From Sulfurovum sp. (GTDB lineage Bacteria; Campylobacterota; Campylobacteria; Campylobacterales; Sulfurovaceae), in contig JAMOTA010000030.1 of NCBI GenBank assembly GCA_027068435.1, positions 1-64,000 on the forward strand: a stretch of 64,000 nt of DNA, given 5' to 3'. Below, in pieces: positions 1-64,000 of this stretch (position 1 is the first letter of the stretch; each line of letters begins with the position of its first letter). The notes below the pieces were generated by a model, which saw only the letters and a program-made list of their open reading frames with translations, was not told the DNA's origin and did not search any database. The position numbers were made by a program, and so were the translations under genes.

Positions 1-282
1 AAAGCAAAAGAAGATACCTTAGAAGTACCTAGAGCCATAGAGCATAAATTTTACTTAGGTGAAGCAACAGACGAAGAGGCACTTAAAGAAGCTTTAGCAC
101 ATGAAGGTTTTGGTGTAATGGATGAAATAATCAATGAAGATGGGGTAAAAGGTTTTAGTTTTTACCGTGTAGATAAACCTTTTTATACAGATATAGATGC
201 CTTAACCCTTCATCTTATTGAATTACTTGAAAGCTATAGTGCAAGTTATGATGGATGGGAAACTAGTGTGGTAAAGAGTTAA
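1..282 (+). CDS. RraB-like (RNase E inhibitor RraB family) protein, 3' end only
   Basis: The window opens inside this gene, in frame from base 1, and it ends at TAA 280-282. The visible 93 residues carry the spacing of a RraB-type domain, including an acidic FGV-DEI segment and the near-terminal YDGWET motif typical of the family. RraB proteins in gammaproteobacteria bind and dampen RNase E, but the fold also occurs in bacteria without RNase E, so the role here is open. The N-terminal part and start lie outside the window. The stop overlaps the stop of the convergent hydrogenase protease gene by 4 bases. Confidence 0.6.
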   Translation, partial: KAKEDTLEVPRAIEHKFYLGEATDEEALKEALAHEGFGVMDEIINEDGVKGFSFYRVDKPFYTDIDALTLHLIELLESYSASYDGWETSVVKS

Positions 283-797
283 ACTCTCTTTACCTCATAA
301 AGTATCTCTTTTAGAGTAGTGATTTTTTCGTTTTGTATGGCTTCTATACCCTCTTTTTTCAAATAATTTAACGCTACGTTAATATACCCTTCAAAAGCCT
401 CTTCCATGGTAGAACTTAATGCCATATCAAAGGTAACATGCTGTGGAATGATACCTAATATTGTTGCTTTAGGCTGATCTTTTCCTTGTAGTTCTAGCAT
501 ATCAAGGCACTGTAAAACCCCAATCTCATGAGCACCACCAGAGTTAAGCCCATGACCATTAAGCTCATAGGAAGGAATAAGATAGATACTAGCAGGTTCA
601 TCATCTAATTCAATAGAATCTAAAATAAGAATGTGATTATTCTCTTCAAAAATAGAGAAAAGGTTAATCCCCTCAACTCCACCATGAATCACTTCAACAT
701 TTTTAGAGAAAGTATAGTTCTTTTTCAAGTAAGTAGAAGCATATACTCCAAACCCATCATCTTTTTGTAATACATTACCGATGCCTAGAATAACCAT
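279..797 (-). CDS. hyaD: Hydrogenase maturation protease (HyaD/HybD/HydD family)
   Basis: These 172 residues match the endopeptidase that trims the C-terminus of a [NiFe]-hydrogenase large subunit after nickel insertion. The N-terminal GIGNVLQKDDGFGV (residues 5-18), the LILDSIEL stretch and the SGGAHEIGV histidine segment hold the three usual nickel-sensing ligands. The first acidic ligand is Asp14 where HybD has Glu16. Length fits the family (about 160-180). A ribosome site (AGAGG) precedes ATG 797. No hydrogenase structural gene is visible here, so its client must lie elsewhere, perhaps left of the window. Confidence 0.85.
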   Translation of the reverse strand: MVILGIGNVLQKDDGFGVYASTYLKKNYTFSKNVEVIHGGVEGINLFSIFEENNHILILDSIELDDEPASIYLIPSYELNGHGLNSGGAHEIGVLQCLDMLELQGKDQPKATILGIIPQHVTFDMALSSTMEEAFEGYINVALNYLKKEGIEAIQNEKITTLKEILYEVKRV

Positions 798-867
798 AAA
801 AATCCTCTTTATTTAAGTAGTAGATTATAGCTTATCTCGTTTAATTTATGTTATTATTGTCTATATT

Positions 868-877
868 TTGCTAAAAT
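868..877 (+). promoter_or_regulatory. Extended -10 promoter for queC
   Basis: The sequence TTTTGCTAAAAT, with TG one base before the hexamer TAAAAT (872-877), lies 34 bases upstream of the queC start. No convincing -35 box is present, which is usual for Campylobacterota promoters. Inferred from pattern only. Confidence 0.5.
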
Positions 878-910
878 AGTGCCACTATAAAGAAAAGGAT
901 AACATCTATT

Positions 911-1573
911 ATGAAAAAAGCTGTTTGTATTATATCTGGTGGGATGGATAGTGCTTTAAGTGCTAAAATCGCAGAGGAAGAGGGGTATGAGATTATTGCT
1001 TTGCATTTTAATTATGGTCAAAGAACAGAACAAAAAGAGCTAGAGGCGTTTCGTAAAGTAGCTAAGAGTGTAAATGCCACAGAGTCTTACGAGATAGACT
1101 TACCTTTTTTTGAACAAATAGGTGCTTCAGCACTCACAGATAAAAGTATTGACGTTCCTACAGATGGAGTAGAAGAGGGTGTACCTGTCACCTATGTACC
1201 TTTTAGAAATGGTATCTTTCTCTCTATCGCTTCAGCAGTTGCAGAGAAACACCAAGCAATAGCACTCTTTATAGGTGTGGTAGAAGAGGACAGTAGTGGG
1301 TATCCTGATTGTCGTGAGAGTTATATTATGCAGATGCAAAAGGCTATTAATCTTGGTACAAAAGATGAGACAGTATTGACTATAAAAATGCCACTTGTTG
1401 CACTTAAAAAGAGTGAGATTGTAAAAAAATCTTTAGACTTAAATGTTCCTCTTGAAGCTACATGGAGTTGTTACCAGTCTGAAACATTGGCTTGTGGTGT
1501 TTGTGACAGTTGTAGATTACGTTTAAGAGGTTTTGAACAAGCAGGTGTAAAAGACCCTATCGCTTACCGATAG
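911..1573 (+). CDS. queC: 7-cyano-7-deazaguanine synthase QueC
   Basis: QueC converts 7-carboxy-7-deazaguanine to preQ0 using ATP and ammonia in the queuosine tRNA-modification pathway. The PP-loop SGGMDSA is at residues 9-15. The C-terminal zinc site is complete: Cys187, Cys195, Cys198 and Cys201 in a CYQ...CGVCDSC cluster. At 220 residues it is full length, and AAGGA sits before ATG 911. It stands alone as a single gene; a later pathway enzyme, QueH, lies at 60.1-61.2 kb. A hairpin overlaps its stop codon. Confidence 0.95.
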   Translation: MKKAVCIISGGMDSALSAKIAEEEGYEIIALHFNYGQRTEQKELEAFRKVAKSVNATESYEIDLPFFEQIGASALTDKSIDVPTDGVEEGVPVTYVPFRNGIFLSIASAVAEKHQAIALFIGVVEEDSSGYPDCRESYIMQMQKAINLGTKDETVLTIKMPLVALKKSEIVKKSLDLNVPLEATWSCYQSETLACGVCDSCRLRLRGFEQAGVKDPIAYR

Positions 1574-1576
1574 GGT
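1554..1576. terminator. Hairpin overlapping the queC stop codon
   Basis: A perfect 9-bp stem (ACCCTATCG / CGATAGGGT) with a 5-base loop covers the last queC codons and its TAG. No clear T-tract follows, so it is only a candidate terminator. It lies between queC and the convergent lipoprotein gene and could serve both strands. Confidence 0.45.
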
Positions 1577-1598
1577 AGAGCTTAAAAATCTAAGCAGA

Positions 1599-1943
1599 TT
1601 ATGAACGCTGTTGAAAACCATTTGCTATAAATGTAAATTCATACTTATGTGTAGGGTATTTTTTTACACCTGTCTCGATAAATTCTCTTCTTGTAATTTG
1701 TCTATCCCATAGATGAAACATATGCTCTTTAAACCATTTTTTCTCATCGGCAGTTTCAAATGCCATTCTTGTGTATTTGCTATTTTTTTGGGTACTAAGT
1801 GCAACGGCTTTCATAGTTGTATGAAAAATTTCTGCTTTTTGTGCTGGAGCTTGAGTATAAGAAGTTGTAGGAGAGGGTCTGTTGCCTGTACATCCTGTAA
1901 AACCTAACCCAATAAGTAGTATCATCAATATTTGAATCTTCAT
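1599..1943 (-). CDS. Small predicted lipoprotein, function unknown
   Basis: A 114-residue protein with a lipoprotein signal peptide: short basic N-terminus, hydrophobic ILMILLIGLGF, then the lipobox GFTGC with the lipidated Cys at about residue 18. The mature part begins with a Ser/Thr/Pro-rich linker, then a compact charged domain with WFKEHMFHLWDR and a Tyr-rich end. I do not recognise the family. It is convergent with queC. Cell-envelope location is inferred from the signal; no function can be given. Confidence 0.65.
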   Translation of the reverse strand: MKIQILMILLIGLGFTGCTGNRPSPTTSYTQAPAQKAEIFHTTMKAVALSTQKNSKYTRMAFETADEKKWFKEHMFHLWDRQITRREFIETGVKKYPTHKYEFTFIANGFQQRS

Positions 1944-2017
1944 ATCATGTGCCTTTATTTAATCTGCAAAAGTATATCTAATCTAAAATTTCAAAACCTT
2001 AATTGTTATTTTTATTA

Positions 2018-2026
2018 TGCTAAAAT
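2018..2026 (+). promoter_or_regulatory. Extended -10 promoter for the XpaC-TelA operon
   Basis: TGCTAAAAT (hexamer 2021-2026) is the same extended -10 form as at queC and lies 27 bases upstream of the 30-codon ORF that heads the operon. No clear -35. Confidence 0.45.
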
Positions 2027-2053
2027 AATTGTGAATTTATATTAAGGATTAAA

Positions 2054-2146
2054 ATGTCAGGATATAAAAAAATATTTGGTTTTTTATTTATCGTATTTTC
2101 TGCGGGGTTTGCTGTGTGGTATCCACTTGGCAATCTTCTAGGGTAG
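2054..2146 (+). CDS. 30-residue membrane peptide heading the XpaC-TelA operon
   Basis: This short ORF has a ribosome site (AAGGA) at the right distance and reads MSGYKKIFGFLFIVFSAGFA then VWYPLGNLLG: two Lys, one hydrophobic helix long enough to span a membrane, and a short tail. Its stop is one base before the ATG of the XpaC-like gene, so it is translated, if at all, as the first gene of that operon. It may be a genuine small membrane protein or a leader. Support is its ribosome site, promoter and tight coupling; no homology is claimed. Confidence 0.5.
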   Translation: MSGYKKIFGFLFIVFSAGFAVWYPLGNLLG

Positions 2147-2147
2147 T

Positions 2148-2978
2148 ATGATGGCAAAAACAAAACACTACAACCCATCTATGGCTCAAATGAAAGCTAA
2201 GAGAGGGATACTACTTTATCTGTTTCTAATTCCTCTTTTTATTGCTGTTATCTTGGCACTTTTACAGATGGATATTAAGCTTTTTTTACTAAACAGCCTG
2301 ATGTTTGGGCTCTTTTTTCTTCTCTTGAAACTCTCTACTATAGGTTTTAAGCAAGAGCTAGAGTACCAAAACACAACCTTTACCAAAGCACCTAAAGTAC
2401 CTTACAAAACTATATCGGCTTTTTTACTAGGTGTTGCAACGTTTTTAAGTGCCATACTATTTACAGAAAAAACACTGACAGCCTCACTCTTTTTAGGGGC
2501 TATCTCGGTACTTGGATACTACTTATATTATGGATTTGACCCTAAAGAAGATAAGCTTGAAAACTTAGGTGATATCTCTGCTGAGTTTGTACTAGAGACA
2601 CTTAGTGAAGCAAAAACAAAGCTTTTAAACATTGAAAATCATATAGATAAAATAGAAGATACATTTTTACACCAAAAGCTAAACATTGCTCTGCAAAAGG
2701 CTAAAAAGATTTTAGAGGTTATTCAAAATGACCCTAAAGACATACGTGTAGCTAGAAAGTTTCTTATCGTCTATATTGATGGTGTGGCAAAGGTAACAGA
2801 CTCTTATGTGGCTATGGATGAAGTAGATATTATGAGTGATACAAAAGAGAAACTTTATGCACTCATGGAAGATTTAGATATACGTTTTGACAAAGAGCTT
2901 CAGAGACTAAAAAACAACAATCAATTTGACCTTGATGTACATATAGATGTACTCAAAGAACAGATAAAAGATATTTAA
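2148..2978 (+). CDS. XpaC-like (5-bromo-4-chloroindolyl phosphate hydrolysis family) membrane protein
   Basis: 276 residues with four hydrophobic segments in the first half (about 20-40, 42-62, 90-108, 110-128) and a helical, charged cytoplasmic second half with coiled-coil character. This layout, next to a TelA gene, matches the XpaC family, found beside TelA/YceH in Bacillus and many other bacteria. The biochemical role of the family is unknown; links to envelope and toxic-anion stress are by gene neighbourhood. ATG 2148 follows the small ORF; a second ATG at 2151 is possible. TelA starts 17 bases downstream. Confidence 0.7.
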   Translation: MMAKTKHYNPSMAQMKAKRGILLYLFLIPLFIAVILALLQMDIKLFLLNSLMFGLFFLLLKLSTIGFKQELEYQNTTFTKAPKVPYKTISAFLLGVATFLSAILFTEKTLTASLFLGAISVLGYYLYYGFDPKEDKLENLGDISAEFVLETLSEAKTKLLNIENHIDKIEDTFLHQKLNIALQKAKKILEVIQNDPKDIRVARKFLIVYIDGVAKVTDSYVAMDEVDIMSDTKEKLYALMEDLDIRFDKELQRLKNNNQFDLDVHIDVLKEQIKDI

Positions 2979-2995
2979 TAAAAAGGGATACCAAG

Positions 2996-4141
2996 ATGGA
3001 AACAAAAACAAAAGAGATGATAGAAGTTGCGATACAAGAGAAGAGTGAAGAGGTACTAGAGGTAAGTATAGAAGAGGTAACAGCACTTCAAGATGCACTC
3101 AATGAGCTAGACATTAATGATAGAAATTCTATTATCTACTTTGGCTCTTCTGCTCAAGAGAAGCTAGATGAGATTTCAAATCGTATGATAGATGGTGTTC
3201 AAAACAAAGACATGGGTGCAGCAGGTGCAGCACTCAATGAGATGGTAGCTTCTATTCGTGGTTTTGACATGGAGAAGTTTAACCCTAACATTAAACTAGC
3301 ATGGTACCAAAAACTCTTTGGTGCAACCAAGCCCATAGTGAAGTTCATACAAGAGTATGAAGAGGTTAGAGATCAGATAGATATGATATCTAACAGCCTT
3401 GAAAAACATAAGAGTCAACTCCTTACAGATGTAGTCTCTTTAGACAAGCTTTACGATGCGAACCTTGAGTACTTTAGAAACCTTGAACTTTACATCAAAG
3501 CTGGAGAGACAAAGCTAGAGGAGCTTGAAGAGAGTATTATTCCTAGTTTTGAAGCAAAGGCACAAGACAAGGATATGCTTGCTATCCAAGAGGTAAAAGA
3601 GATACGTGGGTTTAGAGATGAGTTAGAGCGTCGTGTTCATGACCTTAGACTCTCTCGTCAAGTAACTATGCAGTCTCTTCCAAGTATCAGACTTATTCAA
3701 GAAAATGATAAATCACTTATCTCCAAAATCACTTCAACACTGGTCAACACCGTACCTTTGTGGAGAAACCAACTGGCACAAACAGTGACTATCTTTAGAA
3801 GTCATGACACAGCCATAGCTGTTAAAGATGCAGCAGACCTTACCAATGAGTTACTAGAGAAGAATGCAGAGGGGCTTAGAGAGGCGAATATAGAGGTTCG
3901 TACTCAGATGGAACGTGGTATTTTTGACATCGAGAGTATCAAAAAAGCCAATGAGACATTTATCGCTACCTTAGATGACTCATTGAAAATCGCCCAAGAG
4001 GGTAAAGCTGCAAGAGCAGAGGCTTTAGTAGAGCTACATAAGACAGAAAAAGATCTTAAAGATGCACTTTTAGCAGTAAAAGCAAAAGCAGAAGCACTTC
4101 CTGAAGTAACTGCTAAAAGCATAGAAAGTAAGGAGGCTTAA
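2996..4141 (+). CDS. TelA/KlaA-like toxic anion resistance family protein
   Basis: 381 residues, almost wholly helical and charged, with no membrane segment, matching the TelA (toxic anion resistance) family. Family-typical pieces are the SIIYFGSSAQEKLDEISNRM region near residue 45, the segment around Lys/Trp 100, and a Gln/Thr-rich VTIFRSHDTAIAVKDAADLT stretch near 265. TelA proteins were named from plasmid tellurite resistance, but chromosomal copies with XpaC are more general. Excellent ribosome site; the gene ends at the base before the SPFH start. Tellurite resistance itself is not implied. Confidence 0.8.
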   Translation: METKTKEMIEVAIQEKSEEVLEVSIEEVTALQDALNELDINDRNSIIYFGSSAQEKLDEISNRMIDGVQNKDMGAAGAALNEMVASIRGFDMEKFNPNIKLAWYQKLFGATKPIVKFIQEYEEVRDQIDMISNSLEKHKSQLLTDVVSLDKLYDANLEYFRNLELYIKAGETKLEELEESIIPSFEAKAQDKDMLAIQEVKEIRGFRDELERRVHDLRLSRQVTMQSLPSIRLIQENDKSLISKITSTLVNTVPLWRNQLAQTVTIFRSHDTAIAVKDAADLTNELLEKNAEGLREANIEVRTQMERGIFDIESIKKANETFIATLDDSLKIAQEGKAARAEALVELHKTEKDLKDALLAVKAKAEALPEVTAKSIESKEA

Positions 4142-5209
4142 ATGGGTCTATTTGACTGGTTAACAGGACAGTTCATAGATGTTATAGAGTGGACAGATAA
4201 CTCTCATGACACTATGGTGTATCGTTTTAACAGACAAGGAAATGAGATAAAATATGGTGCTAAACTTACAGTACGTGAGTCACAAATGGCTGTTTTTGTC
4301 AACGAAGGAGTCATAGCAGATATTTTAATGCCAGGCATCTATGAGTTAGAGACAAAAAATATCCCTATCTTAACCAACCTACAACACTGGGATCATGGTT
4401 TTAACTCACCTTTTAAAGCTGAAATCTATTTTGTGAGTACGAAGAGATTTATAGACCTTAAATGGGGTACAAAGAACCCTATTATAGTACGTGATCCTGA
4501 GTTTTCAATGGTACGTCTTCGTGCATTTGGTACGTACGAAATACGTATTTCAGACCCTAAACTGTTTTTAAATGAGATAGTAGGTACAGATGGACACTTT
4601 ACCACTTCTGAAGTAGAGAGCCAACTGACAAACCTTATTATTACGAAGTTTTCAACACTTATGGGGCAAGAGAGTACAGCAGCACTTGACCTTGCTGCAA
4701 ATTATGAGAAATTTGGTACTTTTCTTACTGAAGCTATCGCTCCTGCATTTAAAGAGTATGGGTTAGAACTTACACGTATTTTTGTAGAAAACATCTCTCT
4801 ACCTAAAGAGGTAGAAAAAGCGATGGATAAACGTACGAGTCGTGCTATAGCAGGTAACCTTGATGAGCATTTAAAGTACCAAAGTTCAGAAGCCTTAGCC
4901 CAAGGAAATGGTGGTGCTATGTCTGACATGATGGGCATGGGTGTAGGTATGGCTATGGGACAACAGATGGCAAGTAGTATGAACAACTCTACCACTCCAC
5001 CGCCACTTCTCAACACCGTTGCTCAGTACTTTGTAGCCATAGATGGTAAATCTGAAGGACCTTATTCGCTTGATACTATACACCACTCTATCGCCAATGG
5101 GCGTATAAATAGACGAACTCGTATCTGGACACAAGGCATGAAAGAGTGGGCAGAGGCTAGTACCGTTCTAAGTGATGCTTTTTTACAAACACCACCACCT
5201 TTAGGTTAG
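4142..5209 (+). CDS. SPFH-domain protein with C-terminal GYF_2 domain (YdjI-like)
   Basis: 355 residues. The first 240 form an SPFH/stomatin-like domain of the YdjI type ('virion core protein' family in databases), with the WLTGQFIDVIEW start and the ITKFSTLMGQESTAALDLAAN helix. A Gly/Met-rich linker (about 250-285) follows, then a GYF_2-type peptide-binding domain (about 295-350) with the GKSEGPYSLDTI and WAEASTV signatures. It starts directly after the TelA stop with AAGGAGG overlapping that gene's end, so translation is coupled. SPFH proteins scaffold membrane patches; the GYF_2 domain may recruit proline-rich partners. Confidence 0.8.
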   Translation: MGLFDWLTGQFIDVIEWTDNSHDTMVYRFNRQGNEIKYGAKLTVRESQMAVFVNEGVIADILMPGIYELETKNIPILTNLQHWDHGFNSPFKAEIYFVSTKRFIDLKWGTKNPIIVRDPEFSMVRLRAFGTYEIRISDPKLFLNEIVGTDGHFTTSEVESQLTNLIITKFSTLMGQESTAALDLAANYEKFGTFLTEAIAPAFKEYGLELTRIFVENISLPKEVEKAMDKRTSRAIAGNLDEHLKYQSSEALAQGNGGAMSDMMGMGVGMAMGQQMASSMNNSTTPPPLLNTVAQYFVAIDGKSEGPYSLDTIHHSIANGRINRRTRIWTQGMKEWAEASTVLSDAFLQTPPPLG

Positions 5210-5216
5210 TAACATT

Positions 5217-6329
5217 ATGAAATTCACTGCTATGAGTTTTACTTGCCCCTCTTGTGGAGCACCTCAAAAATTTTCTCCTACTAAAGGTATGCTTGTTTGT
5301 GAGTTTTGTAAGAGAGAAACAGCCATAGACCCTAAAAATCAGCCCATTATGGAGTATAGTTTTCATCAGGCACTCTCTAACCTTGAAGCCGAGGAGTCTA
5401 AGCCCATAGAAAAAGAGGTAAGTTGTAAAAAGTGTGGAAGTTCTTTCACCCTTACGCCTTACTCTTTCTCTTCTAACTGTCCTTATTGTGATACACCTGC
5501 TATTACAGATTTTGTGCAAGAGTTGACCCCTAAGTCTATGATACCTTTTAAAGTCACACAAAAAGATGCAAGAAGTCGTTTTGAAAAATGGGTAAAGTCA
5601 CGCTGGTTTGCACCTACTGCTTTTAAAAAGTATTTAGATGGTAATGAAAGTCTTACGGGCTACTACCTACCTTACTGGACATACGACAGTGATACAGTTT
5701 CTCAATACACAGGTCTTAGAGGAGATGTTTACTATGTCACCGTTACAAAAACAGTAGTAGAAAATGGGAAACAACGCAATGTACGTGTACAAGAAGCTCG
5801 TACACGTTGGACAGCCGCGTCTGGTACAGCGTATGTAAATTTTGATGATGTCACAGTAGGTGCAAGTAAGAGTGTCTCACGTGCAATTTTAAGTGCATTA
5901 GAGCCATGGGATACTACACAACTTTTACCCTTTGATGAGAAGTATCTTTCAGGCTTTGAAGCAGAAGAGTACAGCATAGGACTCGACAACGGATTTGAAT
6001 TTGCCAAAACAAAAATGTATTTTAAAATAGAACAAAAAATACGCTACCAAATAGGTGGAGATAAACAACAAATCCACTCTGTTAACACCCAATACAACAA
6101 CACAACCTACAAAAACATACTCCTCCCCGTCTGGACTGCTTCATTTAAATGGAATAACAAAACCTACAACTACGCGATAAATGCACTCACAGGTAAAGTA
6201 GTAGGAGAACGCCCCTACAGCCCAACCAAGATATTTTTCGCCATTTTAGGTGCTTCAGGAGTAGTAGGTTCTGTTTTCTATTTTGAAGAGCTAAAGGTGT
6301 GGATAAATGGCTTGATGGTTGGGATGTAG
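5217..6329 (+). CDS. Double zinc-ribbon protein with C-terminal membrane segment (YdjG-like)
   Basis: 370 residues. Two CxxC pairs form one zinc ribbon at 10-31 (CPSCG...CEFC) and two more form a second at about 69-90 (CKKCG...CPYC), both TFIIB/primosomal type. A beta-rich middle with a YYLPYWTYD motif follows, and one hydrophobic helix lies at about 338-355. In Bacillus the comparable ydj operon puts YdjG, a zinc-ribbon protein, next to YdjI, an SPFH protein. The start is 7 bases after the SPFH stop. The 3' end abuts a truncated RhuM gene, so this gene marks the edge of an accessory patch. Confidence 0.7.
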   Translation: MKFTAMSFTCPSCGAPQKFSPTKGMLVCEFCKRETAIDPKNQPIMEYSFHQALSNLEAEESKPIEKEVSCKKCGSSFTLTPYSFSSNCPYCDTPAITDFVQELTPKSMIPFKVTQKDARSRFEKWVKSRWFAPTAFKKYLDGNESLTGYYLPYWTYDSDTVSQYTGLRGDVYYVTVTKTVVENGKQRNVRVQEARTRWTAASGTAYVNFDDVTVGASKSVSRAILSALEPWDTTQLLPFDEKYLSGFEAEEYSIGLDNGFEFAKTKMYFKIEQKIRYQIGGDKQQIHSVNTQYNNTTYKNILLPVWTASFKWNNKTYNYAINALTGKVVGERPYSPTKIFFAILGASGVVGSVFYFEELKVWINGLMVGM

Positions 6330-6354
6330 AAGAGGGTGGAGTAAAATAGTCTAG

Positions 6355-6813
6355 CCCCAAAAACTTTTCAGATATTCGTATATCACGAAGGCGTTTTTGA
6401 AGTTCATCAAAATAGTTCATAGAAGAACCATTTTTAAATCGCTCATCATTTAGTACAAAGCCTTTAGTAATGTACTCTTTAAGCTTATCTTTTGCCCATA
6501 TTCTAAACTTTGTACCAGTAGATGAACGCACTCTAAAACCAATAGCGATAATCATATCAAGACTATAATATGCTACATCATAATTTTTGCCATCAGAAGC
6601 AGTTGTTCGGTAATTCCGAACAACTGCTTCTTTATCTAGCTCTTCCTCTTCAAATATAGCCTTAATATGCTCACTTATGGTTGATTTTGCTTTGCCAAAT
6701 ACTTCACATATTTGAGTTTGTGATAGTCAAATGGATTCATCTTCAAACTTTACATCAACTTTGATATTACCATTATCATTTTGATAAATTAAAATATTAG
6801 AATTATTTGTCAT
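6355..6813 (-). pseudogene. rhuM: RhuM-family virulence protein gene, broken by a nonsense codon and 3' truncated
   Basis: From ATG 6813, one frame encodes the RhuM N-terminal half: a helix-turn-helix-like segment (LSQTQICEVFGKAKSTISEH), then VVRNYRTTASDGK, LDMIIAIGFRVRSSTGTKFR and YFDELQKRLRDIRISEKF. Codon 29 is TGA (6727-6729), exactly where RhuM proteins carry the Trp of the IWLSQ motif, so TGG to TGA is likely. Similarity stops at about 6361; full RhuM proteins run to about 330 residues, so the 3' half is missing. An in-frame reading beyond this is just antisense of the zinc-ribbon gene. Remnant of an accessory gene, probably inactive. Confidence 0.8.
6596..6630. repeat. 15-bp perfect inverted repeat inside the rhuM remnant
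   Basis: GAAGCAGTTGTTCGG (6596-6610) and its exact complement (6616-6630) flank TAATT. On the minus strand it lies in the codons for EAVVRNYRTTAS, a conserved part of RhuM, so at least part of the symmetry follows from the coding sequence. Confidence 0.8.
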
Positions 6814-6910
6814 CTATAAATCCTCTTCCATACTTTTCTAATGTAACTATGAATTGATAAATAATAGGCTTAAATATTTTGGTTGAATCATGTTTTAGTG
6901 TCTCATTCAT
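6803..6910 (-). CDS. Possible 35-residue ORF between the Rof-like gene and rhuM
   Basis: An ORF starting MNETLKHDSTKIF and ending at TAA 6803-6805 overlaps the Rof-like stop (TAATG) at its start and the rhuM start at its end. This chained arrangement suggests an operon of Rof-like gene, small ORF and rhuM. The product is unrecognised and could be the remains of a longer gene. Support is the overlap geometry only. Confidence 0.35.
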   Translation of the reverse strand: MNETLKHDSTKIFKPIIYQFIVTLEKYGRGFIDDK

Positions 6911-7152
6911 TACCTATGTCTCTTCCCATTAAACTTTACTACCAAGGAGAGTCTAATCTTCTCTTTTGACTCTAGCACCAAAAACTCAAAACCGTCGATG
7001 AGTTCTATGGTTTTTACTAAAGCTTTTTTCTGTTGTAATGTTTTGCTTTTCTCTTGTTCTTCATTTTCATAATACTCTATGCTAGAAGGAATCTTTCTCT
7101 CCATCGCAACCATAAGCTGATCAAAAAACTCAGATGATATAGGATTATACAT
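6910..7152 (-). CDS. Rof-like (Rho-binding antiterminator family) small protein
   Basis: 80 residues. The pattern PISSEFFDQL, a variable charged middle, then IELIDGFEFLVLESKEKIRLSLVVKFNGK resembles small Rof/Rho-modulator-like proteins (an Sm-like barrel that binds Rho) with the general form P-I-x-x-x-F-Y-D...G-x-E-F-L...I-R-L-D. The middle is more Lys- and Gln-rich than usual. ATG 7152 is the only good start, with AGAGG upstream. It begins the short minus-strand chain that ends in the broken rhuM. The family call is from pattern memory and moderate. Confidence 0.4.
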   Translation of the reverse strand: MYNPISSEFFDQLMVAMERKIPSSIEYYENEEQEKSKTLQQKKALVKTIELIDGFEFLVLESKEKIRLSLVVKFNGKRHR

Positions 7153-7169
7153 ACATACCTCTCTTCAAA

Positions 7170-7215
7170 TTTAAATAGAAGTATAGCAGAGAAATATATG
7201 ATTATTTAAATAGAA
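7170..7215. repeat. Two 11-bp direct repeats upstream of the helicase fusion
   Basis: TTTAAATAGAA occurs at 7170-7180 and 7205-7215, exactly 35 bases apart, in the divergent region between the Rof-like gene and the helicase fusion. A related ATTTAAATG lies near 7268. They could be regulator sites, but AT-rich composition makes chance similarity possible. Confidence 0.4.
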
Positions 7216-7245
7216 ACTAAACCTTTGTATTAAAGATGATTAAAG

Positions 7246-7251
7246 TATAAT
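7246..7251 (+). promoter_or_regulatory. Likely -10 box for the helicase fusion
   Basis: TATAAT lies 38 bases upstream of ATG 7289, with a weak TTGTAT 15 bases further upstream. Pattern inference only. Confidence 0.4.
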
Positions 7252-7288
7252 TTATCTTTATTAAATAAATTTAAATGTAGGTTATATT

Positions 7289-10200
7289 ATGAAACTATCT
7301 AAATCATTAGAGATAATCTACTGTGATACAGAAGTAGGAAAAGAAAGTAAAAAAATATATGAAATCGGTTTAGTATATAAAGGTAAAGAGTTACAAACAT
7401 CATCTTTAGATAAAGCATCTAGTTTTATGACTTTATGTAATTGTGATTTTATTGCAGGGCATAATTTTATAGATTTTGATATAGAGATGATAAAACCTAC
7501 CTCTTTATATATGAAAGTAAAGAATTACCATATCATAGATACCCTGCCTCTATCACTACTTCTTTTCAATGAAAAAACTGTGCATAGTCTGCCTAAAAAC
7601 TATAAGAGTGAAGATGATTTTATAAATGACCCAGTAAAAGACTCACTACTTACAAAAGAGCTATTTGAAAAGATTGAACTTAAGTTTAACTCTTTTAGTC
7701 ATGATATGAAAAATATATTTTATGCACTCTTAAATCAGAGTAAATACTTTAGTGGGTTTTTTCTATATCTTAATTATGAATTTGACTCTTTAAGTAGTGA
7801 TGAGTTAAAAACGCTTATTGTTAAAAATTATAGTAATAAGATTGTAAATTTTGATATCTTAAGTAAAATTATAGAAAATTCCCATGTAGAGTTAGCCTAT
7901 ATCATAGCCCTTTGGAGTTCTCATACTGAGTTGAAATCTCATCCACCAAAAGTACTTTATGACTATCCTAATATCGTAGAGATTCAAAAAGAGCTATGTT
8001 ACGATATAGAGGTTGTTACTCAACAGTTAAGCTCTTTTTCTAAAGAGGCTTTTGGCTTTGGTGACTTTAGAGAGTTTGAGAGGCTTAATGCGACTATTTT
8101 TGATACGCCTACTTTATCTCAAAGAGAAGTGGTAGAAGCTTCATTAAGAGATGAGTCTTTTTTATGTATTTTACCAACGGGTGGAGGTAAAACATTTACT
8201 TTTTGGTTACCTGCTATTATAAAAGCATCATCATATAAGGGGCTTACAGTGGTTATATCTCCACTGCAAGCACTTATAGAAGACCATATAAAAAACTTTA
8301 ATGTAAATGTTGCCAACTACAAAGCTGTAGCGATTAGTGGCTTTATGAACCCCTCACAAAGAGCAGAAGCAGTAGAACAAGTAGTAAATGCAGAAGCAGA
8401 CATACTTTACATTGCTCCTGAATCTTTGCGTTCCAATATGATATTTGGTATACTTAAAAATAGATTTATAGAACGATTTGTTATAGATGAAGCCCATTGC
8501 CTCTCAACTTGGGGTAATGACTTTAGACAAGACTATTACTATATTTGTGACTATATAAAAGAGTTATGTGAGAAAAAGAGTTTTCAAAAGCATATACCTA
8601 TCTCTTGTTTCACAGCAACTGCGAAACCCTCTGTCATAGAAGATATAGAAAAATATTTCCTAGATGGTTTAAATATAAAGTTAGATAAGTATTTAGCTAC
8701 TCCTGAGAGGAAAAATCTAAATTACCATTCTATAGAATCCAATAAAAAAGGTAAATATACAAAGCTTTTAAAAATACTCAATGATAATGAAGGCTCATCA
8801 CTTATCTATATACCATCATCTACAAAAGAGTGTGATAATATAGCTGAACAATTAGCTCTCGATACAGGTAGAAGCGTAAAGTCTTTTCACTCTAAAATAG
8901 AGTCACAAGAGAAAATGGATATTTTAAAAAGATATATAGAAAATGATATAGAGATAATAGTCGCTACTACAGCTTTTGGTATGGGTGTAGATAAACCAAA
9001 TATTAAAAATGTGATTCACTATGAGATATCGGACTCACTAGAGAGTTATGCACAAGAAGCAGGTCGTGGTGCAAGAGACCAAAGTTTAGAAGCGTATTGT
9101 CCTATCCTTTTTGATGAAGATGACTTAGACAAACATTTTGCTACGCTTAATCGTTCTAAACTAACAGCTAGTGAAGTAAACTCCATTTTTAGGGTGATTA
9201 AGAGTTATAAGGGTAAGGAGTTATATAAAACAGCCTTTGAGTTAGCAAAAGATGCAGGATGGGATGTTGAAGATAGCTCTTTAGACTATAGTACTAAAGT
9301 AAAGAGTATATTATTAGAGTTACAACGTGAAGAGTATATAAGTAGAGAGAGAAATAGAGTTAGTTTTTTTGCAGACTCCATAGCTTCAGATGCCATTGAC
9401 AAACTACATAAAAACCTTGAAAAACCTCAATATACTGATACCGATAAAGAGAAATTCTCACGTATACTACAAGCAGTTATAGGTAGAGGTAAAACAGAAG
9501 CTATACAAGTAGATGAGTTGGCATACTTACTTGGTTATCAAAAACATGAAATATCTTTATGCATTAACCAACTCAAAGAGATGGATATCTTAGGTAATGA
9601 AAAGGATTTATCTTTAGAAGCTTCTAAACCTGTTATGGGTAGATTTAAGAGGCTTCAAAATATTGAGATATTTATATTTGATTATCTTGTAGGGATAAGA
9701 GAGAATAGAGTTAGTATGAGAGAGATAAATGAACACCTACACCTTACTAAAGCTATAAGTAAAAATGAGACTGAACTTATAAGGCAGTTAATAAAGAGTT
9801 GGGTAGATAGGTCAAGCTTTATATTTAAAAGAGTAAATAGGCAAAAAGATATATGGTATTTTGAGTTTAAAGATAAAGAGAGTGTAAAATTAGGCTTAGA
9901 TAACAAACATGATATAGCCAATAGATTGTTGAACTATTTTAAAGAGCAACTACCCTCCAATGAAAAGTCTAAAATAGAGTTTTCACTAAACTCTTTGAAA
10001 AGCTATTTAGATTCAAAATATACGCTAAAAGAGATAGATAAAGTTCTGCTTTACTTACATAACTTAAAGAGTATAGCACTGTTAAATGGTAGGTTTATAA
10101 GCTATTCACCTATGAGTATACAAAAAAATGATAAATTGGCATCTAAGAGAAAATATACTGAATATAAAACAAGACTAGAGCCGTATTATAGAACAAAAAT

Positions 10201-12094
10201 TGAGTCTATTCATATTATGGGTGAGTATGCATCTAGGTTGAAGCGTAGTCATGAAAATGCAATGAAGTTTTTAAAAGACTACTTTACGCTTGAATATAAA
10301 GATTTTGTAGAGAGATATGAGCTTATAAAAGAGAAGATAACACGACCTATTACCCAAAATAAATTTGATAAAATCTATAAAGAGATGTCAGATGAACAAA
10401 AGAAAATTATAGAAGATAAAACTACAAAAGCCATGATGATTTTAGCAGGTCCAGGAAGTGGTAAAACTAAAGTGCTTGTACATAAGATAGCATCTCTAAT
10501 CTTAACAGAAGATATCAAACCAGAACAGTTTATGATGCTTACCTTTTCTAAAAGTGCAAAGTGGGAGTTTAAAAGTAGATTAAACTCTCTTATAGGTTCA
10601 CTCTCCTACGATGTTGAGATACAGACATTTCACTCTTACGCATTAAAACTAATAGCAAGAGATAGTAAAGATAAGAGAGTGTTAAATAATTCTATAACAG
10701 AAGCTACAAAGCAGATAGTAAATGGAGATATACAATTACCATATATAGCTGTTTTGGTGTTAGATGAGTATCAAGATATAACTGAAGATAGTTTTGAATT
10801 TGTAAAAGCCATTTATTCGGCAAATAGTAGTGATATGCGTATTATAGCAGTGGGAGACGATGACCAGTGTATAATGGACTTTGCAGGAGCAAATGTAAAG
10901 TTTATACAGAGATTTGAAGATGAGTTTTCAAAAGATGAAGATGAAAAGTCATTTAAAAAATATGAACTTCTTTGTAACTTTAGAAGTGATAAAAATATAG
11001 TTCAATACGCAGATGATTTTAGGCAACATATTAAAGATAAGTATAAAGAGAATAAATTACATGCCAATTCAAAAAAAGATGGTCTTGTAAGCATACATAG
11101 TTGTGAAAATAGTCAAAATTTAATAGAACCAGTAGTAGAGTTTATAAAGCAGAGTGAAGAGAATAATAATGTAGCTATTTTAGCCTACAGTAATGAAGAG
11201 ATAATGCAAATATATTCACTTTTAAAAGAGCATAAAATAGATGCAAGATTTATACTAGATAGAGAAAATTTTAAACTTAAAAATATTGTAGAACTCTATG
11301 AGTTCAATGAGCTTCTCAATAGTTATCTTCTCCAAGTGAAGAGTAAGTACAAAGAAGAGCATTTTGAAAATGCTTTAAATGTTATAAAAAGTAGATACAA
11401 AAATTCATCAAATTTAAAACTCTTATATAAAGTTGTCGATAAATTCTTACTAGAGAGTGATGAGTATTATGTATCTGAGTGGATCTCTTATCTTGATGAG
11501 GTAAAACTAGAGAATTTTGAAGCGTTTGAAAAAGGCATAGTCCTCTCTACTATACATAAGTCTAAAGGGATGGAGTTTGATAAAGTAGTTCTTCTAAATA
11601 GTACTATGAAAAAGAGTGAAACAAATATACGTCTGTTTTACGTAGGTATGACACGAGCAAAGAGTGAGTTAAATATATTTCGTTTAGGTAAATATACTCA
11701 AACCAAAAAAGATTATATTCGTTATTTTTCAGATAAAGATACTTATACCAATAATGTTAAACTTTTTACTTATGTTATGAGTTTGAGTGATATATCTTTA
11801 AGTTATGATTATGAAAAATTTGGAAAAAATAGTAATATTGTTGCAGGTATAAAAGTTGATTTTAACTCAATAAAAAACTTTAATAATTTTGGTATTCTTT
11901 ATAAAGGTAAACCTATAGCAGTTGTATCAAAATTTTTTCAAAAAATCTTAGATAAGAAGTTAAATGAGGGCTTTATATTTGACAATATTTTTATAGAACA
12001 TGTTGTTGTTTGGCATAATAATACAAATAATAAAGAGTTAAAACACCCTTTATGTAAGATTGTAATGAAAAAAAGTACTACTAAAACTATTTAG
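7289..12094 (+). CDS. DEDD exonuclease - RecQ helicase - UvrD-like helicase fusion, 1601 residues
   Basis: Three DNA-processing modules in one chain. The first 130 residues look like a DEDD 3'-5' exonuclease: IYCDTEVG (DxE), AGHNFIDFD, and NDPVKDSLLTKELF supplying the last Asp. A complete SF2 RecQ core follows: LPTGGGKT (295-302), DEAH (400-403), TATAK, and AGRGARDQ, then a winged-helix-like part; the RecQ zinc-site Cys residues are not evident. An SF1A UvrD-type core follows: AGPGSGKT (1053-1060), DEYQD (1159-1163), GDDDQCIMDFAG, NFRSD, HKSKGMEFD and RLFYVGMTRAK (from 1448). About 140 residues of unknown type end the protein. Neither ATPase motor shows a lost motif. It is single-gene, beside an accessory remnant, with unusually AT-rich codons. 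Repair, recombination or anti-phage defence are all possible; none is shown. Confidence 0.9.
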   Translation: MKLSKSLEIIYCDTEVGKESKKIYEIGLVYKGKELQTSSLDKASSFMTLCNCDFIAGHNFIDFDIEMIKPTSLYMKVKNYHIIDTLPLSLLLFNEKTVHSLPKNYKSEDDFINDPVKDSLLTKELFEKIELKFNSFSHDMKNIFYALLNQSKYFSGFFLYLNYEFDSLSSDELKTLIVKNYSNKIVNFDILSKIIENSHVELAYIIALWSSHTELKSHPPKVLYDYPNIVEIQKELCYDIEVVTQQLSSFSKEAFGFGDFREFERLNATIFDTPTLSQREVVEASLRDESFLCILPTGGGKTFTFWLPAIIKASSYKGLTVVISPLQALIEDHIKNFNVNVANYKAVAISGFMNPSQRAEAVEQVVNAEADILYIAPESLRSNMIFGILKNRFIERFVIDEAHCLSTWGNDFRQDYYYICDYIKELCEKKSFQKHIPISCFTATAKPSVIEDIEKYFLDGLNIKLDKYLATPERKNLNYHSIESNKKGKYTKLLKILNDNEGSSLIYIPSSTKECDNIAEQLALDTGRSVKSFHSKIESQEKMDILKRYIENDIEIIVATTAFGMGVDKPNIKNVIHYEISDSLESYAQEAGRGARDQSLEAYCPILFDEDDLDKHFATLNRSKLTASEVNSIFRVIKSYKGKELYKTAFELAKDAGWDVEDSSLDYSTKVKSILLELQREEYISRERNRVSFFADSIASDAIDKLHKNLEKPQYTDTDKEKFSRILQAVIGRGKTEAIQVDELAYLLGYQKHEISLCINQLKEMDILGNEKDLSLEASKPVMGRFKRLQNIEIFIFDYLVGIRENRVSMREINEHLHLTKAISKNETELIRQLIKSWVDRSSFIFKRVNRQKDIWYFEFKDKESVKLGLDNKHDIANRLLNYFKEQLPSNEKSKIEFSLNSLKSYLDSKYTLKEIDKVLLYLHNLKSIALLNGRFISYSPMSIQKNDKLASKRKYTEYKTRLEPYYRTKIESIHIMGEYASRLKRSHENAMKFLKDYFTLEYKDFVERYELIKEKITRPITQNKFDKIYKEMSDEQKKIIEDKTTKAMMILAGPGSGKTKVLVHKIASLILTEDIKPEQFMMLTFSKSAKWEFKSRLNSLIGSLSYDVEIQTFHSYALKLIARDSKDKRVLNNSITEATKQIVNGDIQLPYIAVLVLDEYQDITEDSFEFVKAIYSANSSDMRIIAVGDDDQCIMDFAGANVKFIQRFEDEFSKDEDEKSFKKYELLCNFRSDKNIVQYADDFRQHIKDKYKENKLHANSKKDGLVSIHSCENSQNLIEPVVEFIKQSEENNNVAILAYSNEEIMQIYSLLKEHKIDARFILDRENFKLKNIVELYEFNELLNSYLLQVKSKYKEEHFENALNVIKSRYKNSSNLKLLYKVVDKFLLESDEYYVSEWISYLDEVKLENFEAFEKGIVLSTIHKSKGMEFDKVVLLNSTMKKSETNIRLFYVGMTRAKSELNIFRLGKYTQTKKDYIRYFSDKDTYTNNVKLFTYVMSLSDISLSYDYEKFGKNSNIVAGIKVDFNSIKNFNNFGILYKGKPIAVVSKFFQKILDKKLNEGFIFDNIFIEHVVVWHNNTNNKELKHPLCKIVMKKSTTKTI

Positions 12095-12105
12095 AAGTTT
12101 ATTTA

Positions 12106-12744
12106 CTATTGTTTCAACACTCTCTTTATAGCTTCTGAGCAGATGGTTAAGCCAAAAGCTCCTGTTACTCCGACAAATGAGCCTTTGTCTTTGCATCTGT
12201 CCTCTTCTGGGGAGAAGACTACTGTGAAGTTTCTGTCAAATTTTGCACGTTTGAGTTCGTTGCGTATCTTTCTTGCTAGTGCGTCTCCGTGGGTTTTCCA
12301 GATGGAGGCTACTTCTATTTTGTTGGTCTCAAAACGCTTGGCTGAACCTACAGACATGATGAGCTTTTTGTACTCTTTTTTTGCTAGTTCTATCTTCACT
12401 TTAGTCGTATCGGCAGCATCTATGATAATGTCGTAAGAGCTAAAGTCGAAATCTTCTAGCCATAGCATAGTCATCTGTTGGTGAATGGTACAAATGCCAG
12501 GGTAAAGCTTTGCTAAAGTCTCTAGTTTACACGCTCCTACAGCCTCTGAGCCTATCTGTCTGTTTTGGTTACTCTCATCATAAGTATCATAGTCTAAGAT
12601 AGTAATGTTCTTCACCCCTGAGCGATACAGACAGTCAAGTGCGTAGCTTCCTACTCCTCCTACGCCTAAGATGATGATGTTGCTAGATTGAATTTTTTCA
12701 AACCCTTCTTCTCCAAAGAGTGTACGACAACGTTCAAATCGCAT
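12106..12744 (-). CDS. tcdA: tRNA threonylcarbamoyladenosine dehydratase TcdA
   Basis: 212 residues of the ThiF/E1-like family. It matches TcdA (CsdL/YgdL), which uses ATP to cyclise t6A to ct6A at position 37 of ANN-decoding tRNAs. The N-terminal RFERCRTLFGEEGF is typical, followed by the Rossmann nucleotide loop GVGGVGSYALDCLYRSGV (about 28-45), the DYDTYDESNQNRQ metal/ATP segment and the DAADTTKVK segment. The gene sits 4 bases downstream of surE on the same strand. It is slightly shorter than E. coli TcdA (268), lacking part of the C-terminus, as in other small epsilon homologues. Confidence 0.85.
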   Translation of the reverse strand: MRFERCRTLFGEEGFEKIQSSNIIILGVGGVGSYALDCLYRSGVKNITILDYDTYDESNQNRQIGSEAVGACKLETLAKLYPGICTIHQQMTMLWLEDFDFSSYDIIIDAADTTKVKIELAKKEYKKLIMSVGSAKRFETNKIEVASIWKTHGDALARKIRNELKRAKFDRNFTVVFSPEEDRCKDKGSFVGVTGAFGLTICSEAIKRVLKQ

Positions 12745-12747
12745 AGG

Positions 12748-13536
12748 CTATAACCACGCTTCTAAAGATGCTAACTCATCATGTGAAGTCATGTCTAGTT
12801 GTACGGGAGAGACAGAAACATAGCCCTCATTTATGGCTTCAAAGTCTGTAGGCTCTCCTTTGTTTTCTAACCACTCTAGTCGTGGAAGTCCTATCCAGTA
12901 GTACTCCATACCTCTAGGGTTGTAGTGTACTTCAGCATGAAAACCGTAATGTTTGTTTCCTAGACGTGTACTCTTAAACCCTCTGCACTCATGTGGAGCA
13001 ATAGGAGGGATATTTACATTTAAAAACTTACGTTTAGGTAGAGGGTACTCCCCCTCAAAGATTTTCTCTACAAGAGTAACGATGCTCTTTTGAGCCAATG
13101 CATAACCAAATGCTTCAATGCTCTCTCCACTGTTTTTGTAAACCTGAGAGATAGCAATAGCAGGGATGCCTTGCAGTACAGCTTCCATAGCTGCTGCTGC
13201 TGTACCAGAGTAGGTAATGTCCTCACCCATATTTGCCCCAATGTTTATGCCTGAGATAACAATATCTGGTCTGTTTTCATCGGTAAAAAGTTTTGTTAAA
13301 GATAAAAATACACAGTCTGTAGGTGTACCATCGTCAAGCTTATAAAAGTTCTCCGATACATGAATAAAACGCAAAGGTTTAGTAAGTGTCAACGAATGCC
13401 CACACGCAGACTTCTCACTACTTGGAGCAACAACTGTCACCTCTCCTAAAGGTCTAAGTGCCTCCACAAGAGCCAAAAGCCCCTTAGAGTCAAAACCATC
13501 ATCATTGGTTACCAATATCTTTTTACGACGCTGCAT
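12748..13536 (-). CDS. surE: 5'/3'-nucleotidase SurE
   Basis: 262 residues with all SurE marks: the metal-binding TNDDGFDSKG near the N-terminus (Asp12, Asp13), APSSEKSACGHSLTL, and SGINIGANMGEDITYSGT with the metal Asn and phosphate loop. SurE dephosphorylates nucleoside monophosphates and is linked to stationary-phase survival. Length is standard. It is transcribed ahead of tcdA, with 3 bases between them. A TATAAT on the minus strand near 13600 may be its promoter. Confidence 0.95.
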   Translation of the reverse strand: MQRRKKILVTNDDGFDSKGLLALVEALRPLGEVTVVAPSSEKSACGHSLTLTKPLRFIHVSENFYKLDDGTPTDCVFLSLTKLFTDENRPDIVISGINIGANMGEDITYSGTAAAAMEAVLQGIPAIAISQVYKNSGESIEAFGYALAQKSIVTLVEKIFEGEYPLPKRKFLNVNIPPIAPHECRGFKSTRLGNKHYGFHAEVHYNPRGMEYYWIGLPRLEWLENKGEPTDFEAINEGYVSVSPVQLDMTSHDELASLEAWL

Positions 13537-13664
13537 TGTATGCCTTATTTAGTTTGAAATTTATTTTTATCATTTGAAGTTTCTTTATAGCGTATTTTAG
13601 TGCTATTATAACTATTTTTTGTAGAAAGATAAATAGAGATGTAAAGTTAGATTTTTTTAAGATA

Positions 13665-14951
13665 TTAATAACTTACCTTTAGCATTTCATTTGCAGAGTT
13701 TAACAATGATATTATGCGATTAGAGATAAGTAGTTGTAACTTTTTTATAAAGTTTTCTTCATTTTTATCTAAAAGTTTTAAATCTATAGTATGTGTATTT
13801 AAGGCTTTTTGTACCTTATTTGCTATCGTTTTGATGCGAGTAGAAACAAGTTTAGGGTTTAGTTCTGTCTGTTCTGCAAATTCTCTAAGAGGGTAGCCAA
13901 GGATTTTATCTGCATCAAATTCATCTCCATATGCCATAGCCCATTCATGGTCAACATCTTCATGCATGAGTATGCTTAGCATGTCATAGTAGGGTGCTAC
14001 AGAGATACCTGACTCTTTTATGAAAAATGAGATATTTTTACCATGTGCATCAGCATTTCCTATAATGAGAGTGTAAATAGCCCAGTCGAGTAGTTGTAAT
14101 TTTGCAGTAGCTGGGATTTTGCAGAGTTTTGTTATTGTAAAAAGTTTGCTAAAGCTAACACCTTCTCTTACTTCTGATACATCTCTGCTTGACCCAAAGT
14201 TTCGCTCGTATTTGTAAGAAGAAGGTAAGTTTAGTATTTGACAACCATCTATAATGTGTAGGCGTTCTATAGTATGGTTATTATGTACGACTCTATCGAA
14301 ACGTTGTACCATGAGTACAGGATGTTGACCATATTTATGTAATGAGACAGTAGCAACATTTAGACCTGCTTTTTGTGCTAAGGACATACAGAAATATTCA
14401 TTGATGACAATATGTGCATTTTTTTTAGTTTGAAACTTTAAAATATGTGTAGAGCTTAGGTTACCATTGGCTAAACCTAGTATGCCATCTTTTAGAAGTA
14501 TAGGTAGCTTTTCTTGGACTCCTGCAAGACTTAGTCTTGGTTTTTTGTCCCAAATAATGATACTTTTATTTTCTATCTCATCTATGCGATGTGTAAGCTC
14601 CTCTTCTGTAATAGGACGAAAATTTGCAGTGTTGTCATTTTGATGATAACCAAAATGTAATGCACCAGAAGTTTCAAATCCTATGGCTTGTATAAGTCCA
14701 AAAATATTATTTTTAGAGAGATGGGTAAAAGTGGTAAGGTCATCAAGACCTTTTCCTTCGGGCAATAGATTGTCTAAAAATCTTTTAATACTTGTAGATG
14801 AAATAAGCGTATAAAAAGGTAAATGAGGTGATATCTCATAACCATAATCTTCCCAATCTTTAGTGTAACAAAAAGTATAGGTATCTTCTTTTCCCTCAAT
14901 AGTGAGTGTAGCGATGTGTATAGTGTTTAGATATACATCAAGACTATACAT
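13665..14951 (-). CDS. hipA: HipA-family serine/threonine kinase toxin
   Basis: 428 residues from the preferred ATG 14951; a longer frame from 14990 would overlap hipB by 47 bases. It has a HipA N-terminal domain, LSLAGVQEKLP (activation loop region), the VQRFDR kinase segment, the catalytic GNADAHGKN and the metal-binding PYYDML. HipA kinases phosphorylate aminoacyl-tRNA synthetases and stall growth. ATG overlaps the hipB stop by 8 bases, giving the usual antitoxin-toxin coupling. All core catalytic residues look intact. The target cannot be read from sequence. Confidence 0.9.
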   Translation of the reverse strand: MYSLDVYLNTIHIATLTIEGKEDTYTFCYTKDWEDYGYEISPHLPFYTLISSTSIKRFLDNLLPEGKGLDDLTTFTHLSKNNIFGLIQAIGFETSGALHFGYHQNDNTANFRPITEEELTHRIDEIENKSIIIWDKKPRLSLAGVQEKLPILLKDGILGLANGNLSSTHILKFQTKKNAHIVINEYFCMSLAQKAGLNVATVSLHKYGQHPVLMVQRFDRVVHNNHTIERLHIIDGCQILNLPSSYKYERNFGSSRDVSEVREGVSFSKLFTITKLCKIPATAKLQLLDWAIYTLIIGNADAHGKNISFFIKESGISVAPYYDMLSILMHEDVDHEWAMAYGDEFDADKILGYPLREFAEQTELNPKLVSTRIKTIANKVQKALNTHTIDLKLLDKNEENFIKKLQLLISNRIISLLNSANEMLKVSY

Positions 14952-15213
14952 TTGGTGTTTCCCATGGTTCAATGTGCATTTTGATGCCAAGTGTCATCAT
15001 CACCTTTAAAATAGACTCTATACGTACCCCTTTAGAAGCATTTTCTATTTTACCTAGTGTTATAGTTGAGACATCACAGAGCATAGCAGCTGTTTTTCTA
15101 TCTAACTTTTCTTGTGTACGTCTAGCTTTTATAGCTTTACCTATGAGTTCCAAAGAAAGTGTTTGTGTAAGATTTGGTGTGGGTAGGGATTTAATCTGTT
15201 TACCTTTAGACAT
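14944..15213 (-). CDS. hipB: HipB-type antitoxin with helix-turn-helix
   Basis: 89 residues. A Xre-type helix-turn-helix spans about residues 22-78 (IGKAIKARRTQEKLDRKTAAM, then STITLGKIENASKGVRIESI). It precedes and overlaps hipA, so it is the cognate antitoxin and autorepressor. GGAG lies just before ATG 15213. Two near-identical quasi-palindromes sit 57-133 bases upstream and are its likely operators. Confidence 0.9.
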   Translation of the reverse strand: MSKGKQIKSLPTPNLTQTLSLELIGKAIKARRTQEKLDRKTAAMLCDVSTITLGKIENASKGVRIESILKVMMTLGIKMHIEPWETPNV

Positions 15214-15269
15214 AAAAACTCCAAAAAACTATTTATGTATCATTTTAGAGTAATCTCCCTTAGTTTTTT

Positions 15270-15296
15270 CTAAAAATATACTTAAATATATTTTAG
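15270..15296. promoter_or_regulatory. Probable HipB operator 1
   Basis: CTAAAAATATACTTAAATAT followed by ATTTTAG is a quasi-palindrome, and its reverse complement nearly equals the second site at 15319-15346. It lies 57 bases upstream of hipB. Operator function is inferred from HipB biology and symmetry. Confidence 0.6.
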
Positions 15297-15318
15297 TGAA
15301 CTTTTCAAATAAAATAGC

Positions 15319-15346
15319 CTAAAAATATATTTAAGTATATTTATAG
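15319..15346. promoter_or_regulatory. Probable HipB operator 2
   Basis: CTAAAAATATATTTAAGTAT followed by ATTTATAG matches the inverted copy of operator 1 in almost every base. Centre-to-centre distance is about 49-50 bp, close to five helical turns, which would place both sites on one DNA face. Confidence 0.6.
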
Positions 15347-15386
15347 CGTGCATTGTAGTGCTTCGTAAAGTACCTTAGGTTCATTT

Positions 15387-15395
15387 TGCTATAAT
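15387..15395 (+). promoter_or_regulatory. Extended -10 promoter for greA-argC
   Basis: TGCTATAAT (hexamer 15390-15395) with a T-run before it is a textbook Campylobacterota sigma70 promoter, 32 bases before the greA start. Confidence 0.6.
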
Positions 15396-15426
15396 ACCTT
15401 CAATAATAAATAATCAAGGATTAATT

Positions 15427-15915
15427 GTGCAAAAAGAGCCGATGTTAAGACCCACGTATGTTAAGCTATCTGAAGAGTTAGAGCAGTTGAAAACTGTTGA
15501 GAGAGGTGTTATTGCACTGGTGATAGATGAAGCAAGAGCGCAAGGTGACTTGAAAGAGAATGCAGAGTACCATGCTGCAAAAGATGAGCAGGGGCTTATG
15601 GAAGCACGTATCGCTGAGCTTACTGACCTTGTGGGTCGTGCGCAGGTTGTTGACCCCTCTACTTTAGCACATGAGAGAGTGAGTTTTGGTTCTACTGTAA
15701 CACTGACAGACCAAGACACAGAAGAGGAGATACGTTACACTATAGTAGGTGGAACAGAGTCAAATCCTTCTAAAGGGCTTATCTCTATACAGTCACCATT
15801 GGCACGTGTGCTTATGAGTAAAGAGGAGGGTGATGAAGTCTCTTTGTCTCTTCCATCAGGTAAAAAAACATACGATATTGAAGATATATCATATGTAGAA
15901 ATAGCATTAGATTAA
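15427..15915 (+). CDS. greA: Transcription elongation factor GreA
   Basis: 162 residues. The N-terminal coiled coil contains the catalytic acidic tip in GDLKENAEYHAAKDEQ (Asp-Glu region), followed by the FKBP-like globular domain with VSFGSTVTL, IVGGTESN and a SPLARVLM segment. GreA triggers RNA cleavage in backtracked RNA polymerase. Start is GTG 15427 with AAGGA 6 bases upstream; the next ATG would remove conserved residues. argC follows after 10 bases, so the two are likely co-transcribed. Confidence 0.95.
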   Translation: MQKEPMLRPTYVKLSEELEQLKTVERGVIALVIDEARAQGDLKENAEYHAAKDEQGLMEARIAELTDLVGRAQVVDPSTLAHERVSFGSTVTLTDQDTEEEIRYTIVGGTESNPSKGLISIQSPLARVLMSKEEGDEVSLSLPSGKKTYDIEDISYVEIALD

Positions 15916-15925
15916 CGGAGAAAAC

Positions 15926-16933
15926 ATGATAAAAGTAGGTGTAGTAGGGGCAAGTGGATATACAGGACTAGAATTGGTAAAAATGTTGTTAACTCACCCT
16001 GAGTTTCAACTTACATACCTTGCAACCACGCAAGGTGACACAAGCATAGAAGCACTACACCCCTCTTTGGTGGATGTAGTCTCTCTACCTGTAGAGAAAG
16101 CTTCAGTTGAAGCAGTTGCAGAGCGTTGTGAATTGGTCTTTTTGGCACTACCACACAAAACCTCTATGGGCTTTGCGAAAGGGCTTTTAGAAAAAGATGT
16201 CAAAGTGGTAGATCTCTCTGCTGATTATCGTTTAGATCTTGAGACGTATGAAGAACATTACTGTGAACATGAAGATAAAGAGCATTTAGACGCTTCTGTT
16301 TATGCCCTTATAGAGTATTATCGTGAAGATTTGAAAAAAGCTAAACTTGCAGCTGGTCCAGGGTGTTACCCTACAGCTACACTGCTTGGTATTTTACCTT
16401 TTATCCCTTACTTAGAGACTTCTGCACCACTTTTTGTAGATGCAAAGTCAGGTGTAAGTGGAGCAGGGAAGAAGCTTTCAGAGAGTACGCATTTTGTTAC
16501 AGTCAATGACAATATTTTTGCTTACAATCCTCTAAAACACCGTCATGGACCAGAGATAGCAGAGAAGATAGAAAAAGTGCATGGTGCAAAGATGAATGTC
16601 AATTTTGTACCACACCTCATTCCTGCTACACGTGGGGAGTTAGTCTCTGTATATGCTACACTCAAAGAAGACATAGACCCACTAGCAATACTTAAAAAGC
16701 ATTATGAGAATGACCCGTTTATCCGTATACGTGAAACACCAGTAAACATTAAAAGTACAGCAGGGACACACTTTTGTGACATTTTTGCTGCTAAAAATGG
16801 CAATGCACTGTTTGTAAGTTCAGCCATAGACAACCTACTAAGAGGGGCTAGTTCACAAGCACTCGTAGCAGCAAACCTAATGTGTGGCTTTAGTGAAGGC
16901 ACGGGGATACCTACAATCGCATACATGCCATAA
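15926..16933 (+). CDS. argC: N-acetyl-gamma-glutamyl-phosphate reductase
   Basis: 335 residues. ArgC reduces N-acetylglutamyl phosphate to the semialdehyde with NADPH in arginine synthesis. The NADP loop VGASGYTGLELV is at 8-19, the catalytic Cys147 is in AAGPGCYPTA, and the HRHGPEI and HLIPATRGELVS motifs are present. This is a type 1 full-length enzyme. GGAGAAAAC precedes ATG. It sits 10 bases after greA, and no other arg gene is adjacent. Confidence 0.95.
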   Translation: MIKVGVVGASGYTGLELVKMLLTHPEFQLTYLATTQGDTSIEALHPSLVDVVSLPVEKASVEAVAERCELVFLALPHKTSMGFAKGLLEKDVKVVDLSADYRLDLETYEEHYCEHEDKEHLDASVYALIEYYREDLKKAKLAAGPGCYPTATLLGILPFIPYLETSAPLFVDAKSGVSGAGKKLSESTHFVTVNDNIFAYNPLKHRHGPEIAEKIEKVHGAKMNVNFVPHLIPATRGELVSVYATLKEDIDPLAILKKHYENDPFIRIRETPVNIKSTAGTHFCDIFAAKNGNALFVSSAIDNLLRGASSQALVAANLMCGFSEGTGIPTIAYMP

Positions 16934-16964
16934 TGTGTGCTAGTTATTTTAAAGGGGAGTAGAA

Positions 16965-17657
16965 GTGTTAAAGATTAAAGAAGGTGCTGTGTTTATTGCA
17001 GACTCTCATTACCCTCATCATGGTGATGCTTTTTTGACACTACTCAAGAGGTTGGAGCATAAAGAACTCCAAACGTCTCAACTCTTTTTAATGGGAGACA
17101 ACTTTGACTTACTTTTTGGACATAATACCTACATAAAAACCTTTTCACATGAAGCGATAGCACTCCTTAATACCCTCTCAAAAACTATGGAGATACACTA
17201 TTTTGAAGGTAACCATGATTTCTGCTTAAAAGATATTTTTCCTGATATTCAAGTCTATAGTAGAGAAGAGCAACCTAAGTATTTTCTCTTAAATGAAAAA
17301 AAAGTTGCCCTCTCTCATGGAGACAAATATGCAGTAGGTAAAGGGTATAACTTATATACTACACTTTTACGCAATAAAAAAACACTTCAACTATTTAATC
17401 CTATAGGAAAATTCATTATAGATGATAGAATGAAAAAACTCTCTAAAAAGCATATCTGTCAGCCATTTACTGGGTTTGAAAAAAGGGTTGGTGAGATTAT
17501 GAAAGAGTATCAAGAGGTTGATATGGTCATAGAAGGGCATTTCCATCAAGGTAAAATGTTTGGTAAGTACCTCTCACTCCCTTCACTTGCGTGTCAAGGA
17601 AGCGTAGGAGTGGTAAAAGAGGGAAGCGTAAAGTTTATGCCGTGGGAGCAACTTTAG
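16965..17657 (+). CDS. lpxH: LpxH-like UDP-2,3-diacylglucosamine hydrolase (metallophosphoesterase)
   Basis: 230 residues with calcineurin-type metal motifs in order: ADSHY (12-16), GDNFD, GNHD, SHGDK and EGHFHQG. These and the NPIGKFIIDDRM segment fit the LpxH branch, which hydrolyses UDP-2,3-diacylglucosamine to lipid X in lipid A synthesis. GTG 16965 has GGGGAG upstream. The first motif is DSHY rather than DxHL, so divergence within the family is possible. lpxA and lpxB are also in this window (59 and 61 kb), but not next to it. Confidence 0.7.
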   Translation: MLKIKEGAVFIADSHYPHHGDAFLTLLKRLEHKELQTSQLFLMGDNFDLLFGHNTYIKTFSHEAIALLNTLSKTMEIHYFEGNHDFCLKDIFPDIQVYSREEQPKYFLLNEKKVALSHGDKYAVGKGYNLYTTLLRNKKTLQLFNPIGKFIIDDRMKKLSKKHICQPFTGFEKRVGEIMKEYQEVDMVIEGHFHQGKMFGKYLSLPSLACQGSVGVVKEGSVKFMPWEQL

Positions 17658-17940
17658 GCTCTTTGGCTTTACAGAGCTTGTCTGTATAAAAACTACCAAA
17701 TGGAACCAATGAGAGTACAAAGTAGATGAGTGCTTCTTTTTTACTAAAAGGAACATCTTTCATCGCTTCAAGTAGTTGGTAGATAAACCCCATAAAAAGT
17801 ACACCATGTGTCATTCCCATTATTTTGGTAGCGATGGGAAATCCAAAACTATATTTAAGTGGCATAGCAACAAAAAGTAAAATGATAAATGAATACCCCT
17901 CTATTTTATTGATAAGACGAAATTTCTTTAATTCAGACAT
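17635..17940 (-). CDS. DUF3817 integral membrane protein
   Basis: 101 residues with three hydrophobic helices and the DUF3817 pattern: RLINKIEGYSFIILL near the start, AMPLKYSF, the MGMTHGVLFMGFIYQL core with its conserved His, and a VPFGSFYTDK end. The function of the family is unknown. Its 3' end overlaps the lpxH-like gene by 23 bases on the opposite strand. AGGAG lies just ahead of ATG 17940. Confidence 0.85.
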   Translation of the reverse strand: MSELKKFRLINKIEGYSFIILLFVAMPLKYSFGFPIATKIMGMTHGVLFMGFIYQLLEAMKDVPFSKKEALIYFVLSLVPFGSFYTDKLCKAKEPKVAPTA

Positions 17941-18014
17941 ATATTCTCCTAATTTTTTCGGAGTATATCAAATAATATTTAATGAAACTCTAAAAGCGTG
18001 TAAAATAACGCGTA

Positions 18015-18932
18015 TTACCCTATCAGCTCTGCACATAAGTCAAAGCGATTGTGTGTCATGAGATGCACTTTGCCATGTTCTCTCATCACATCATCAAAGA
18101 TGCGTTTAGACAGAGCAAAGCCTACCTCCTGCTCTTTCTCTTCTCCATCCATAGCAGCTAAGTTCATCTCATCTATTATCTCTTTAGGTACAGAGATACC
18201 TGGTACTTTGTCATCTATAAAGTTTGCAGTTCTAGCACGAACAATAGGGAACTGTCCTAAAACAAGGTGTGCCTCTTTGGCTGTGTCTCTAATGCTTAAA
18301 GTTTTTGCTTCTTCAAAGAGGGCTAAGAGTTCTTTTGCATTTTCTAAACCATACACAGGTTGAGTAATAATAGCTCTTGCTCCATAGTTTAACTTTTTTA
18401 CCATACGTTTTTTTAGACTGTTCATATCTTTAGCCGTGGCATTGGCTACAGCAAAAGGGTAGATGGGTTTTGGTGCAGGTTTGAGTACTTTGTTTGAGTA
18501 GTCAACCCCTTTGTTAAGATGGTGGATAATACTAAGCAGTAGTGTCGAGTCACGCTCTAAGACACCCTTAACATCTGGTTGATCTGAAAACTTCGCAGGG
18601 TCACCAGTAAGAGCTAAGATACAACGTAAATCAAAATCATTAGCTCCAAGTAGTGTAGACTGTAGAGAGAGTTTGTTTTTATCTCTCATACTCATGGTGG
18701 CTATGACAGGCTTGTTAAATGTTTGCTGTATTTTTATGGCAGAGAGTACACCTGACATTTTGAGTTTGGCTAAAGGGTTGTCCGTACATGAAAAACCTGT
18801 TACTTTTTCATGAAGTTTATACTTCTTTATATCTTCTAACAAAGCGTCTATAGATGCACCATGAGGAGGGTTAACCTCTACGGTGATGAATTGTTTATCG
18901 TTACATAGGATGTCGCAAAATTTTTCAAACAT
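18015..18932 (-). CDS. Methylenetetrahydrofolate reductase-like protein
   Basis: 305 residues with the MTHFR TIM-barrel pattern: FITVEVNPPHG, VTGFSCTDNPLAK, CILALTGDPAKF (folate/FAD loop), YGARAIITQPVYGLENA and PIVRARTANFI. It diverges from MetF in several barrel segments and lacks the usual start EFxPPKT with its catalytic Glu, having EVNPPHG instead with Glu retained. It probably reduces methylene-THF or a related folate, but it could be a specialised paralogue. No metV or metH is adjacent. Divergent from serB. Confidence 0.7.
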   Translation of the reverse strand: MFEKFCDILCNDKQFITVEVNPPHGASIDALLEDIKKYKLHEKVTGFSCTDNPLAKLKMSGVLSAIKIQQTFNKPVIATMSMRDKNKLSLQSTLLGANDFDLRCILALTGDPAKFSDQPDVKGVLERDSTLLLSIIHHLNKGVDYSNKVLKPAPKPIYPFAVANATAKDMNSLKKRMVKKLNYGARAIITQPVYGLENAKELLALFEEAKTLSIRDTAKEAHLVLGQFPIVRARTANFIDDKVPGISVPKEIIDEMNLAAMDGEEKEQEVGFALSKRIFDDVMREHGKVHLMTHNRFDLCAELIG

Positions 18933-19044
18933 GAATATACTCTTTATAGTTTAATTAGTTATAATTCTACCTAAATAATACAAAGAGAGCTATGATATAT
19001 AGCCTCTAATAGTATTATATTAATAAATATTAATAGGAATAAAT

Positions 19045-19674
19045 ATGTCTAAATTGGCAGTTTTTGATTTTGATTCGACTTTGATGGATGGTGAGACTAT
19101 CGATTTTTTTGCTGAAGTACTTGGTTTTAAAGAACAAGTTGTTGCTATTACTGAACGTGCTATGGCGGGTGAGTTAGACTTTTATGCTTCACTTATAGAA
19201 CGTGTGGCACTCTTAAAAGGTTTACCCCAAAGTAAGGTAGATGAAATCTGTACAAACTTACCTATGATGCCAGGTGCTTCAGAGGTAGTAGCAGGACTTA
19301 AAGAGAGAGGTTACACAGTTATCTGTTTCTCTGGTGGTTTTAGGTCAGCTACTAAACCAGCATGTGAAGCACTAGGCATAGATGCAGACTTCTCAAACTT
19401 TTTACATGCAGATGAAGAGGGGATACTTACAGGTCATGTAGGTGGAGAGATGATGTACTCTAACGCAAAAGGTGATATGATAGTACGCTTACAGAAGCTT
19501 TTAAATGTAGGTAGAGAAGATACACTTGTTGTAGGTGATGGAGCCAATGACCTTAGTATGTTTGCTCATGCCGATACACGTGTGGCTTTTTGTGCAAAAC
19601 CTGTGCTTAGAGAAGCAGCTTCACACTGTGTGGACGTAAAAGATTTGAGAGAGATACTAAAAATAGTCTCATAA
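19045..19674 (+). CDS. serB: Phosphoserine phosphatase SerB-like HAD hydrolase
   Basis: 209 residues. HAD motif I is DFDSTLMDGET (nucleophile Asp8, acid Asp10), motif II is CFSGGFR, motif III is the Lys in SNAKGDMI, and motif IV is VGDGANDLSM. This matches SerB without the N-terminal ACT domain, the last step of serine synthesis. GGAATAAAT precedes ATG. It is single; the ion-motor pair follows 67 bases later with its own ribosome site. Confidence 0.9.
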   Translation: MSKLAVFDFDSTLMDGETIDFFAEVLGFKEQVVAITERAMAGELDFYASLIERVALLKGLPQSKVDEICTNLPMMPGASEVVAGLKERGYTVICFSGGFRSATKPACEALGIDADFSNFLHADEEGILTGHVGGEMMYSNAKGDMIVRLQKLLNVGREDTLVVGDGANDLSMFAHADTRVAFCAKPVLREAASHCVDVKDLREILKIVS

Positions 19675-19741
19675 GTTAATACTTTATTTATACTCTTTAA
19701 GTATAATGAAAAAATCATTATACTTAAATAAGGATACTTAC

Positions 19742-20848
19742 ATGTTACCACTTGATAATAAACAGCCAAAATCTTGCATCTCTCAATCTTTTGCTATTGT
19801 CCTCCTTCCTCTACTCTTTTTAGTTGGTTTAGTTCTTGGTTTTTTGGGGATTGTACCTCTTAAAGTTGAACTCCATACACTTCTCATAGTCGCTTTTATT
19901 TTTATCGTCTATCTTTTCTTTACACGGCACAATGCTAACTATGCTGCGTGTCACATGAGAGGTTCATTCTCTGCGATGGAAGATAGCTTACAAGAGGAGC
20001 TTAAAGTCAACGCGTTGACTATTATGGGTAAAACAAAATCTACTTTACATGTAAAAGACTTTATGGCTGAGTATTATAAAGATATACGTAACGACAACTT
20101 TGCACGTGTTGCACCTTCTGTGTTTCCTATGATGGGTATTTTGGGTACGTTTATAGCTATTGCCCTCTCTATGCCTGACTTTACAGTCAAAGACCTCAAT
20201 GCCTTAGACCATGAGATATCGGTACTACTCTCAGGGATAGGTATAGCTTTTTATGCTTCTATTTACGGGATAATGCTTTCGCTTATCTGGACTTACTTTG
20301 AGAAGAGTGGTGCAACTAAAGTCGATAAAAATATCTACAACCTAGAGAAGCTTTACGACTCTCGTGTATGGAAAAAGGCTGAACTTATCAAGCATGAGCA
20401 TATACAGAGTGAACTTAAAGACCAAGAGATAGTTCAAACGCTTAGAGAGATGTTTAACATGGACTTTATTAAAGAGTTAAACGAGCAGTATCTTAAAAAC
20501 TTTACGACCATTGTAAATGACACTACGCACAGTTTTACTACAGTGAGCCAACACATGCAAAGTAGTGCCTTAGAGCTTCGTACAACACTAGATAAGATAC
20601 ATGAAAGGCAAGAGGGTGTGAACGCCGTCTTGGTTATGAAAGAGAATATAGAGGGCTTTAGTGCCAACGCAAAGAGCTTACAACAATCAATGGAACGTTT
20701 TGATGGTACTGTTGAGCATACCTTTGAGAAGATAGATGACGAGGTAGGGCAGATAGTGAAAAAACTCTCAACTTTTGCACGTATTATTGCAGAGCAAAAC
20801 CAGATGATAGTCAATGATATCTCTTCACTTAAAGAGAAGCAGAATTAA
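19742..20848 (+). CDS. MotA/TolQ/ExbB-type proton channel protein, ZorA-like
   Basis: 368 residues from ATG 19742, which has AAGGA 6 bases upstream; a longer frame from 19706 lacks such a site. Two N-terminal hydrophobic helices (about 15-60) are followed by a cytoplasmic loop, then the paired channel helices FPMMGILGTFIAIAL and ISVLLSGIGIAFYASIYGI (about 125-190) typical of MotA/TolQ. A long helical tail (about 200-368) follows. This plan resembles ZorA more than flagellar MotA. Its MotB-like partner starts 3 bases after it. Ion-driven rotation is the family role; what it drives is unknown. Confidence 0.8.
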   Translation: MLPLDNKQPKSCISQSFAIVLLPLLFLVGLVLGFLGIVPLKVELHTLLIVAFIFIVYLFFTRHNANYAACHMRGSFSAMEDSLQEELKVNALTIMGKTKSTLHVKDFMAEYYKDIRNDNFARVAPSVFPMMGILGTFIAIALSMPDFTVKDLNALDHEISVLLSGIGIAFYASIYGIMLSLIWTYFEKSGATKVDKNIYNLEKLYDSRVWKKAELIKHEHIQSELKDQEIVQTLREMFNMDFIKELNEQYLKNFTTIVNDTTHSFTTVSQHMQSSALELRTTLDKIHERQEGVNAVLVMKENIEGFSANAKSLQQSMERFDGTVEHTFEKIDDEVGQIVKKLSTFARIIAEQNQMIVNDISSLKEKQN

Positions 20849-20851
20849 GCC

Positions 20852-22039
20852 ATGTTTAGAAAAAAATCAACAGACGAAGGCAGTAATTTTTGGATAGCTT
20901 ATGCAGACTTAATGGCAGGGTTGCTTTTTGTATTTATCTTACTTATTGGGGCTATTGTATCTAAGTCTATCATACTTAAGAGTGATTTGCATGAGAAAGA
21001 GGATCGTTTATCTAAAATGTCAACTGCACTACAGAACAAAGAGTTAACATTAGATGAACTTACCCAAACTCTACAGAAGAGCCATGCACTCTTAAGTGAA
21101 AAAGACAAATTTTTAGCGTTAAACAAAAAAGATATAGAAAAGAAAAAACAACTTTTAGTAAAAAAAGATAAAACACTTGAACAAAATAGTAAAACACTTG
21201 CACTCAAAAAAGAGGAGATTAAAAAGCTTTATCAGATGTTACTTGATGCCAATACGCAAAAAGATATGTTGAGTAAGAAAGTCATAGTTGTACAAAATCT
21301 ACTTAATGAAAACAACAATACACTTCAACATGAAAAAGCCGCACTTCAAAAAACACTTAAAGAGTACAAAGGAGAAGTGATAGTACTCTCTAACCAACTT
21401 ACAAGTACAAATGATACTGTAAAAAACAGAGATGAAAAGCTTTTAAAACTACTCAATGCCTTAGATGAAAAGCAGACAAAGTATGACTCACTTATAGAAA
21501 AACTTCAAAGTCAAAAAGCCAAAATAAAATCTCTTACGGGTATCAAACTTAAAGTGGTAGCAGCTCTAAAAGAGGAGCTAGGCAGTAAGATAGACATAGA
21601 TAAAAAAACAGGTTCACTTAAACTCGCTTCCAATATCTTGTTCGATAAAGGCTCTTCTGTTTTAAAAGAGGAGTCAAAAACAGAGTTAAAACGCTCATTT
21701 GAAGAGTACATAGGTGCATTGGTTACTAACAGCAAGATAAAACCACACCTTGAAAGAATCATCATAGAGGGGCATACAGATAGTGATGGTGGGTACTTGT
21801 ATAACTTGAACCTTTCACAAAAAAGAGCCTTTGAAGTGATGAACTTTTTACTCACACTTGACTTTGCAAAGGAGTATAACATCAAACCACTTCTCATCGC
21901 TTCTGGACGTGCATACTTAGATGTTATAAACGTAGATGGTGTAGAAGATAAAGAGGCTTCAAGACGTATTGAGATAAAGTTTAGACTTAAAAATGAAGAT
22001 GCGATGCATGAGATAGAGAGGGTTTTAGATGCAGAGTGA
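20852..22039 (+). CDS. MotB/OmpA-type stator protein, ZorB-like
   Basis: 395 residues. NFWIAYADLMAGLLFVFILL near the N-terminus forms one membrane helix with the ion-binding Asp19, as in MotB/ZorB. A long coiled coil of Lys/Glu/Leu-rich repeats covers about 40-245, followed by an OmpA-like peptidoglycan-binding domain (about 265-390) with IIIEGHTDSDGG, LNLSQKRAFEVM and a final EASRRIEIKF. It pairs with the preceding MotA-like gene. The coiled coil is far longer than in flagellar MotB. Confidence 0.85.
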   Translation: MFRKKSTDEGSNFWIAYADLMAGLLFVFILLIGAIVSKSIILKSDLHEKEDRLSKMSTALQNKELTLDELTQTLQKSHALLSEKDKFLALNKKDIEKKKQLLVKKDKTLEQNSKTLALKKEEIKKLYQMLLDANTQKDMLSKKVIVVQNLLNENNNTLQHEKAALQKTLKEYKGEVIVLSNQLTSTNDTVKNRDEKLLKLLNALDEKQTKYDSLIEKLQSQKAKIKSLTGIKLKVVAALKEELGSKIDIDKKTGSLKLASNILFDKGSSVLKEESKTELKRSFEEYIGALVTNSKIKPHLERIIIEGHTDSDGGYLYNLNLSQKRAFEVMNFLLTLDFAKEYNIKPLLIASGRAYLDVINVDGVEDKEASRRIEIKFRLKNEDAMHEIERVLDAE

Positions 22040-22196
22040 TTTTGAGCCTAAACAGTTAAAAGAGGCGAAGGAGATACTCTCAAATCATCTTAATGATATA
22101 AAAGTATATGTAAAAAAAGATCAAAAAGAAGAGACAAATGAGAGTCTTTCTTTATGGAATAAACTGTGGAAAAAGTTTTTAACACTATTTAGATAA
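22029..22196 (+). CDS. 55-residue ORF coupled to the motor genes
   Basis: Starts at ATG 22029, overlapping the stator stop by 11 bases, and ends at TAA 22194-22196. Product begins MQSDFEPKQLKEAKEIL: an acidic/charged helix with a conserved-looking Trp-Lys-rich end (LWNKLWKKFLTLF) that could be an amphipathic membrane anchor. I do not recognise it. The overlap suggests it is made with the motor pair and may be an accessory subunit. Confidence 0.55.
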   Translation: MQSDFEPKQLKEAKEILSNHLNDIKVYVKKDQKEETNESLSLWNKLWKKFLTLFR

Positions 22197-22226
22197 AATA
22201 CCCCTATCTAATTTAGAAAGAAAAAT

Positions 22227-23297
22227 ATGAATTTAATCTATCCAGTTAATGTAAAAAATGAGTTTCACTTTAACGCTTCTCCTAGAGATTTTACTGTAGA
22301 AGAGATACCTCTTTATGAGTTTACAGGTGAGGGAGAACATTTAGTTCTCAAGGTTCGCAAAAAAGAGATGACCACATGGGAGATGCTAGATGCCATCTCT
22401 AACCATGTAGGCATTCGTCGTAGAGACATGGGTTACGCAGGGCTTAAAGACAAACATGCCATGACTATACAGTACATCTCAGTTATGGCGATACATGAAG
22501 AGAAACTCAAAGCTTTTAAACATGATAAGATTAAGATACTAGAGAGTGTAAGACATAACAACAAAATACGTGTAGGGCATCTTAAAGGTAACCGATTTAA
22601 TATACGTCTTAAAAAAGTACTAGGTATTCAAAAAGATAAACTAGACTCCGTCTTAAAGTGGATAAAAACCCATGGTGTTCCTAACTACTTTGGTAACCAA
22701 CGTTTTGGGACAGATGGGAACAACTGGGTAGATGGTAAAAAACTGATAGAGGGTACACTAAAGATACGTGATAAAAAAACAAAAGAGTTCCTTATGGGTT
22801 CTTATCAGTCTTACCTTTTTAACAACTGGCTTAGTAAGCGTATGGAGTTAAACCACCTTCTACAAAAGTTTACAGAAGAAGAAACAGAGCAGATAATGAA
22901 ACTAGAAACGGGCTCACTCAAAGGTACTAAGTCTCAACCTAACTTCTTTAAACTTGTAGAGGGCGATGTGATGATGCACTACCCTTACGGCAGACTCTTT
23001 AATGTAGAAAATTTAGAAGAAGAGGCAAAACGTTTTGAGTCAAAAGACATCGCACCTGCTGGTTTACTCGCAGGTAAAAAAGCAAAAGTAGCACAGAGTG
23101 TAGCAGGTGTACTTGAGAAACCTTTTGTAGAAGAGATGAACTTAAACGGAACAAGACGATACGCATGGATACAAGTTACAGAGGTAAAGAAAACCTACGT
23201 AGAAGAGAAAGCCCACTATGAGCTAAGTTTTGCTCTACCTAAAGGGTGTTACGCAACTAACGTACTCGATGTTTTAAGAGGAACAAATATCTCTTAA
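22227..23297 (+). CDS. truD: tRNA pseudouridine(13) synthase TruD
   Basis: 356 residues. TruD converts U13 of tRNA-Glu to pseudouridine. The catalytic Asp75 lies in the family motif GYAGLKDKHAMT, with FxVEEIP (DFTVEEIP) near the start, a NYFGNQRFG motif and a GSYQSYLFNNWLSKRM segment that carries the TruD insertion boundary. Full length. Separated by 30 bases from the 55-residue ORF, so possibly on the same transcript. A hairpin follows its stop. Confidence 0.95.
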   Translation: MNLIYPVNVKNEFHFNASPRDFTVEEIPLYEFTGEGEHLVLKVRKKEMTTWEMLDAISNHVGIRRRDMGYAGLKDKHAMTIQYISVMAIHEEKLKAFKHDKIKILESVRHNNKIRVGHLKGNRFNIRLKKVLGIQKDKLDSVLKWIKTHGVPNYFGNQRFGTDGNNWVDGKKLIEGTLKIRDKKTKEFLMGSYQSYLFNNWLSKRMELNHLLQKFTEEETEQIMKLETGSLKGTKSQPNFFKLVEGDVMMHYPYGRLFNVENLEEEAKRFESKDIAPAGLLAGKKAKVAQSVAGVLEKPFVEEMNLNGTRRYAWIQVTEVKKTYVEEKAHYELSFALPKGCYATNVLDVLRGTNIS

Positions 23298-23313
23298 ACT
23301 AAGTGGTTTGATT

Positions 23314-23340
23314 TGGGTACATGATGATTATATGTACCCA
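23314..23340. terminator. Bidirectional terminator between truD and the TRAP gene
   Basis: A 9-bp perfect stem (TGGGTACAT / ATGTACCCA) with a 9-base loop sits between two convergent genes, 16 bases after truD and just 5 bases before the end of the TRAP gene. There is no strong T-tract, so strength is uncertain. Confidence 0.55.
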
Positions 23341-23345
23341 TAAAC

Positions 23346-24443
23346 CTATCCACGTATCTCTAAAAAGTTTTTAGTACTAATGTCATCCCATGGCTTGTTA
23401 ATGCTTACAAATGCTTCGTAGCTTGTTAAGGCACGTTTAAAGTCAGCACTTTTTGCACTCTCATCTTTTAGTACCTCTCCAAGAGCCACTTTAGCTGCAT
23501 CCATCATAACTTTAGGGAACGTTTTTATCTGTACATTTTTAGGTAACTCTTGTAGGGCTTTAGCATTTTTATAGCGAAACTCACAGAGCATGTTCCCCGT
23601 CATCTCTTCACTAGCAGCAGTAATGATAGCTTGATGCTCTTTACTAAGCTTTTCCCATCGTGCTTTGTTAAATGTAATCTCCAAAATACTTCCTGGTTCG
23701 TGCCATCCTGTGTAGTAGAAAGGTGCAGCTTTAGCAAATCCCATCATGCTATCTAGTGCGGGTCCTACCCACTCTGTAGCGTCTATGGTTCCTCGTTCAA
23801 GTGAAGTGTATATCTCACCAGCGGGGAGAAGTACAGGGTTTACCCCTAGCTTTTTCATCACCTCTCCACCTAGCCCAGGGATACGCATTTTTAAACCTTT
23901 AAGGTCAGCTAGTGTGTTGATCTCTTTTTTGAACCATCCACCCATTTGAGGTCCTGTTGTCCCACCTATGAGAGGGTAGAGGTTAAACTTAGCATACATT
24001 TCACGCCAAAGCTCATACCCCCCACCAAACTTCATCCATGTTATCATCTCTTCACTCGTAAGCCCAAGAGGCATCCCACCGAAAATAGAAAATGCAGGGT
24101 TTTTACCTTTCCAATAGTAAACACCAGAATGAAAAGCATCTATCTGTGCAGCTGAAGTAGCATCAAACACTTGTAAGGCAGGAACTAAAATATTTTTAGG
24201 AAAAACTTTTATCTCAAGGCTACCACCACTAAGTTCAAAACAGCGTTTAGCAAAGTTGTCAACACCCGTCCCCATAATAGGAAAATGTGCAGGCCATGAG
24301 GTGGCAAGTTTGAGGGTAACTTTTTTAGTTTTAAGTCTGTTTACTGAACCCTCTTCACTATTCTCTTCTGCTCTATGACACGCACTAAGAGCTAAGGCAG
24401 AAGCACCAAGTACAGATGATGCTATAAAGTCTCTTCTTTTCAT
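23346..24443 (-). CDS. TRAP transporter substrate-binding protein (DctP family), Tat-exported
   Basis: 365 residues. The N-terminus KRRDFIASSVLGASALALSAC has a twin-arginine motif and a lipobox Cys (residue 22), so it is probably folded before export and lipid-anchored. The mature part is DctP-like: LKLATSWPAHFP, an EIYTSLERGTIDATEWVGP signature with the conserved Arg region, and GWHEPGS. DctP proteins hand organic acids to DctQM permeases. No dctQ or dctM is adjacent. It converges on truD. Confidence 0.85.
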   Translation of the reverse strand: MKRRDFIASSVLGASALALSACHRAEENSEEGSVNRLKTKKVTLKLATSWPAHFPIMGTGVDNFAKRCFELSGGSLEIKVFPKNILVPALQVFDATSAAQIDAFHSGVYYWKGKNPAFSIFGGMPLGLTSEEMITWMKFGGGYELWREMYAKFNLYPLIGGTTGPQMGGWFKKEINTLADLKGLKMRIPGLGGEVMKKLGVNPVLLPAGEIYTSLERGTIDATEWVGPALDSMMGFAKAAPFYYTGWHEPGSILEITFNKARWEKLSKEHQAIITAASEEMTGNMLCEFRYKNAKALQELPKNVQIKTFPKVMMDAAKVALGEVLKDESAKSADFKRALTSYEAFVSINKPWDDISTKNFLEIRG

Positions 24444-24505
24444 TTTTATCCTTGCTGATATAACTATTTATGCGTTATTATAACAAAATGATTTTGTATA
24501 GTGAG

Positions 24506-25981
24506 CTACTCTAAGCCCATAAACTCCAATACCCTCTGTTTGCTGTAGTCATGAAAAGGGTTCCACCGCTGTCTTAGTAGTGTGGAAGCAGAGGTTTGTA
24601 GTACGGATGTTTCTCCATAAACGGCTAAATGTCCTAACTGTATACCTGGACTTTTGGGTGCATGACTACTCCCATAAAGAGGGTCATTTTGACTAATAGG
24701 CATAGCCAAATGTGAAAGTGAGTATAGCCCTTTTGACCAATAAAACTCTAGTGGCTCTGGCTCTTTACCTTGAGTGATACACATAAGTCTTCCATCTTTA
24801 CTATTATTATTACTAATAAAGTCTAAAGTGTATGGTTGAGCAATAGCACTATTTTTGAGCTTTTCAATAGAAGCATTAACACTAGGTTTTATGAAATAGT
24901 GAGCCTTAAAGTTGTGGTTGATGTCAAAAAGTACTAGGGCATGTTTTGCTTTAGGAAGTCGTGCATAAAGCTTGTTAACTAAACTAAAAACATTCACCGT
25001 ACTATCTACTACGGAAGTAAAACTCAACACAGGAGGAAAAACTTTTTTTTCTGTCTTTTTTTGCTTTGTGTACGCATCAAGTTGTTTTTGTACTTCATTG
25101 CAGATACGATAGACTTGATCTCCTGCATTGACAGCAAAAGAGGCATATTTAAAGGGATCAAACTCAGGAGAAATGGTATTCCATGCGAGTCTATCTACAC
25201 CAAGTAAATGCCCCAAACGACTTTGCCAAACAGCAAAAGGAGCAGCAGGACTGACTCCTATGGCTGGAGAGTAAAATATAAGACTAGAGGGAATGGTTAA
25301 GTTATTCTCATTTTCAAGAGCTTTAAGTGTATAGTTTAGTGCTAATGGAGCACCTGTAGAGTAGCTCATGATATGTATAGGTTTTGCACCTACTTTTTCT
25401 GTAAGACGTTTCATACCTATCTGTACTACAGCAGCCATATCTTGCCACTTAAGCTCTACAAGACCAGAGGGGATAGTCCCATGCCCAGGCATACGCATAG
25501 CCAATACCCAAACACCACGCTCATGTAAGTACTTGGCTTGTGCATGCAGACTATAGGGTGAGTCTGACATACCATGAAGAAGTAACACACCCATTTTAGG
25601 GTTCTCTACAGAGAGTTCAAAACTTCTGTTCCACGCTTTTTCCCATCGTGTAGGGTCTGCCATGCTATCTTTTATATATCGGTTAATAGGACTTTTTTTA
25701 TCTTGAGGTACTTTTTGGTATATTTCACGTTCTAACTCATCAAAAAGTCTCTCCTCTAACGCTAAGTAACTCTTAAAATCTTTTACATTTGAGTCTATGT
25801 TAAACTCATTTTGAAGTATGGTAGTGTGCCAAATGTTTAGAGAGGGAAGAGATTTCATATAAAGTGTAAAGAATACAATCCCAATAAGTAACGCACCCAA
25901 AAAAGCACTCAAAAGCATCTGAGAAGCCTTACGCACCGACCACCAGGGAATTCGAACCCAATAACTTTCCAAAAGACTCAT
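24506..25981 (-). CDS. Membrane-anchored alpha/beta hydrolase
   Basis: 491 residues. One N-terminal transmembrane helix (about 22-45) is followed by a hydrolase fold: oxyanion segment LLLHGMSDSP, the strand-helix ending GHGTIPSG, and the nucleophile elbow SYSTGAP (Ser in SxSxG). The acid-His part is less obvious; DINHNFKAHY may carry it. The nearest recognisable class is serine esterase/lysophospholipase-like proteins. Substrate unknown. Single gene, 62 bases downstream of nothing translated, and 62 bases upstream of the TRAP gene on the same strand. Confidence 0.7.
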   Translation of the reverse strand: MSLLESYWVRIPWWSVRKASQMLLSAFLGALLIGIVFFTLYMKSLPSLNIWHTTILQNEFNIDSNVKDFKSYLALEERLFDELEREIYQKVPQDKKSPINRYIKDSMADPTRWEKAWNRSFELSVENPKMGVLLLHGMSDSPYSLHAQAKYLHERGVWVLAMRMPGHGTIPSGLVELKWQDMAAVVQIGMKRLTEKVGAKPIHIMSYSTGAPLALNYTLKALENENNLTIPSSLIFYSPAIGVSPAAPFAVWQSRLGHLLGVDRLAWNTISPEFDPFKYASFAVNAGDQVYRICNEVQKQLDAYTKQKKTEKKVFPPVLSFTSVVDSTVNVFSLVNKLYARLPKAKHALVLFDINHNFKAHYFIKPSVNASIEKLKNSAIAQPYTLDFISNNNSKDGRLMCITQGKEPEPLEFYWSKGLYSLSHLAMPISQNDPLYGSSHAPKSPGIQLGHLAVYGETSVLQTSASTLLRQRWNPFHDYSKQRVLEFMGLE

Positions 25982-26094
25982 AGATTTTACCTTTATATTA
26001 TATTTAATTTGGAACGCAGAATTTAACTATAACCTACTAAATAAACTTAAATATCATAAGTATTTACAACCTTAGGTTTAAATGGTAAAAGTAG

Positions 26095-26853
26095 CTATAT
26101 TTTTAATATAATTTTAAATTTAGGAATAAAGCTTGCATCCTCATCATTAATAAAATTTTCATTTTTAATAATTTCTTTATGCTTATATTTTAACTCTTCA
26201 ATTTTAACCCAAGAATTATTATCAATAAGTTCAGAATTATTATATAACTTTAGTTTTTTACAATATGGACTAATAAATTTATTAAAACACTTATTGTTTC
26301 CTAACATATACAAAGGGATAGCATTTCTGGTGTGTAAGTCATCAAAAGATGGTATTTTCCATCTTAAAGAGTTTTTTGGATAAAATTTTTTATAAATATA
26401 ATCTGCTTTAGTAATTGAACAGCCATAGTTTTTTTTATTTTTATTTTTAAAGTTTGGAGCATAATTATATAGTAAATATAAAGGAATACCTTGTTCTCTT
26501 TTTGCATGCTCTAATAATAAATCAATTTGATACTTTTTATTGACCTTGTGACTTATTGCTTTATATTTTTGACTTTTAGTATATAGCTTTTTAGCTTGAA
26601 TGGCTAAATAGATATATTTATTATTTTCTATTTCAAGATATATTTCTATGTCATCGCCATTTACACATTCATCTTTAGATTCATACAGTAATATAGATTT
26701 ATCCTTAGTATCTCTTATGTATTTGGTTATTGAATATAATAAGTTTTCAGTTGCGGTTGTTTCCGAAAAACTTGAATCTGTTTTATTTGCGAATTTTAAT
26801 CTATCCCATGTATCCATAGATATAGATTTATATAAATCAATTAATTTTTTCAT
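26095..26853 (-). CDS. DUF6615-like protein with a PD-(D/E)xK-like core
   Basis: 252 residues, very rich in Lys, Asn and Ile. The pattern TWDRLKFAN...TENLLYSI, then GDDIEIYLE, YLAIQAKKLY, KYQIDLLLEHAKREQGIPLYLLYNY fits DUF6615, whose members read TW..., GADWEWW, QAKK, QIDLL, P-Y-F-YN. An acidic residue in GDDIEIYL with QAK on the next strand looks like a restriction-fold core of the D...QxK kind. That reading is inference. Composition is clearly more AT-rich than the flanks, a sign of transfer. Followed by a toxin-antitoxin pair upstream on the same strand. Confidence 0.65.
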   Translation of the reverse strand: MKKLIDLYKSISMDTWDRLKFANKTDSSFSETTATENLLYSITKYIRDTKDKSILLYESKDECVNGDDIEIYLEIENNKYIYLAIQAKKLYTKSQKYKAISHKVNKKYQIDLLLEHAKREQGIPLYLLYNYAPNFKNKNKKNYGCSITKADYIYKKFYPKNSLRWKIPSFDDLHTRNAIPLYMLGNNKCFNKFISPYCKKLKLYNNSELIDNNSWVKIEELKYKHKEIIKNENFINDEDASFIPKFKIILKI

Positions 26854-26990
26854 AAATATGTCCTTTTTTTATATATATTAAGAAGAGTGTAGGAAGATAT
26901 TCAACCCATATTTTCATTCTTGTTAAAGGATAACTACAATGACTACTATTTATTCAACGTTATTTTAGTAAATAGGATTTAAACTAAAAT

Positions 26991-27239
26991 CTACCTATAA
27001 TGATTTGTAAATAATACTATCTCAATAGTATTATCATTAACATATATAAAAATAGCTCTATATTTTTTGTCTAATCTAAATGAATATACTAATCTCTCTT
27101 TAGGTTCTACTAGTTCAGTATTTAATGATGGGTAAAATGGGTCTTCTTCAAATAAATTTTTAGCTTTTTTATACTTTTTTTTAAGATTGTGTTTTTTGAG
27201 ATATTTTTCTAAATCATCTCTAATTGGTTTAATCGTCAT
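26991..27239 (-). CDS. RelE/ParE-superfamily toxin
   Basis: 82 residues: basic N-terminus, then PKERLVYSFRLDKKYRAIFI and EIVLFTNHYR, the beta-strand pattern and terminal histidine-tyrosine seen in RelE/YafQ-type mRNA interferases and related toxins. It starts inside the antitoxin gene (11-base overlap at the ATGACGATTAA sequence), the usual antitoxin-first arrangement. Catalytic residues vary widely in this superfamily, so activity is not certain. Confidence 0.75.
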   Translation of the reverse strand: MTIKPIRDDLEKYLKKHNLKKKYKKAKNLFEEDPFYPSLNTELVEPKERLVYSFRLDKKYRAIFIYVNDNTIEIVLFTNHYR

Positions 27240-27480
27240 TATAAACAGAACTCTTTTTTAAGCCGTTTTCTAACTCTTTTAAAAATTTATCTGAATAATC
27301 CTCTTTTTGAAAATCACTCATAACATCTTCAATTTTATCTTTTTTAAATCTTTTAAAATAAAGGTCTTTTTCTACGATTTTATTTTTAATTTGTTCAATT
27401 TCAGTTAATGACATTTGAGAAATTAAAGTTAAAATATTTGGTAATGATACATTTACTGCTAATTGCATAATATTCTCCAA
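27229..27480 (-). CDS. Antitoxin of the RelE-type module
   Basis: 83 residues, with an N-terminal part (MQLAVNVSLPNILTLISQMS) that resembles small AbrB- or ribbon-type antitoxin starts, and a Lys/Glu-rich C-terminal half ending KSSVYNDD that likely wraps the toxin. Identified mainly by its position and overlap with the toxin gene. GGAG lies 8 bases before ATG 27480. No DNA-binding motif is clear. Confidence 0.7.
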   Translation of the reverse strand: MENIMQLAVNVSLPNILTLISQMSLTEIEQIKNKIVEKDLYFKRFKKDKIEDVMSDFQKEDYSDKFLKELENGLKKSSVYNDD

Positions 27481-27675
27481 TAATTTATTTTATAGATAAA
27501 CTATTATATCAAAACTCAAGTGAGTTCCCCTTGAGTTTATTTTGTTGTTATATCTACAATATCAATCTATTTTAACCTAATAACTTTCCCATAAATATAT
27601 AACCACAAACCCAAAAATACAAAACATCCAAATGCACAAATTTTCTTTTACGTATAGTCCTAAGTACGGTTGTTG

Positions 27676-27681
27676 TATAAT
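27676..27681 (+). promoter_or_regulatory. Likely -10 box for hemL
   Basis: TATAAT, preceded by TTG, lies 54 bases before the hemL start. The 250 bases between the antitoxin and hemL hold no other gene I can support. Confidence 0.4.
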
Positions 27682-27735
27682 CCCGCAATATATTACGGGG
27701 TGATAGATATACACTCTTATAACAAGGACAACAAC

Positions 27736-29028
27736 ATGGCATATGATAAAAGTATCGCAGCATTTGAAGAAGCATATAAAGTAATACCAGGAGGTGTTGA
27801 CTCACCTGTTCGTGCATTTTCTGGGGTGGAGGGTACGCCTCCTTTTATTGAGAGAGGAGAGGGTGGATACCTTTTTGATATAGATGGAAACAGATACATT
27901 GACTATGTTCAGAGTTGGGGTCCACTTATTTTTGGTCATTGTGATGCGCAGATAGAAGCTTCAGTGATAGAAGCAGTAAAAAGAGGACTTAGCTTTGGTG
28001 CACCTACTACAGTAGAGACAGAGTTAGCTCAAGAGATAGTAGAACTTTTTGACAGCATAGACAAAGTGCGTTTTGTAAGTTCTGGAACTGAAGCGGTAAT
28101 GTCTGCTATACGTCTAGCACGTGGGGCAACAGGTAGAGATAACATTTTGAAATTTACAGGATGTTACCATGGTCACTCTGACTCTTTACTTGTAGAAGCG
28201 GGTTCAGGTTTGGCTACTTTTGGAACACCATCAAGCCCAGGTGTACCTGCTGACTTAACTAAACACACACTACTTGCTACGTACAATGACATAGAAAGTG
28301 TGCAAAAGTGTTTTGCAGAGAGTCCAGATGACATAGCTTGTGTGATTATAGAGCCTATCGCTGGTAACATGGGGTTAGTACCTGCTGATGAAGAGTTTTT
28401 AAAGCAACTTAGAATCATCTGTACAGAGCATGGTGCGTTGCTTATTTTTGATGAAGTGATGAGTGGGTTTAGAGCGTCACTTACTGGAGCTCAAGGTATC
28501 TCATCTGTTAAACCAGATATGGTTACTTTAGGTAAAGTTATCGGTGCGGGTATGCCTGTAGGTGCGTTTGGTGCAAAAGCGAAGATAATGGCACACCTTT
28601 CACCTGAAGGTCCTGTCTATCAGGCGGGAACACTCTCAGGTAACCCTGTTGCAATGGCAGCAGGACTTACAAGCCTTAAAAAGCTTAAAGCAAATCCAGA
28701 GCTTTATGTTGACTTTACTGCTAAAGCTACAAAGCTTATGGATGGGTTTGCTAAAGCTGCTGCGGCTGCTAACTTACCATTGGTTACAGAGGTAAGAGGT
28801 TCTATGTTTGGTTTCTTCTTCTCAGAAAAAGCAGTAAAGAACTTTGATGATGCTTTAGACAATGACTCTGATACCTTTGCAAAGTTCCATAAAGGTATGT
28901 TAGACAAAGGGGTTTACTTAGCATGTTCATCGTATGAAACAGGGTTTATCTGTACTCAAATAAGCGATGAGATGATAGATGAAACTATCGAAATAGCATA
29001 TGAAGTAATGGCTAACATTAAAGGGTAG
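27736..29028 (+). CDS. hemL: Glutamate-1-semialdehyde 2,1-aminomutase
   Basis: 430 residues from ATG 27736 (AAGGACAACAAC upstream; a longer reading from 27670 has no ribosome site and crosses the promoter). HemL makes 5-aminolevulinate in the C5 haem route. Marks: [12 protein letters not shown] start, [18 protein letters not shown], the [11 protein letters not shown] loop, FDEVMSGFR, and PLP Lys267 in [15 protein letters not shown]. Full length. Followed at 3 bases by the AtpZ-like gene, so an operon is likely. Confidence 0.95.
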
Positions 29029-29031
29029 TTT

Positions 29032-29340
29032 ATGGCAAAAGAAGAACCAAAACTTAAAAAAATAGTAGATGCCGCAGATGGTTTAAGTCTTGGTATCTCT
29101 ATGGTTGTGGCTGTGCTTATTGGTGTGGCTATTGGACTTGGGTTACAAAATCTTACAGGTGCCACTTGGACACTTTGGATAGGTGTATTTATAGGGATAG
29201 GTGCAGCTGTCTCTAATGTATATAAAGCCTATAGTAAACAGAAAAAGTCCTTAGAAGAGTTAGCTAATGACCCAAGATACAACTACAAAAATGCACAGCA
29301 AGAGAAGTATGATGCAGAGGATGAGGATGACAAGTACTAA
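29032..29340 (+). CDS. AtpZ/AtpI-family small membrane protein
   Basis: 102 residues with two hydrophobic helices (about 20-45 and 50-68) and a Gly-rich GVAIGLGLQN motif between, then an acidic tail ending DEDDKY. This is the AtpZ (F0F1 assembly/'gene 1') pattern: DGLSLGISMVVAVLIGVAIG. In other bacteria AtpZ/AtpI help assemble the ATP-synthase c-ring, but here no atp genes are adjacent and it follows hemL. Overlaps the next gene by about 14-20 bases. Confidence 0.75.
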   Translation: MAKEEPKLKKIVDAADGLSLGISMVVAVLIGVAIGLGLQNLTGATWTLWIGVFIGIGAAVSNVYKAYSKQKKSLEELANDPRYNYKNAQQEKYDAEDEDDKY

Positions 29341-29875
29341 TAAACAAATCCTTTTAGGTCTATTTACTATAGATATGATAATTATACTTATCTCTGCCAT
29401 ATTTTTTGATATTAAAGTACTTTACAACACACAAATAGGCTTTATCTCTGCAACTTTAGTGATGATAGCGTCTATGGTAAGTTATAGTCGTATGGTAAAT
29501 GCTCGTGTAGAGCATAATGTTATCACTTATGATGACACTAAAGATGTTATAGATATACTTGAAGACCCGTATGACCTTTACAGTGAAGAGGTAAATGAGG
29601 AAGAGCCTCAAGATGAAGAAGCGTTACGTGAAGCGGTGAAAGAGGAGAAAAAAAGAGCAAAAGATAGTCGTTCTCTTTACCAAATACTCAAAGACACTAA
29701 AGCTGCACTCTCTGTTTACAGACTAGGTGCATACGCTACGCTTATCTTAGGTTTTCTCTATCTTCATAGACATGAACTATTACATATCCCCTCTTATATC
29801 TTAGCATTGAGTATCCCTCCTATGGTTATTGTGCTAGTGTTGATAATGAACAAAGAAAATCATAGTGTAGATTAG
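29327..29875 (+). CDS. Conserved membrane protein, function unknown
   Basis: 182 residues from ATG 29327 (ATG 29321 is an alternative). Two membrane helices at the start (LLGLFTIDMIIILISAIFF and a second at about 33-50), a long acidic cytoplasmic middle (DILEDPYDLYSEEVNEEEPQ), and two helices at the end (about 137-178). It starts inside the AtpZ-like gene and so is co-translated with it. Not assigned to a named family; proteins of this type follow hemL-AtpZ genes in relatives, from memory. Confidence 0.65.
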   Translation: MTSTNKQILLGLFTIDMIIILISAIFFDIKVLYNTQIGFISATLVMIASMVSYSRMVNARVEHNVITYDDTKDVIDILEDPYDLYSEEVNEEEPQDEEALREAVKEEKKRAKDSRSLYQILKDTKAALSVYRLGAYATLILGFLYLHRHELLHIPSYILALSIPPMVIVLVLIMNKENHSVD

Positions 29876-29879
29876 GTAA

Positions 29880-29908
29880 AATAAGTCCATAAAAATTTAG
29901 GACTTATT
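29880..29908 (+). promoter_or_regulatory. Hairpin covering the ribosome site of the amidase gene
   Basis: AATAAGTCC (29880-29888) pairs perfectly with GGACTTATT (29900-29908), and the right arm ends at the base before ATG 29909. TAGGA in the stem is the only good ribosome site, so the mRNA fold would mask it. Translation control is an inference. Confidence 0.45.
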
Positions 29909-30622
29909 ATGACAAAAACTTTACTACTTTTATTGGCTCTTGTAGCTTTTACAGCTTGTGCGAAAGAAGAGCCAAAACCTTTAGTATGTACTACTAAAGC
30001 CATACAACCCCTCCAAATAGTTGATAAACCCATAGCTTTTAGCTCTAAGCGTGTGGCTATGACAAAAGAGTACATTAAAACCCATTATGGTAAAACAGTG
30101 CGTAACATAGAGATAACCCCTAAAATCATCTTACTTCACTGGACAGCAGAGATGGACTTTGAGAAGTCATTTAAACGCCTCCAACCAGAAAAACTTCTTA
30201 CAGACAGAAAAGATATAGCAAAAGCTTCTTTGCTCAACGTCTCTGCACAGTTCTTAGTAGCACGTGATGGTACTATCTATAGACTCATGCCTGAGAACTG
30301 GATGGCACGTCATGTTATAGGGCTTAACTACTCAAGCATAGGGGTAGAAAATGTAGGTGGGCAAGGAAACAAAAAAGATGACTTAACCCCTGCACAGTTA
30401 CAAGCCAATATAGACTTGGTTTATTATTTAAAATCTAAATATCCTAGTATTGAGTACCTTATAGGACATCATGAGTATCGTCAGATGGAGAGAAGCTCGT
30501 TGTGGTTGGAAAAAGACAGAGGGTACAGAACCATAAAGTCAGATCCCGGAGATGCTTTTATGAAAAAGGTTTATGCTAAGACTAAAAGCTTAGGACTTAA
30601 ACGTGCTCCTAAAGGTTACTAA
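29909..30622 (+). CDS. N-acetylmuramoyl-L-alanine amidase lipoprotein
   Basis: 237 residues. Lipoprotein signal LLLLLALVAFTAC (Cys17) then an Amidase_2 zinc domain: ILLHWTAEMD with the first His, QFLVARDGTIYRLMPE, ARHVIGLNYSSIGVENVG, and GHHEYRQ with the second. Amidase_2 enzymes split the bond between MurNAc and the peptide, and here the product is probably envelope-anchored. The stop overlaps the next ATG by one base (TAATG), so the symporter is coupled to it. Confidence 0.85.
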   Translation: MTKTLLLLLALVAFTACAKEEPKPLVCTTKAIQPLQIVDKPIAFSSKRVAMTKEYIKTHYGKTVRNIEITPKIILLHWTAEMDFEKSFKRLQPEKLLTDRKDIAKASLLNVSAQFLVARDGTIYRLMPENWMARHVIGLNYSSIGVENVGGQGNKKDDLTPAQLQANIDLVYYLKSKYPSIEYLIGHHEYRQMERSSLWLEKDRGYRTIKSDPGDAFMKKVYAKTKSLGLKRAPKGY

Positions 30623-32133
30623 TGAACTCTGCTTTTACAGTTATTGACTGGGGTATCTTTGGTGCATATTTTTTAGTATTAACCGTTACATCGGTACTTC
30701 TGTCTCGAGTGAAGGTAAAGAGTACTCGTGACTATTTCTTAGGTGGAAACTCTGTACCTATGTTTGCCGTTGCTATTTCTGTACTGGCTACTTCTCAGTC
30801 TGCAGCTACTTTTTTAGGTGGTCCTGAGTATGCATATGGACATGATTTAACATTTTTAGGGTTCTATTTCTCAGCATTTTTAGCTGTGATTTTTGTCGCT
30901 TATGTGCTGATACCTCGTTTTTATGCTATCAACGCTGTGACTGTTTACGAGTTGTTAGAAGTGCGTTATGGTGCAAATGCTAAAAAACAAGCGGGTATTA
31001 TGTTTCTTATCGGTCGCCTTTTTGCCTCAGGTGCTAGACTCTACATAGGTGCGTTAGCCATCTCCATGATATTTTTTTTAGATATCTCCCCTTCTCATGT
31101 AGCTATCTCTATTGCTATTTTAATGTTAGGTGCGTTAGCGTATGCTTATTTTGGTGGGGTGAAGTCTGTTATCTTTTCAGATATTATCCAAGCTATTACC
31201 TACATAGGAGCAGGGATAGCTGTACTTATCTACCTCTATGTTAGCATAGATGCAGACTTTGGTACAGTTGTCTCTACACTACAAGCAGATGAGAAGCTCA
31301 AACTCTTAGACTGGTCGATGTCTGGAGGTTTTTCAGTATGGGCGTTACTTGGAGGGTGGTTACTACTCAACATCGCCGCATACGGACTAGACCAAGATAT
31401 GACACAACGAGCCTTAACGTGTAAAAATGCAAAAGAGGCTCAAAAGTCACTCATGGTGAGTATCTATATGACTATCCCAGTAGCTATACTTTTTTTGTTT
31501 ATAGGTTTACTGCTTTACCTCTTTTATCAACATCCTGAACTCTCTGGTTTAAGTACAGAAGTAGTACAAAAGTTTGAAGGTGAGAAGATAACTATCTTTA
31601 TGTACTACATTTTACATGAAATGCCTGAGGGCATGAGAGGACTCGTAACTGTAGGAGCTGTAGCAGCTGCTCTGTCTAGCTCAAACTCTGTACTAGGGGC
31701 TATGTCTTCGGTAGCCATAGAAGACCTCTATAAACCTTGGAAACTCAAAAGAGACAATGTAAATGAGATGCACTTTGTAAAAGCTGGACGTAATGCTGTA
31801 CTACTCTTTGCTGTGGCACTCTCTGCTATGGCTATGCTCTCTTATTATTGGCAACGCTATACAGAGTTACCTCTATTAAGTTTTGCCCTTGGTGTCATGG
31901 CTTTTGCTTATACAGGGCTTCTTGGAGTCTTTGGAGCAGCTATTTTTACTAAACGAGGAAATGCTACAACAGTACCAATTGCACTTGTTGCTGGATTTGT
32001 AACTGTGCTTTTACTTCAGCCTTATGTTTTAGGTGCAGTGTTTGCGTTTAAATTAGGCTTTGCGTGGCAGATACTCATAGGTACTGTGGTGGCATTTGGA
32101 GTGATGATGAGTGGAAAGAGTGTAAAAGAATGA
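30622..32133 (+). CDS. Sodium:solute symporter family permease
   Basis: 503 residues with about 13 membrane helices. Typical SSS features: YFLGGNSVPMFAVAISVLATSQSAATFLGGPEY near the start, GARLYIGALAISM, the TYIGAGIAVLIYL region and AAALSSSNSVLGAMSSVAIEDLY with the Na+-site Ser residues. Family members take up sugars, proline, pantothenate or other solutes; the substrate is not readable. It lies between an amidase and an SdiA-regulated-like gene, so cell-wall amino sugars are a reasonable but unproven guess. Confidence 0.85.
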   Translation: MNSAFTVIDWGIFGAYFLVLTVTSVLLSRVKVKSTRDYFLGGNSVPMFAVAISVLATSQSAATFLGGPEYAYGHDLTFLGFYFSAFLAVIFVAYVLIPRFYAINAVTVYELLEVRYGANAKKQAGIMFLIGRLFASGARLYIGALAISMIFFLDISPSHVAISIAILMLGALAYAYFGGVKSVIFSDIIQAITYIGAGIAVLIYLYVSIDADFGTVVSTLQADEKLKLLDWSMSGGFSVWALLGGWLLLNIAAYGLDQDMTQRALTCKNAKEAQKSLMVSIYMTIPVAILFLFIGLLLYLFYQHPELSGLSTEVVQKFEGEKITIFMYYILHEMPEGMRGLVTVGAVAAALSSSNSVLGAMSSVAIEDLYKPWKLKRDNVNEMHFVKAGRNAVLLFAVALSAMAMLSYYWQRYTELPLLSFALGVMAFAYTGLLGVFGAAIFTKRGNATTVPIALVAGFVTVLLLQPYVLGAVFAFKLGFAWQILIGTVVAFGVMMSGKSVKE

Positions 32134-32855
32134 AGCCTATACTACTGATACCTTTTCTACTCTTTACACTGCTTTTAGCTAAAACACCAAAGGGAGAAGT
32201 GATAGCCCAAATCCCAGAAGCATCAGGTATCACATACCGTAAGCAAACCGATACGCTTATCGTCGCTAATGACGAGGGGAGCTATTATACGCTTAGTACT
32301 AAAGGAAAGATACTCTCTAAAAAAAGATTAGGAAAATATGATTTAGAGGGAGTTGTTTCTGATGAAAATACCCTTATTTTTGCTATAGAAGATAGAGGGC
32401 TATTGGTAGTAGATAAAAAAACAGATAAAAAGAGTGTTCTGATGATAGATACAAGCTACAAAGAAAAATACATCACTCTTTTTAATAAAAAATCAGGCAT
32501 AGAAGGCATAGCAAAAGTAGGGGATAGACTCTATTTAGCAAAGCAGTCTAAAAAGAGAAAAGACTCTTTTATCGCTGTTGTTCAGTTGGGTACTTCGCCT
32601 TTAGCTATTGTAGATGTAATAGAACATCATATTAAAGATACTGCGGGACTTACTTACCATAAAGGCTACCTTTACATGGTAAGCGATAAAGAAGATTTAC
32701 TTCTAAAGTATGATTTGGATAAAAAGAAAATCGTACAAAAAGTACATTTGATGAAGGGAGCATGGGAGGGCATAGCATTTGATGCTAAAAATGTTTACCT
32801 TGCAGATGATAATGGACGTATTGTAAAATATAGCAAAAAAGCGTTGGGCTTGTAG
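32130..32855 (+). CDS. SdiA-regulated-like beta-propeller protein
   Basis: 241 residues from ATG 32130, which overlaps the symporter stop (ATGA). Signal peptide ILLIPFLLFTLLLA. The mature part has repeated blades of the SdiA-regulated/YjiK type: SGITYRKQTDTLIVANDEGSYY, DLEGVVSDENTLIFAIEDR, and an AWEGIAFDAKNVYLADDNG end. The function of this family is unknown; it is probably periplasmic. A longer upstream reading inside the symporter lacks any start signal. Confidence 0.7.
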   Translation: MKPILLIPFLLFTLLLAKTPKGEVIAQIPEASGITYRKQTDTLIVANDEGSYYTLSTKGKILSKKRLGKYDLEGVVSDENTLIFAIEDRGLLVVDKKTDKKSVLMIDTSYKEKYITLFNKKSGIEGIAKVGDRLYLAKQSKKRKDSFIAVVQLGTSPLAIVDVIEHHIKDTAGLTYHKGYLYMVSDKEDLLLKYDLDKKKIVQKVHLMKGAWEGIAFDAKNVYLADDNGRIVKYSKKALGL

Positions 32856-32871
32856 ATATAAAGGTAAAGAG

Positions 32872-33846
32872 TTGTTACGAATTATTATTTTAGTGTTACT
32901 GTTAACATTTGTTGTGGAATCTAAGGGAGAAAGCGATGCACTACACTACCTCAATACCTTACGTCAACACTCAGGGCTGATAAAACTTAAAGCCAATAAA
33001 AAGCTCAACCATGCAACAAAGGCTCACGCTTCTTACCTTGTGCGACAGCAAAAAAATGGTCATTTAGAAAAAATAGGATGGAGAGGATATACAGGTAAAA
33101 CACCATCAGACAGAGTCTTAAAAGCGGGGTATCTATCACGGATGGTTATGGAGAATGTTACGGTTAATACAAAAAACTATAAAGAGTCTATAGATGTACT
33201 CTTTTCTGCTATCTACCACCGTTTTGTCTTTTTAAATTTTGATAAAGATGAGATAGGTATGGGTAACGCTATAACTAAAAAATCTAAAAGAATCCACTCC
33301 TCTTTTGTCTATAACTTAGGCTCAAAAGAGATAGAAAAACTCTGTGAGGGGTATTACCTTAAACAAAATGGTTTTTTTTATATGCAAAATTTATGTGCTG
33401 ACTCTAATGTAGAGGTACCAGAGTATAGAATAAAAGAAAAGCAAGATAAAATAAGAGTAAAAAACAGTAATATAATACTCTATCCGTATAAAGATGCCTA
33501 TAATATCTCCCCTGTATTCTATACTGAAAGTCCACACCCTTTACCAGGTTCTAAGGTAAGTGGTTTTCCTGTTTCTGTACAGTTTAACCCCTCATCATAC
33601 ATAGAAGTAAATTTAAAAAAGTTCCGTCTTTATGATGACAAAGGTAAAGAGATAAAAAAACGAAAGATATTAACAGAAAATAATGATGTAAATCACCGTT
33701 TTACATCATTGGAATTTGCTTTAATGCCCTTGCAACAATTGAAATATGATACTAAATATCATGTTGTATTTGAAGCCATAGCTGATGGGAAAAGAGTAAA
33801 AAAATCATGGTACTTTAAAACCAAAAAGTCTAAAGATACGTTATAA
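32872..33846 (+). CDS. CAP-superfamily (SCP/PR1) secreted protein
   Basis: 324 residues. A TTG start at 32872 follows AAGGTAAAG, and a signal peptide (RIIILVLLLTFVVESKG) is present. The CAP domain (about 25-150) has LRQHSGL, an AHASYLVRQQKNGHLE helix with His, GYLSRMVMENV and IYHRFVFLN. A beta-rich C-terminal domain (about 210-320) with SGFPVSVQFNP and YHVVFEAI follows. CAP proteins of bacteria bind cell-wall or lipid ligands. Start codon choice rests on the ribosome site. Confidence 0.7.
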   Translation: MLRIIILVLLLTFVVESKGESDALHYLNTLRQHSGLIKLKANKKLNHATKAHASYLVRQQKNGHLEKIGWRGYTGKTPSDRVLKAGYLSRMVMENVTVNTKNYKESIDVLFSAIYHRFVFLNFDKDEIGMGNAITKKSKRIHSSFVYNLGSKEIEKLCEGYYLKQNGFFYMQNLCADSNVEVPEYRIKEKQDKIRVKNSNIILYPYKDAYNISPVFYTESPHPLPGSKVSGFPVSVQFNPSSYIEVNLKKFRLYDDKGKEIKKRKILTENNDVNHRFTSLEFALMPLQQLKYDTKYHVVFEAIADGKRVKKSWYFKTKKSKDTL

Positions 33847-33853
33847 TCTTTTT

Positions 33854-35053
33854 ATGACTTATTTAGATAAAATACAAAAAGCCAAAGCAAAACTAATGTT
33901 AGAGCATCCATACTTTGGAACTATCGTTTCTGCTTTAAAGTTAGAACAGAACAATGAACTGCTTACCTTTTTAAGTGATGGCGAGGCTTTACGTTATAAC
34001 AGTGAATACATCGACCGTTTAGAGCTTACAGAGGTAGAGTTTGTCATGGCTAATGGTGCGATGCATACTGTACTAAAACACCAAGACCGTAGTGCAGGAC
34101 GTACAAAATGGCTTTGGCAAACGGCAACAGACTATGTAGTAAACTCTATGCTAGTAAACAATGGAATGCAACTTCCTGAGTATGCTAATTTTAATGAAAA
34201 GTTCAACGGTATGTATGCAGAAGAGGTCTACCAAATACTTCGTGATGACATGTCAGATAATAATAGCAGTATGGAAGAGCAAGTAGAGGAGATAGTGGAG
34301 GGTGATGATGTGCATAATGAGAATATCTATATGCAAGATGAACAGGTAGCCTCTTCTGATGCAAAGGAGACAAAATCAGAGCAGGCAAGTACCCAAAAAG
34401 AAGAACTCTCTTCTCAAAACTTACCTAATGATGAAGAGCTATTGCAAGAGTTAAAAGAGCAATTTGAGCAGATCTTCCAAAAACTAAACCGTCAAGGCAC
34501 ACTACCTAAAGATTTAAAATTTGTTGTACCTGAGTACTTCTCTCATAAAGTAGATTGGCGGGAGTTTTTATATGGTTACATCGCAGCTTATGCTAAAAGC
34601 ACTTACTCTTTTGTTCCTCCTAATATGAAGTATCTTTATAGAGGAATCTACTTGCCAAGTTTAAGCTCTGACCTTTTACGCATAGTCATCGCTGTAGATA
34701 CCTCAGGCTCTGTAGATGAGTCTTTACTGAGTCTATTTGTAGCAGAGGTAAACTCTATTATGCAGAGTTACCCTAACTATGAGATAGACTTTATCACCGC
34801 AGATGCTAAAATACAGTCTCGTAATGTCTATCTTCCTGGTGAAAATATTGCCTATGAGATGAGTGGAGGAGGGGGAACAGATTTTCGTCCTGTTTTTGAG
34901 TACATAGATCAAAATATCAATTACCCTACGCTCTTACTCTACTTTACTGACGGCATGGGAACCTTTCCTAAAAATGAACCCACGTATGATGTGATGTGGG
35001 TGATGCCAGAAAAGAGAGAGGTACTTTTTGGAGAGGTGATGGTACTAGAGTAA
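33854..35053 (+). CDS. DUF2201-type protein: metallopeptidase-like N-terminus plus VWA-like domain
   Basis: 399 residues. The N-terminal part (about 1-125) resembles the putative metallopeptidase domain, with AMHTVLKHQDR in place of the usual HEVLH. A long acidic Glu/Gln-rich linker (about 130-210) leads to a VWA-like domain with the MIDAS motif DTSGS at 282-286, GGGGTDF, and TDGMGTF. These proteins usually occur beside a MoxR ATPase, as here two genes downstream. The missing first His of the motif suggests the peptidase part is not catalytic. Confidence 0.8.
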   Translation: MTYLDKIQKAKAKLMLEHPYFGTIVSALKLEQNNELLTFLSDGEALRYNSEYIDRLELTEVEFVMANGAMHTVLKHQDRSAGRTKWLWQTATDYVVNSMLVNNGMQLPEYANFNEKFNGMYAEEVYQILRDDMSDNNSSMEEQVEEIVEGDDVHNENIYMQDEQVASSDAKETKSEQASTQKEELSSQNLPNDEELLQELKEQFEQIFQKLNRQGTLPKDLKFVVPEYFSHKVDWREFLYGYIAAYAKSTYSFVPPNMKYLYRGIYLPSLSSDLLRIVIAVDTSGSVDESLLSLFVAEVNSIMQSYPNYEIDFITADAKIQSRNVYLPGENIAYEMSGGGGTDFRPVFEYIDQNINYPTLLLYFTDGMGTFPKNEPTYDVMWVMPEKREVLFGEVMVLE

Positions 35054-35119
35054 AACTAAATAAGACTAATTAACTCCTATTTAAAACGCAACATGTTATA
35101 CTAAATAAAAAGTAGTGAT

Positions 35120-36505
35120 ATGATAAAGAAAAAACCTTCATTAAAGAGTTTGATAGAGTCTTCATCTGGGAGTAAATTACTTTTTCTTGGAAGAGAGAGT
35201 ATTTTCTCTAAAGATGAGATATTACGCTTTTTAAAAAAGAAGAAAATAGAAATCAGTAAAAATTATGAACAGGGTGTGGTTGCTGTAGTAGAGCATCATA
35301 ATCTTAACCCTGTAGAAGAAGACATCTCTAACTTAGCGTATGAGAACCATATACCTCTTTACTCTTTAAATGAGTTTGAAAAGTTGCTCTCTGATGGTAT
35401 CAATGATGATGAACTACTCATGGTCATAAAACTTACCAATGACCAAGAGCGTATTTTTAGGCTTTTAGGAAATGAACACATCTCTGAAGAGCTTTTTATA
35501 AAACTACTTATGATGTATGAGTGGCACGATGAAGACGAAGACAATAGAGATGACCGTGATACTATTATGTTTACGTTAAAACGTTATATTGAGATTAGAG
35601 CTAACAATACTGATTTACTTTATAGCTATTTGACACTACGTCGTTTGGTAATAGAAGCGACAAACCCTAAATTACTTTTAGCACTTATAGGTTTTCAAAA
35701 CTTTGCATTTCATATACGTGGAAAAGAGAAAGTTACGTTACGGGAGTTAATAGCTAGAAATGAATACTTAAACAAAGAAGTGATAAGTAAACTTGTAAGT
35801 TTAAGAGATAAAAAAGTAGATGTTGCTTTAGCCTCAAACAGAAGTGTTCACTTACTCTTGTTAAAAAATTTGTTAGCTAAGAAGTCTGAAAAGATAAACG
35901 AAGCACTCGCAATCAATAAAAATATAGACAATGAAATCTTTAATACGTTACTAACTACAGAAGATAAAAGTATACAGCTGTTGTTATGGTCTCAAAGTAT
36001 TGATATAGAGCGTTTATCACTTATAGATGCCTATGCACTTGATGAAAAACTCTTTGCTACTATAGGAGCAAATGAGAGTTTAAATAGTGAAGTGATAGAG
36101 AAACTTTTAGTAAGAGATAATGAAGAACTTATCTGTTATTTGGCAGAAAATCCTATCTTAAGTGAAAAACAACTTGAGACTATTTATGCCAAGCAATTAC
36201 CTAGTACTTATGCGTTCTTAGCAAGAAACCCTGCATCTACTGTGGAGATGTTAGAGTTGCTTTATCAAACATATAATCTCTCTTCCATACGCATAGCTTT
36301 GGCACATAACAAGCGTACGCCTGAGGCTATCTTACGTACGTTGTTTGAGAGAGATGAATTTGAGATACATCAAAGTATGGCATCTAACGCATCGGTTCCT
36401 TTAGATATCTTAGATAGTTTAAAAGTAGATACACGCTTACAAAATGAACTCTCTAAAAACAAAATCTTTGAAAAAGCGTATAAAGTCGTTTTTGAGTATG
36501 ATTAA
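35120..36505 (+). CDS. Leucine-rich-variant repeat protein with BRCT-like N-terminus
   Basis: 461 residues, unnamed family. Residues about 10-90 have a BRCT-like pattern (SGSKLLFLG, a helix, VVAVVEHHN, an IPLYSLNEFEKLL helix). The rest is helical: from about 215 there are repeating units such as LRELIARNEYLNKEVISKL, VALASNRSVHLLLLKNL, ENPILSEKQLETI, LARNPASTVEMLELLY and LAHNKRTPEAILRTL, about 21-24 residues each, like LRV repeats. It lies between a VWA protein and a MoxR ATPase, so it may be their adaptor or client. Confidence 0.6.
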   Translation: MIKKKPSLKSLIESSSGSKLLFLGRESIFSKDEILRFLKKKKIEISKNYEQGVVAVVEHHNLNPVEEDISNLAYENHIPLYSLNEFEKLLSDGINDDELLMVIKLTNDQERIFRLLGNEHISEELFIKLLMMYEWHDEDEDNRDDRDTIMFTLKRYIEIRANNTDLLYSYLTLRRLVIEATNPKLLLALIGFQNFAFHIRGKEKVTLRELIARNEYLNKEVISKLVSLRDKKVDVALASNRSVHLLLLKNLLAKKSEKINEALAINKNIDNEIFNTLLTTEDKSIQLLLWSQSIDIERLSLIDAYALDEKLFATIGANESLNSEVIEKLLVRDNEELICYLAENPILSEKQLETIYAKQLPSTYAFLARNPASTVEMLELLYQTYNLSSIRIALAHNKRTPEAILRTLFERDEFEIHQSMASNASVPLDILDSLKVDTRLQNELSKNKIFEKAYKVVFEYD

Positions 36506-36538
36506 AGATAATATAGCAAATGTAGATAGGAGCATAAA

Positions 36539-37543
36539 ATGAAAGCATCAAATATAACAAAAGTAGTGAATAAACTTATAGTAAAAAAACTTCCAGTATT
36601 TATCTGGGGTCCTCCTGGGATAGGAAAATCTTCTATTGTCAAACAGATAGCACATAAAGCAGAGTTAGATTTTTTAGATTTGCGTTTGTCACTTTTGGAT
36701 CCTACAGATTTGAAAGGTATCCCTTTTTTTAATGCAGAGACAAAAGAGGGTGTATGGGCAAAACCTAGTTTTTTGCCCTCTGACCCTCACTCTACAGGTA
36801 TTTTATTTTTAGATGAAATCAACACTGCACCACCTGCGGTTCAAGCATCTGCGTATCAGCTCATACTTGACCGAAAAGTAGGTGAGTACACCCTACCTAA
36901 AGGGTGGAGTATCGTTGCTGCGGGAAACCGCGAAAATGATAGAGGAATAGTCTATAAAATGCCACCACCACTGGCAAACCGTTTTGTGCATTTTGAGATG
37001 GAAGTTAACTTCAATGACTGGAAAGCATGGGCATACTCAGTAAAAATAGATAGTACTATCATCGCATATTTAGCTTATGATAAGTCTATGCTTTTTACCT
37101 TTGATGCTAGCTCAAATGAGAAGAGTTTTGCCACACCAAGGTCATGGGAGTATGTAGATAGCATTATCAAAGCAGGTATAGAAAAAGATTTAATCTTAGA
37201 TACTATTAGTGGTGCAGTAGGACGAGAAGCAGCGGTAGGGTATTTGAGCTTTAAAAATGTTATGAAAGATTTACCAGATTTAGGCACTATACTTGATGGC
37301 TCACTCACCGTGCTAGAAGAGGAAGACTCTAAGGTAATGATGGCACTCTCCATCGGTCTTGTAAATGCTTTGCTAGAAAACCAAGATGAGTTTGCGATAG
37401 ATAATGTTTTAAAGTTCTCTTTGCAACTACCTAGTGAGTTTGCTATTATGCTTGTGAAAGATATGCAACAAAACCACATCGATGTAGAGGGTTCTGATGC
37501 ATGGGGTGCTTGGGTTAGAGAGTTTGCTTACTTGTTGAGTTAG
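36539..37543 (+). CDS. MoxR-family AAA+ ATPase
   Basis: 334 residues. Walker A GPPGIGKSS starts at 24, Walker B is LFLDEINTA, sensor 1 is VAAGNREND, and the arginine finger region is PPPLANRF, all in MoxR order. MoxR ATPases act as chaperones with VWA partners to insert cofactors or activate enzymes. The VWA partner is likely the gene at 33.9 kb, with the repeat protein between. Its 3' end is overlapped by the arsC remnant on the opposite strand. Confidence 0.85.
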   Translation: MKASNITKVVNKLIVKKLPVFIWGPPGIGKSSIVKQIAHKAELDFLDLRLSLLDPTDLKGIPFFNAETKEGVWAKPSFLPSDPHSTGILFLDEINTAPPAVQASAYQLILDRKVGEYTLPKGWSIVAAGNRENDRGIVYKMPPPLANRFVHFEMEVNFNDWKAWAYSVKIDSTIIAYLAYDKSMLFTFDASSNEKSFATPRSWEYVDSIIKAGIEKDLILDTISGAVGREAAVGYLSFKNVMKDLPDLGTILDGSLTVLEEEDSKVMMALSIGLVNALLENQDEFAIDNVLKFSLQLPSEFAIMLVKDMQQNHIDVEGSDAWGAWVREFAYLLS

Positions 37544-37793
37544 CATCACTTCTAAACTTCACTATTTTTTGTTTTTTATCTACTTTAAAAAGAAAGTTCT
37601 CCCATGTAAATATTTTGCCATCAGGATCTTTAAAGCCAATATGTATAGTCTTAACTGCTTTTGGAAACAGAGGATAACTCTCTTTAGCATGTTCACAAAC
37701 AGTTACTATAAGGTCATACTCATGGTCTATGATTCTATCTAATGTCTTAGAGTGATACGTAGCTTTCCAGATGTTTTTTTGCTCTAAAAGCTT
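37515..37793 (-). pseudogene. arsC: arsC remnant (thioredoxin-linked arsenate reductase family, LMW-phosphatase fold)
   Basis: An open frame of 92 codons encodes KLLEQKNIWKATYHSKTLDR, then IIDHEYDLIVTVCEHAKESY, PLFPKAVKTIHIGFKDPDGK, IFTWENFLFKV and a short end. That is the C-terminal two thirds of an ArsC, matching SKTLD-E, VITVC-NAKESCP-FP and W-FEDP. The upstream part with the catalytic P-loop Cys and a start codon is absent, with TAA directly before (37794-37796). The second redox Cys (KESC) is Tyr here. It ends inside the MoxR gene by 29 bases. Dead fragment. Confidence 0.8.
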
Positions 37794-37855
37794 TTAGCAT
37801 ATCGTAAATTTACGCTTTTGTATTAAATTTTGTATTTTTTGCAATTTATTAATTA

Positions 37856-37880
37856 TTTTAAGCTTCATTTTAAGCTTCAT
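37856..37880. repeat. Tandem 12-bp repeat in front of tRNA-Ser
   Basis: TTTTAAGCTTCA occurs twice head to tail (37856-37867, 37868-37879), ending 5 bases before the -10 box of the tRNA. Each copy carries the palindrome AAGCTT. The rest of 37794-37908 is AT-rich and holds nothing I can support as a gene. Confidence 0.7.
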
Positions 37881-37884
37881 GCAT

Positions 37885-37890
37885 TATAAT
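37885..37890 (+). promoter_or_regulatory. -10 box for tRNA-Ser
   Basis: TATAAT lies 18 bases before the mature tRNA 5' end. There is no good -35 consensus; the tandem repeat occupies that space. Confidence 0.55.
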
Positions 37891-37908
37891 CCTATCCACA
37901 AAACACAT

Positions 37909-37999
37909 GGAGAGTTGGGAGAGTTGGTTTAATCCGCGCCCCTGCTAAGGGTGTGTACCTTCACGGGTACCGAGGGTTCGAATCCCTCACTCTCCGCCA
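37909..37999 (+). tRNA. tRNA-Ser, anticodon GCU
   Basis: A 91-base serine tRNA with a long variable arm and encoded CCA. The acceptor stem GGAGAGT pairs with ACTCTCC (37989-37995). The anticodon loop CTGCTAA has a 5-bp stem (CGCCC / GGGTG, with one G-T) and reads AGC and AGU codons. The TpsiC arm contains GGTTCGAATCC. All stems close by eye, and the long extra arm is diagnostic for type II tRNA. Confidence 0.97.
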
Positions 38000-38124
38000 C
38001 TAAACTACAAATAATCCCCTAAATGACATTGTTTTATAGCTTTTTTAAGATGTAAATCACATGAGAATCACAAGCTTTCTAAAAATTCCGCTTATTGTTA
38101 GAATTGGCGATATAAAAATCTCAG

Positions 38125-39396
38125 CTATGAAACCTTTTCAATTTTATCGGCTTTTGTGACATATTTTTTTCTAATATTAAAATAGAGACTTGAAAGATAC
38201 TCTACCAATACTACACTTACTCCTGTTGCTACGATGACGTTATAGTCAAAAGTGGTTTCTACTGCTAGTACCATGGCAGTTAGGGGTAGTTTCATAATGA
38301 CACCCATAAAGACAGATGCACCAATAGCAGCGAAGTAAAAAGGCTCTATGGGGATATGAAAGTAGAAAACCAGCTCTCCAAATCCGTATCCTACTAATGC
38401 CCCAATACTCATAAGAGGTAAAAAAAGTCCACCTACTGCATTGGCATAAATGGAGACGGTGGTACCGATAATACGTAAAATAATAATCATAAAAATAAAC
38501 CATAATGAGATATGTGTCTCTTGATTGATAAGATTCATTACAATGGCTTTACCAGAAAAAGCAGCGTGAGGTTCTATGAGTAATATAGTCCCTACTACAC
38601 TTCCACCTATAAGTGCAAAAATATAATTACGATATTTAAATAGTGATTTAAATATCTCTAAGTCTATAAAGTGTAAAAGTCTTTTTTTAAAAAAGAGATA
38701 AAAGTAGATAAAAAAAGTGATAAAAGGGATAAACATAAAGTTTATAAGAATGTATTCACTGTTAAAGCTACGCCCTAAGGAGTGACGAAATACTATTGGC
38801 TCTAAGAACTGTACACTTAATGCAAATGCAATAACAGAAGCCAAAATGAGGTAGCCCACATACTGTTTTATAAACTGGTAAGCTATATGTTCTATGGCAA
38901 AGGCAATACCTGTTAAAGGTGAGACAAAGATGGCTGCTATTCCAGAACTTGCTCCTACACTAATTATCATCTTTATAAGTATAGAGGGAAGTTTAAAAAG
39001 CTTATGTAGATGGTATGCTATCATAGCACCAATACCAGCACTAGGACCTTCTGTTCCTACCATAAATCCTGTAGATAAAGAGAGTGTAGAAGCAATAATC
39101 TTTAAAAAAAGTGTTTTTAATTTAAGTATCATTTTATTTTCTACAATAGAATCAGCAATTTCACTTATTGCATATTCACGAATATTTGTATCTTTAGAGA
39201 TAAGATAATTTACTATAAAAATGGCTACGGTAGGTAGAAAATAGAGATACCATGTTGGTAAGGTAGCTACAGTTTTAAAAGGGTCACCCATAAATAGAAA
39301 GTGTGTTACAAAAGTAATAAGTAACTCATACATAGTAATGAAAAAACCACTAATAAGTCCTGTAAGCATGACTGCGATTATTAGCTTTAAAATCAT
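38125..39396 (-). CDS. CLC-family chloride channel or H+/Cl- exchanger
   Basis: 423 residues with about 10 membrane helices. The gating-glutamate motif is GTEGPSAG (GxEGP), followed by GIAAIFVSPLTGIAFAIEH, GGLFLPLMSIGALVG (GxFxP) and MKLPLTAMVLAVE. The usual first chloride motif GSGIP is not visible: the corresponding region reads TNIREYAISEIADS. This is a short CLC without CBS domains. Presence of the gating Glu is compatible with exchanger activity. Single gene; 125 bases between it and tRNA-Ser hold nothing I can identify. Confidence 0.8.
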   Translation of the reverse strand: MILKLIIAVMLTGLISGFFITMYELLITFVTHFLFMGDPFKTVATLPTWYLYFLPTVAIFIVNYLISKDTNIREYAISEIADSIVENKMILKLKTLFLKIIASTLSLSTGFMVGTEGPSAGIGAMIAYHLHKLFKLPSILIKMIISVGASSGIAAIFVSPLTGIAFAIEHIAYQFIKQYVGYLILASVIAFALSVQFLEPIVFRHSLGRSFNSEYILINFMFIPFITFFIYFYLFFKKRLLHFIDLEIFKSLFKYRNYIFALIGGSVVGTILLIEPHAAFSGKAIVMNLINQETHISLWFIFMIIILRIIGTTVSIYANAVGGLFLPLMSIGALVGYGFGELVFYFHIPIEPFYFAAIGASVFMGVIMKLPLTAMVLAVETTFDYNVIVATGVSVVLVEYLSSLYFNIRKKYVTKADKIEKVS

Positions 39397-39424
39397 GACA
39401 CTGCCTCCTATTTTTATATGTTAA

Positions 39425-39907
39425 CTACCCTTGTAAGCTCTCTTCATCTATGACGATGATACCGTCATGGTCTGCTAGTAGAATCTCGTTGTTTTTAAAA
39501 AATACACCACCAAAGGTAAAAGTAGTGTCACGTTCTCCTGACTTTTTGTCATGGCTTTTTCGTGGGCAAGTTCCTAATGCCCAGAGTCCCACGGGGATAG
39601 TCTTTGTGATATGTGTGTCACGTACGTAACCGTTTATGAGTATGCCTGCCCAGTTGTTTTCGTGTGCAAACTTCATAAGGTTCTCACCTACTACTGCGTA
39701 ATGAGCTTGGTTTACCTCTACTACAGCCACGCGTCCTTGTCCAGGCTCTTTAAGCATAGTAATCAAATCTGAGTTTTCATGGAAGAGTTTTATCGTTGCG
39801 ATAGGACCACGACATTTCTCTATGCCTCCGTAAGATTTATATTCTGGTGAGAGAACTTGTACCTTTTCATGATGCTCATCTGAAATATCTGCGGTAAAAA
39901 AACCCAT
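39425..39907 (-). CDS. rraA: RraA-family protein
   Basis: 160 residues with the RraA pattern: VEVNQAHYAVVGENLMKFAH, GILINGYVRDTH, ALGTCPRKSHDKKSGERD, FTFGGVFFKNNEILLADHDG. RraA was named as an RNase E inhibitor; related fold members are 4-hydroxy-4-methyl-2-oxoglutarate/oxaloacetate aldolases, whose motif adds an acidic residue after RD. Here RDTHIT lacks it, closer to true RraA. It is single, 28 bases from the CLC gene on the same strand, and divergent from the mutase operon. Confidence 0.85.
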   Translation of the reverse strand: MGFFTADISDEHHEKVQVLSPEYKSYGGIEKCRGPIATIKLFHENSDLITMLKEPGQGRVAVVEVNQAHYAVVGENLMKFAHENNWAGILINGYVRDTHITKTIPVGLWALGTCPRKSHDKKSGERDTTFTFGGVFFKNNEILLADHDGIIVIDEESLQG

Positions 39908-39999
39908 TTAAATTCCTTGTTGTCTGTATTTATAGAAAGATTATACTAAAAAAAATCTATAATTAGGTAGAATATTAAAAACAAACATAAAGCAGATAG

Positions 40000-40401
40000 A
40001 TGAAAGTAGTAACAGGTGTAGTAGGTAATGATATTCATGTTGTAGCAAATAGGCTTATAGATATCTCTCTTGAAGAGCGTGGTTTTGAAGTTTTTAATCT
40101 TGGGGTTAATACCTATTTAGAAGAGTTTATGGACGCAGTAATAGAGACAGATGCAGATGTCTTACTTATCTCTTCTCTTAATGGTGAAGCAGAAGGGTGG
40201 TGTAGAGATCTTCAAATACTTAAGAGTCAATATGATTTTAAGAATGTTACTTTTATGATAGGTGGAAACCTTGGTGTAGGAGAGATGGATCCTGAACAGC
40301 TAGTACCTAAGTTTCAAAGTTATGGTTTTGATTTGGTTTTTCATCAAGTAGATTTAAATGTAGGTCTTGACTCTCTTGAAGCATTTTTGGAGGCTAGATA
40401 A
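40000..40401 (+). CDS. glmS: B12-binding small subunit of glutamate mutase (methylaspartate mutase S)
   Basis: 133 residues with the cobalamin-binding flavodoxin-like fold: VVGNDIHVVANR (D11xH13, where His coordinates cobalt), SSLNGEAEG and GGNLGVGEMD. The canonical DxHxxG has Ala16 instead of Gly. The small subunit carries the cofactor and pairs with the large subunit encoded next. It starts the operon; its stop overlaps the large-subunit ATG (TAATG). AGCAGATAG upstream is a weak ribosome site. Confidence 0.9.
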   Translation: MKVVTGVVGNDIHVVANRLIDISLEERGFEVFNLGVNTYLEEFMDAVIETDADVLLISSLNGEAEGWCRDLQILKSQYDFKNVTFMIGGNLGVGEMDPEQLVPKFQSYGFDLVFHQVDLNVGLDSLEAFLEAR

Positions 40402-41765
40402 TGAGTAGTTTATTACAACGTGAACGTGAGATTATTGTTAAAAATGAGTATATAGATAGATTTGACTTTGATGAAGTGGAAAATTTTATAAGAGGGGCTA
40501 GTAAAGACCTTTTTATCTCACATAAGTTTAAAACATCTAAAGAGATACTGGTTCAACCACGTGGTGGCTTTCCTACTTACGATAAAGTTTTTCAACTCTA
40601 TAAAGAGTTTAAAGATGCTAAAGTCGATGTACTTCCTCTTACAATAGACTCCAATACACGTCTTAATGACTACGCTAGTGCTAAAAAAATGCTGGCACTA
40701 TCTGAAGAGAATGATGTTGATATGCTTAATGGTTACCCTCTTGTAAACCATGGCTACAGAACTACACGTAAGATGATTACACATTATAACACTCCTGTGA
40801 GCCTACGTCATGGTACTCCAGATGCTAGACTGCTTGTAGAGACTGCTTTAGCTTCAGGTATCTTTGAGATAGAGGGGGGTCCTATTACTTACCTTCTCCC
40901 ATACTCTAAAAACTTTCCTATGGATAAAGCATTTTTGTATTGGAAATATGTAGAGAGGGTATGTGCCAAATACTCAGAGCTTAATGAACCTATAAACCGA
41001 GAGTCATTTGGACCACTATCTGCTACACTACAAGCACCTGCTATAGTACTTGTGATACAACTCTTGGAGATGTTACTCTCTTTAGAAGAGGGGGTAAAGT
41101 CTTTCTCTGTGAGCTTCTCACAAACAGGTTCTATGTTACAAGATATTGTCTCTGCAAATGTTTTGCGTAAACTAGCACGTAAATATGCCGATAAATTTGG
41201 GCATGATGACGCAACAATCAACCTTGTTTATCATCAATGGATGGGTGCTTTCCCTCGTAATAAAGAGTATTCTGATTCGCTTATTAATACCTCTACTGTT
41301 ATAGCAGCTATGGTTGGAGCAGATAAGATTATTACTAAAACACGTAATGAAGCATTTGGTATTCCAACAAAAGAGGCAAATGCCTTAGCTGTTGCCAATG
41401 TAAAATATACCTTAGGTATGCTTAAAGGTTTACCAAAAGTAGGGGATGAAGAAGAAGAGGAAAACCTCACTAATGAAGTAGATGAAATCTTAGAAGCGGT
41501 GTTTAACGACAAAGCAGACACACTTTGGCGTAAAGTATTTAACTCTATTAAAAAAGGGTACATTGATATTCCTTTTTCCCCACATATCATCAATACAAAT
41601 GAGGTGATTACAATACGTGATCCTCAGAGTAACATACGTATTTTGAAAAAGGGTAATTTACCTATTTCAGATAGAAGTTTTGCCTTTGAACAGTCCAAAA
41701 TCAAACTAGCAGATGGTCAAAAAGTAGTAGATAAAATTATTCAAGATATAGGGATTATGCTATGA
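40401..41765 (+). CDS. glmE: Glutamate mutase large subunit (methylaspartate mutase E)
   Basis: 454 residues. The substrate carboxylate-holding arginines of clostridial glutamate mutase align with Arg54 (QPRGGF), Arg87 (NTRLN) and Arg136 (SLRHGTPD), and the active-site Glu and Tyr with Glu158 (EIEGG), Tyr164 and Tyr168. YHQWMGAFP and EAFGIPTKEAN also match. The enzyme interconverts glutamate and 3-methylaspartate. All these residues are kept, so a glutamate-like substrate is likely. Overlaps glmL by 4 bases (ATGA). Confidence 0.9.
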   Translation: MSSLLQREREIIVKNEYIDRFDFDEVENFIRGASKDLFISHKFKTSKEILVQPRGGFPTYDKVFQLYKEFKDAKVDVLPLTIDSNTRLNDYASAKKMLALSEENDVDMLNGYPLVNHGYRTTRKMITHYNTPVSLRHGTPDARLLVETALASGIFEIEGGPITYLLPYSKNFPMDKAFLYWKYVERVCAKYSELNEPINRESFGPLSATLQAPAIVLVIQLLEMLLSLEEGVKSFSVSFSQTGSMLQDIVSANVLRKLARKYADKFGHDDATINLVYHQWMGAFPRNKEYSDSLINTSTVIAAMVGADKIITKTRNEAFGIPTKEANALAVANVKYTLGMLKGLPKVGDEEEEENLTNEVDEILEAVFNDKADTLWRKVFNSIKKGYIDIPFSPHIINTNEVITIRDPQSNIRILKKGNLPISDRSFAFEQSKIKLADGQKVVDKIIQDIGIML

Positions 41766-42931
41766 GTAAATTGTATATAGATATAGGTAGTACCTATTTT
41801 AAAGTTTCACAAAAAGGTAATATTGAACAGTATTTTAGGAATTTTGATAAAAATATTCTTGATGACTTAAACTCAAAGTGTTCAACTATTGTTAACCAAT
41901 ACAGTAAAGAAGATATACATATCTGCTCCTCTGCAAATGGGGGGCTTAGTACGCTTATAGTAGGACTTACTAACTCATTTAGTCTAAAGTATGCGATTAA
42001 TATAGCTTTTAATTCAGGTATCAATATCATAGATACGGTTTTATACTCTAAGTTAGAGAGTGAACCTGTACCTTTAGAAGTGATAGATGTGGTTATTGTT
42101 GTGGGTGGTATTGACTCTGTAGAAAAAGTATTTGATGAAAAATTGCTAAACTATTTAGAAAAAGTAAATTATCAAAATATTACCTATGTTGGAAGTGCTA
42201 AAAATAGAGACTTTTTAATACAAAACTTAGAAAATATTGTTGTACTTGAAAATATTATCTCTGATAAACTTCAAATTCAAGAAGAGGCACTAAAACATTA
42301 TTTAACAGATCTTTATCAGTCTGATATTGTAGGTAAAGAAGATATAAAACAGTTGTATGAGATTACCTCTAACCAAATCTATTCAACACCTTATATTGTG
42401 AATCGTTCTTTGCCTAAAATAAATGAAAGACTTGATGTTGCCAACCCTTTTATAGTAGTAGATATCGGTGGTGCTACTACAGATATACACTACAGTCGTG
42501 ACCTTGTAAATGATAATATCTTAACAGAAAATGGTTATGACCGTTTGGTATTTAAGAAACTTGGTGTCTATAAATCTCGTGAAAGTTTAGTGCATACAGC
42601 AAAAAACAATGAGTTTGTATTTGAACTTTTAGAATATTTAAATGTTACTGAAAATATTTTAGAAGAGGAGAGTACAAAGGCAACAAAAACACTCATGCAG
42701 TTAGCTATCTTTTTAGTACTCTATAAAGTATCGAAACATCATGGTCAATATGTAGAACTAAATTTAGACATTTTAAATAGTATTGTCCTTACAGGTGGTA
42801 TTACAAAAGTATTGACTCAAGAAGAGGTAGAAGATATAGTACTCTTTTTTTACAAAAAGATTTTGCAGTTTCATCATGCACCAACTACACTTCTTGATAG
42901 CAATTATGAGATATGGACATACGGAATTTAA
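41762..42931 (+). CDS. glmL: GlmL/MutL-family ATPase, mutase companion
   Basis: 389 residues of the actin/ASKHA-like GlmL family: IDIGSTYFK at the start (phosphate 1), SSANGGLSTLIVGL, VVIVVGGIDSVE, and IVVDIGGATTDIHYS (phosphate 2). GlmL lies with B12 glutamate mutase genes in clostridia and is thought to keep the enzyme active, by analogy with other B12 reactivases. Its presence supports a working mutase. The next gene begins 20 bases on. Confidence 0.85.
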   Translation: MSKLYIDIGSTYFKVSQKGNIEQYFRNFDKNILDDLNSKCSTIVNQYSKEDIHICSSANGGLSTLIVGLTNSFSLKYAINIAFNSGINIIDTVLYSKLESEPVPLEVIDVVIVVGGIDSVEKVFDEKLLNYLEKVNYQNITYVGSAKNRDFLIQNLENIVVLENIISDKLQIQEEALKHYLTDLYQSDIVGKEDIKQLYEITSNQIYSTPYIVNRSLPKINERLDVANPFIVVDIGGATTDIHYSRDLVNDNILTENGYDRLVFKKLGVYKSRESLVHTAKNNEFVFELLEYLNVTENILEEESTKATKTLMQLAIFLVLYKVSKHHGQYVELNLDILNSIVLTGGITKVLTQEEVEDIVLFFYKKILQFHHAPTTLLDSNYEIWTYGI

Positions 42932-42951
42932 ATCATAGTAAGGGAGTATAA

Positions 42952-44520
42952 ATGTCAGTAAATAGTATTAGAAACTTATTAGAGATGGCAGCAAAAAGTG
43001 AGCCTGAAAAGATTGGTATCATTTACGAAAATGAGCAGATATCTTATGCTACGCTTATTGAAAAAGTTGATAAAATTGCCCACTATTTAACAACTATAGG
43101 GTTAAAAAAAGGGAGTAGAATAGGAATCTACTCTAATAAAAGTGCCTCTCAAGTTATTGCTATTTTGGCTGTTCTCTCTACTGAGTATGTATTTGTTCCT
43201 ATCACAAGACTACTAAAGCCTGAGCAGGTTAAACATATTATTAATGACTGTAATATAGCGTGTATTATTACCGATAAAACAAAAATAGAAAATATTAAAG
43301 CGATACAGTTTTCTGGTAAAATTATCTCCTATGAATCAAGTGTAGAGAGTGATGTTTCGTTTGAAGAGATTATTAAATGTTATAGTGCTGAAATTAACTG
43401 CAATATAAAAGGGCATGACAATGCTGCTATAACCTATAGCTTTGGCTCTGAAGGTAACCCTAAAGGGATACTCATTAACCATAGAGCATTTATAGATGGT
43501 GCAAGAGTGGTTTCAAACTATTTAGATATTAAAAAATATGATATAATTTCAGGTCTATTATCATTCAACCTTGACTATGGACTTAACCAACTCTTTACGA
43601 CACTTTATAAAAAGGCTACACTAGCTATACACAAGTTTGTACTTCCCTCTGATTTTTTTACACATCTGATTAATGACAGTATTACGGTGTTACCTTTGAT
43701 GCCTATTCATATTACACAGATGTTTGATGAAGATTTGCACCGTATTCCCCAATCAGAACACTTTAAAAACTTAAGAGTAGTAACCTCTTCAGGAGGAAAT
43801 ATCACCCCTTTAATGGTAAAAAATATTACCCATACATTTAGCAATGCAAAGTTCTACTCTATGCATGGGTTAACAGAGGCATTTCGTTCAGCCTACCTTG
43901 ACCCATCACAGATACATATACGTCCAAACTCCATAGGTAAAGCGATACCTGATGTGGAACTTTATATTATCAATGAAGAGGGAGAAGCGTGTAAACCTAG
44001 AGAGATAGGTGAGCTTATTCATCGTGGTACGGCTATTTACAAAGGGTATTGGAATGCTCCTGAAGAGAGTGCTAAGCGTTTTAAAAGTATCCATATCTTA
44101 GATAAAGTAATCCACCCTGAAGGGCAACTTACAGACGAGATAGTCATCGCTAGTGGAGACTATGTTTATGCAGATGAAGAGGGCTATATCTATTTTGTTT
44201 CAAGAAAAGATGATATGATAAAGACACAAGGTTACCGTGTAAGTCCACAAGAGATAGAGTCTGTAGTTTGTGAAAATATTTTAGATATAACAGAGTGTGT
44301 TGTCTTTTCTGTTCCAAATGTAGAGATAGAAGAGGAGATAGTACTAGTTTACAATGCTAAAAATGAACTTGCTCGTAATGAGATACTCTTTGAGCTGAAA
44401 AAATATTTACCTAACTATATGCTTCCCTCTCATATAGTCTATAAAAAAACGATGCCTCTTAAGTCTTTACATGAAAAGCAGATAGATAAAGATGCACTCA
44501 AAAAAGCATATCTAAGTTAA
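42952..44520 (+). CDS. AMP-forming acyl/amino-acid ligase, exosortase-associated ligase type
   Basis: 522 residues of the ANL family. Adenylation motifs in order: YSFGSEGNPKGILINH (about 161-176), FNLDYGLNQLFTT, SMHGLTEAFRSAYL, IASGDYVYADEEGYIYFVSRKDD with TQGYRVSPQEIE, and a C-terminal KSLHEKQIDKDALKK with a candidate catalytic Lys. The DYGLNQL and GLTEAFRSAYL segments resemble the TIGR03098 'exosortase A-associated' ligases. No exosortase or carrier protein is nearby. In this operon it may activate the mutase product. Confidence 0.8.
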   Translation: MSVNSIRNLLEMAAKSEPEKIGIIYENEQISYATLIEKVDKIAHYLTTIGLKKGSRIGIYSNKSASQVIAILAVLSTEYVFVPITRLLKPEQVKHIINDCNIACIITDKTKIENIKAIQFSGKIISYESSVESDVSFEEIIKCYSAEINCNIKGHDNAAITYSFGSEGNPKGILINHRAFIDGARVVSNYLDIKKYDIISGLLSFNLDYGLNQLFTTLYKKATLAIHKFVLPSDFFTHLINDSITVLPLMPIHITQMFDEDLHRIPQSEHFKNLRVVTSSGGNITPLMVKNITHTFSNAKFYSMHGLTEAFRSAYLDPSQIHIRPNSIGKAIPDVELYIINEEGEACKPREIGELIHRGTAIYKGYWNAPEESAKRFKSIHILDKVIHPEGQLTDEIVIASGDYVYADEEGYIYFVSRKDDMIKTQGYRVSPQEIESVVCENILDITECVVFSVPNVEIEEEIVLVYNAKNELARNEILFELKKYLPNYMLPSHIVYKKTMPLKSLHEKQIDKDALKKAYLS

Positions 44521-44539
44521 TAAAGGAAAATGTATTATT

Positions 44540-45931
44540 ATGAATAAAAGTCACAAATCAAATATTTTAATTATTGATGATAATGCAAAGAACATACAAT
44601 TAGCTGCTAATGTTTTAAAATCTACAGATAACTATAATATCTTTTTTGCAACTAGTGGTGAAAAGGGGATTGAACAGTTAGCATTAAGATCTTATACGCT
44701 TATTTTATTGGATATCAATATGCCTGAGTTAGATGGGTATGAGACAGCAGATATTATTAAGAGTGATGAAAAATATAAAAAAATTCCTATTATCTTTCTC
44801 TCAGCAAATGCCAATAAAAGTAGTATAAGAAAAGGTTTTGTACATAAAGGGGAAGACTATATTACTAAACCTTTTGATGAGATGGAACTTATACACCGTG
44901 TAAAAACTCATGTTGAACTGTTTCTCTCTAAAGAGAAATTACAAAAAGAGGTAGATGAGACAAAAATATTACTAGAACAGTATAAAAAAATTGTTGATAT
45001 AAGTTCTATTGTATCAAAAACTGATAAAAAAGGTAGAATTACCTATGTTAATGATAATTTTTGTAAAGTTTCTCAATACCCTAGAGAAGAATTAATAGGT
45101 AAAAATCATAATATCATTAAGAGTCCAAATGTTGAAAAAGATGTTTTTACTAATATGTGGAAAACAATTAAAAATAAATCTATTTGGAAAGGTACAATTG
45201 AAAATAGGGCAAAAGATGGAAGTGCTTACTTTGTAGATGCTATCATTATGCCTATTTTAAATCTTAATGGTGAAATTGTAGAGTATATAAGTTTAAGAAA
45301 TGATATGACTCAAGAGGTAAAATTTAAAGAGGAGATACTTAGTACACAAAGTGAAATACTTTTTACATTGGGTGACCTAGGTGAGTATCGTTCTAAAGAA
45401 ACAGGAGAACATGTAACACGCGTTGCACGCTTTTCAGAGTTATTAGCTAAACTGTATGGGTGTACTAAAGAAGATATCCTCCTTATTAAAATGGCTTCAC
45501 CTATGCATGATATAGGTAAAATTATTATTCCCGACTCTATACTCTTAAAAGAGGGTAGTTTAACAGATGAAGAGTTTGAATTTATGAAAAATCATACCAA
45601 ATATGGTTGGGAGATATTTAATAAATCTAAATACAATCTTTTAAAAACAGCAGCTTTAATAGCCTATGAACATCATGAGAAATGGGATGGAACAGGGTAC
45701 CCAAGAAAATTAAAAGGTGAAGAGATACATGTCTTTGGTCGTATTACCTCTATAGTAGATGTTTTTGATGCCCTAATCCATAAAAGAAGTTATAAAGATG
45801 CATGGGATTTAGATAAAGTATTAGACTATATACAAGCTGAGAGAGGTAAATCTTTTGAACCTAAGCTGGTTGATTTACTTTGTGAAAATATTGAAAGTTT
45901 TTATGAGATTAGTAGGCAGTATAGTAAATAA
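44540..45931 (+). CDS. Response regulator with REC, PAS and HD-GYP domains
   Basis: 463 residues. REC domain with phospho-acceptor Asp58 (LILLDINMP) and Lys in TKPF, a PAS domain (about 150-265: FCKVSQYPREELIGKNHNII, RAKDGSAYFVDA), then HD-GYP (about 275-455) with HDIGK, EHHEKWDGTGYP and the final REC-distal helices. HD-GYP domains hydrolyse cyclic di-GMP. It lies 19 bases after the ligase gene and 80 bases before a hybrid kinase, so it may belong to one transcript. Confidence 0.9.
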   Translation: MNKSHKSNILIIDDNAKNIQLAANVLKSTDNYNIFFATSGEKGIEQLALRSYTLILLDINMPELDGYETADIIKSDEKYKKIPIIFLSANANKSSIRKGFVHKGEDYITKPFDEMELIHRVKTHVELFLSKEKLQKEVDETKILLEQYKKIVDISSIVSKTDKKGRITYVNDNFCKVSQYPREELIGKNHNIIKSPNVEKDVFTNMWKTIKNKSIWKGTIENRAKDGSAYFVDAIIMPILNLNGEIVEYISLRNDMTQEVKFKEEILSTQSEILFTLGDLGEYRSKETGEHVTRVARFSELLAKLYGCTKEDILLIKMASPMHDIGKIIIPDSILLKEGSLTDEEFEFMKNHTKYGWEIFNKSKYNLLKTAALIAYEHHEKWDGTGYPRKLKGEEIHVFGRITSIVDVFDALIHKRSYKDAWDLDKVLDYIQAERGKSFEPKLVDLLCENIESFYEISRQYSK

Positions 45932-46011
45932 GTAAAAAATATTAAGATATATTTACTATGCATATCCGTATAGTTATAAACAAATAACTTTAGATATTAA
46001 AGGAATTCTTC

Positions 46012-48030
46012 ATGAATAGTAAACTACAGAGTAAGAGCATTATTAATCCAGATTTATTTATGTTAAAGTTGGTTTTTTTTCACTGGATAATAGTTTCAAC
46101 GCTTACAGCTTACTTTTTTGATGCTTACTTCCTTGGTTTTATAGGAGGTGGAGTATTAGCTGTTATTACTTATCTAGGATATCTATCTTTTAAAGGGACA
46201 CAGGTCTATAGATACATTATCTCTTTAGTACTTCTTACTTTTTCTATCATAATGATGCAACAAAGTTTAGGAAGAATAGAGATGCATTTTCACATCTTTG
46301 CTGTACTCTCCTTTTTACTTATCTACAAAGATTATAAGATAATCTCTTTAGCTTCTACGTTTATTATTTTACATCATTTAGTGTTTAATTATTTACAAGA
46401 GCTAAATGTTACTGTTTTAGATATACCTATTGTTTTATTTAACTACGGTTGTGGTATGGATATCGTACTGCTTCATGCTGCTTTTGTATTGTTAGAGTGG
46501 TTTGTACTTCATCAAATAGTAAAAAGTATGGATAGTACAGATAAAGAGTTAAATAGAATCAAGGAAGCACTAGAGTCAGTAAATAAGAATCTTGAATCAA
46601 TGGTAGAAGTGCGAACTATAGAGTTACAACTTGCTAAAGAGGAGGCAGATACTGCCAATAGAATGAAATCAGAATTTTTAGCCAATATGTCTCATGAGAT
46701 ACGTACACCTATGAATGCTATTATTGGATTTACTGATTTGTTATCAAAAAGTATTGAAACAGTAAAAGAGAAAAACTATATTAAATCTGTACAAGATAGT
46801 TCAAAAATACTCTTAACAATTATTAATGATATTTTAGATATTTCTAAAGTCGAAGCGGGAAGACTCAAAATTGAATACACACCAACGAATATAAGAGTAT
46901 TAGCTGATGAAGTCTATCATGTTTTTCAGCATAAAATAAAATCTAAAGGTTTATTATTTACCATAAATATAGATGAAAACGTACCAACAACTCTAATGTT
47001 AGATGAGATACGTGTAAGACAAATTCTTTTTAATCTCGTAAGTAATTCACTTAAATTTACGGATAAAGGATTTATAAATATCTATATTACAGTATCTTTT
47101 GTAAAAGAAAATTATCTTAATCTTATTTTAAAAGTTGAAGATAGTGGAATAGGTATAGAAAAAGAGGAACAGAAGAGTATGTTTAAAGCATTCTTGCAAC
47201 ACTCTAACCAAAGTAAGAAAAAATACGGAGGTACAGGTCTTGGACTTACTATTGTAAAAAAACTTATTCATTTAATGAATGGAACTATTGTACTTAAAAG
47301 TAAAAAAGGTGAGGGTACAACTTTTACAGTTACACTTAATGATATTGAAATTTCTAAATCAGATGTAGTAAATTTACTAATAAAAGATAAAAAAGTTATT
47401 TTTCATGAATCTACAATCCTAATAGTAGATGATATTGATTCAAATAGAAATTTAATTAAAGGGTACTTGGATGATACATCACTTCATCTTTTAGAAGCAA
47501 AAGATGGTCAAGAAGCGGTAGATTTGGTAAAAAAACATGCTATTGATTTGATTTTAATGGATATAAGAATGCCAAATAAAAATGGTTATGAAGCAACACA
47601 AGAGATTAAAGCTTTTCAAGATATACCTGTTATTGCTATTACAGCTTCTGTATTTACAGAGAAGAGTCATAAAGAGAATATAATATTTGATAGTTTTCTT
47701 CATAAACCTATTGCCAATAATATTTTAGTGAATGAGATGTGCCAATATATAACATGTACCATAGAAACAGCCAATAAATCTTTAAATACTCAAGAGATAG
47801 TAGAGATAAAAAGTATCTCTTTAGAGGCTTATCCAGAGTTGAAAAATTTACTGTTTGAGGTAAAAAAGGCAGGAGATATAGAGCTAATTCAAAAGTTTGC
47901 AGATAAGTTAGATGTTTATGCAAATAAGCACAACAGTAAGAAGTTTAAAAATATCTCTATACTTCTAACTTCTGCTGTAGAGAGTTTTGATATTGGTGAG
48001 TGTGAAAATTTACTTGCTAAATTTAATTAG
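46012..48030 (+). CDS. Hybrid sensor histidine kinase
   Basis: 672 residues. About six N-terminal membrane helices (20-170) with a [18 protein letters not shown] and HHLVFNYLQ motif seen in a common sensory membrane domain; a short coiled coil; HisKA with His228 in [15 protein letters not shown]; HATPase with NLVSNSLKF and [12 protein letters not shown]; a receiver with Asp517 (LILMDIRMP). The input ligand is unknown. It probably works with the HD-GYP regulator upstream. The ribosome site AAAGGAATTC is good. The C-terminal 100 residues may be an HPt-like helical part. Confidence 0.85.
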
Positions 48031-48037
48031 ACCCTAG

Positions 48038-48487
48038 TTATTTATAGCACTTAGCTAAAAAAGCATTAAATTGATTGGCAAAAGCATGAGCATCTTTTAC
48101 TCCAAACGCTTTTGGTCCACCTGTCATCTCTCCACTCTCTCTAATGCTCTCCATAAGGTTTCTCATGGCGAGGTATTGCTTTATGTTATCTACACTGTAG
48201 AGTTCCCCTCTGTGGTCTATAGCATGTGCATTTTTGTTGATAATACGGTCTGCAAGAGGTATATCAGCTGTAATAACAAGGTCACCCTCTTTACATAGTT
48301 CTACTATAAGATGGTCAGCCTCATCTGCACCTTGACTAACGATAATATATTCTATATGTTTAGAGTTGCCCACAGTGATTTTTTTATTGGCAATCACTTT
48401 AGTTGAAATACTAAGACGTTCTATGCTTCGTAGCAGTATAGGTTTTAAAAGGTTGGGAAATGCATCACCATCTATAAAAAGGGTCAT
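48038..48487 (-). CDS. YaiI/YqxD (DUF188/UPF0178) family protein
   Basis: 149 residues. The FIDGDAFPNLLK start, a VSQGADEADHLIVEL acidic segment, VITADIPLADRIINKNAHAIDHRG, and a MTGGPKAFGVKDAHAFANQ end are the family hallmarks. These proteins have a PIN-like nuclease fold with conserved Asp residues, but activity has not been settled. It overlaps the YwbE gene upstream by 4 bases, so the two are translationally coupled. Confidence 0.9.
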   Translation of the reverse strand: MTLFIDGDAFPNLLKPILLRSIERLSISTKVIANKKITVGNSKHIEYIIVSQGADEADHLIVELCKEGDLVITADIPLADRIINKNAHAIDHRGELYSVDNIKQYLAMRNLMESIRESGEMTGGPKAFGVKDAHAFANQFNAFLAKCYK

Positions 48488-48675
48488 ACTATCTCTTTGA
48501 CTCGTCCAACCTCACCTGTATTAAGACGCACTTTTATACCATGCAGATGGGTAGAGGAGTTTGTAAGTATTTTTTGTACTTTACCATAAGTTAATCTACC
48601 TGTAGGTTGGTCTTCTTTGAGTACAACACCTACATCTAAACCGTATTTAATGTTCGCTCTTTTTGTACCTGCCAT
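48484..48675 (-). CDS. YwbE-family protein
   Basis: 63 residues. The pattern NIKYGLDVGVVLKEDQPTGR then LTYGKVQKILTNSSTHLHGIKVRLNTGEVGRV matches YwbE (DUF2196), a small beta-rich family of unknown role. Full length. It precedes yaiI and overlaps it by 4 bases. Confidence 0.85.
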   Translation of the reverse strand: MAGTKRANIKYGLDVGVVLKEDQPTGRLTYGKVQKILTNSSTHLHGIKVRLNTGEVGRVKEIV

Positions 48676-48677
48676 GT

Positions 48678-49175
48678 TTATGCTTTTGCTTCGTAGTTTA
48701 GTACTTTTTTGACTGTATCTACAGAACAGAAAAAGAGTGCATCAAAGAGAGGATTTAACTTCGTAGTATTTTCATCAATAATATCAAAGGGTTGAAAGAA
48801 AAAGCCTATGCCATCTTCTTTATTTGCAGGTTTAACGTTGAAAACTATAGGTTTAAGTGTGCGAATAACATTTAAAATTTTTTTGTAATTTTTTGCCTCT
48901 TTATCTGGTAATAAATTATTTTGCTTACCTTCATGTACACGGGCTTTTATAAGAAGTTGTAGTTTATCATTAAAAATTACTTTGTTCCATGTAATCGTTC
49001 CTAATTCTATATTGAATTCACTATTTCCAGCTATAAGTGGATGTGGTTTATTTTCACGAATTGCTTCAAGAAGTTGTAAAAAAAAGTTTTTTCCACCAAA
49101 TGCATTGGCACAGTTAAGAAGTTTTTGATGATGAAGAAGTTTTTCTTCATGGGTTAAGGTATTAAAATCACACAT
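48678..49175 (-). CDS. Hypothetical protein, 165 residues
   Basis: Not recognised. It has no signal peptide or membrane segment. It has a helical N-terminus (EEKLLHHQKLLNCANAFGG), a mixed middle with NSEFNIELGTITWNKVIF and a hydrophobic C-terminal part with FDALFFCSVDTVKKVL. It is transcribed just ahead of ywbE, 2 bases apart, so it is in that operon. Cytoplasmic location is assumed. The start at ATG 49175 lies 9 bases after a GAATAA stretch. Confidence 0.6.
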   Translation of the reverse strand: MCDFNTLTHEEKLLHHQKLLNCANAFGGKNFFLQLLEAIRENKPHPLIAGNSEFNIELGTITWNKVIFNDKLQLLIKARVHEGKQNNLLPDKEAKNYKKILNVIRTLKPIVFNVKPANKEDGIGFFFQPFDIIDENTTKLNPLFDALFFCSVDTVKKVLNYEAKA

Positions 49176-49284
49176 GATTATTCTTTATATTGGATTACGT
49201 AATTATACCTAAATTTATTGCTAAACCTCAGATTAATTTACTTTCTATATAATTATGAGAATTATAAGAAAGGATGTAGGAAGT

Positions 49285-50529
49285 ATGGCTGAAAAAGCAG
49301 AAGAAAAAATAGACTCAGAAGTGAGTTCTAACGTTGAGGAAGAGGTTAGTGCTAAAGAACAAGCACACAAATATGCACGCTACGAAGATATAGATAAAGA
49401 GCAGCTAGAGAAAGATATTAACAATATCAAAGAGACAATGGCAGCAGTAGGAGAAGAGGATTTTCAGCACCTTTTAAAACTTGAACGTTGGGGTAGAATG
49501 TTCACTTTTTCAGGCTATGGGGTTATTGCACTATTGAGTCTTGCAGAACTTCTTATGGGGGGTTTAAATGCATATATCTTTTGGTCTATAGCCGTGGTTG
49601 CAGCACTTCTTATTAGTACAGGAAACGTTGCTAGATGGGCAGATGTTACACACCCTATACTTCATGGTGCATATGATAAAGTTCCAAATATACCAGAGAG
49701 ATATACAAAAAAATATTTTGCTAAGGGTTCAAGAAGATTTGTTGATTTTTTAGATTGGATTAAGCCACAAGCTTGGGAATATGAGCATAATATTATGCAC
49801 CATTATCATTTGGGTGAATCTGATGATCCAGATAATGTTGAGAGAAATATGCAATGGCTTATAAAGTCTAAAACACCTATGTGGATTCGTTATATCTTTA
49901 TCTATCTTTTTGCAGGGACATGGAAATATACTTATTATGCACCAAATACATTAAGAATACTTGAAAATAAAAAGCGTAAAGAACAAGATAAAAAGGATAT
50001 TACTGATTACGATTTTGATCCTAGAACAAAAAATGGATTAGATCTTTGGATGGACTATTATCTTCCTTATGCAATAATTAAATTTTTGATATTCCCATTA
50101 CTTTTCTTACCTTTAGGTATGGAAGCGGTATTTAATGCTTTTATTATTATTTTAATGGCAGAATTTTTTGCTAACTTACACTCATTTTTGGTTATCGTTC
50201 CTAACCACTCAGCAGAAGATATTTATATGTTCTCTGAACCACATAAGAGTACGGGTGAGTTTTACTTAAGACAGATTATGGGTTCAGTAAATTACAATAC
50301 TGGTTCAGATTTTAAAGACTTTGTACATGGTTTTTTAAATTATCAGATTGAGCATCATCTTTTCCCAAATATGCCACATAGCTATTATCAAAAGATGCAA
50401 CCTATAGTAAAAGAGATTTGTAAAAAACACAATCTTGAATATAGACAAGAATCAGTTTTTAAAAGAGCATTTATGACTATCGACCTTATGGTAGGTAAAA
50501 CACAACTATTAAGAGTAAATGGTATCTAA
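49285..50529 (+). CDS. Fatty acid desaturase family membrane protein
   Basis: 414 residues from ATG 49285 (TAGGAAGT upstream; an ATG at 49255 is possible but its site is weak). Four hydrophobic helices (about 83-123, 212-235, 268-290). Histidine boxes: HPILH (box 1), HNIMHHYH (box 2) and QIEHHLFP (box 3), together the diiron desaturase set. WEYEHNIMHHYHLG is typical. Family enzymes make cis double bonds in membrane lipids. A charged N-terminal extension of about 60 residues precedes the core. Confidence 0.85.
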   Translation: MAEKAEEKIDSEVSSNVEEEVSAKEQAHKYARYEDIDKEQLEKDINNIKETMAAVGEEDFQHLLKLERWGRMFTFSGYGVIALLSLAELLMGGLNAYIFWSIAVVAALLISTGNVARWADVTHPILHGAYDKVPNIPERYTKKYFAKGSRRFVDFLDWIKPQAWEYEHNIMHHYHLGESDDPDNVERNMQWLIKSKTPMWIRYIFIYLFAGTWKYTYYAPNTLRILENKKRKEQDKKDITDYDFDPRTKNGLDLWMDYYLPYAIIKFLIFPLLFLPLGMEAVFNAFIIILMAEFFANLHSFLVIVPNHSAEDIYMFSEPHKSTGEFYLRQIMGSVNYNTGSDFKDFVHGFLNYQIEHHLFPNMPHSYYQKMQPIVKEICKKHNLEYRQESVFKRAFMTIDLMVGKTQLLRVNGI

Positions 50530-50538
50530 TAAACTACA

Positions 50539-50577
50539 ATAGCATAGTGTAGAGAATATTTTTCTACACTATGCTAT
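50539..50577. terminator. Long perfect hairpin between desaturase and trmH
   Basis: A 15-bp perfect stem (ATAGCATAGTGTAGA / TCTACACTATGCTAT, 50539-50553 and 50563-50577) extends by three more pairs including one G-T, leaving a 3-base TAT apex. It starts 9 bases after the desaturase stop and ends 9 bases before the trmH ATG. There is no T-tract, so it could be a terminator or a fold that limits trmH translation. Confidence 0.6.
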
Positions 50578-50586
50578 ACTTGCATC

Positions 50587-51246
50587 ATGATAAATGATAA
50601 ACGCCTAAAACGTATAGATGAGACTCTATCACGAAAACAACCAACACTTCAAATTATGCTTGACAATGTTCATAGTTCCCAAAATCTTTCAGCTATTATT
50701 CGTTCATGTGACGGAGTAGGTGTACTTGACATACATTACAGTACAAAAGAGAATGAGACACTGCGTATCCATAAGACTATCACTCAAGGGGCACATAGGT
50801 GGACACGTAGGTATAGGATACATGATGCTGATAAAGTCGCATTTCTAAATGAAAAAAAATCACAAGGGTTTCAAGTTGTAGTAACCCACCTAGAGGAGCG
50901 TGCTATCTCTTTTAGAGAGATAGACTATACTAAACATACACTACTTGTTATGGGTAATGAAAAAGAGGGTGTCTCAAAAGAAGTTATAGCATTAGCAGAT
51001 GATGTGATAGTGATACCGATGAAAGGCATGGTGCAGAGTCTTAATGTCTCTGTTGCCTCAGCACTCATACTCTATGAAGCACAAAGGCAAAGAGAAAATG
51101 CTGGCTTTTATGATACTCCTAGATTAACTACGAAAGAGTCTGAAGAGATAAAAGCATCATGGATATATCGAGATACTATAGCAAGAAGAAGTAAAGGGGA
51201 GATAGCTTTAGAGTTTAGAGAAGAGTTAATATCTATGGATACTTAA
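50587..51246 (+). CDS. trmH: tRNA (guanosine(18)-2'-O)-methyltransferase TrmH
   Basis: 219 residues of the SPOUT class. Motifs: DNVHSSQNLSAIIRSCDGVG (motif 1), LLVMGNEKEGVSKEV (motif 2), and IPMKGMVQSLNVSVASALILYEA (motif 3), forming the knot. TrmH methylates Gm18 of tRNA. The ribosome site is poor and lies right after the hairpin. Slightly short compared with E. coli TrmH (229). Confidence 0.9.
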   Translation: MINDKRLKRIDETLSRKQPTLQIMLDNVHSSQNLSAIIRSCDGVGVLDIHYSTKENETLRIHKTITQGAHRWTRRYRIHDADKVAFLNEKKSQGFQVVVTHLEERAISFREIDYTKHTLLVMGNEKEGVSKEVIALADDVIVIPMKGMVQSLNVSVASALILYEAQRQRENAGFYDTPRLTTKESEEIKASWIYRDTIARRSKGEIALEFREELISMDT

Positions 51247-51254
51247 ATTATCTA

Positions 51255-51620
51255 TTATAAGATTAGTATTTTTATCTTCTCTATAAAAGTACTGAAATCT
51301 GGTAAATTTAGATGACTCTCTCTCTGTTTTTTACCCCACATAGGCTCTGGATAGTATGAGTCCTCTTCAAAACGTGCCATAATATGCCAATGTACATGAG
51401 GTACATAATTCCCAAATGAAGCAATGTTTATTTTTTTAGGATTATAATAACCTATCATCTCTTTTTCAATACTATCTAAAAGTTCATAAATCTCAAACCT
51501 AACTTCTTTAGGAACTTCACTCATCTCCTTGTAGCTTATTTGTGTAAAAATCTTAAGCCAAGGAATTTCACTCTCTTCAATTTCAATTTTAATATTTTTA
51601 TTTTCATAAATAATAGACAC
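51255..51620 (-). CDS. HIT-family hydrolase
   Basis: 121 residues ending with the histidine-triad motif HVHWHIMAR at about 75-83. NIASFGNYVPHVHWH is typical. The family acts on nucleotide substrates such as AMP-linked lysine. Its ATG 51620 overlaps the Sua5-like stop by one base, so these two are coupled. Substrate not known. Confidence 0.85.
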   Translation of the reverse strand: MSIIYENKNIKIEIEESEIPWLKIFTQISYKEMSEVPKEVRFEIYELLDSIEKEMIGYYNPKKINIASFGNYVPHVHWHIMARFEEDSYYPEPMWGKKQRESHLNLPDFSTFIEKIKILIL

Positions 51621-52054
51621 TATCTTATCCTTTTAATATTTTTGTTATTTAATTTATAAATAGTTGATGCACTATTTTCTGAATCTAAAGGTGTAATAAG
51701 TACATCACTATATTTTTTAGCAAAATCGTCATCATATTTTTCATTACTTAAATTAGCTGATGTTGTGTATGCCCACCCAAGCCTATTTAAAAGAAGTAGG
51801 TGATGGTTATCTCTTATAATTCGGTATGAGTTACCATTTGGTAAAATAAAAGTAGTTTTATTTGATCTTCTTAAACGATTTCTATGTGCTAATGGTATAC
51901 GTATAAAAGATTGTAGCGATTTAAGAGAGGGGAGTGCTTTAATGTAGTGTTTAGATGGAGGACGCTGTTTAATCTCTGTAAGTTTTTTAGAACTTTTTGA
52001 GATAAACCCAATAGTTGTATCAGTTTTTGTAAGAAAAACAAGATTTTTAAACAT
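51620..52054 (-). CDS. Short Sua5/YrdC-like domain protein
   Basis: 144 residues. NLVFLTKTDTTIGFISKSS, a KQRPPSKHYIKAL segment (KR-x-K motif variant), and YTTSANLSNE carry the YrdC pattern of threonylcarbamoyl-AMP synthases (t6A). It is shorter and more divergent than TsaC/Sua5 (about 185+), as in other Campylobacterota. Whether it makes t6A here is unproven. Interestingly tcdA, which acts on t6A, lies at 12 kb. Downstream of carB on the same strand. Confidence 0.7.
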   Translation of the reverse strand: MFKNLVFLTKTDTTIGFISKSSKKLTEIKQRPPSKHYIKALPSLKSLQSFIRIPLAHRNRLRRSNKTTFILPNGNSYRIIRDNHHLLLLNRLGWAYTTSANLSNEKYDDDFAKKYSDVLITPLDSENSASTIYKLNNKNIKRIR

Positions 52055-52066
52055 ACTCTCTCTTAT

Positions 52067-52086
52067 AGGGTCAATAAATTGACCCT
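52067..52086. terminator. Hairpin between carB and the Sua5-like gene
   Basis: AGGGTCAA pairs with TTGACCCT across a 4-base loop. It sits 15 bases after the carB stop and 13 before the next start on the minus strand. No T-tract follows; terminator or attenuator is a guess. Confidence 0.45.
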
Positions 52087-52100
52087 TAGTTATTTGTTGA

Positions 52101-55100
52101 CTACGCTAAGTAATCTTGTAATGCTTTTGGCTCTAAGTCACCATCTCTTGCTTTAAGTTCTTTAATTGCAAGTGCAGTAGCTTTTGCTGCTGCAATAGTA
52201 GTAAAGTAAGCAACATTGTTAGAAAGAACAGACTGTCTAATCGTTCTTGCATCTGTTTTACTTCCTGCATTATCTGAAGTATTAATAGCGATATCTATCT
52301 CTTCATTCTTAATCATATCATCAATATTTGGACGACCTTCAGAGATTTTGAGTACTTTTGTAGAAGCTACACCTGCTGCTTCAAGAGCAGTGTGTGTTCC
52401 TGAAGTTGCAACGATTTCAAAATCTAGGTCTGTAAACATTTTTCCTACTTCACCTGCATGAAGTTTGTCATCTCCTGTAAGTGAGATAAAGAGTTTACCC
52501 TTAAGAGGAATATTATTTTTACTAGCAAATTGACTCTTAGCAAAACTCATACCAAAGGTATCTGAGATTCCCATAACTTCACCTGTTGACTTCATTTCAG
52601 GTCCTAAAATAAGGTCGGATCCTGGTAATTTGTTGAAAGGAAATACAGCTTCTTTAACAGCTACATGGTTTTTAAGATTTGGTTCCATGATTTTTTTATC
52701 AAAATTAACAACATTAAATGTATCATAAAATTTAAGAGCCTCTTTCAAGTCACCTTGTATCATGACTCTAGTAGCTACTTTAGCCAATGGTACACCCGTT
52801 GCTTTACTTACAAATGGAACAGTTCTTGAAGCTCTTGGATTTACTTCAATAAGGTAAATTTCACCTTTATGTATAGCATATTGGATATTCATAAGACCAA
52901 CAACGCCAAGACCAAGGGCAATAGCAGCTGTCTGCTCTTTTACCTCTTCTTGTAGCTCACTTGAGATACTTACTGGAGGAAGAGAACATGCAGAGTCACC
53001 AGAGTGAATACCTGCTTCTTCAATGTGTTGCATTACTGAACCAATATATACATCTGTACCATCACAGATAGCATCAACATCAAGCTCTATAGCATTATCA
53101 AGGAACTTATCAATAAGCACTGGAGCATCATGTGACACTGCTACAGCTTCATCCATGTATTGTCTTAGTTCTTTATCTGAATAAACAGTTTTCATTCCAC
53201 GTCCACCAAGTACAAAAGAGGGACGTACAAGCACAGGGTACCCAATACGACTAGCAACAGCAATGGCCTCATCTTTAGCAAAAACTGTACCATTTTCAGG
53301 TTGTTTTAGTCCAAGGTCGTTAATGAAAGCAGAGAAAAGTTCTCTATCTTCTGCAAGGTCAATAACCTTTGCAGTAGTACCTGATATATTTGCACCTATA
53401 GCAGTAAGCCTTTTAGCAAGTTTGAGTGGTGTTTGTCCACCAAAATGAACAATAACCCCATCTGGTTTTTCAATATCAATTACATTTCTTACATGTTCAA
53501 AATCGATAGGCTCAAAGTATAGAATATCAGAAGTATCATAATCTGTTGATACTGTCTCTGGGTTACAGTTATACATAATAGATTTTACACCCATATCTTC
53601 AAGGGCAAAGGCAGCGTGAACACAACAGTAGTCAAACTCTATACCTTGACCAATACGGTTAGGACCACCACCTATAACTAGTACTTTTTTATCTGTTGAT
53701 AGTGGTTTTTTCTCTTGAGGTATTTTAGTAATATTTGTTGTTGAATAGAGGTAAGGTGTTAAGGCTTTAAACTCTGCTGCACAAGTATCTACTTCATTGT
53801 ACTCAAGATGTACAGACATTTTATCTCTAGCATTATAAATGTCATTTTCTGTAAGAGATAGTCCCTCTTTTTTATTGATTATTTGAGCTATCATTTCATC
53901 TGAAAAACCTTCAGATTTTACTTCACGAAGTCTAGTTGCATCTGAAAGTAGAGCAATGTCCATCTCTTTTTCTCTTAGAGCAAGTTCTTCTAGTTGATAC
54001 AAGAACCATCTGTCTATTTTACAAATATCAAAAATGGTATCAACACTCATACCACGTCTAAGACCTTCAAATACATAAAGCATACGATCTGCATGGGAAC
54101 GACGAATTTCACGAATAAGCTCTTCCTCATCACGGGCAATAGGGTTAAATCCTATTAAGTCTGTCTCTAGTGAACAAAGGGCTTTTTGAAAAGACTCCTT
54201 AAATGTTCTTCCCATAGCCATCACTTCACCTACAGACTTCATTGCTGTGGTTAAAGTAGAGTTTGCCATCGGAAACTTCTCAAAAGTAAATCTAGGAAGT
54301 TTAGTAACGATGTAGTCAATTACTGGTTCAAAAGAGGCAGGAGTACCTGTAATGTCATTGGTGATTTCATCTAAAGTGTACCCTACAGCTAAAAGTGTTG
54401 CTACTTTAGCGATAGGATAACCAGTAGCTTTAGAAGCTAGAGCTGATGAACGACTTACTCTTGGATTCATCTCAATGACAATCATACGACCCGTATCTGG
54501 GTTGATAGAGAACTGTACATTTGATCCACCAGTATCTACACCAACTTCACGTAAAATCTTAAAAGAGGCATCTCTCATATTTTGGTACTCTTTATCTGTA
54601 AGTGTAAGTGCAGGAGCAATAGTTATAGAATCTCCCGTATGTACACCCATTGGGTCAAAGTTTTCAATAGAACATACGATAATACAGTTATCTGCTTTGT
54701 CACGGATAACTTCCATCTCATACTCTTTCCAACCAAGTAGTGATTCCATAATCTCAATCTCATTGATAGGTGATGCATCTAAACCTTCTTGAGCTAATTT
54801 CTTAAACTCATCTATGTTATATGCAACACCTGAACCACCACCTGCCATTGTAAATGAAGCTCTTGATATTACAGGGAAGCCAATCTCTTTAGCAAGAGTT
54901 AGTGCCTCTTCTAGGTTATAAGCGTTAGCACTTTTTGGTAAATCCATACCAATTTTAATCATTGCTTCATTAAATAGGTGTCTATCTTCACCTTTTTTAA
55001 TAGCATCAGGTGTAGCACCTAAAAATTCTATACCTTCAAGCATTCCTGCTTCATTCATATCCATAGCAACATTGAGTGCAGTCTGTCCACCCATAGTAGG

Positions 55101-55361
55101 TAAGATAGCATCAACATTCTCTTGTTTTATAATTTTGTCTATAACCTCTATTGTAATAGGCTCAATATAGGTACGATCTGCAAACTCAGGGTCTGTCATG
55201 ATTGTTGCTGGGTTAGAGTTAATAAGTACAACTCTGTAACCTAACTCTTTAAGTGTTTTAGCAGCTTGTGTACCAGAGTAGTCGAATTCACAGGCTTGAC
55301 CAATAACAATTGGGCCTGAACCGATAAGTAAAATAGTTTTGATGTCTGTGCGTTTTGGCAT
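52101..55361 (-). CDS. carB: Carbamoyl phosphate synthase large subunit
   Basis: 1086 residues, standard length. Two duplicated ATP-grasp halves: first [17 protein letters not shown] at 13-29, second [16 protein letters not shown] near 560. [20 protein letters not shown] and [20 protein letters not shown] are the two metal/ATP signatures. The C-terminal MGS-like allosteric domain (about 940-1075) has [12 protein letters not shown]. It makes carbamoyl phosphate for arginine and pyrimidine synthesis, using ammonia from CarA. carA is not adjacent. GTATTTCTCC-type ribosome site lies before ATG 55361. Confidence 0.98.
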
Positions 55362-55419
55362 GGAGAAATACCTTTAAATTTTAGTTTGCTATTATACAGA
55401 AAAGAGATTAAAAAATCCC

Positions 55420-56505
55420 CTAAAAAAGATCTAAATCTGTAGATTTATAGGTTCTTTTTTTAACTTTTTTAGGTTTATTAGATTTTCTTCTAGTTTTTCT
55501 TTTTTTAGATTTTTTCCTCTTTTTAGGTATTATAACTTTTTCTATAGGTGTTTCAGGGATAACAATATCTTCTTGTGTTTGGTCGATACGACTAGGAATA
55601 CTTGAAATAATAGGTAACGTTTGGTTATGCTCTAATGTACTTATATTACTCTCATTATGCTCAAGAGTATTTTTTCTTTTAATACTATAACCAAAATTGA
55701 ATTTTGTATTATTACTATCGTAGCCCTCAACAAGTGTAGCTTTTGCTTCATTAATAAGAAAAAATGTTTTAGGATGTAAAATATCACTATATGTTTTAAT
55801 ATGAGCTACTTTATATGAACTTCGCACTTCAATATCTGTAACTATACCTACGGGTAAATCAGCGAAGAAAATATCATCAAGTCCAGAGGTAATAACTTTA
55901 TCCCCTTTTTTTATATTATGCCATTTAGGGATAAATTTAATAATCATTCTGTTTTTTTCTAAACCAGAAGCAATTCCAGGAGCTTTATTCTCACCTAAAA
56001 ATACTGAAAATTTACATTTCTCATTAGATGTTAAATAACCATATAGTTGATTGTTTTCTACTAAAGCAATACCTGCGACAACAGTACCTTGAATAAGACC
56101 ATAAAGTTTATTTTCTGTAATTTTTTTAGGTTTTGTTAAAATAATTTGTGAAAAACTATTAAGTTTTACGTATGATATAGTCTCAGCAATAGAGATATTA
56201 TGTACAGGTAGTTTACTAAGTTTAGGTAAAATATTATAGATATTTTTAACTTGTTTAATATAATGTGTCTGTTCAAGAAGTCTTTTTCGTAAGAGACGAT
56301 TTTCTAAACTAAGTTTTTCTATAGACTCTTTTTGAAAGATATAACTATGACTTTTATCCTCTAAATCTTGAGTAATATTTTGATAGTTTTGTTTCATAGG
56401 GTTAATCAAACCCAAAAACATATTACTAATATGTTTGTCGTTCTTTGTTAATAATACTATTAATACAAGTAATAGTATTATTACAACAATGATTTTAGTC
56501 TTCAT
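55420..56505 (-). CDS. mreC: Rod shape-determining protein MreC
   Basis: 361 residues. One N-terminal membrane helix (IIVVIILLLVLIVLLTK), a coiled coil (about 45-90), then the beta domain with GLIQGTVVAGIALVENN, GDKVITSGLDDIFFADLPVG and VRSSYKVAHIKTYS. MreC links MreB to the wall synthesis complex from the periplasm. Its first 11 bases overlap mreB. Oddity: the last 40 residues are a Lys/Arg-rich run (PKKRKKSKKRKTRRKSNKPK) with an acidic end. Confidence 0.9.
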   Translation of the reverse strand: MKTKIIVVIILLLVLIVLLTKNDKHISNMFLGLINPMKQNYQNITQDLEDKSHSYIFQKESIEKLSLENRLLRKRLLEQTHYIKQVKNIYNILPKLSKLPVHNISIAETISYVKLNSFSQIILTKPKKITENKLYGLIQGTVVAGIALVENNQLYGYLTSNEKCKFSVFLGENKAPGIASGLEKNRMIIKFIPKWHNIKKGDKVITSGLDDIFFADLPVGIVTDIEVRSSYKVAHIKTYSDILHPKTFFLINEAKATLVEGYDSNNTKFNFGYSIKRKNTLEHNESNISTLEHNQTLPIISSIPSRIDQTQEDIVIPETPIEKVIIPKKRKKSKKRKTRRKSNKPKKVKKRTYKSTDLDLF

Positions 56506-57529
56506 ATGCCATTTGTTGTAGAAGATCTAATTCTTCTAATGCGATACCTGTACCTTTAGCAACAGCTAAAAGAGGCTCTTCTGCAATATAAACTGGTAGT
56601 TTTACAATGTCTGATAGATATTTATCTAATCCTCTTATTAATGCACCGCCACCAGTAAGTATAATACCATTTTCAACAATATCTCCTGCTAATTCTGGAG
56701 GTGTCTGCTCTAAAACATCTTTTAATGCATCAGCTATCTCTTCAAGTGAGTCTTTCATTGCAGATCTAATATGTTCAGAAGTAATCTCAACAGAAGTTAA
56801 ACTTCCCTCAATCTGATCTCTACCACGTACTGTAGTTTGAAGTTCTTCATCTAATGGTATAGCCGTACCTATATCTATTTTAAGCTCTTCTGCTATGCGT
56901 TCACCAATAAGTAAGTTAAAGTTTTTCTTAATGTAATCTACAATAGCTTGATCTAGGTTGTCACCTGCTACACGGATTGACTTTGAAATAACAAGCCCAC
57001 CTAGTGAGATAACACCAATTTCAGTTGTTCCCCCACCAATGTCAACTACAAGGTTACCATTTGGCTCTTTAACAGGAATACCTGCACCAATAGCCGCAGC
57101 CATAGGCTCTTCAATAAGATAAACATATCTAGCTCCTGCATTTTCAGCAGAATCTTTTACTGCACGACGTTCGACTTGTGTTAATCCATAAGGAACACAG
57201 ATAATAATACGAGGAGAGAAGAAACCTTTTCTTTTATGTGCTTTTTCAATAAAGTAACGAATCATCATCTCAGTTACTTCAAAGTCTGCAATAACACCAT
57301 CTTTCATAGGACGAATAGCTTTAATATTACCTGGTGTTTTACCTACCATGTCTTTTGCTTCTTGACCTACTGCTAAAATATGTTGCTGTCCATGTTTATC
57401 ATATTGAATGGCTACAACAGAGGGTTCATTAATACTGATACCTTGTCCCTTAACAAGAACAAGTGTATTGGCTGTTCCTAAATCTATGGCTAAATCATTA
57501 GAGAACATACCTAGTAATTTTTTAAACAT
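56495..57529 (-). CDS. mreB: Rod shape-determining protein MreB
   Basis: 344 residues, standard. Actin-like ATPase marks: DLGTANTLVLVKGQGI, GGGTTEIGVISLGG, and VENGIILTGGGALIRGLDKYL. MreB forms membrane-bound filaments that guide lateral wall synthesis in rod cells. It lies 11 bases after clpX and overlaps mreC by 11 bases, so a transcript through clpX-mreB-mreC is likely. Confidence 0.98.
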   Translation of the reverse strand: MFKKLLGMFSNDLAIDLGTANTLVLVKGQGISINEPSVVAIQYDKHGQQHILAVGQEAKDMVGKTPGNIKAIRPMKDGVIADFEVTEMMIRYFIEKAHKRKGFFSPRIIICVPYGLTQVERRAVKDSAENAGARYVYLIEEPMAAAIGAGIPVKEPNGNLVVDIGGGTTEIGVISLGGLVISKSIRVAGDNLDQAIVDYIKKNFNLLIGERIAEELKIDIGTAIPLDEELQTTVRGRDQIEGSLTSVEITSEHIRSAMKDSLEEIADALKDVLEQTPPELAGDIVENGIILTGGGALIRGLDKYLSDIVKLPVYIAEEPLLAVAKGTGIALEELDLLQQMAYED

Positions 57530-57540
57530 TATTTTTCCTT

Positions 57541-58764
57541 TTAAGCAGTTTTTTTATTTTTAATATAAAGAGGCTTTTCTCCAGTTTCTACTACATCTTC
57601 TGTAATAATAACTTCATAACCCTCAAGTTCTGGTAATTCATACATAATATCAAGAAGAATCTCTTCAAGAATAGAGCGTAATCCTCTAGCACCTGTTTTT
57701 CTATCTAGTGCTTTTTGTGCAATAAGTGTGAGTGCATCTTCTTCAAAGCTAAGATTTACATTATCAATTTCAAAAAGTTTTTGATACTGTCTTACTAATG
57801 AATTTTTAGGTTCAACTAAAATACGCACCATATCTTCTTTACTTATCTCACCAAGTGTAGCAAGTACATGAAGACGACCTATAAGTTCTGGAATAAGTCC
57901 AAAAGCTACAAGATCATCAGACTCTACAAGATGAAGGAGATTCTCTTCCTCTTTTTTAGAGCGTTTTTCTTGCCCAAAGCCCATAGAGTTACTACCTAAT
58001 CTTCTTTTGATAATGTCATTTAAACCATCAAAAGCACCACCACAGATAAATAGAATATTTGAAGTGTCTATCTGAATAAAATCTTGATTTGGATGTTTAC
58101 GCCCACCTTTTGGTGGGATATTAACTACTGAACCCTCTATAAGTTTAAGAAGTGCTTGTTGTACACCTTCCCCTGATACATCACGTGTAATAGAGCGATT
58201 TTCACCCATTCTAGCAATTTTATCTACTTCATCTATAAAAACGATACCTTGTTCTGCACGTTTTGGGTCACCATCAGCTGCCATAAGAAGTTTTGTAAGA
58301 ATATTTTCTACATCTTCTCCTACATAACCAGCTTCTGTAAGGTTAGTTGCATCTGCTATAGCAATAGGTACATTTAAAAATCTAGCTATAGTTTGAGCTA
58401 AAAGAGTTTTACCTGAACCTGTCGGACCAATAAGTAGTACATTAGATTTTGAGATTTGTGTATCATCATTTTCTATATTGTCTTTAAAGATACGTTTATA
58501 GTGATTATAAACAGCTACAGAAAGTGTTTTTTTTGCTTTTTCTTGACCAATAATATATTCATTAAGTAGTCCATTTATCTCTTTAGGGGTATAGAGTGTT
58601 TGTGCTTCCCAATCTACCTGATTCTCTTCTTGCTCTTCTTCCCCAAAAAGAATTTTATAAGCAGACACTACACAGTTTGAACAGATATATGCATTTTCAC
58701 CAGCAATGAGAGGGTTCTCTTCGGTCTCTGTTACTTCACAAAAGCTACATGCTTTATTTGACAT
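57541..58764 (-). CDS. clpX: ClpX ATPase of the ClpXP protease
   Basis: 407 residues. The N-terminal zinc domain has Cys6, Cys9, Cys28 and Cys31. AAA+ motifs: [15 protein letters not shown], Walker [23 protein letters not shown] pore region and [17 protein letters not shown]. ClpX unfolds tagged proteins for ClpP; clpP is not adjacent. The gene order lpxA-clpX-mreB is read on the minus strand, and a pentanucleotide repeat lies 24 bases upstream of the start. Confidence 0.98.
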
Positions 58765-58787
58765 TCTTTATCCTCGTATTTAATATT

Positions 58788-58821
58788 ATTTTATTTTATT
58801 TTATTTTATTTTATTTTATTT
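58788..58821. repeat. ATTTT pentanucleotide tandem repeat between lpxA and clpX
   Basis: Six full ATTTT units plus ATTT form a simple sequence repeat that contains the lpxA stop codon (58806-58808) and ends 24 bases before the clpX start on the minus strand. On the minus strand it reads as AAAAT units; all three frames contain a TAA within 15 bases, so length changes would not open lpxA. Confidence 0.9.
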
Positions 58822-59594
58822 CTTGTAAAAGGTATGCCTCTTTTAGAGGTTGTTATAAATTTACAAAGCGATTTTACTTTATTTGATTTTGTAGTTGCTA
58901 AGAGAGATTTTACTATCTCTTGAAGAGGTTTTTCTTGCTCAAATAGCTCTCTATAAGCACTTTTTAGTATGTTAATTTCTTCACGATCCATATTTCTTCT
59001 AAGCCCTGTAAGGTTTAATCCACGAAGATTCGCACGGTTACCTTCAGCTAAACAAAAAGGTGGAATATCTTGCGTTAAAGCACTAGCTCCACCTATCATG
59101 GCATAATCGCCTATATGAACAAATTGGTGAATAGCACTCATTGCACCAATAACAACACGGTCTCCTATCTCTACATGACCACCTAGGTTTGTGGCATTTG
59201 CAAGAATACAGTGATCTCCAATGATAATATCATGTCCTACATGAACATAACCCATAAGTAAGTTATGGTTACCAATACGTGTGACTGTACCACCTGTAAT
59301 CGTACCTGGGTTAATAAGTGTAAATTCTCTAATAGTATTACCATCACCAATAATTAATTGAACATCTTCACCATTAAATTTTAAATCCTGTGGGATAGTC
59401 CCAATAGCAGAGTGCGAAAAAATACGGTTATTCTTACCAATGGTGGTATCACCAACTATTACAGCGTGAGATGCAACAGTCGTGTTATCACCTATTTTTA
59501 CATTGGCACCTATATGTGCAAATGGACCTACTGAGACGTTATCGCCTAGTATAGCACCATCTTCTATAACTGCAGTGGAGTGAATTAATGACAT
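58806..59594 (-). CDS. lpxA: UDP-N-acetylglucosamine acyltransferase LpxA
   Basis: 262 residues, first step of lipid A synthesis. Left-handed beta-helix hexapeptide repeats run from about 8 to 190 (VSVGPFAHIGANVKIGDNTT; ILANATNLGGHVEIGDRV) with a C-terminal helical domain. The catalytic His is in the GYVHVGHD region. It lies 8 bases after fabZ, a classical lpxA-fabZ pair. The stop and last codons fall inside the ATTTT repeat. Confidence 0.97.
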   Translation of the reverse strand: MSLIHSTAVIEDGAILGDNVSVGPFAHIGANVKIGDNTTVASHAVIVGDTTIGKNNRIFSHSAIGTIPQDLKFNGEDVQLIIGDGNTIREFTLINPGTITGGTVTRIGNHNLLMGYVHVGHDIIIGDHCILANATNLGGHVEIGDRVVIGAMSAIHQFVHIGDYAMIGGASALTQDIPPFCLAEGNRANLRGLNLTGLRRNMDREEINILKSAYRELFEQEKPLQEIVKSLLATTKSNKVKSLCKFITTSKRGIPFTRNKIK

Positions 59595-59602
59595 ACTAAA
59601 AC

Positions 59603-60052
59603 CTATTTATCTACTATCATAGCTTTAAGTTCAGCTTGTGCAACCACTTTACCATCAACATATGCTTTGGCTTCAAGTTGCCATACTGAACCTTTTTGCT
59701 TCATCACATTAATCTTATAAATAAGTTGATCACCTGGTGTAACTGGAACACGAAACTTCGCTTTATCTATACTCATAAAATAGACAACTTTTTTATCTAT
59801 CTCCTCTTGAGACATCTCATCCATACTCTTAAATGCAAGTACACCACCTGCTTGTGCCATACCTTCAAGTATCATAACACCTGGGTAGATAGGATGATCT
59901 GGAAAATGCCCTTGAAAAACAGGCTCAGAGATAGAGATATTTTTAAATGCCTCTATAGACTCACCTGATGTTAGTTCTGTTATTCTATCTACTAATAAAA
60001 ATGGATATCTATGAGGTAATATTTTTTGAATTTCAACTACGTTATAAAGCAC
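59603..60052 (-). CDS. fabZ: 3-hydroxyacyl-[ACP] dehydratase FabZ
   Basis: 149 residues, hotdog fold. Catalytic His in [25 protein letters not shown], with the companion Glu. [13 protein letters not shown] is the typical start region. FabZ removes water from 3-hydroxyacyl-ACP in fatty-acid elongation and competes with LpxA for hydroxyacyl chains. Pairing with lpxA is standard. Confidence 0.97.
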
Positions 60053-60109
60053 TAAAAAACCTTTGTTTAAAAATTTACTTATATTACCCTATTATTGGTA
60101 AAAAAATGT

Positions 60110-61189
60110 TTAGAGCTTGATTAATAACTCTTTTACATCACTATAAGTTTTACTTTGACAAAGTATCTCTATTTTATTTGTAGGAATTTCATCAACTACT
60201 ATGACAGTAGAGAGATTGTATAAATCCATACCCATTATGTGACGTAGAGATACCTCTTGATTAAAAAGAGGAGGGTTGTAGATAAGTTCTGTAATACTTT
60301 TGTATGTGGTATGAGCTATGCTATTGTAGTATGATAATGTAATAAATTTTACTTCATCACGATTCATATGGTGTATATTATGGACACTATACTCTATCTT
60401 TCCTCTGCTGTATTCACTTTTAAGTGTAGAATAGGGTAGAAAATGTGCAGGTATAACCTCTTTTCTTACACGTACTAAGCCCGAGAGTAAACGCCAATTT
60501 AAAAAACGCTGTTTAATGATTTTATGTGCTATATTCTCTTCTTCTAATCGACATCTTAACTCATACAATTCTATGCGTTCTTCTATAGACTCTGGTTGTA
60601 TTTGCTGAGATAGTGTTACAAAAAGTTCATCATTGAGTTTATTTTGCTCTTCTCTTTGAATATTTAGTCCAAACATACAGCCACAATAGTTTTGACGATA
60701 TAGTGCATCTTTCTTTGCTAAAATATTTTGCTCTTGAGTACCTGAAGCTTTGCGGTAATCTGGTGCGATAAAAGTAAGCTCATATTTTTTAGCCCATACA
60801 TCTCCTATATTTTGAAGTTGTTGTAGTGATTTTTTAGGGCTTGTAAGTAAGGTTGATGTAAAGGTATTTTCACCTAATTCATTACATTTTAGTGCAGAGA
60901 TTTCAAAACGTCTATCAAAACAGACAGAACATCGTGAACCTTTTTCAGGTTCATTTTCCAAACCATGTACTGCATTTAACCAGTTTTCTACATCATAGTC
61001 ACCCTCTATAAGTGCTATATTTAATATTTTACAACTACGTTTTACATCTAATAAGCGTAAATAGTACTCAGAGTAGGGGTGAATATTTGGGTCATAAAAA
61101 AAACCAATAAGTGTTTCATTTGGGTACTCTTCTTGGAGTTTTTGTAAAAAGTAGTGGCTGTCAACAGAACAGCATATATGAACGAGCAT
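60110..61189 (-). CDS. queH: Epoxyqueuosine reductase QueH
   Basis: 359 residues. The N-terminal domain has HICCSVDS (Cys6, Cys7), FYDPNIHPYSEYYLRL, a SRCSVCFDRR motif and YCGCMFG, the DUF208/QueH Cys set that binds an iron-sulfur cluster. QueH reduces epoxyqueuosine to queuosine in tRNA. The C-terminal half (about 200-359) is an added domain present in Campylobacterota forms. It follows lpxB by 9 bases. Confidence 0.9.
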   Translation of the reverse strand: MLVHICCSVDSHYFLQKLQEEYPNETLIGFFYDPNIHPYSEYYLRLLDVKRSCKILNIALIEGDYDVENWLNAVHGLENEPEKGSRCSVCFDRRFEISALKCNELGENTFTSTLLTSPKKSLQQLQNIGDVWAKKYELTFIAPDYRKASGTQEQNILAKKDALYRQNYCGCMFGLNIQREEQNKLNDELFVTLSQQIQPESIEERIELYELRCRLEEENIAHKIIKQRFLNWRLLSGLVRVRKEVIPAHFLPYSTLKSEYSRGKIEYSVHNIHHMNRDEVKFITLSYYNSIAHTTYKSITELIYNPPLFNQEVSLRHIMGMDLYNLSTVIVVDEIPTNKIEILCQSKTYSDVKELLIKL

Positions 61190-61198
61190 CTAAAATCC

Positions 61199-62236
61199 TT
61201 ATGGTTGCATGAGTATTTTTGCAACATTTTCACTGCTACCATGAGCCAAATAGGCTCTTAACTCTTCAGCTTTTTTAGAGAATATATCTCTATTGGTTTT
61301 CTCATATTCTTTTAAAAGGTTATCAACTGTAACATCTTCTTGTAGTATTTCATTATGTAAAGTGCTATTATTATAATTTGTAAGTATGATATTTGCAAGA
61401 CCAACTTGCTTAATGCCTAGTAGTTTTGTACCTATAAAGAAGTCTATCTTTTTAGCGATATAGCTTAATGTAAATGGTGTACCTATAAGTGCAGCTTCAA
61501 GTGTAGCCGTACCTGAACAGATAAATGCAAACTCTGCAGTAGCTAAAGAGGTGTGGGTATCTTTACTTATCTCAAACATACTAATATCACCATAGAGACT
61601 ATTTATCTTCTCTTGGGAAAAACTACTTGGTATGATAAGTATTGCTTTTTTCTTGGAGAGTTTTTGACGTACTTCTTTAAAAATGGGTAGAAGTCTCTTT
61701 ATTTCACTTTTTCTACTTCCTGGCATAAATGCTATAGTATCGGTTTTTGTATGCTCTGTTATGTTGATTTCATCTAAAAGGGGATGACCAATATATTGGG
61801 CTTTACTTTGGTAATACTCAACTTCAAAAGGGAGTACCCCTAAGAGTTTGTCACAATAGCGTTCTAGCTTTTTAGCTCGTTTTGGACGGCTTGCCCATAT
61901 TTGAGGTAATATATAATAGATAATCTCTTTTTCAGGATATGCTGTTTTAAGTTTTTTTGCTAAGGGAAGGTTAAATCCTGATGAGTCCATAAGAAGTATT
62001 TTATCTGCTTCTTTAGCAAGTTCAACCATCTCATCTGCTACCTTATAAAACCAACGAAGTTTTTTGATAGCATCTACTACACCCATTATAGCCATTTGAG
62101 AAATGTCATAAAGAGGTGTACTATTTTTTATAGTTTTATCAAAGATACCTATAAGCTCTATATCTTGAGTATGTTTAAGTACCTCTTTTAAGTGAAGATT
62201 TGAGGATGGTTCAAGTGCTGATACTAGGAGTTTCAT
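61199..62236 (-). CDS. lpxB: Lipid-A-disaccharide synthase LpxB
   Basis: 345 residues, GT-B glycosyltransferase that joins UDP-diacylglucosamine to lipid X. Marks: LVSALEPSSNLHL, IMGVVDAIKKLRWFYK, the QIWASRPKRAKKLER segment, PFEVEYYQ and GHPLLDEI, plus GSRKSEIKRLLPIF and SGTATLEAALIGTPF. A little shorter than E. coli LpxB (382). Lipid A genes in the window: lpxA, lpxB and the lpxH-like gene. Confidence 0.95.
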   Translation of the reverse strand: MKLLVSALEPSSNLHLKEVLKHTQDIELIGIFDKTIKNSTPLYDISQMAIMGVVDAIKKLRWFYKVADEMVELAKEADKILLMDSSGFNLPLAKKLKTAYPEKEIIYYILPQIWASRPKRAKKLERYCDKLLGVLPFEVEYYQSKAQYIGHPLLDEINITEHTKTDTIAFMPGSRKSEIKRLLPIFKEVRQKLSKKKAILIIPSSFSQEKINSLYGDISMFEISKDTHTSLATAEFAFICSGTATLEAALIGTPFTLSYIAKKIDFFIGTKLLGIKQVGLANIILTNYNNSTLHNEILQEDVTVDNLLKEYEKTNRDIFSKKAEELRAYLAHGSSENVAKILMQP

Positions 62237-62272
62237 CTAACATTCCTTAGAGAAAATTGTGTTGGCAGAGGG

Positions 62273-62470
62273 CTAAAATTCAAAGCCACCACCAACACCT
62301 TTACTCATACTGTCATATACAGCTTTAATATAGCTGTCACGTAGGGTACAGGTTAGTAGTTCTTCACACTTCATACAACTTTTTAGGTGATGGTGCTTTT
62401 GGCAATTTTCTAACTCTTCTTTTTTTTCTCTTAATGCTATTTTCCACTCATCAAGAACCTCTTCTGCCAT
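62273..62470 (-). CDS. Small conserved Cys-containing protein
   Basis: 65 residues. It has a helical N-terminus (DEWKIALREKKEELENCQK), CMKCEELLTC and a final RDSYIKAVYDSMSKGVGGGF. The CxxC and third Cys suggest metal or redox binding. Family is unnamed but of a type common in Campylobacterota, from memory. ATG overlaps the fbp stop by one base, so it is made together with fbp. Confidence 0.6.
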   Translation of the reverse strand: MAEEVLDEWKIALREKKEELENCQKHHHLKSCMKCEELLTCTLRDSYIKAVYDSMSKGVGGGFEF

Positions 62471-63321
62471 TATTGAGAAACTCCATACGCCTTTTTAAGT
62501 GCATCTATCTCACTGTTAGAACCAAAGAAACAAGGGCTTGTGTCATGCGGATGTCTAGGTACAAGCTCCATGAGTCTTACACCATTATTATCTATGGCTT
62601 GTCCCCCTGCTTGTTCATATATAAAAGCAAAAGGTATGACTTCAAAAAGTTGTCTTAGTTTACCCTCTGGTTTATCTGTAGTTCCTGGGTAAGAGAATAA
62701 TCCACCACCTTTAAGAAGTATCTGATGTAAGTCTGGAACCATTCCTCCAGAGTAACGAAGACGATAACCCTCTGCAAAGAGTGAGTCTATAAATGCTTTA
62801 TGGTAAGTAGCCCAGTTTTGTTGTGTACCACCTGGTGCATTGAGCTTACCTTTTTCGTTTAGTGTCACTTCAGATATAAAGTTAAAAACTCCCTCATTTA
62901 CTCTGTAGAGTAGAGGTTTCTCTCCTTTAGTAGCAATAATCAACTCAATACGTGGTCCATAAACAACATAAGCAGAGGCTACAAGATTTTCGCCTTTTAA
63001 CTCACCTTCATAAATACCAAAAATGGTTCCAACCGAGAGGTTAACATCTACAAGGCTTGAACCATCAAGTGGGTCATAACAGATAGTATAATTGCCGTTA
63101 TCATGTAACTCCATTACCCCCTCTTTCTCTTCACTTACAAGTGCTTTAACCTCAGATATATCTTTAAATGCTTCTTCTATAAGATAGTCACACTGTACAT
63201 CTAATTTGAGTTGATCTTCTCCTGAAGAGTTTTCACTGTTACTGTAGCCTAAGTCTTCAGTTTTAATAGCATGGTCTATTTTGATAGCTACTTTTTTGAT
63301 GGTGTCAAATATGTTTTGCAT
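62470..63321 (-). CDS. fbp: Fructose-1,6-bisphosphatase class 1
   Basis: 283 residues. The metal site is [12 protein letters not shown], with GTIFGIY and the preceding VSEEKEG segment; substrate residues include [13 protein letters not shown]. It performs the gluconeogenic and Calvin-type step F1,6BP to F6P. Slightly shorter than E. coli Fbp (332). It starts at the base before mobB's stop codon, so both are in one operon. Confidence 0.95.
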
Positions 63322-63819
63322 TTATATCTCCTTGGAATGTTTTTGAATCCATTCAATAATTTGAATAGTATTATTTAAATCTAATATATCTATATGCTCT
63401 GGTATCGTATATGTAGTATGGTCTATAGTATGATCAATAGCTATAGCTTCACTACATTCAAAATAACTCTCATCTATGCTATTTCTAAAAATAGCAATAC
63501 GAGGAAGAGGTAAAGTTTTAAGCCCCTCAACAAGTAAAATGTCAAAGTCATTTATCATTGTAACTATCTCATCTAAACTTTTCTCTCTATGAGAAAGATA
63601 AGTGGTGCGTGTAGGTGAGGTAACTACAACCTCTGCACCTGTTTTAGAGAATCTATCACTATCTTTACCCTCAACATCAAAAATAGCTTTATCTTTAGGG
63701 TCATTTTTAATAATGGCAACTTTATGACCTTCAATAAGAACTTTTGCTACTTTCTCAACTAGAGTGGTTTTACCACTACCTGATGGACCTGTAAATGCTA
63801 CTGCTACTCTTTTATTCAC
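63322..63819 (-). CDS. mobB: Molybdopterin-guanine dinucleotide biosynthesis protein MobB
   Basis: 165 residues. Walker A GPSGSGKTTLVEKVA starts at 11. VAIIKNDPKDKAIFDVEGKDSDRF and ILLVEGLKTLPLP fit MobB, a GTPase that helps attach GMP to molybdopterin. It has no mobA neighbour. It opens a mobB-fbp-small protein run on the minus strand. Confidence 0.9.
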   Translation of the reverse strand: MNKRVAVAFTGPSGSGKTTLVEKVAKVLIEGHKVAIIKNDPKDKAIFDVEGKDSDRFSKTGAEVVVTSPTRTTYLSHREKSLDEIVTMINDFDILLVEGLKTLPLPRIAIFRNSIDESYFECSEAIAIDHTIDHTTYTIPEHIDILDLNNTIQIIEWIQKHSKEI

Positions 63820-63908
63820 ACGTAAACCTTTAATTAAGTTAGAGGGAATTATACTTAAATGTTTATTGAATGTATGTTAAAATCATTACAATTATAGAAG
63901 GAGTATAA

Positions 63909-64000
63909 ATGCATAATATAATATGGCTAATTAGTATAGTATTCCTTTTATCTGGATGCAGTTCAAAAGAAGAAAAAGCTTTTCTGACTCAGTACGAAAA
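63909..64000 (+). CDS. Start of a predicted lipoprotein gene, cut by the window end
   Basis: ATG 63909 with AGAAGGAG upstream opens MHNIIWLISIVFLLSGCSSK, a lipoprotein signal peptide with lipobox LSGC (Cys17), then a Lys/Glu-rich start. Only 30 residues lie within the window; the product cannot be assigned. Confidence 0.65.
   Translation, partial: MHNIIWLISIVFLLSGCSSKEEKAFLTQYE

Follow-up and report, generated by a model that had tools for sequence, protein, structure and literature searches.

An accessory exonuclease-RecQ-UvrD helicase fusion with a putatively HIRAN-like C-terminal end, spread horizontally among bacteria: a candidate enzyme of defence against foreign DNA

Immunity based on helicase-nuclease proteins has several precedents, namely Hna, Nhi, Gabija and Hachiman (PMC13381803, PMC12407980, PMC12278908), of which Hachiman senses damaged DNA (PMC12278908). 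One of them is Hna, an anti-phage SF2 helicase-nuclease consisting of a single protein, which, like the fusion gene described here, places a helicase and a 3'-5' exonuclease in one chain and is accessory and widespread (PMC13381803). Whereas Hna has a single SF2 helicase and carries a PD-(D/E)XK nuclease at its C-terminus, the fusion combines a predicted DEDD exonuclease with two helicases of different superfamilies, and it is not a member of Hna, Nhi, Gabija or Hachiman. In the open-access literature, no experiment on, or description of, the whole architecture or the DUF2779 defence cassette discussed below was found, an absence that is weak evidence given this coverage. New here are the HIRAN-like end, seen by structure only, and an almost invariant Asn in place of a catalytic His.

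The gene lies in a stretch of 64,000 nucleotides from Sulfurovum sp., referred to as the window. It is a single intact ORF with an ATG start and without an internal stop (Table 1), in line with the claim of an earlier note, made from the sequence of the window, that exonuclease, RecQ and UvrD parts are joined in one protein of 1601 residues; all helicase motifs are intact. Pfam assigns DEAD and Helicase_C to residues 277-596 and UvrD_N/UvrD_C to residues 1033-1463, and no family to residues 1-276, 627-1030 or 1466-1601. Since the whole frame of 4.8 kb is open in about 40 homologues, we conclude that the fusion is real, and a chance fusion or a frameshift artefact is ruled out. Database entries give the protein no other name than "RecQ family ATP-dependent DNA helicase".

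Table 1 Coordinates of the fusion gene, its domains and motifs, and adjacent features in the window.
Feature	Position	Strand	Description
exo-RecQ-UvrD-HIRAN-like fusion gene	7289..12094	+	1601 aa
DEDD-fold exonuclease domain, residues 1-225	7289..7963	+	predicted fold, PDB matches Z 10-11; TREX-type profile match E 0.012
exonuclease motif I, D13-x-E15	7325..7333	+	invariant in 24-sequence alignment
exonuclease motif II, GHN57-59 to D64	7457..7480	+	invariant in 24-sequence alignment
exonuclease motif III, N113-x-P-x-x-D118	7625..7642	+	Asn replaces DEDDh catalytic His
RecQ-type SF2 helicase core, residues 277-626	8117..9166	+	Pfam, NCBIfam, conserved motifs
conserved linker, residues 627-1030	9167..10378	+	without Pfam family; weak helix-turn-helix profile matches
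UvrD/Rep-type SF1 helicase, residues 1031-1465	10379..11683	+	Pfam, conserved motifs
HIRAN-like C-terminal domain, residues ~1488-1600	11750..12088	+	model pLDDT 85; structural matches HLTF/Rad5, sequence support none
broken RhuM gene	6190..6726	-	in-frame stop, truncated; Pfam match to positions 1-93 of 252
80-aa ORF	6913..7152	-	no Pfam match

RecQ motifs I, II and VI and UvrD motifs I-VI are conserved across the aligned copies, the main exception being the divergent copy L058. The UvrD-like SF1 helicase is complete as described before, with UvrD_N/UvrD_C and motifs I-VI present, and the ATPase motifs, in which mutations would have spoken against the proposed activity, are intact. The RecQ part, which had also been called complete, comprises the helicase core with its motifs and scores above the curated cut-off of NCBIfam recQ_fam (237.9 vs 219.8 bits, residues 277-622), but Pfam finds neither a zinc/RQC nor an HRDC domain in the protein. 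The NCBIfam equivalog models for true RecQ, PcrA, UvrD and Rep do not reach their cut-offs, and those for RecQ, PcrA and UvrD remain far below. Since these housekeeping equivalogs score so low and the same genome carries a separate RecQ-type frame of 598 aa, we conclude that the fusion is not a core repair gene, a candidate that we also rejected on its patchy distribution. The linker of about 400 residues between the two helicases is conserved, and its sequence profiles returned nothing solid beyond weak helix-turn-helix matches.

The AlphaFold model of residues 1-285 (pLDDT 87) matches Orn, the E. coli Pol II exonuclease, ExoI, RNase T and a TREX1 homologue with VIA Z scores of 10-11 over 118-150 residues, and Pfam has no match for this domain. 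When 24 homologues from Campylobacterota, Bacteroidota, Cyanobacteria and Proteobacteria are combined into a profile, TREX-type exonucleases come up as a weak match (E 0.012), and the four acidic DEDD residues, D13, E15, D64 and D118, are invariant in these sequences. On the predicted DnaQ-like fold and the four acidic residues we assign the domain to the DEDD superfamily, as had been proposed, while its extent has to be corrected from residues 1-140 to about 6-160, with some matches reaching 225. In the HMMER alignment, the N-x4-D of the fusion sits opposite the H-x4-D of the TREX-type enzymes. The position of the DEDDh general-base His is taken by Asn113. Of 47 readable Campylobacterota copies, 46 have Asn here and one has Ser, and in the multi-phylum alignment Asn is present in 24/24 sequences; the catalytic His that members of the DEDDh subgroup carry five residues ahead of their last Asp is thus replaced throughout that alignment. 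With a dN/dS of 0.06-0.17 in four pairs, the exonuclease domain is under purifying selection; therefore, the Asn reads as a conserved variant of the family and not as decay. Nuclease activity is predicted. Mutated exonuclease residues had been named as an observation that would count against the proposal, and motif III does carry Asn for His, but the exchange is conserved family-wide and the acidic residues are invariant. If this reading is true, the domain has a non-canonical DEDD active site that is open to test.

For the C-terminal end, the model of residues 1464-1601 (pLDDT 85) has its best VIA match in 3k2y (Z 8.3) and also resembles the HIRAN domains of HLTF and Rad5 over about 95 residues (Z 7.0-7.3, where a Z of 7-8 lies within the stated noise of VIA) and the C-terminal part of HamB of Hachiman (Z 6.0). 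No HIRAN match was found by sequence in Pfam or among PDB sequences, and profiles of the C-terminal end gave nothing solid. Since the matches return repeatedly to one fold, HIRAN-like is the best assignment for the model in spite of Z scores within the noise; the 140 residues that the earlier note had left unassigned thus still belong to no sequence family, but the structure search gives them a putative fold. This domain is the fastest evolving part of the protein (dN/dS 0.17-0.55). The HIRAN domain of HLTF recognises the 3'-hydroxyl of single-stranded DNA, whereas that of yeast Rad5 does not need it (PMC7804152), and since the two differ in this respect, a preference of the C-terminal domain for 3' ends is something we infer. 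If the assignment is true, a bacterial helicase-nuclease would carry a probable HIRAN-like end-binding domain.

The distribution of the gene is patchy. Among the 61 genomes of its own genus covered by the first search, 5 carry it, including that of the window, and one of the five copies is broken by frameshifts; across the Campylobacterota, matches occur in 25 of 397 genomes (about 6%) and 15 of 68 genera, nearly all of them full length. In the tree, which crosses families, a fully supported group unites the window copy with copies from two other families, and the topology forces repeated changes of label, from which we conclude that the gene has been transferred horizontally. Full-length or nearly full-length homologues are located on plasmids of Aliarcobacter, Bacteroides, Phocaeicola, cyanobacteria and alpha- and gammaproteobacteria, and weaker matches occur in Deinococcus. 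A viral origin was rejected, as no full-length match was found in phages and no relative on viral contigs in one scan. Some copies are broken or decayed, while intact copies show strong purifying selection over the whole gene (dN/dS about 0.065-0.15), well below 1, which rules out a decaying gene. The gene is accessory and horizontally spread, the combination of gain, loss and functional selection agrees with a defence-like gene, and the consistent core-genome placement beside repair genes that would have argued otherwise was not found. Decayed relatives and larger proteins were observed as well: a decayed relative without its middle, in which an exonuclease piece is followed by UvrD and C-terminal fragments (L249), a small plasmid-like contig on which a truncated exonuclease domain, still with the N-x-P-x-x-D motif, stands alone (L248:7438-8034), and two larger proteins in which RecQ-type and UvrD-type helicases are joined, with long N-terminal parts without assignment (L132:890-9463, 2858 aa; L131:5901-12017, 2039 aa).

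In the window, the fusion is flanked by the broken RhuM gene and the 80-aa ORF on one side and by TcdA-SurE on the other, and the neighbours recognised by Pfam are RhuM, TcdA, SurE and HipA. The broken state of RhuM had been reported correctly, whereas the label "Rof-like" finds no Pfam match in the small ORF. In the relative G033, a homologue of the window gene at 2996-4138 directly adjoins TcdA and the intervening block is missing, and in other relatives the gene next to TcdA differs, which together indicate a variable junction at TcdA. A HipA-like gene (HipA_C, Couple_hipA; 13665-14990) lies between SurE and GreA. Since in most relatives checked SurE is directly followed by GreA, it represents a second insertion near the fusion.

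The surroundings of other copies were compared over 42 loci from a contig profile search, a set biased towards Campylobacterota. Most distinct Campylobacterota copies, including that of the window, are lone genes between core genes and do not reside in large defence islands. In four loci (L063, L074, L097, L106), a DUF2779 gene lies directly upstream on the same strand, at junctions of about -11 to +4 nt with start codons set by a simple ORF rule; the genome of the window lacks DUF2779. DUF2779 proteins are predicted 3'-5' exonucleases, also with a PD-(D/E)XK-like domain (PMC3985635). The DUF2779-fusion pair is preceded by Mre11, Rad50 and either AAA_13 or SIR2_2 plus HerA in one operon in L063 and L074, by SbcC and a PHP-AAA gene in L106, and by an Mre11 remnant and RhuM in L097. 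The record of L074 is titled as a Helicobacter pylori PMSS1 MAG, a label that may be wrong; its cassette, in the order Mre11-Rad50-SIR2-HerA-DUF2779-fusion, is like those of other Campylobacterota. A recurrent Campylobacterota cassette was also seen around DUF2779 itself, consisting of Mre11-Rad50 (SbcDC), variable cargo (SIR2+HerA, AAA_13, OLD/TOPRIM or PHP-AAA) and then DUF2779 (L063, L074, L177, L178, L181, L184, L186, L188), and SbcC/Rad50 lies at most four genes away in 8 of 20 sampled DUF2779 loci; this cassette may be a defence hotspot of its own. In L081, L112, L119 and L130, a small methyltransferase and an HNH endonuclease adjoin the fusion, the two being fused in L119 and L130. The vicinity of the fusion or of DUF2779 also repeatedly contains a dGTPase-like gene (L106, L078, L174, L180, L181). 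Among the plasmid copies, one is next to a type I restriction-modification system, one is near a type I-D CRISPR locus, and others lie beside ParA in Aliarcobacter or near ParA and SSB genes in Bacteroides; transposases are found near several.

Because tallies of Pfam neighbours were too diffuse alone, we used a test based on probes, taken only from DUF2779 loci without the fusion. Over 8 kb or a similar span, 7 of 35 copies had defence-type genes nearby, compared to none of the 40 control regions (p 0.003, a sample of moderate size). The controls were fixed arbitrary coordinates, some in genomes without the fusion gene, and 80% of the 35 copies had no probed defence gene nearby. The enrichment near defence genes that the earlier note had asked about is therefore present. 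The defence role considered plausible there gains from the patchy, transferred, plasmid-borne and DUF2779-coupled occurrence and from this enrichment, while the many lone copies between core genes weigh against it.

Taken together, we think it fairly probable that the fusion is a horizontally spread helicase-exonuclease which degrades or resects the ends of foreign DNA and so acts as an accessory immune enzyme against phages and other foreign DNA. Movement from 3' to 5' on single-stranded DNA is established for the RecQ and UvrD families. In the proposed mechanism, the HIRAN-like domain and the linker would take hold of the end of a DNA molecule or of a single-stranded 3' tail, both motors would unwind the duplex and strip bound proteins in that direction, and the DEDD exonuclease would remove nucleotides from the freed 3' strand, so that linear or broken invader DNA would be destroyed or become unable to circularise and replicate. 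In some genomes, the protein may work with the Mre11-Rad50 pair and with the DUF2779 nuclease coupled to it, for which PD-(D/E)XK and exonuclease parts are predicted. If this is true, the gene would encode an immune enzyme, widespread and often plasmid-borne, that is probably a single-gene system and unites a nuclease and two motors in one polypeptide.

Speaking against defence are the mostly lone copies, the 80% without a probed defence gene, the missing DEDDh His and the fact that the parts would suit DNA repair as well. Since a resection enzyme could be made of these parts too, the main rival is an accessory enzyme comparable to WRN or RecQ-RecJ, which would act in repair or recombination by resecting breaks or restarting forks in the host chromosome and would have spread horizontally because it is useful in damaging environments. 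The WRN-like order of exonuclease and RecQ, the placement of most copies among core genes, the end-processing nature of the recurrent neighbours Mre11-Rad50 (SbcDC) and DUF2779, and the action of the HIRAN domains of HLTF and Rad5 at replication forks (PMC7804152) all point in this direction. However, the gene is patchy, repeatedly lost and in places broken, a housekeeping RecQ is present separately, defence cargo shares the same operons and plasmids carry the gene, and we therefore regard a repair role as rather unlikely.

Plasmid homologues next to ParA in Aliarcobacter or near ParA and SSB in Bacteroides, as well as the transposases around several of them, could also mean that the protein serves plasmids or mobile elements in replication, stable inheritance or survival after transfer, with the chromosomal copies as remnants. 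This is improbable, as core genes of the chromosome, and no mobility genes, surround the window copy and most of those in Campylobacterota, purifying selection acts at chromosomal sites (e.g. the thiC-metE pair G009/G016) and one viral scan found no relatives. The Asn in nearly all copies and the DUF2779 nuclease gene coupled to the fusion at four loci would also suit a helicase-driven sensor, in which the exonuclease domain recognises 3' ends and another nuclease such as DUF2779 cuts. We consider this very improbable: the four acidic residues are invariant, purifying selection acts on the domain, the window genome has no DUF2779, and DEDDy enzymes are active without the DEDDh catalytic His.

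Among models of known defence systems, PADLOC has none of the whole exo-RecQ-UvrD architecture; its GajB models match residues 1031-1478, and profiles of DpdF and PsyrT, RecQ-like cores of defence-linked genes, match within residues 228-660. We rejected these three assignments as cross-matches of single helicase domains, and neither whole-protein matches nor partner genes around the window gene indicated membership in Gabija, Dpd or PsyrTA. Gabija likewise uses a UvrD-like helicase with a nuclease, but its OLD-type nuclease GajA is not beside the window gene and the GajB match covers the helicase domain only; DpdF and PsyrT match in the helicase core only and lack the exonuclease and UvrD plan. 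Hachiman is a further case of helicase-nuclease immunity, and the C-terminal end resembles a part of its HamB at Z 6.0, but its helicase family differs and a HamA gene is absent here. WRN, too, carries a DEDD-type exonuclease before a RecQ core that matches by sequence, but the fusion adds the UvrD helicase and the HIRAN-like end and has no detected RQC or HRDC. The WRN exonuclease is of the DEDDy type with Tyr in motif III, where the fusion has Asn. As a tentative possibility, the protein with its Asn-type DEDD site might be a new bacterial immune machine for end processing, whose full form would have Mre11-Rad50 and a DUF2779 (PD-(D/E)XK/DEDD) nuclease as partners and would correspond in bacteria to the HerA-NurA-Mre11-Rad50 resection complex of archaea, aimed at the ends of foreign DNA.
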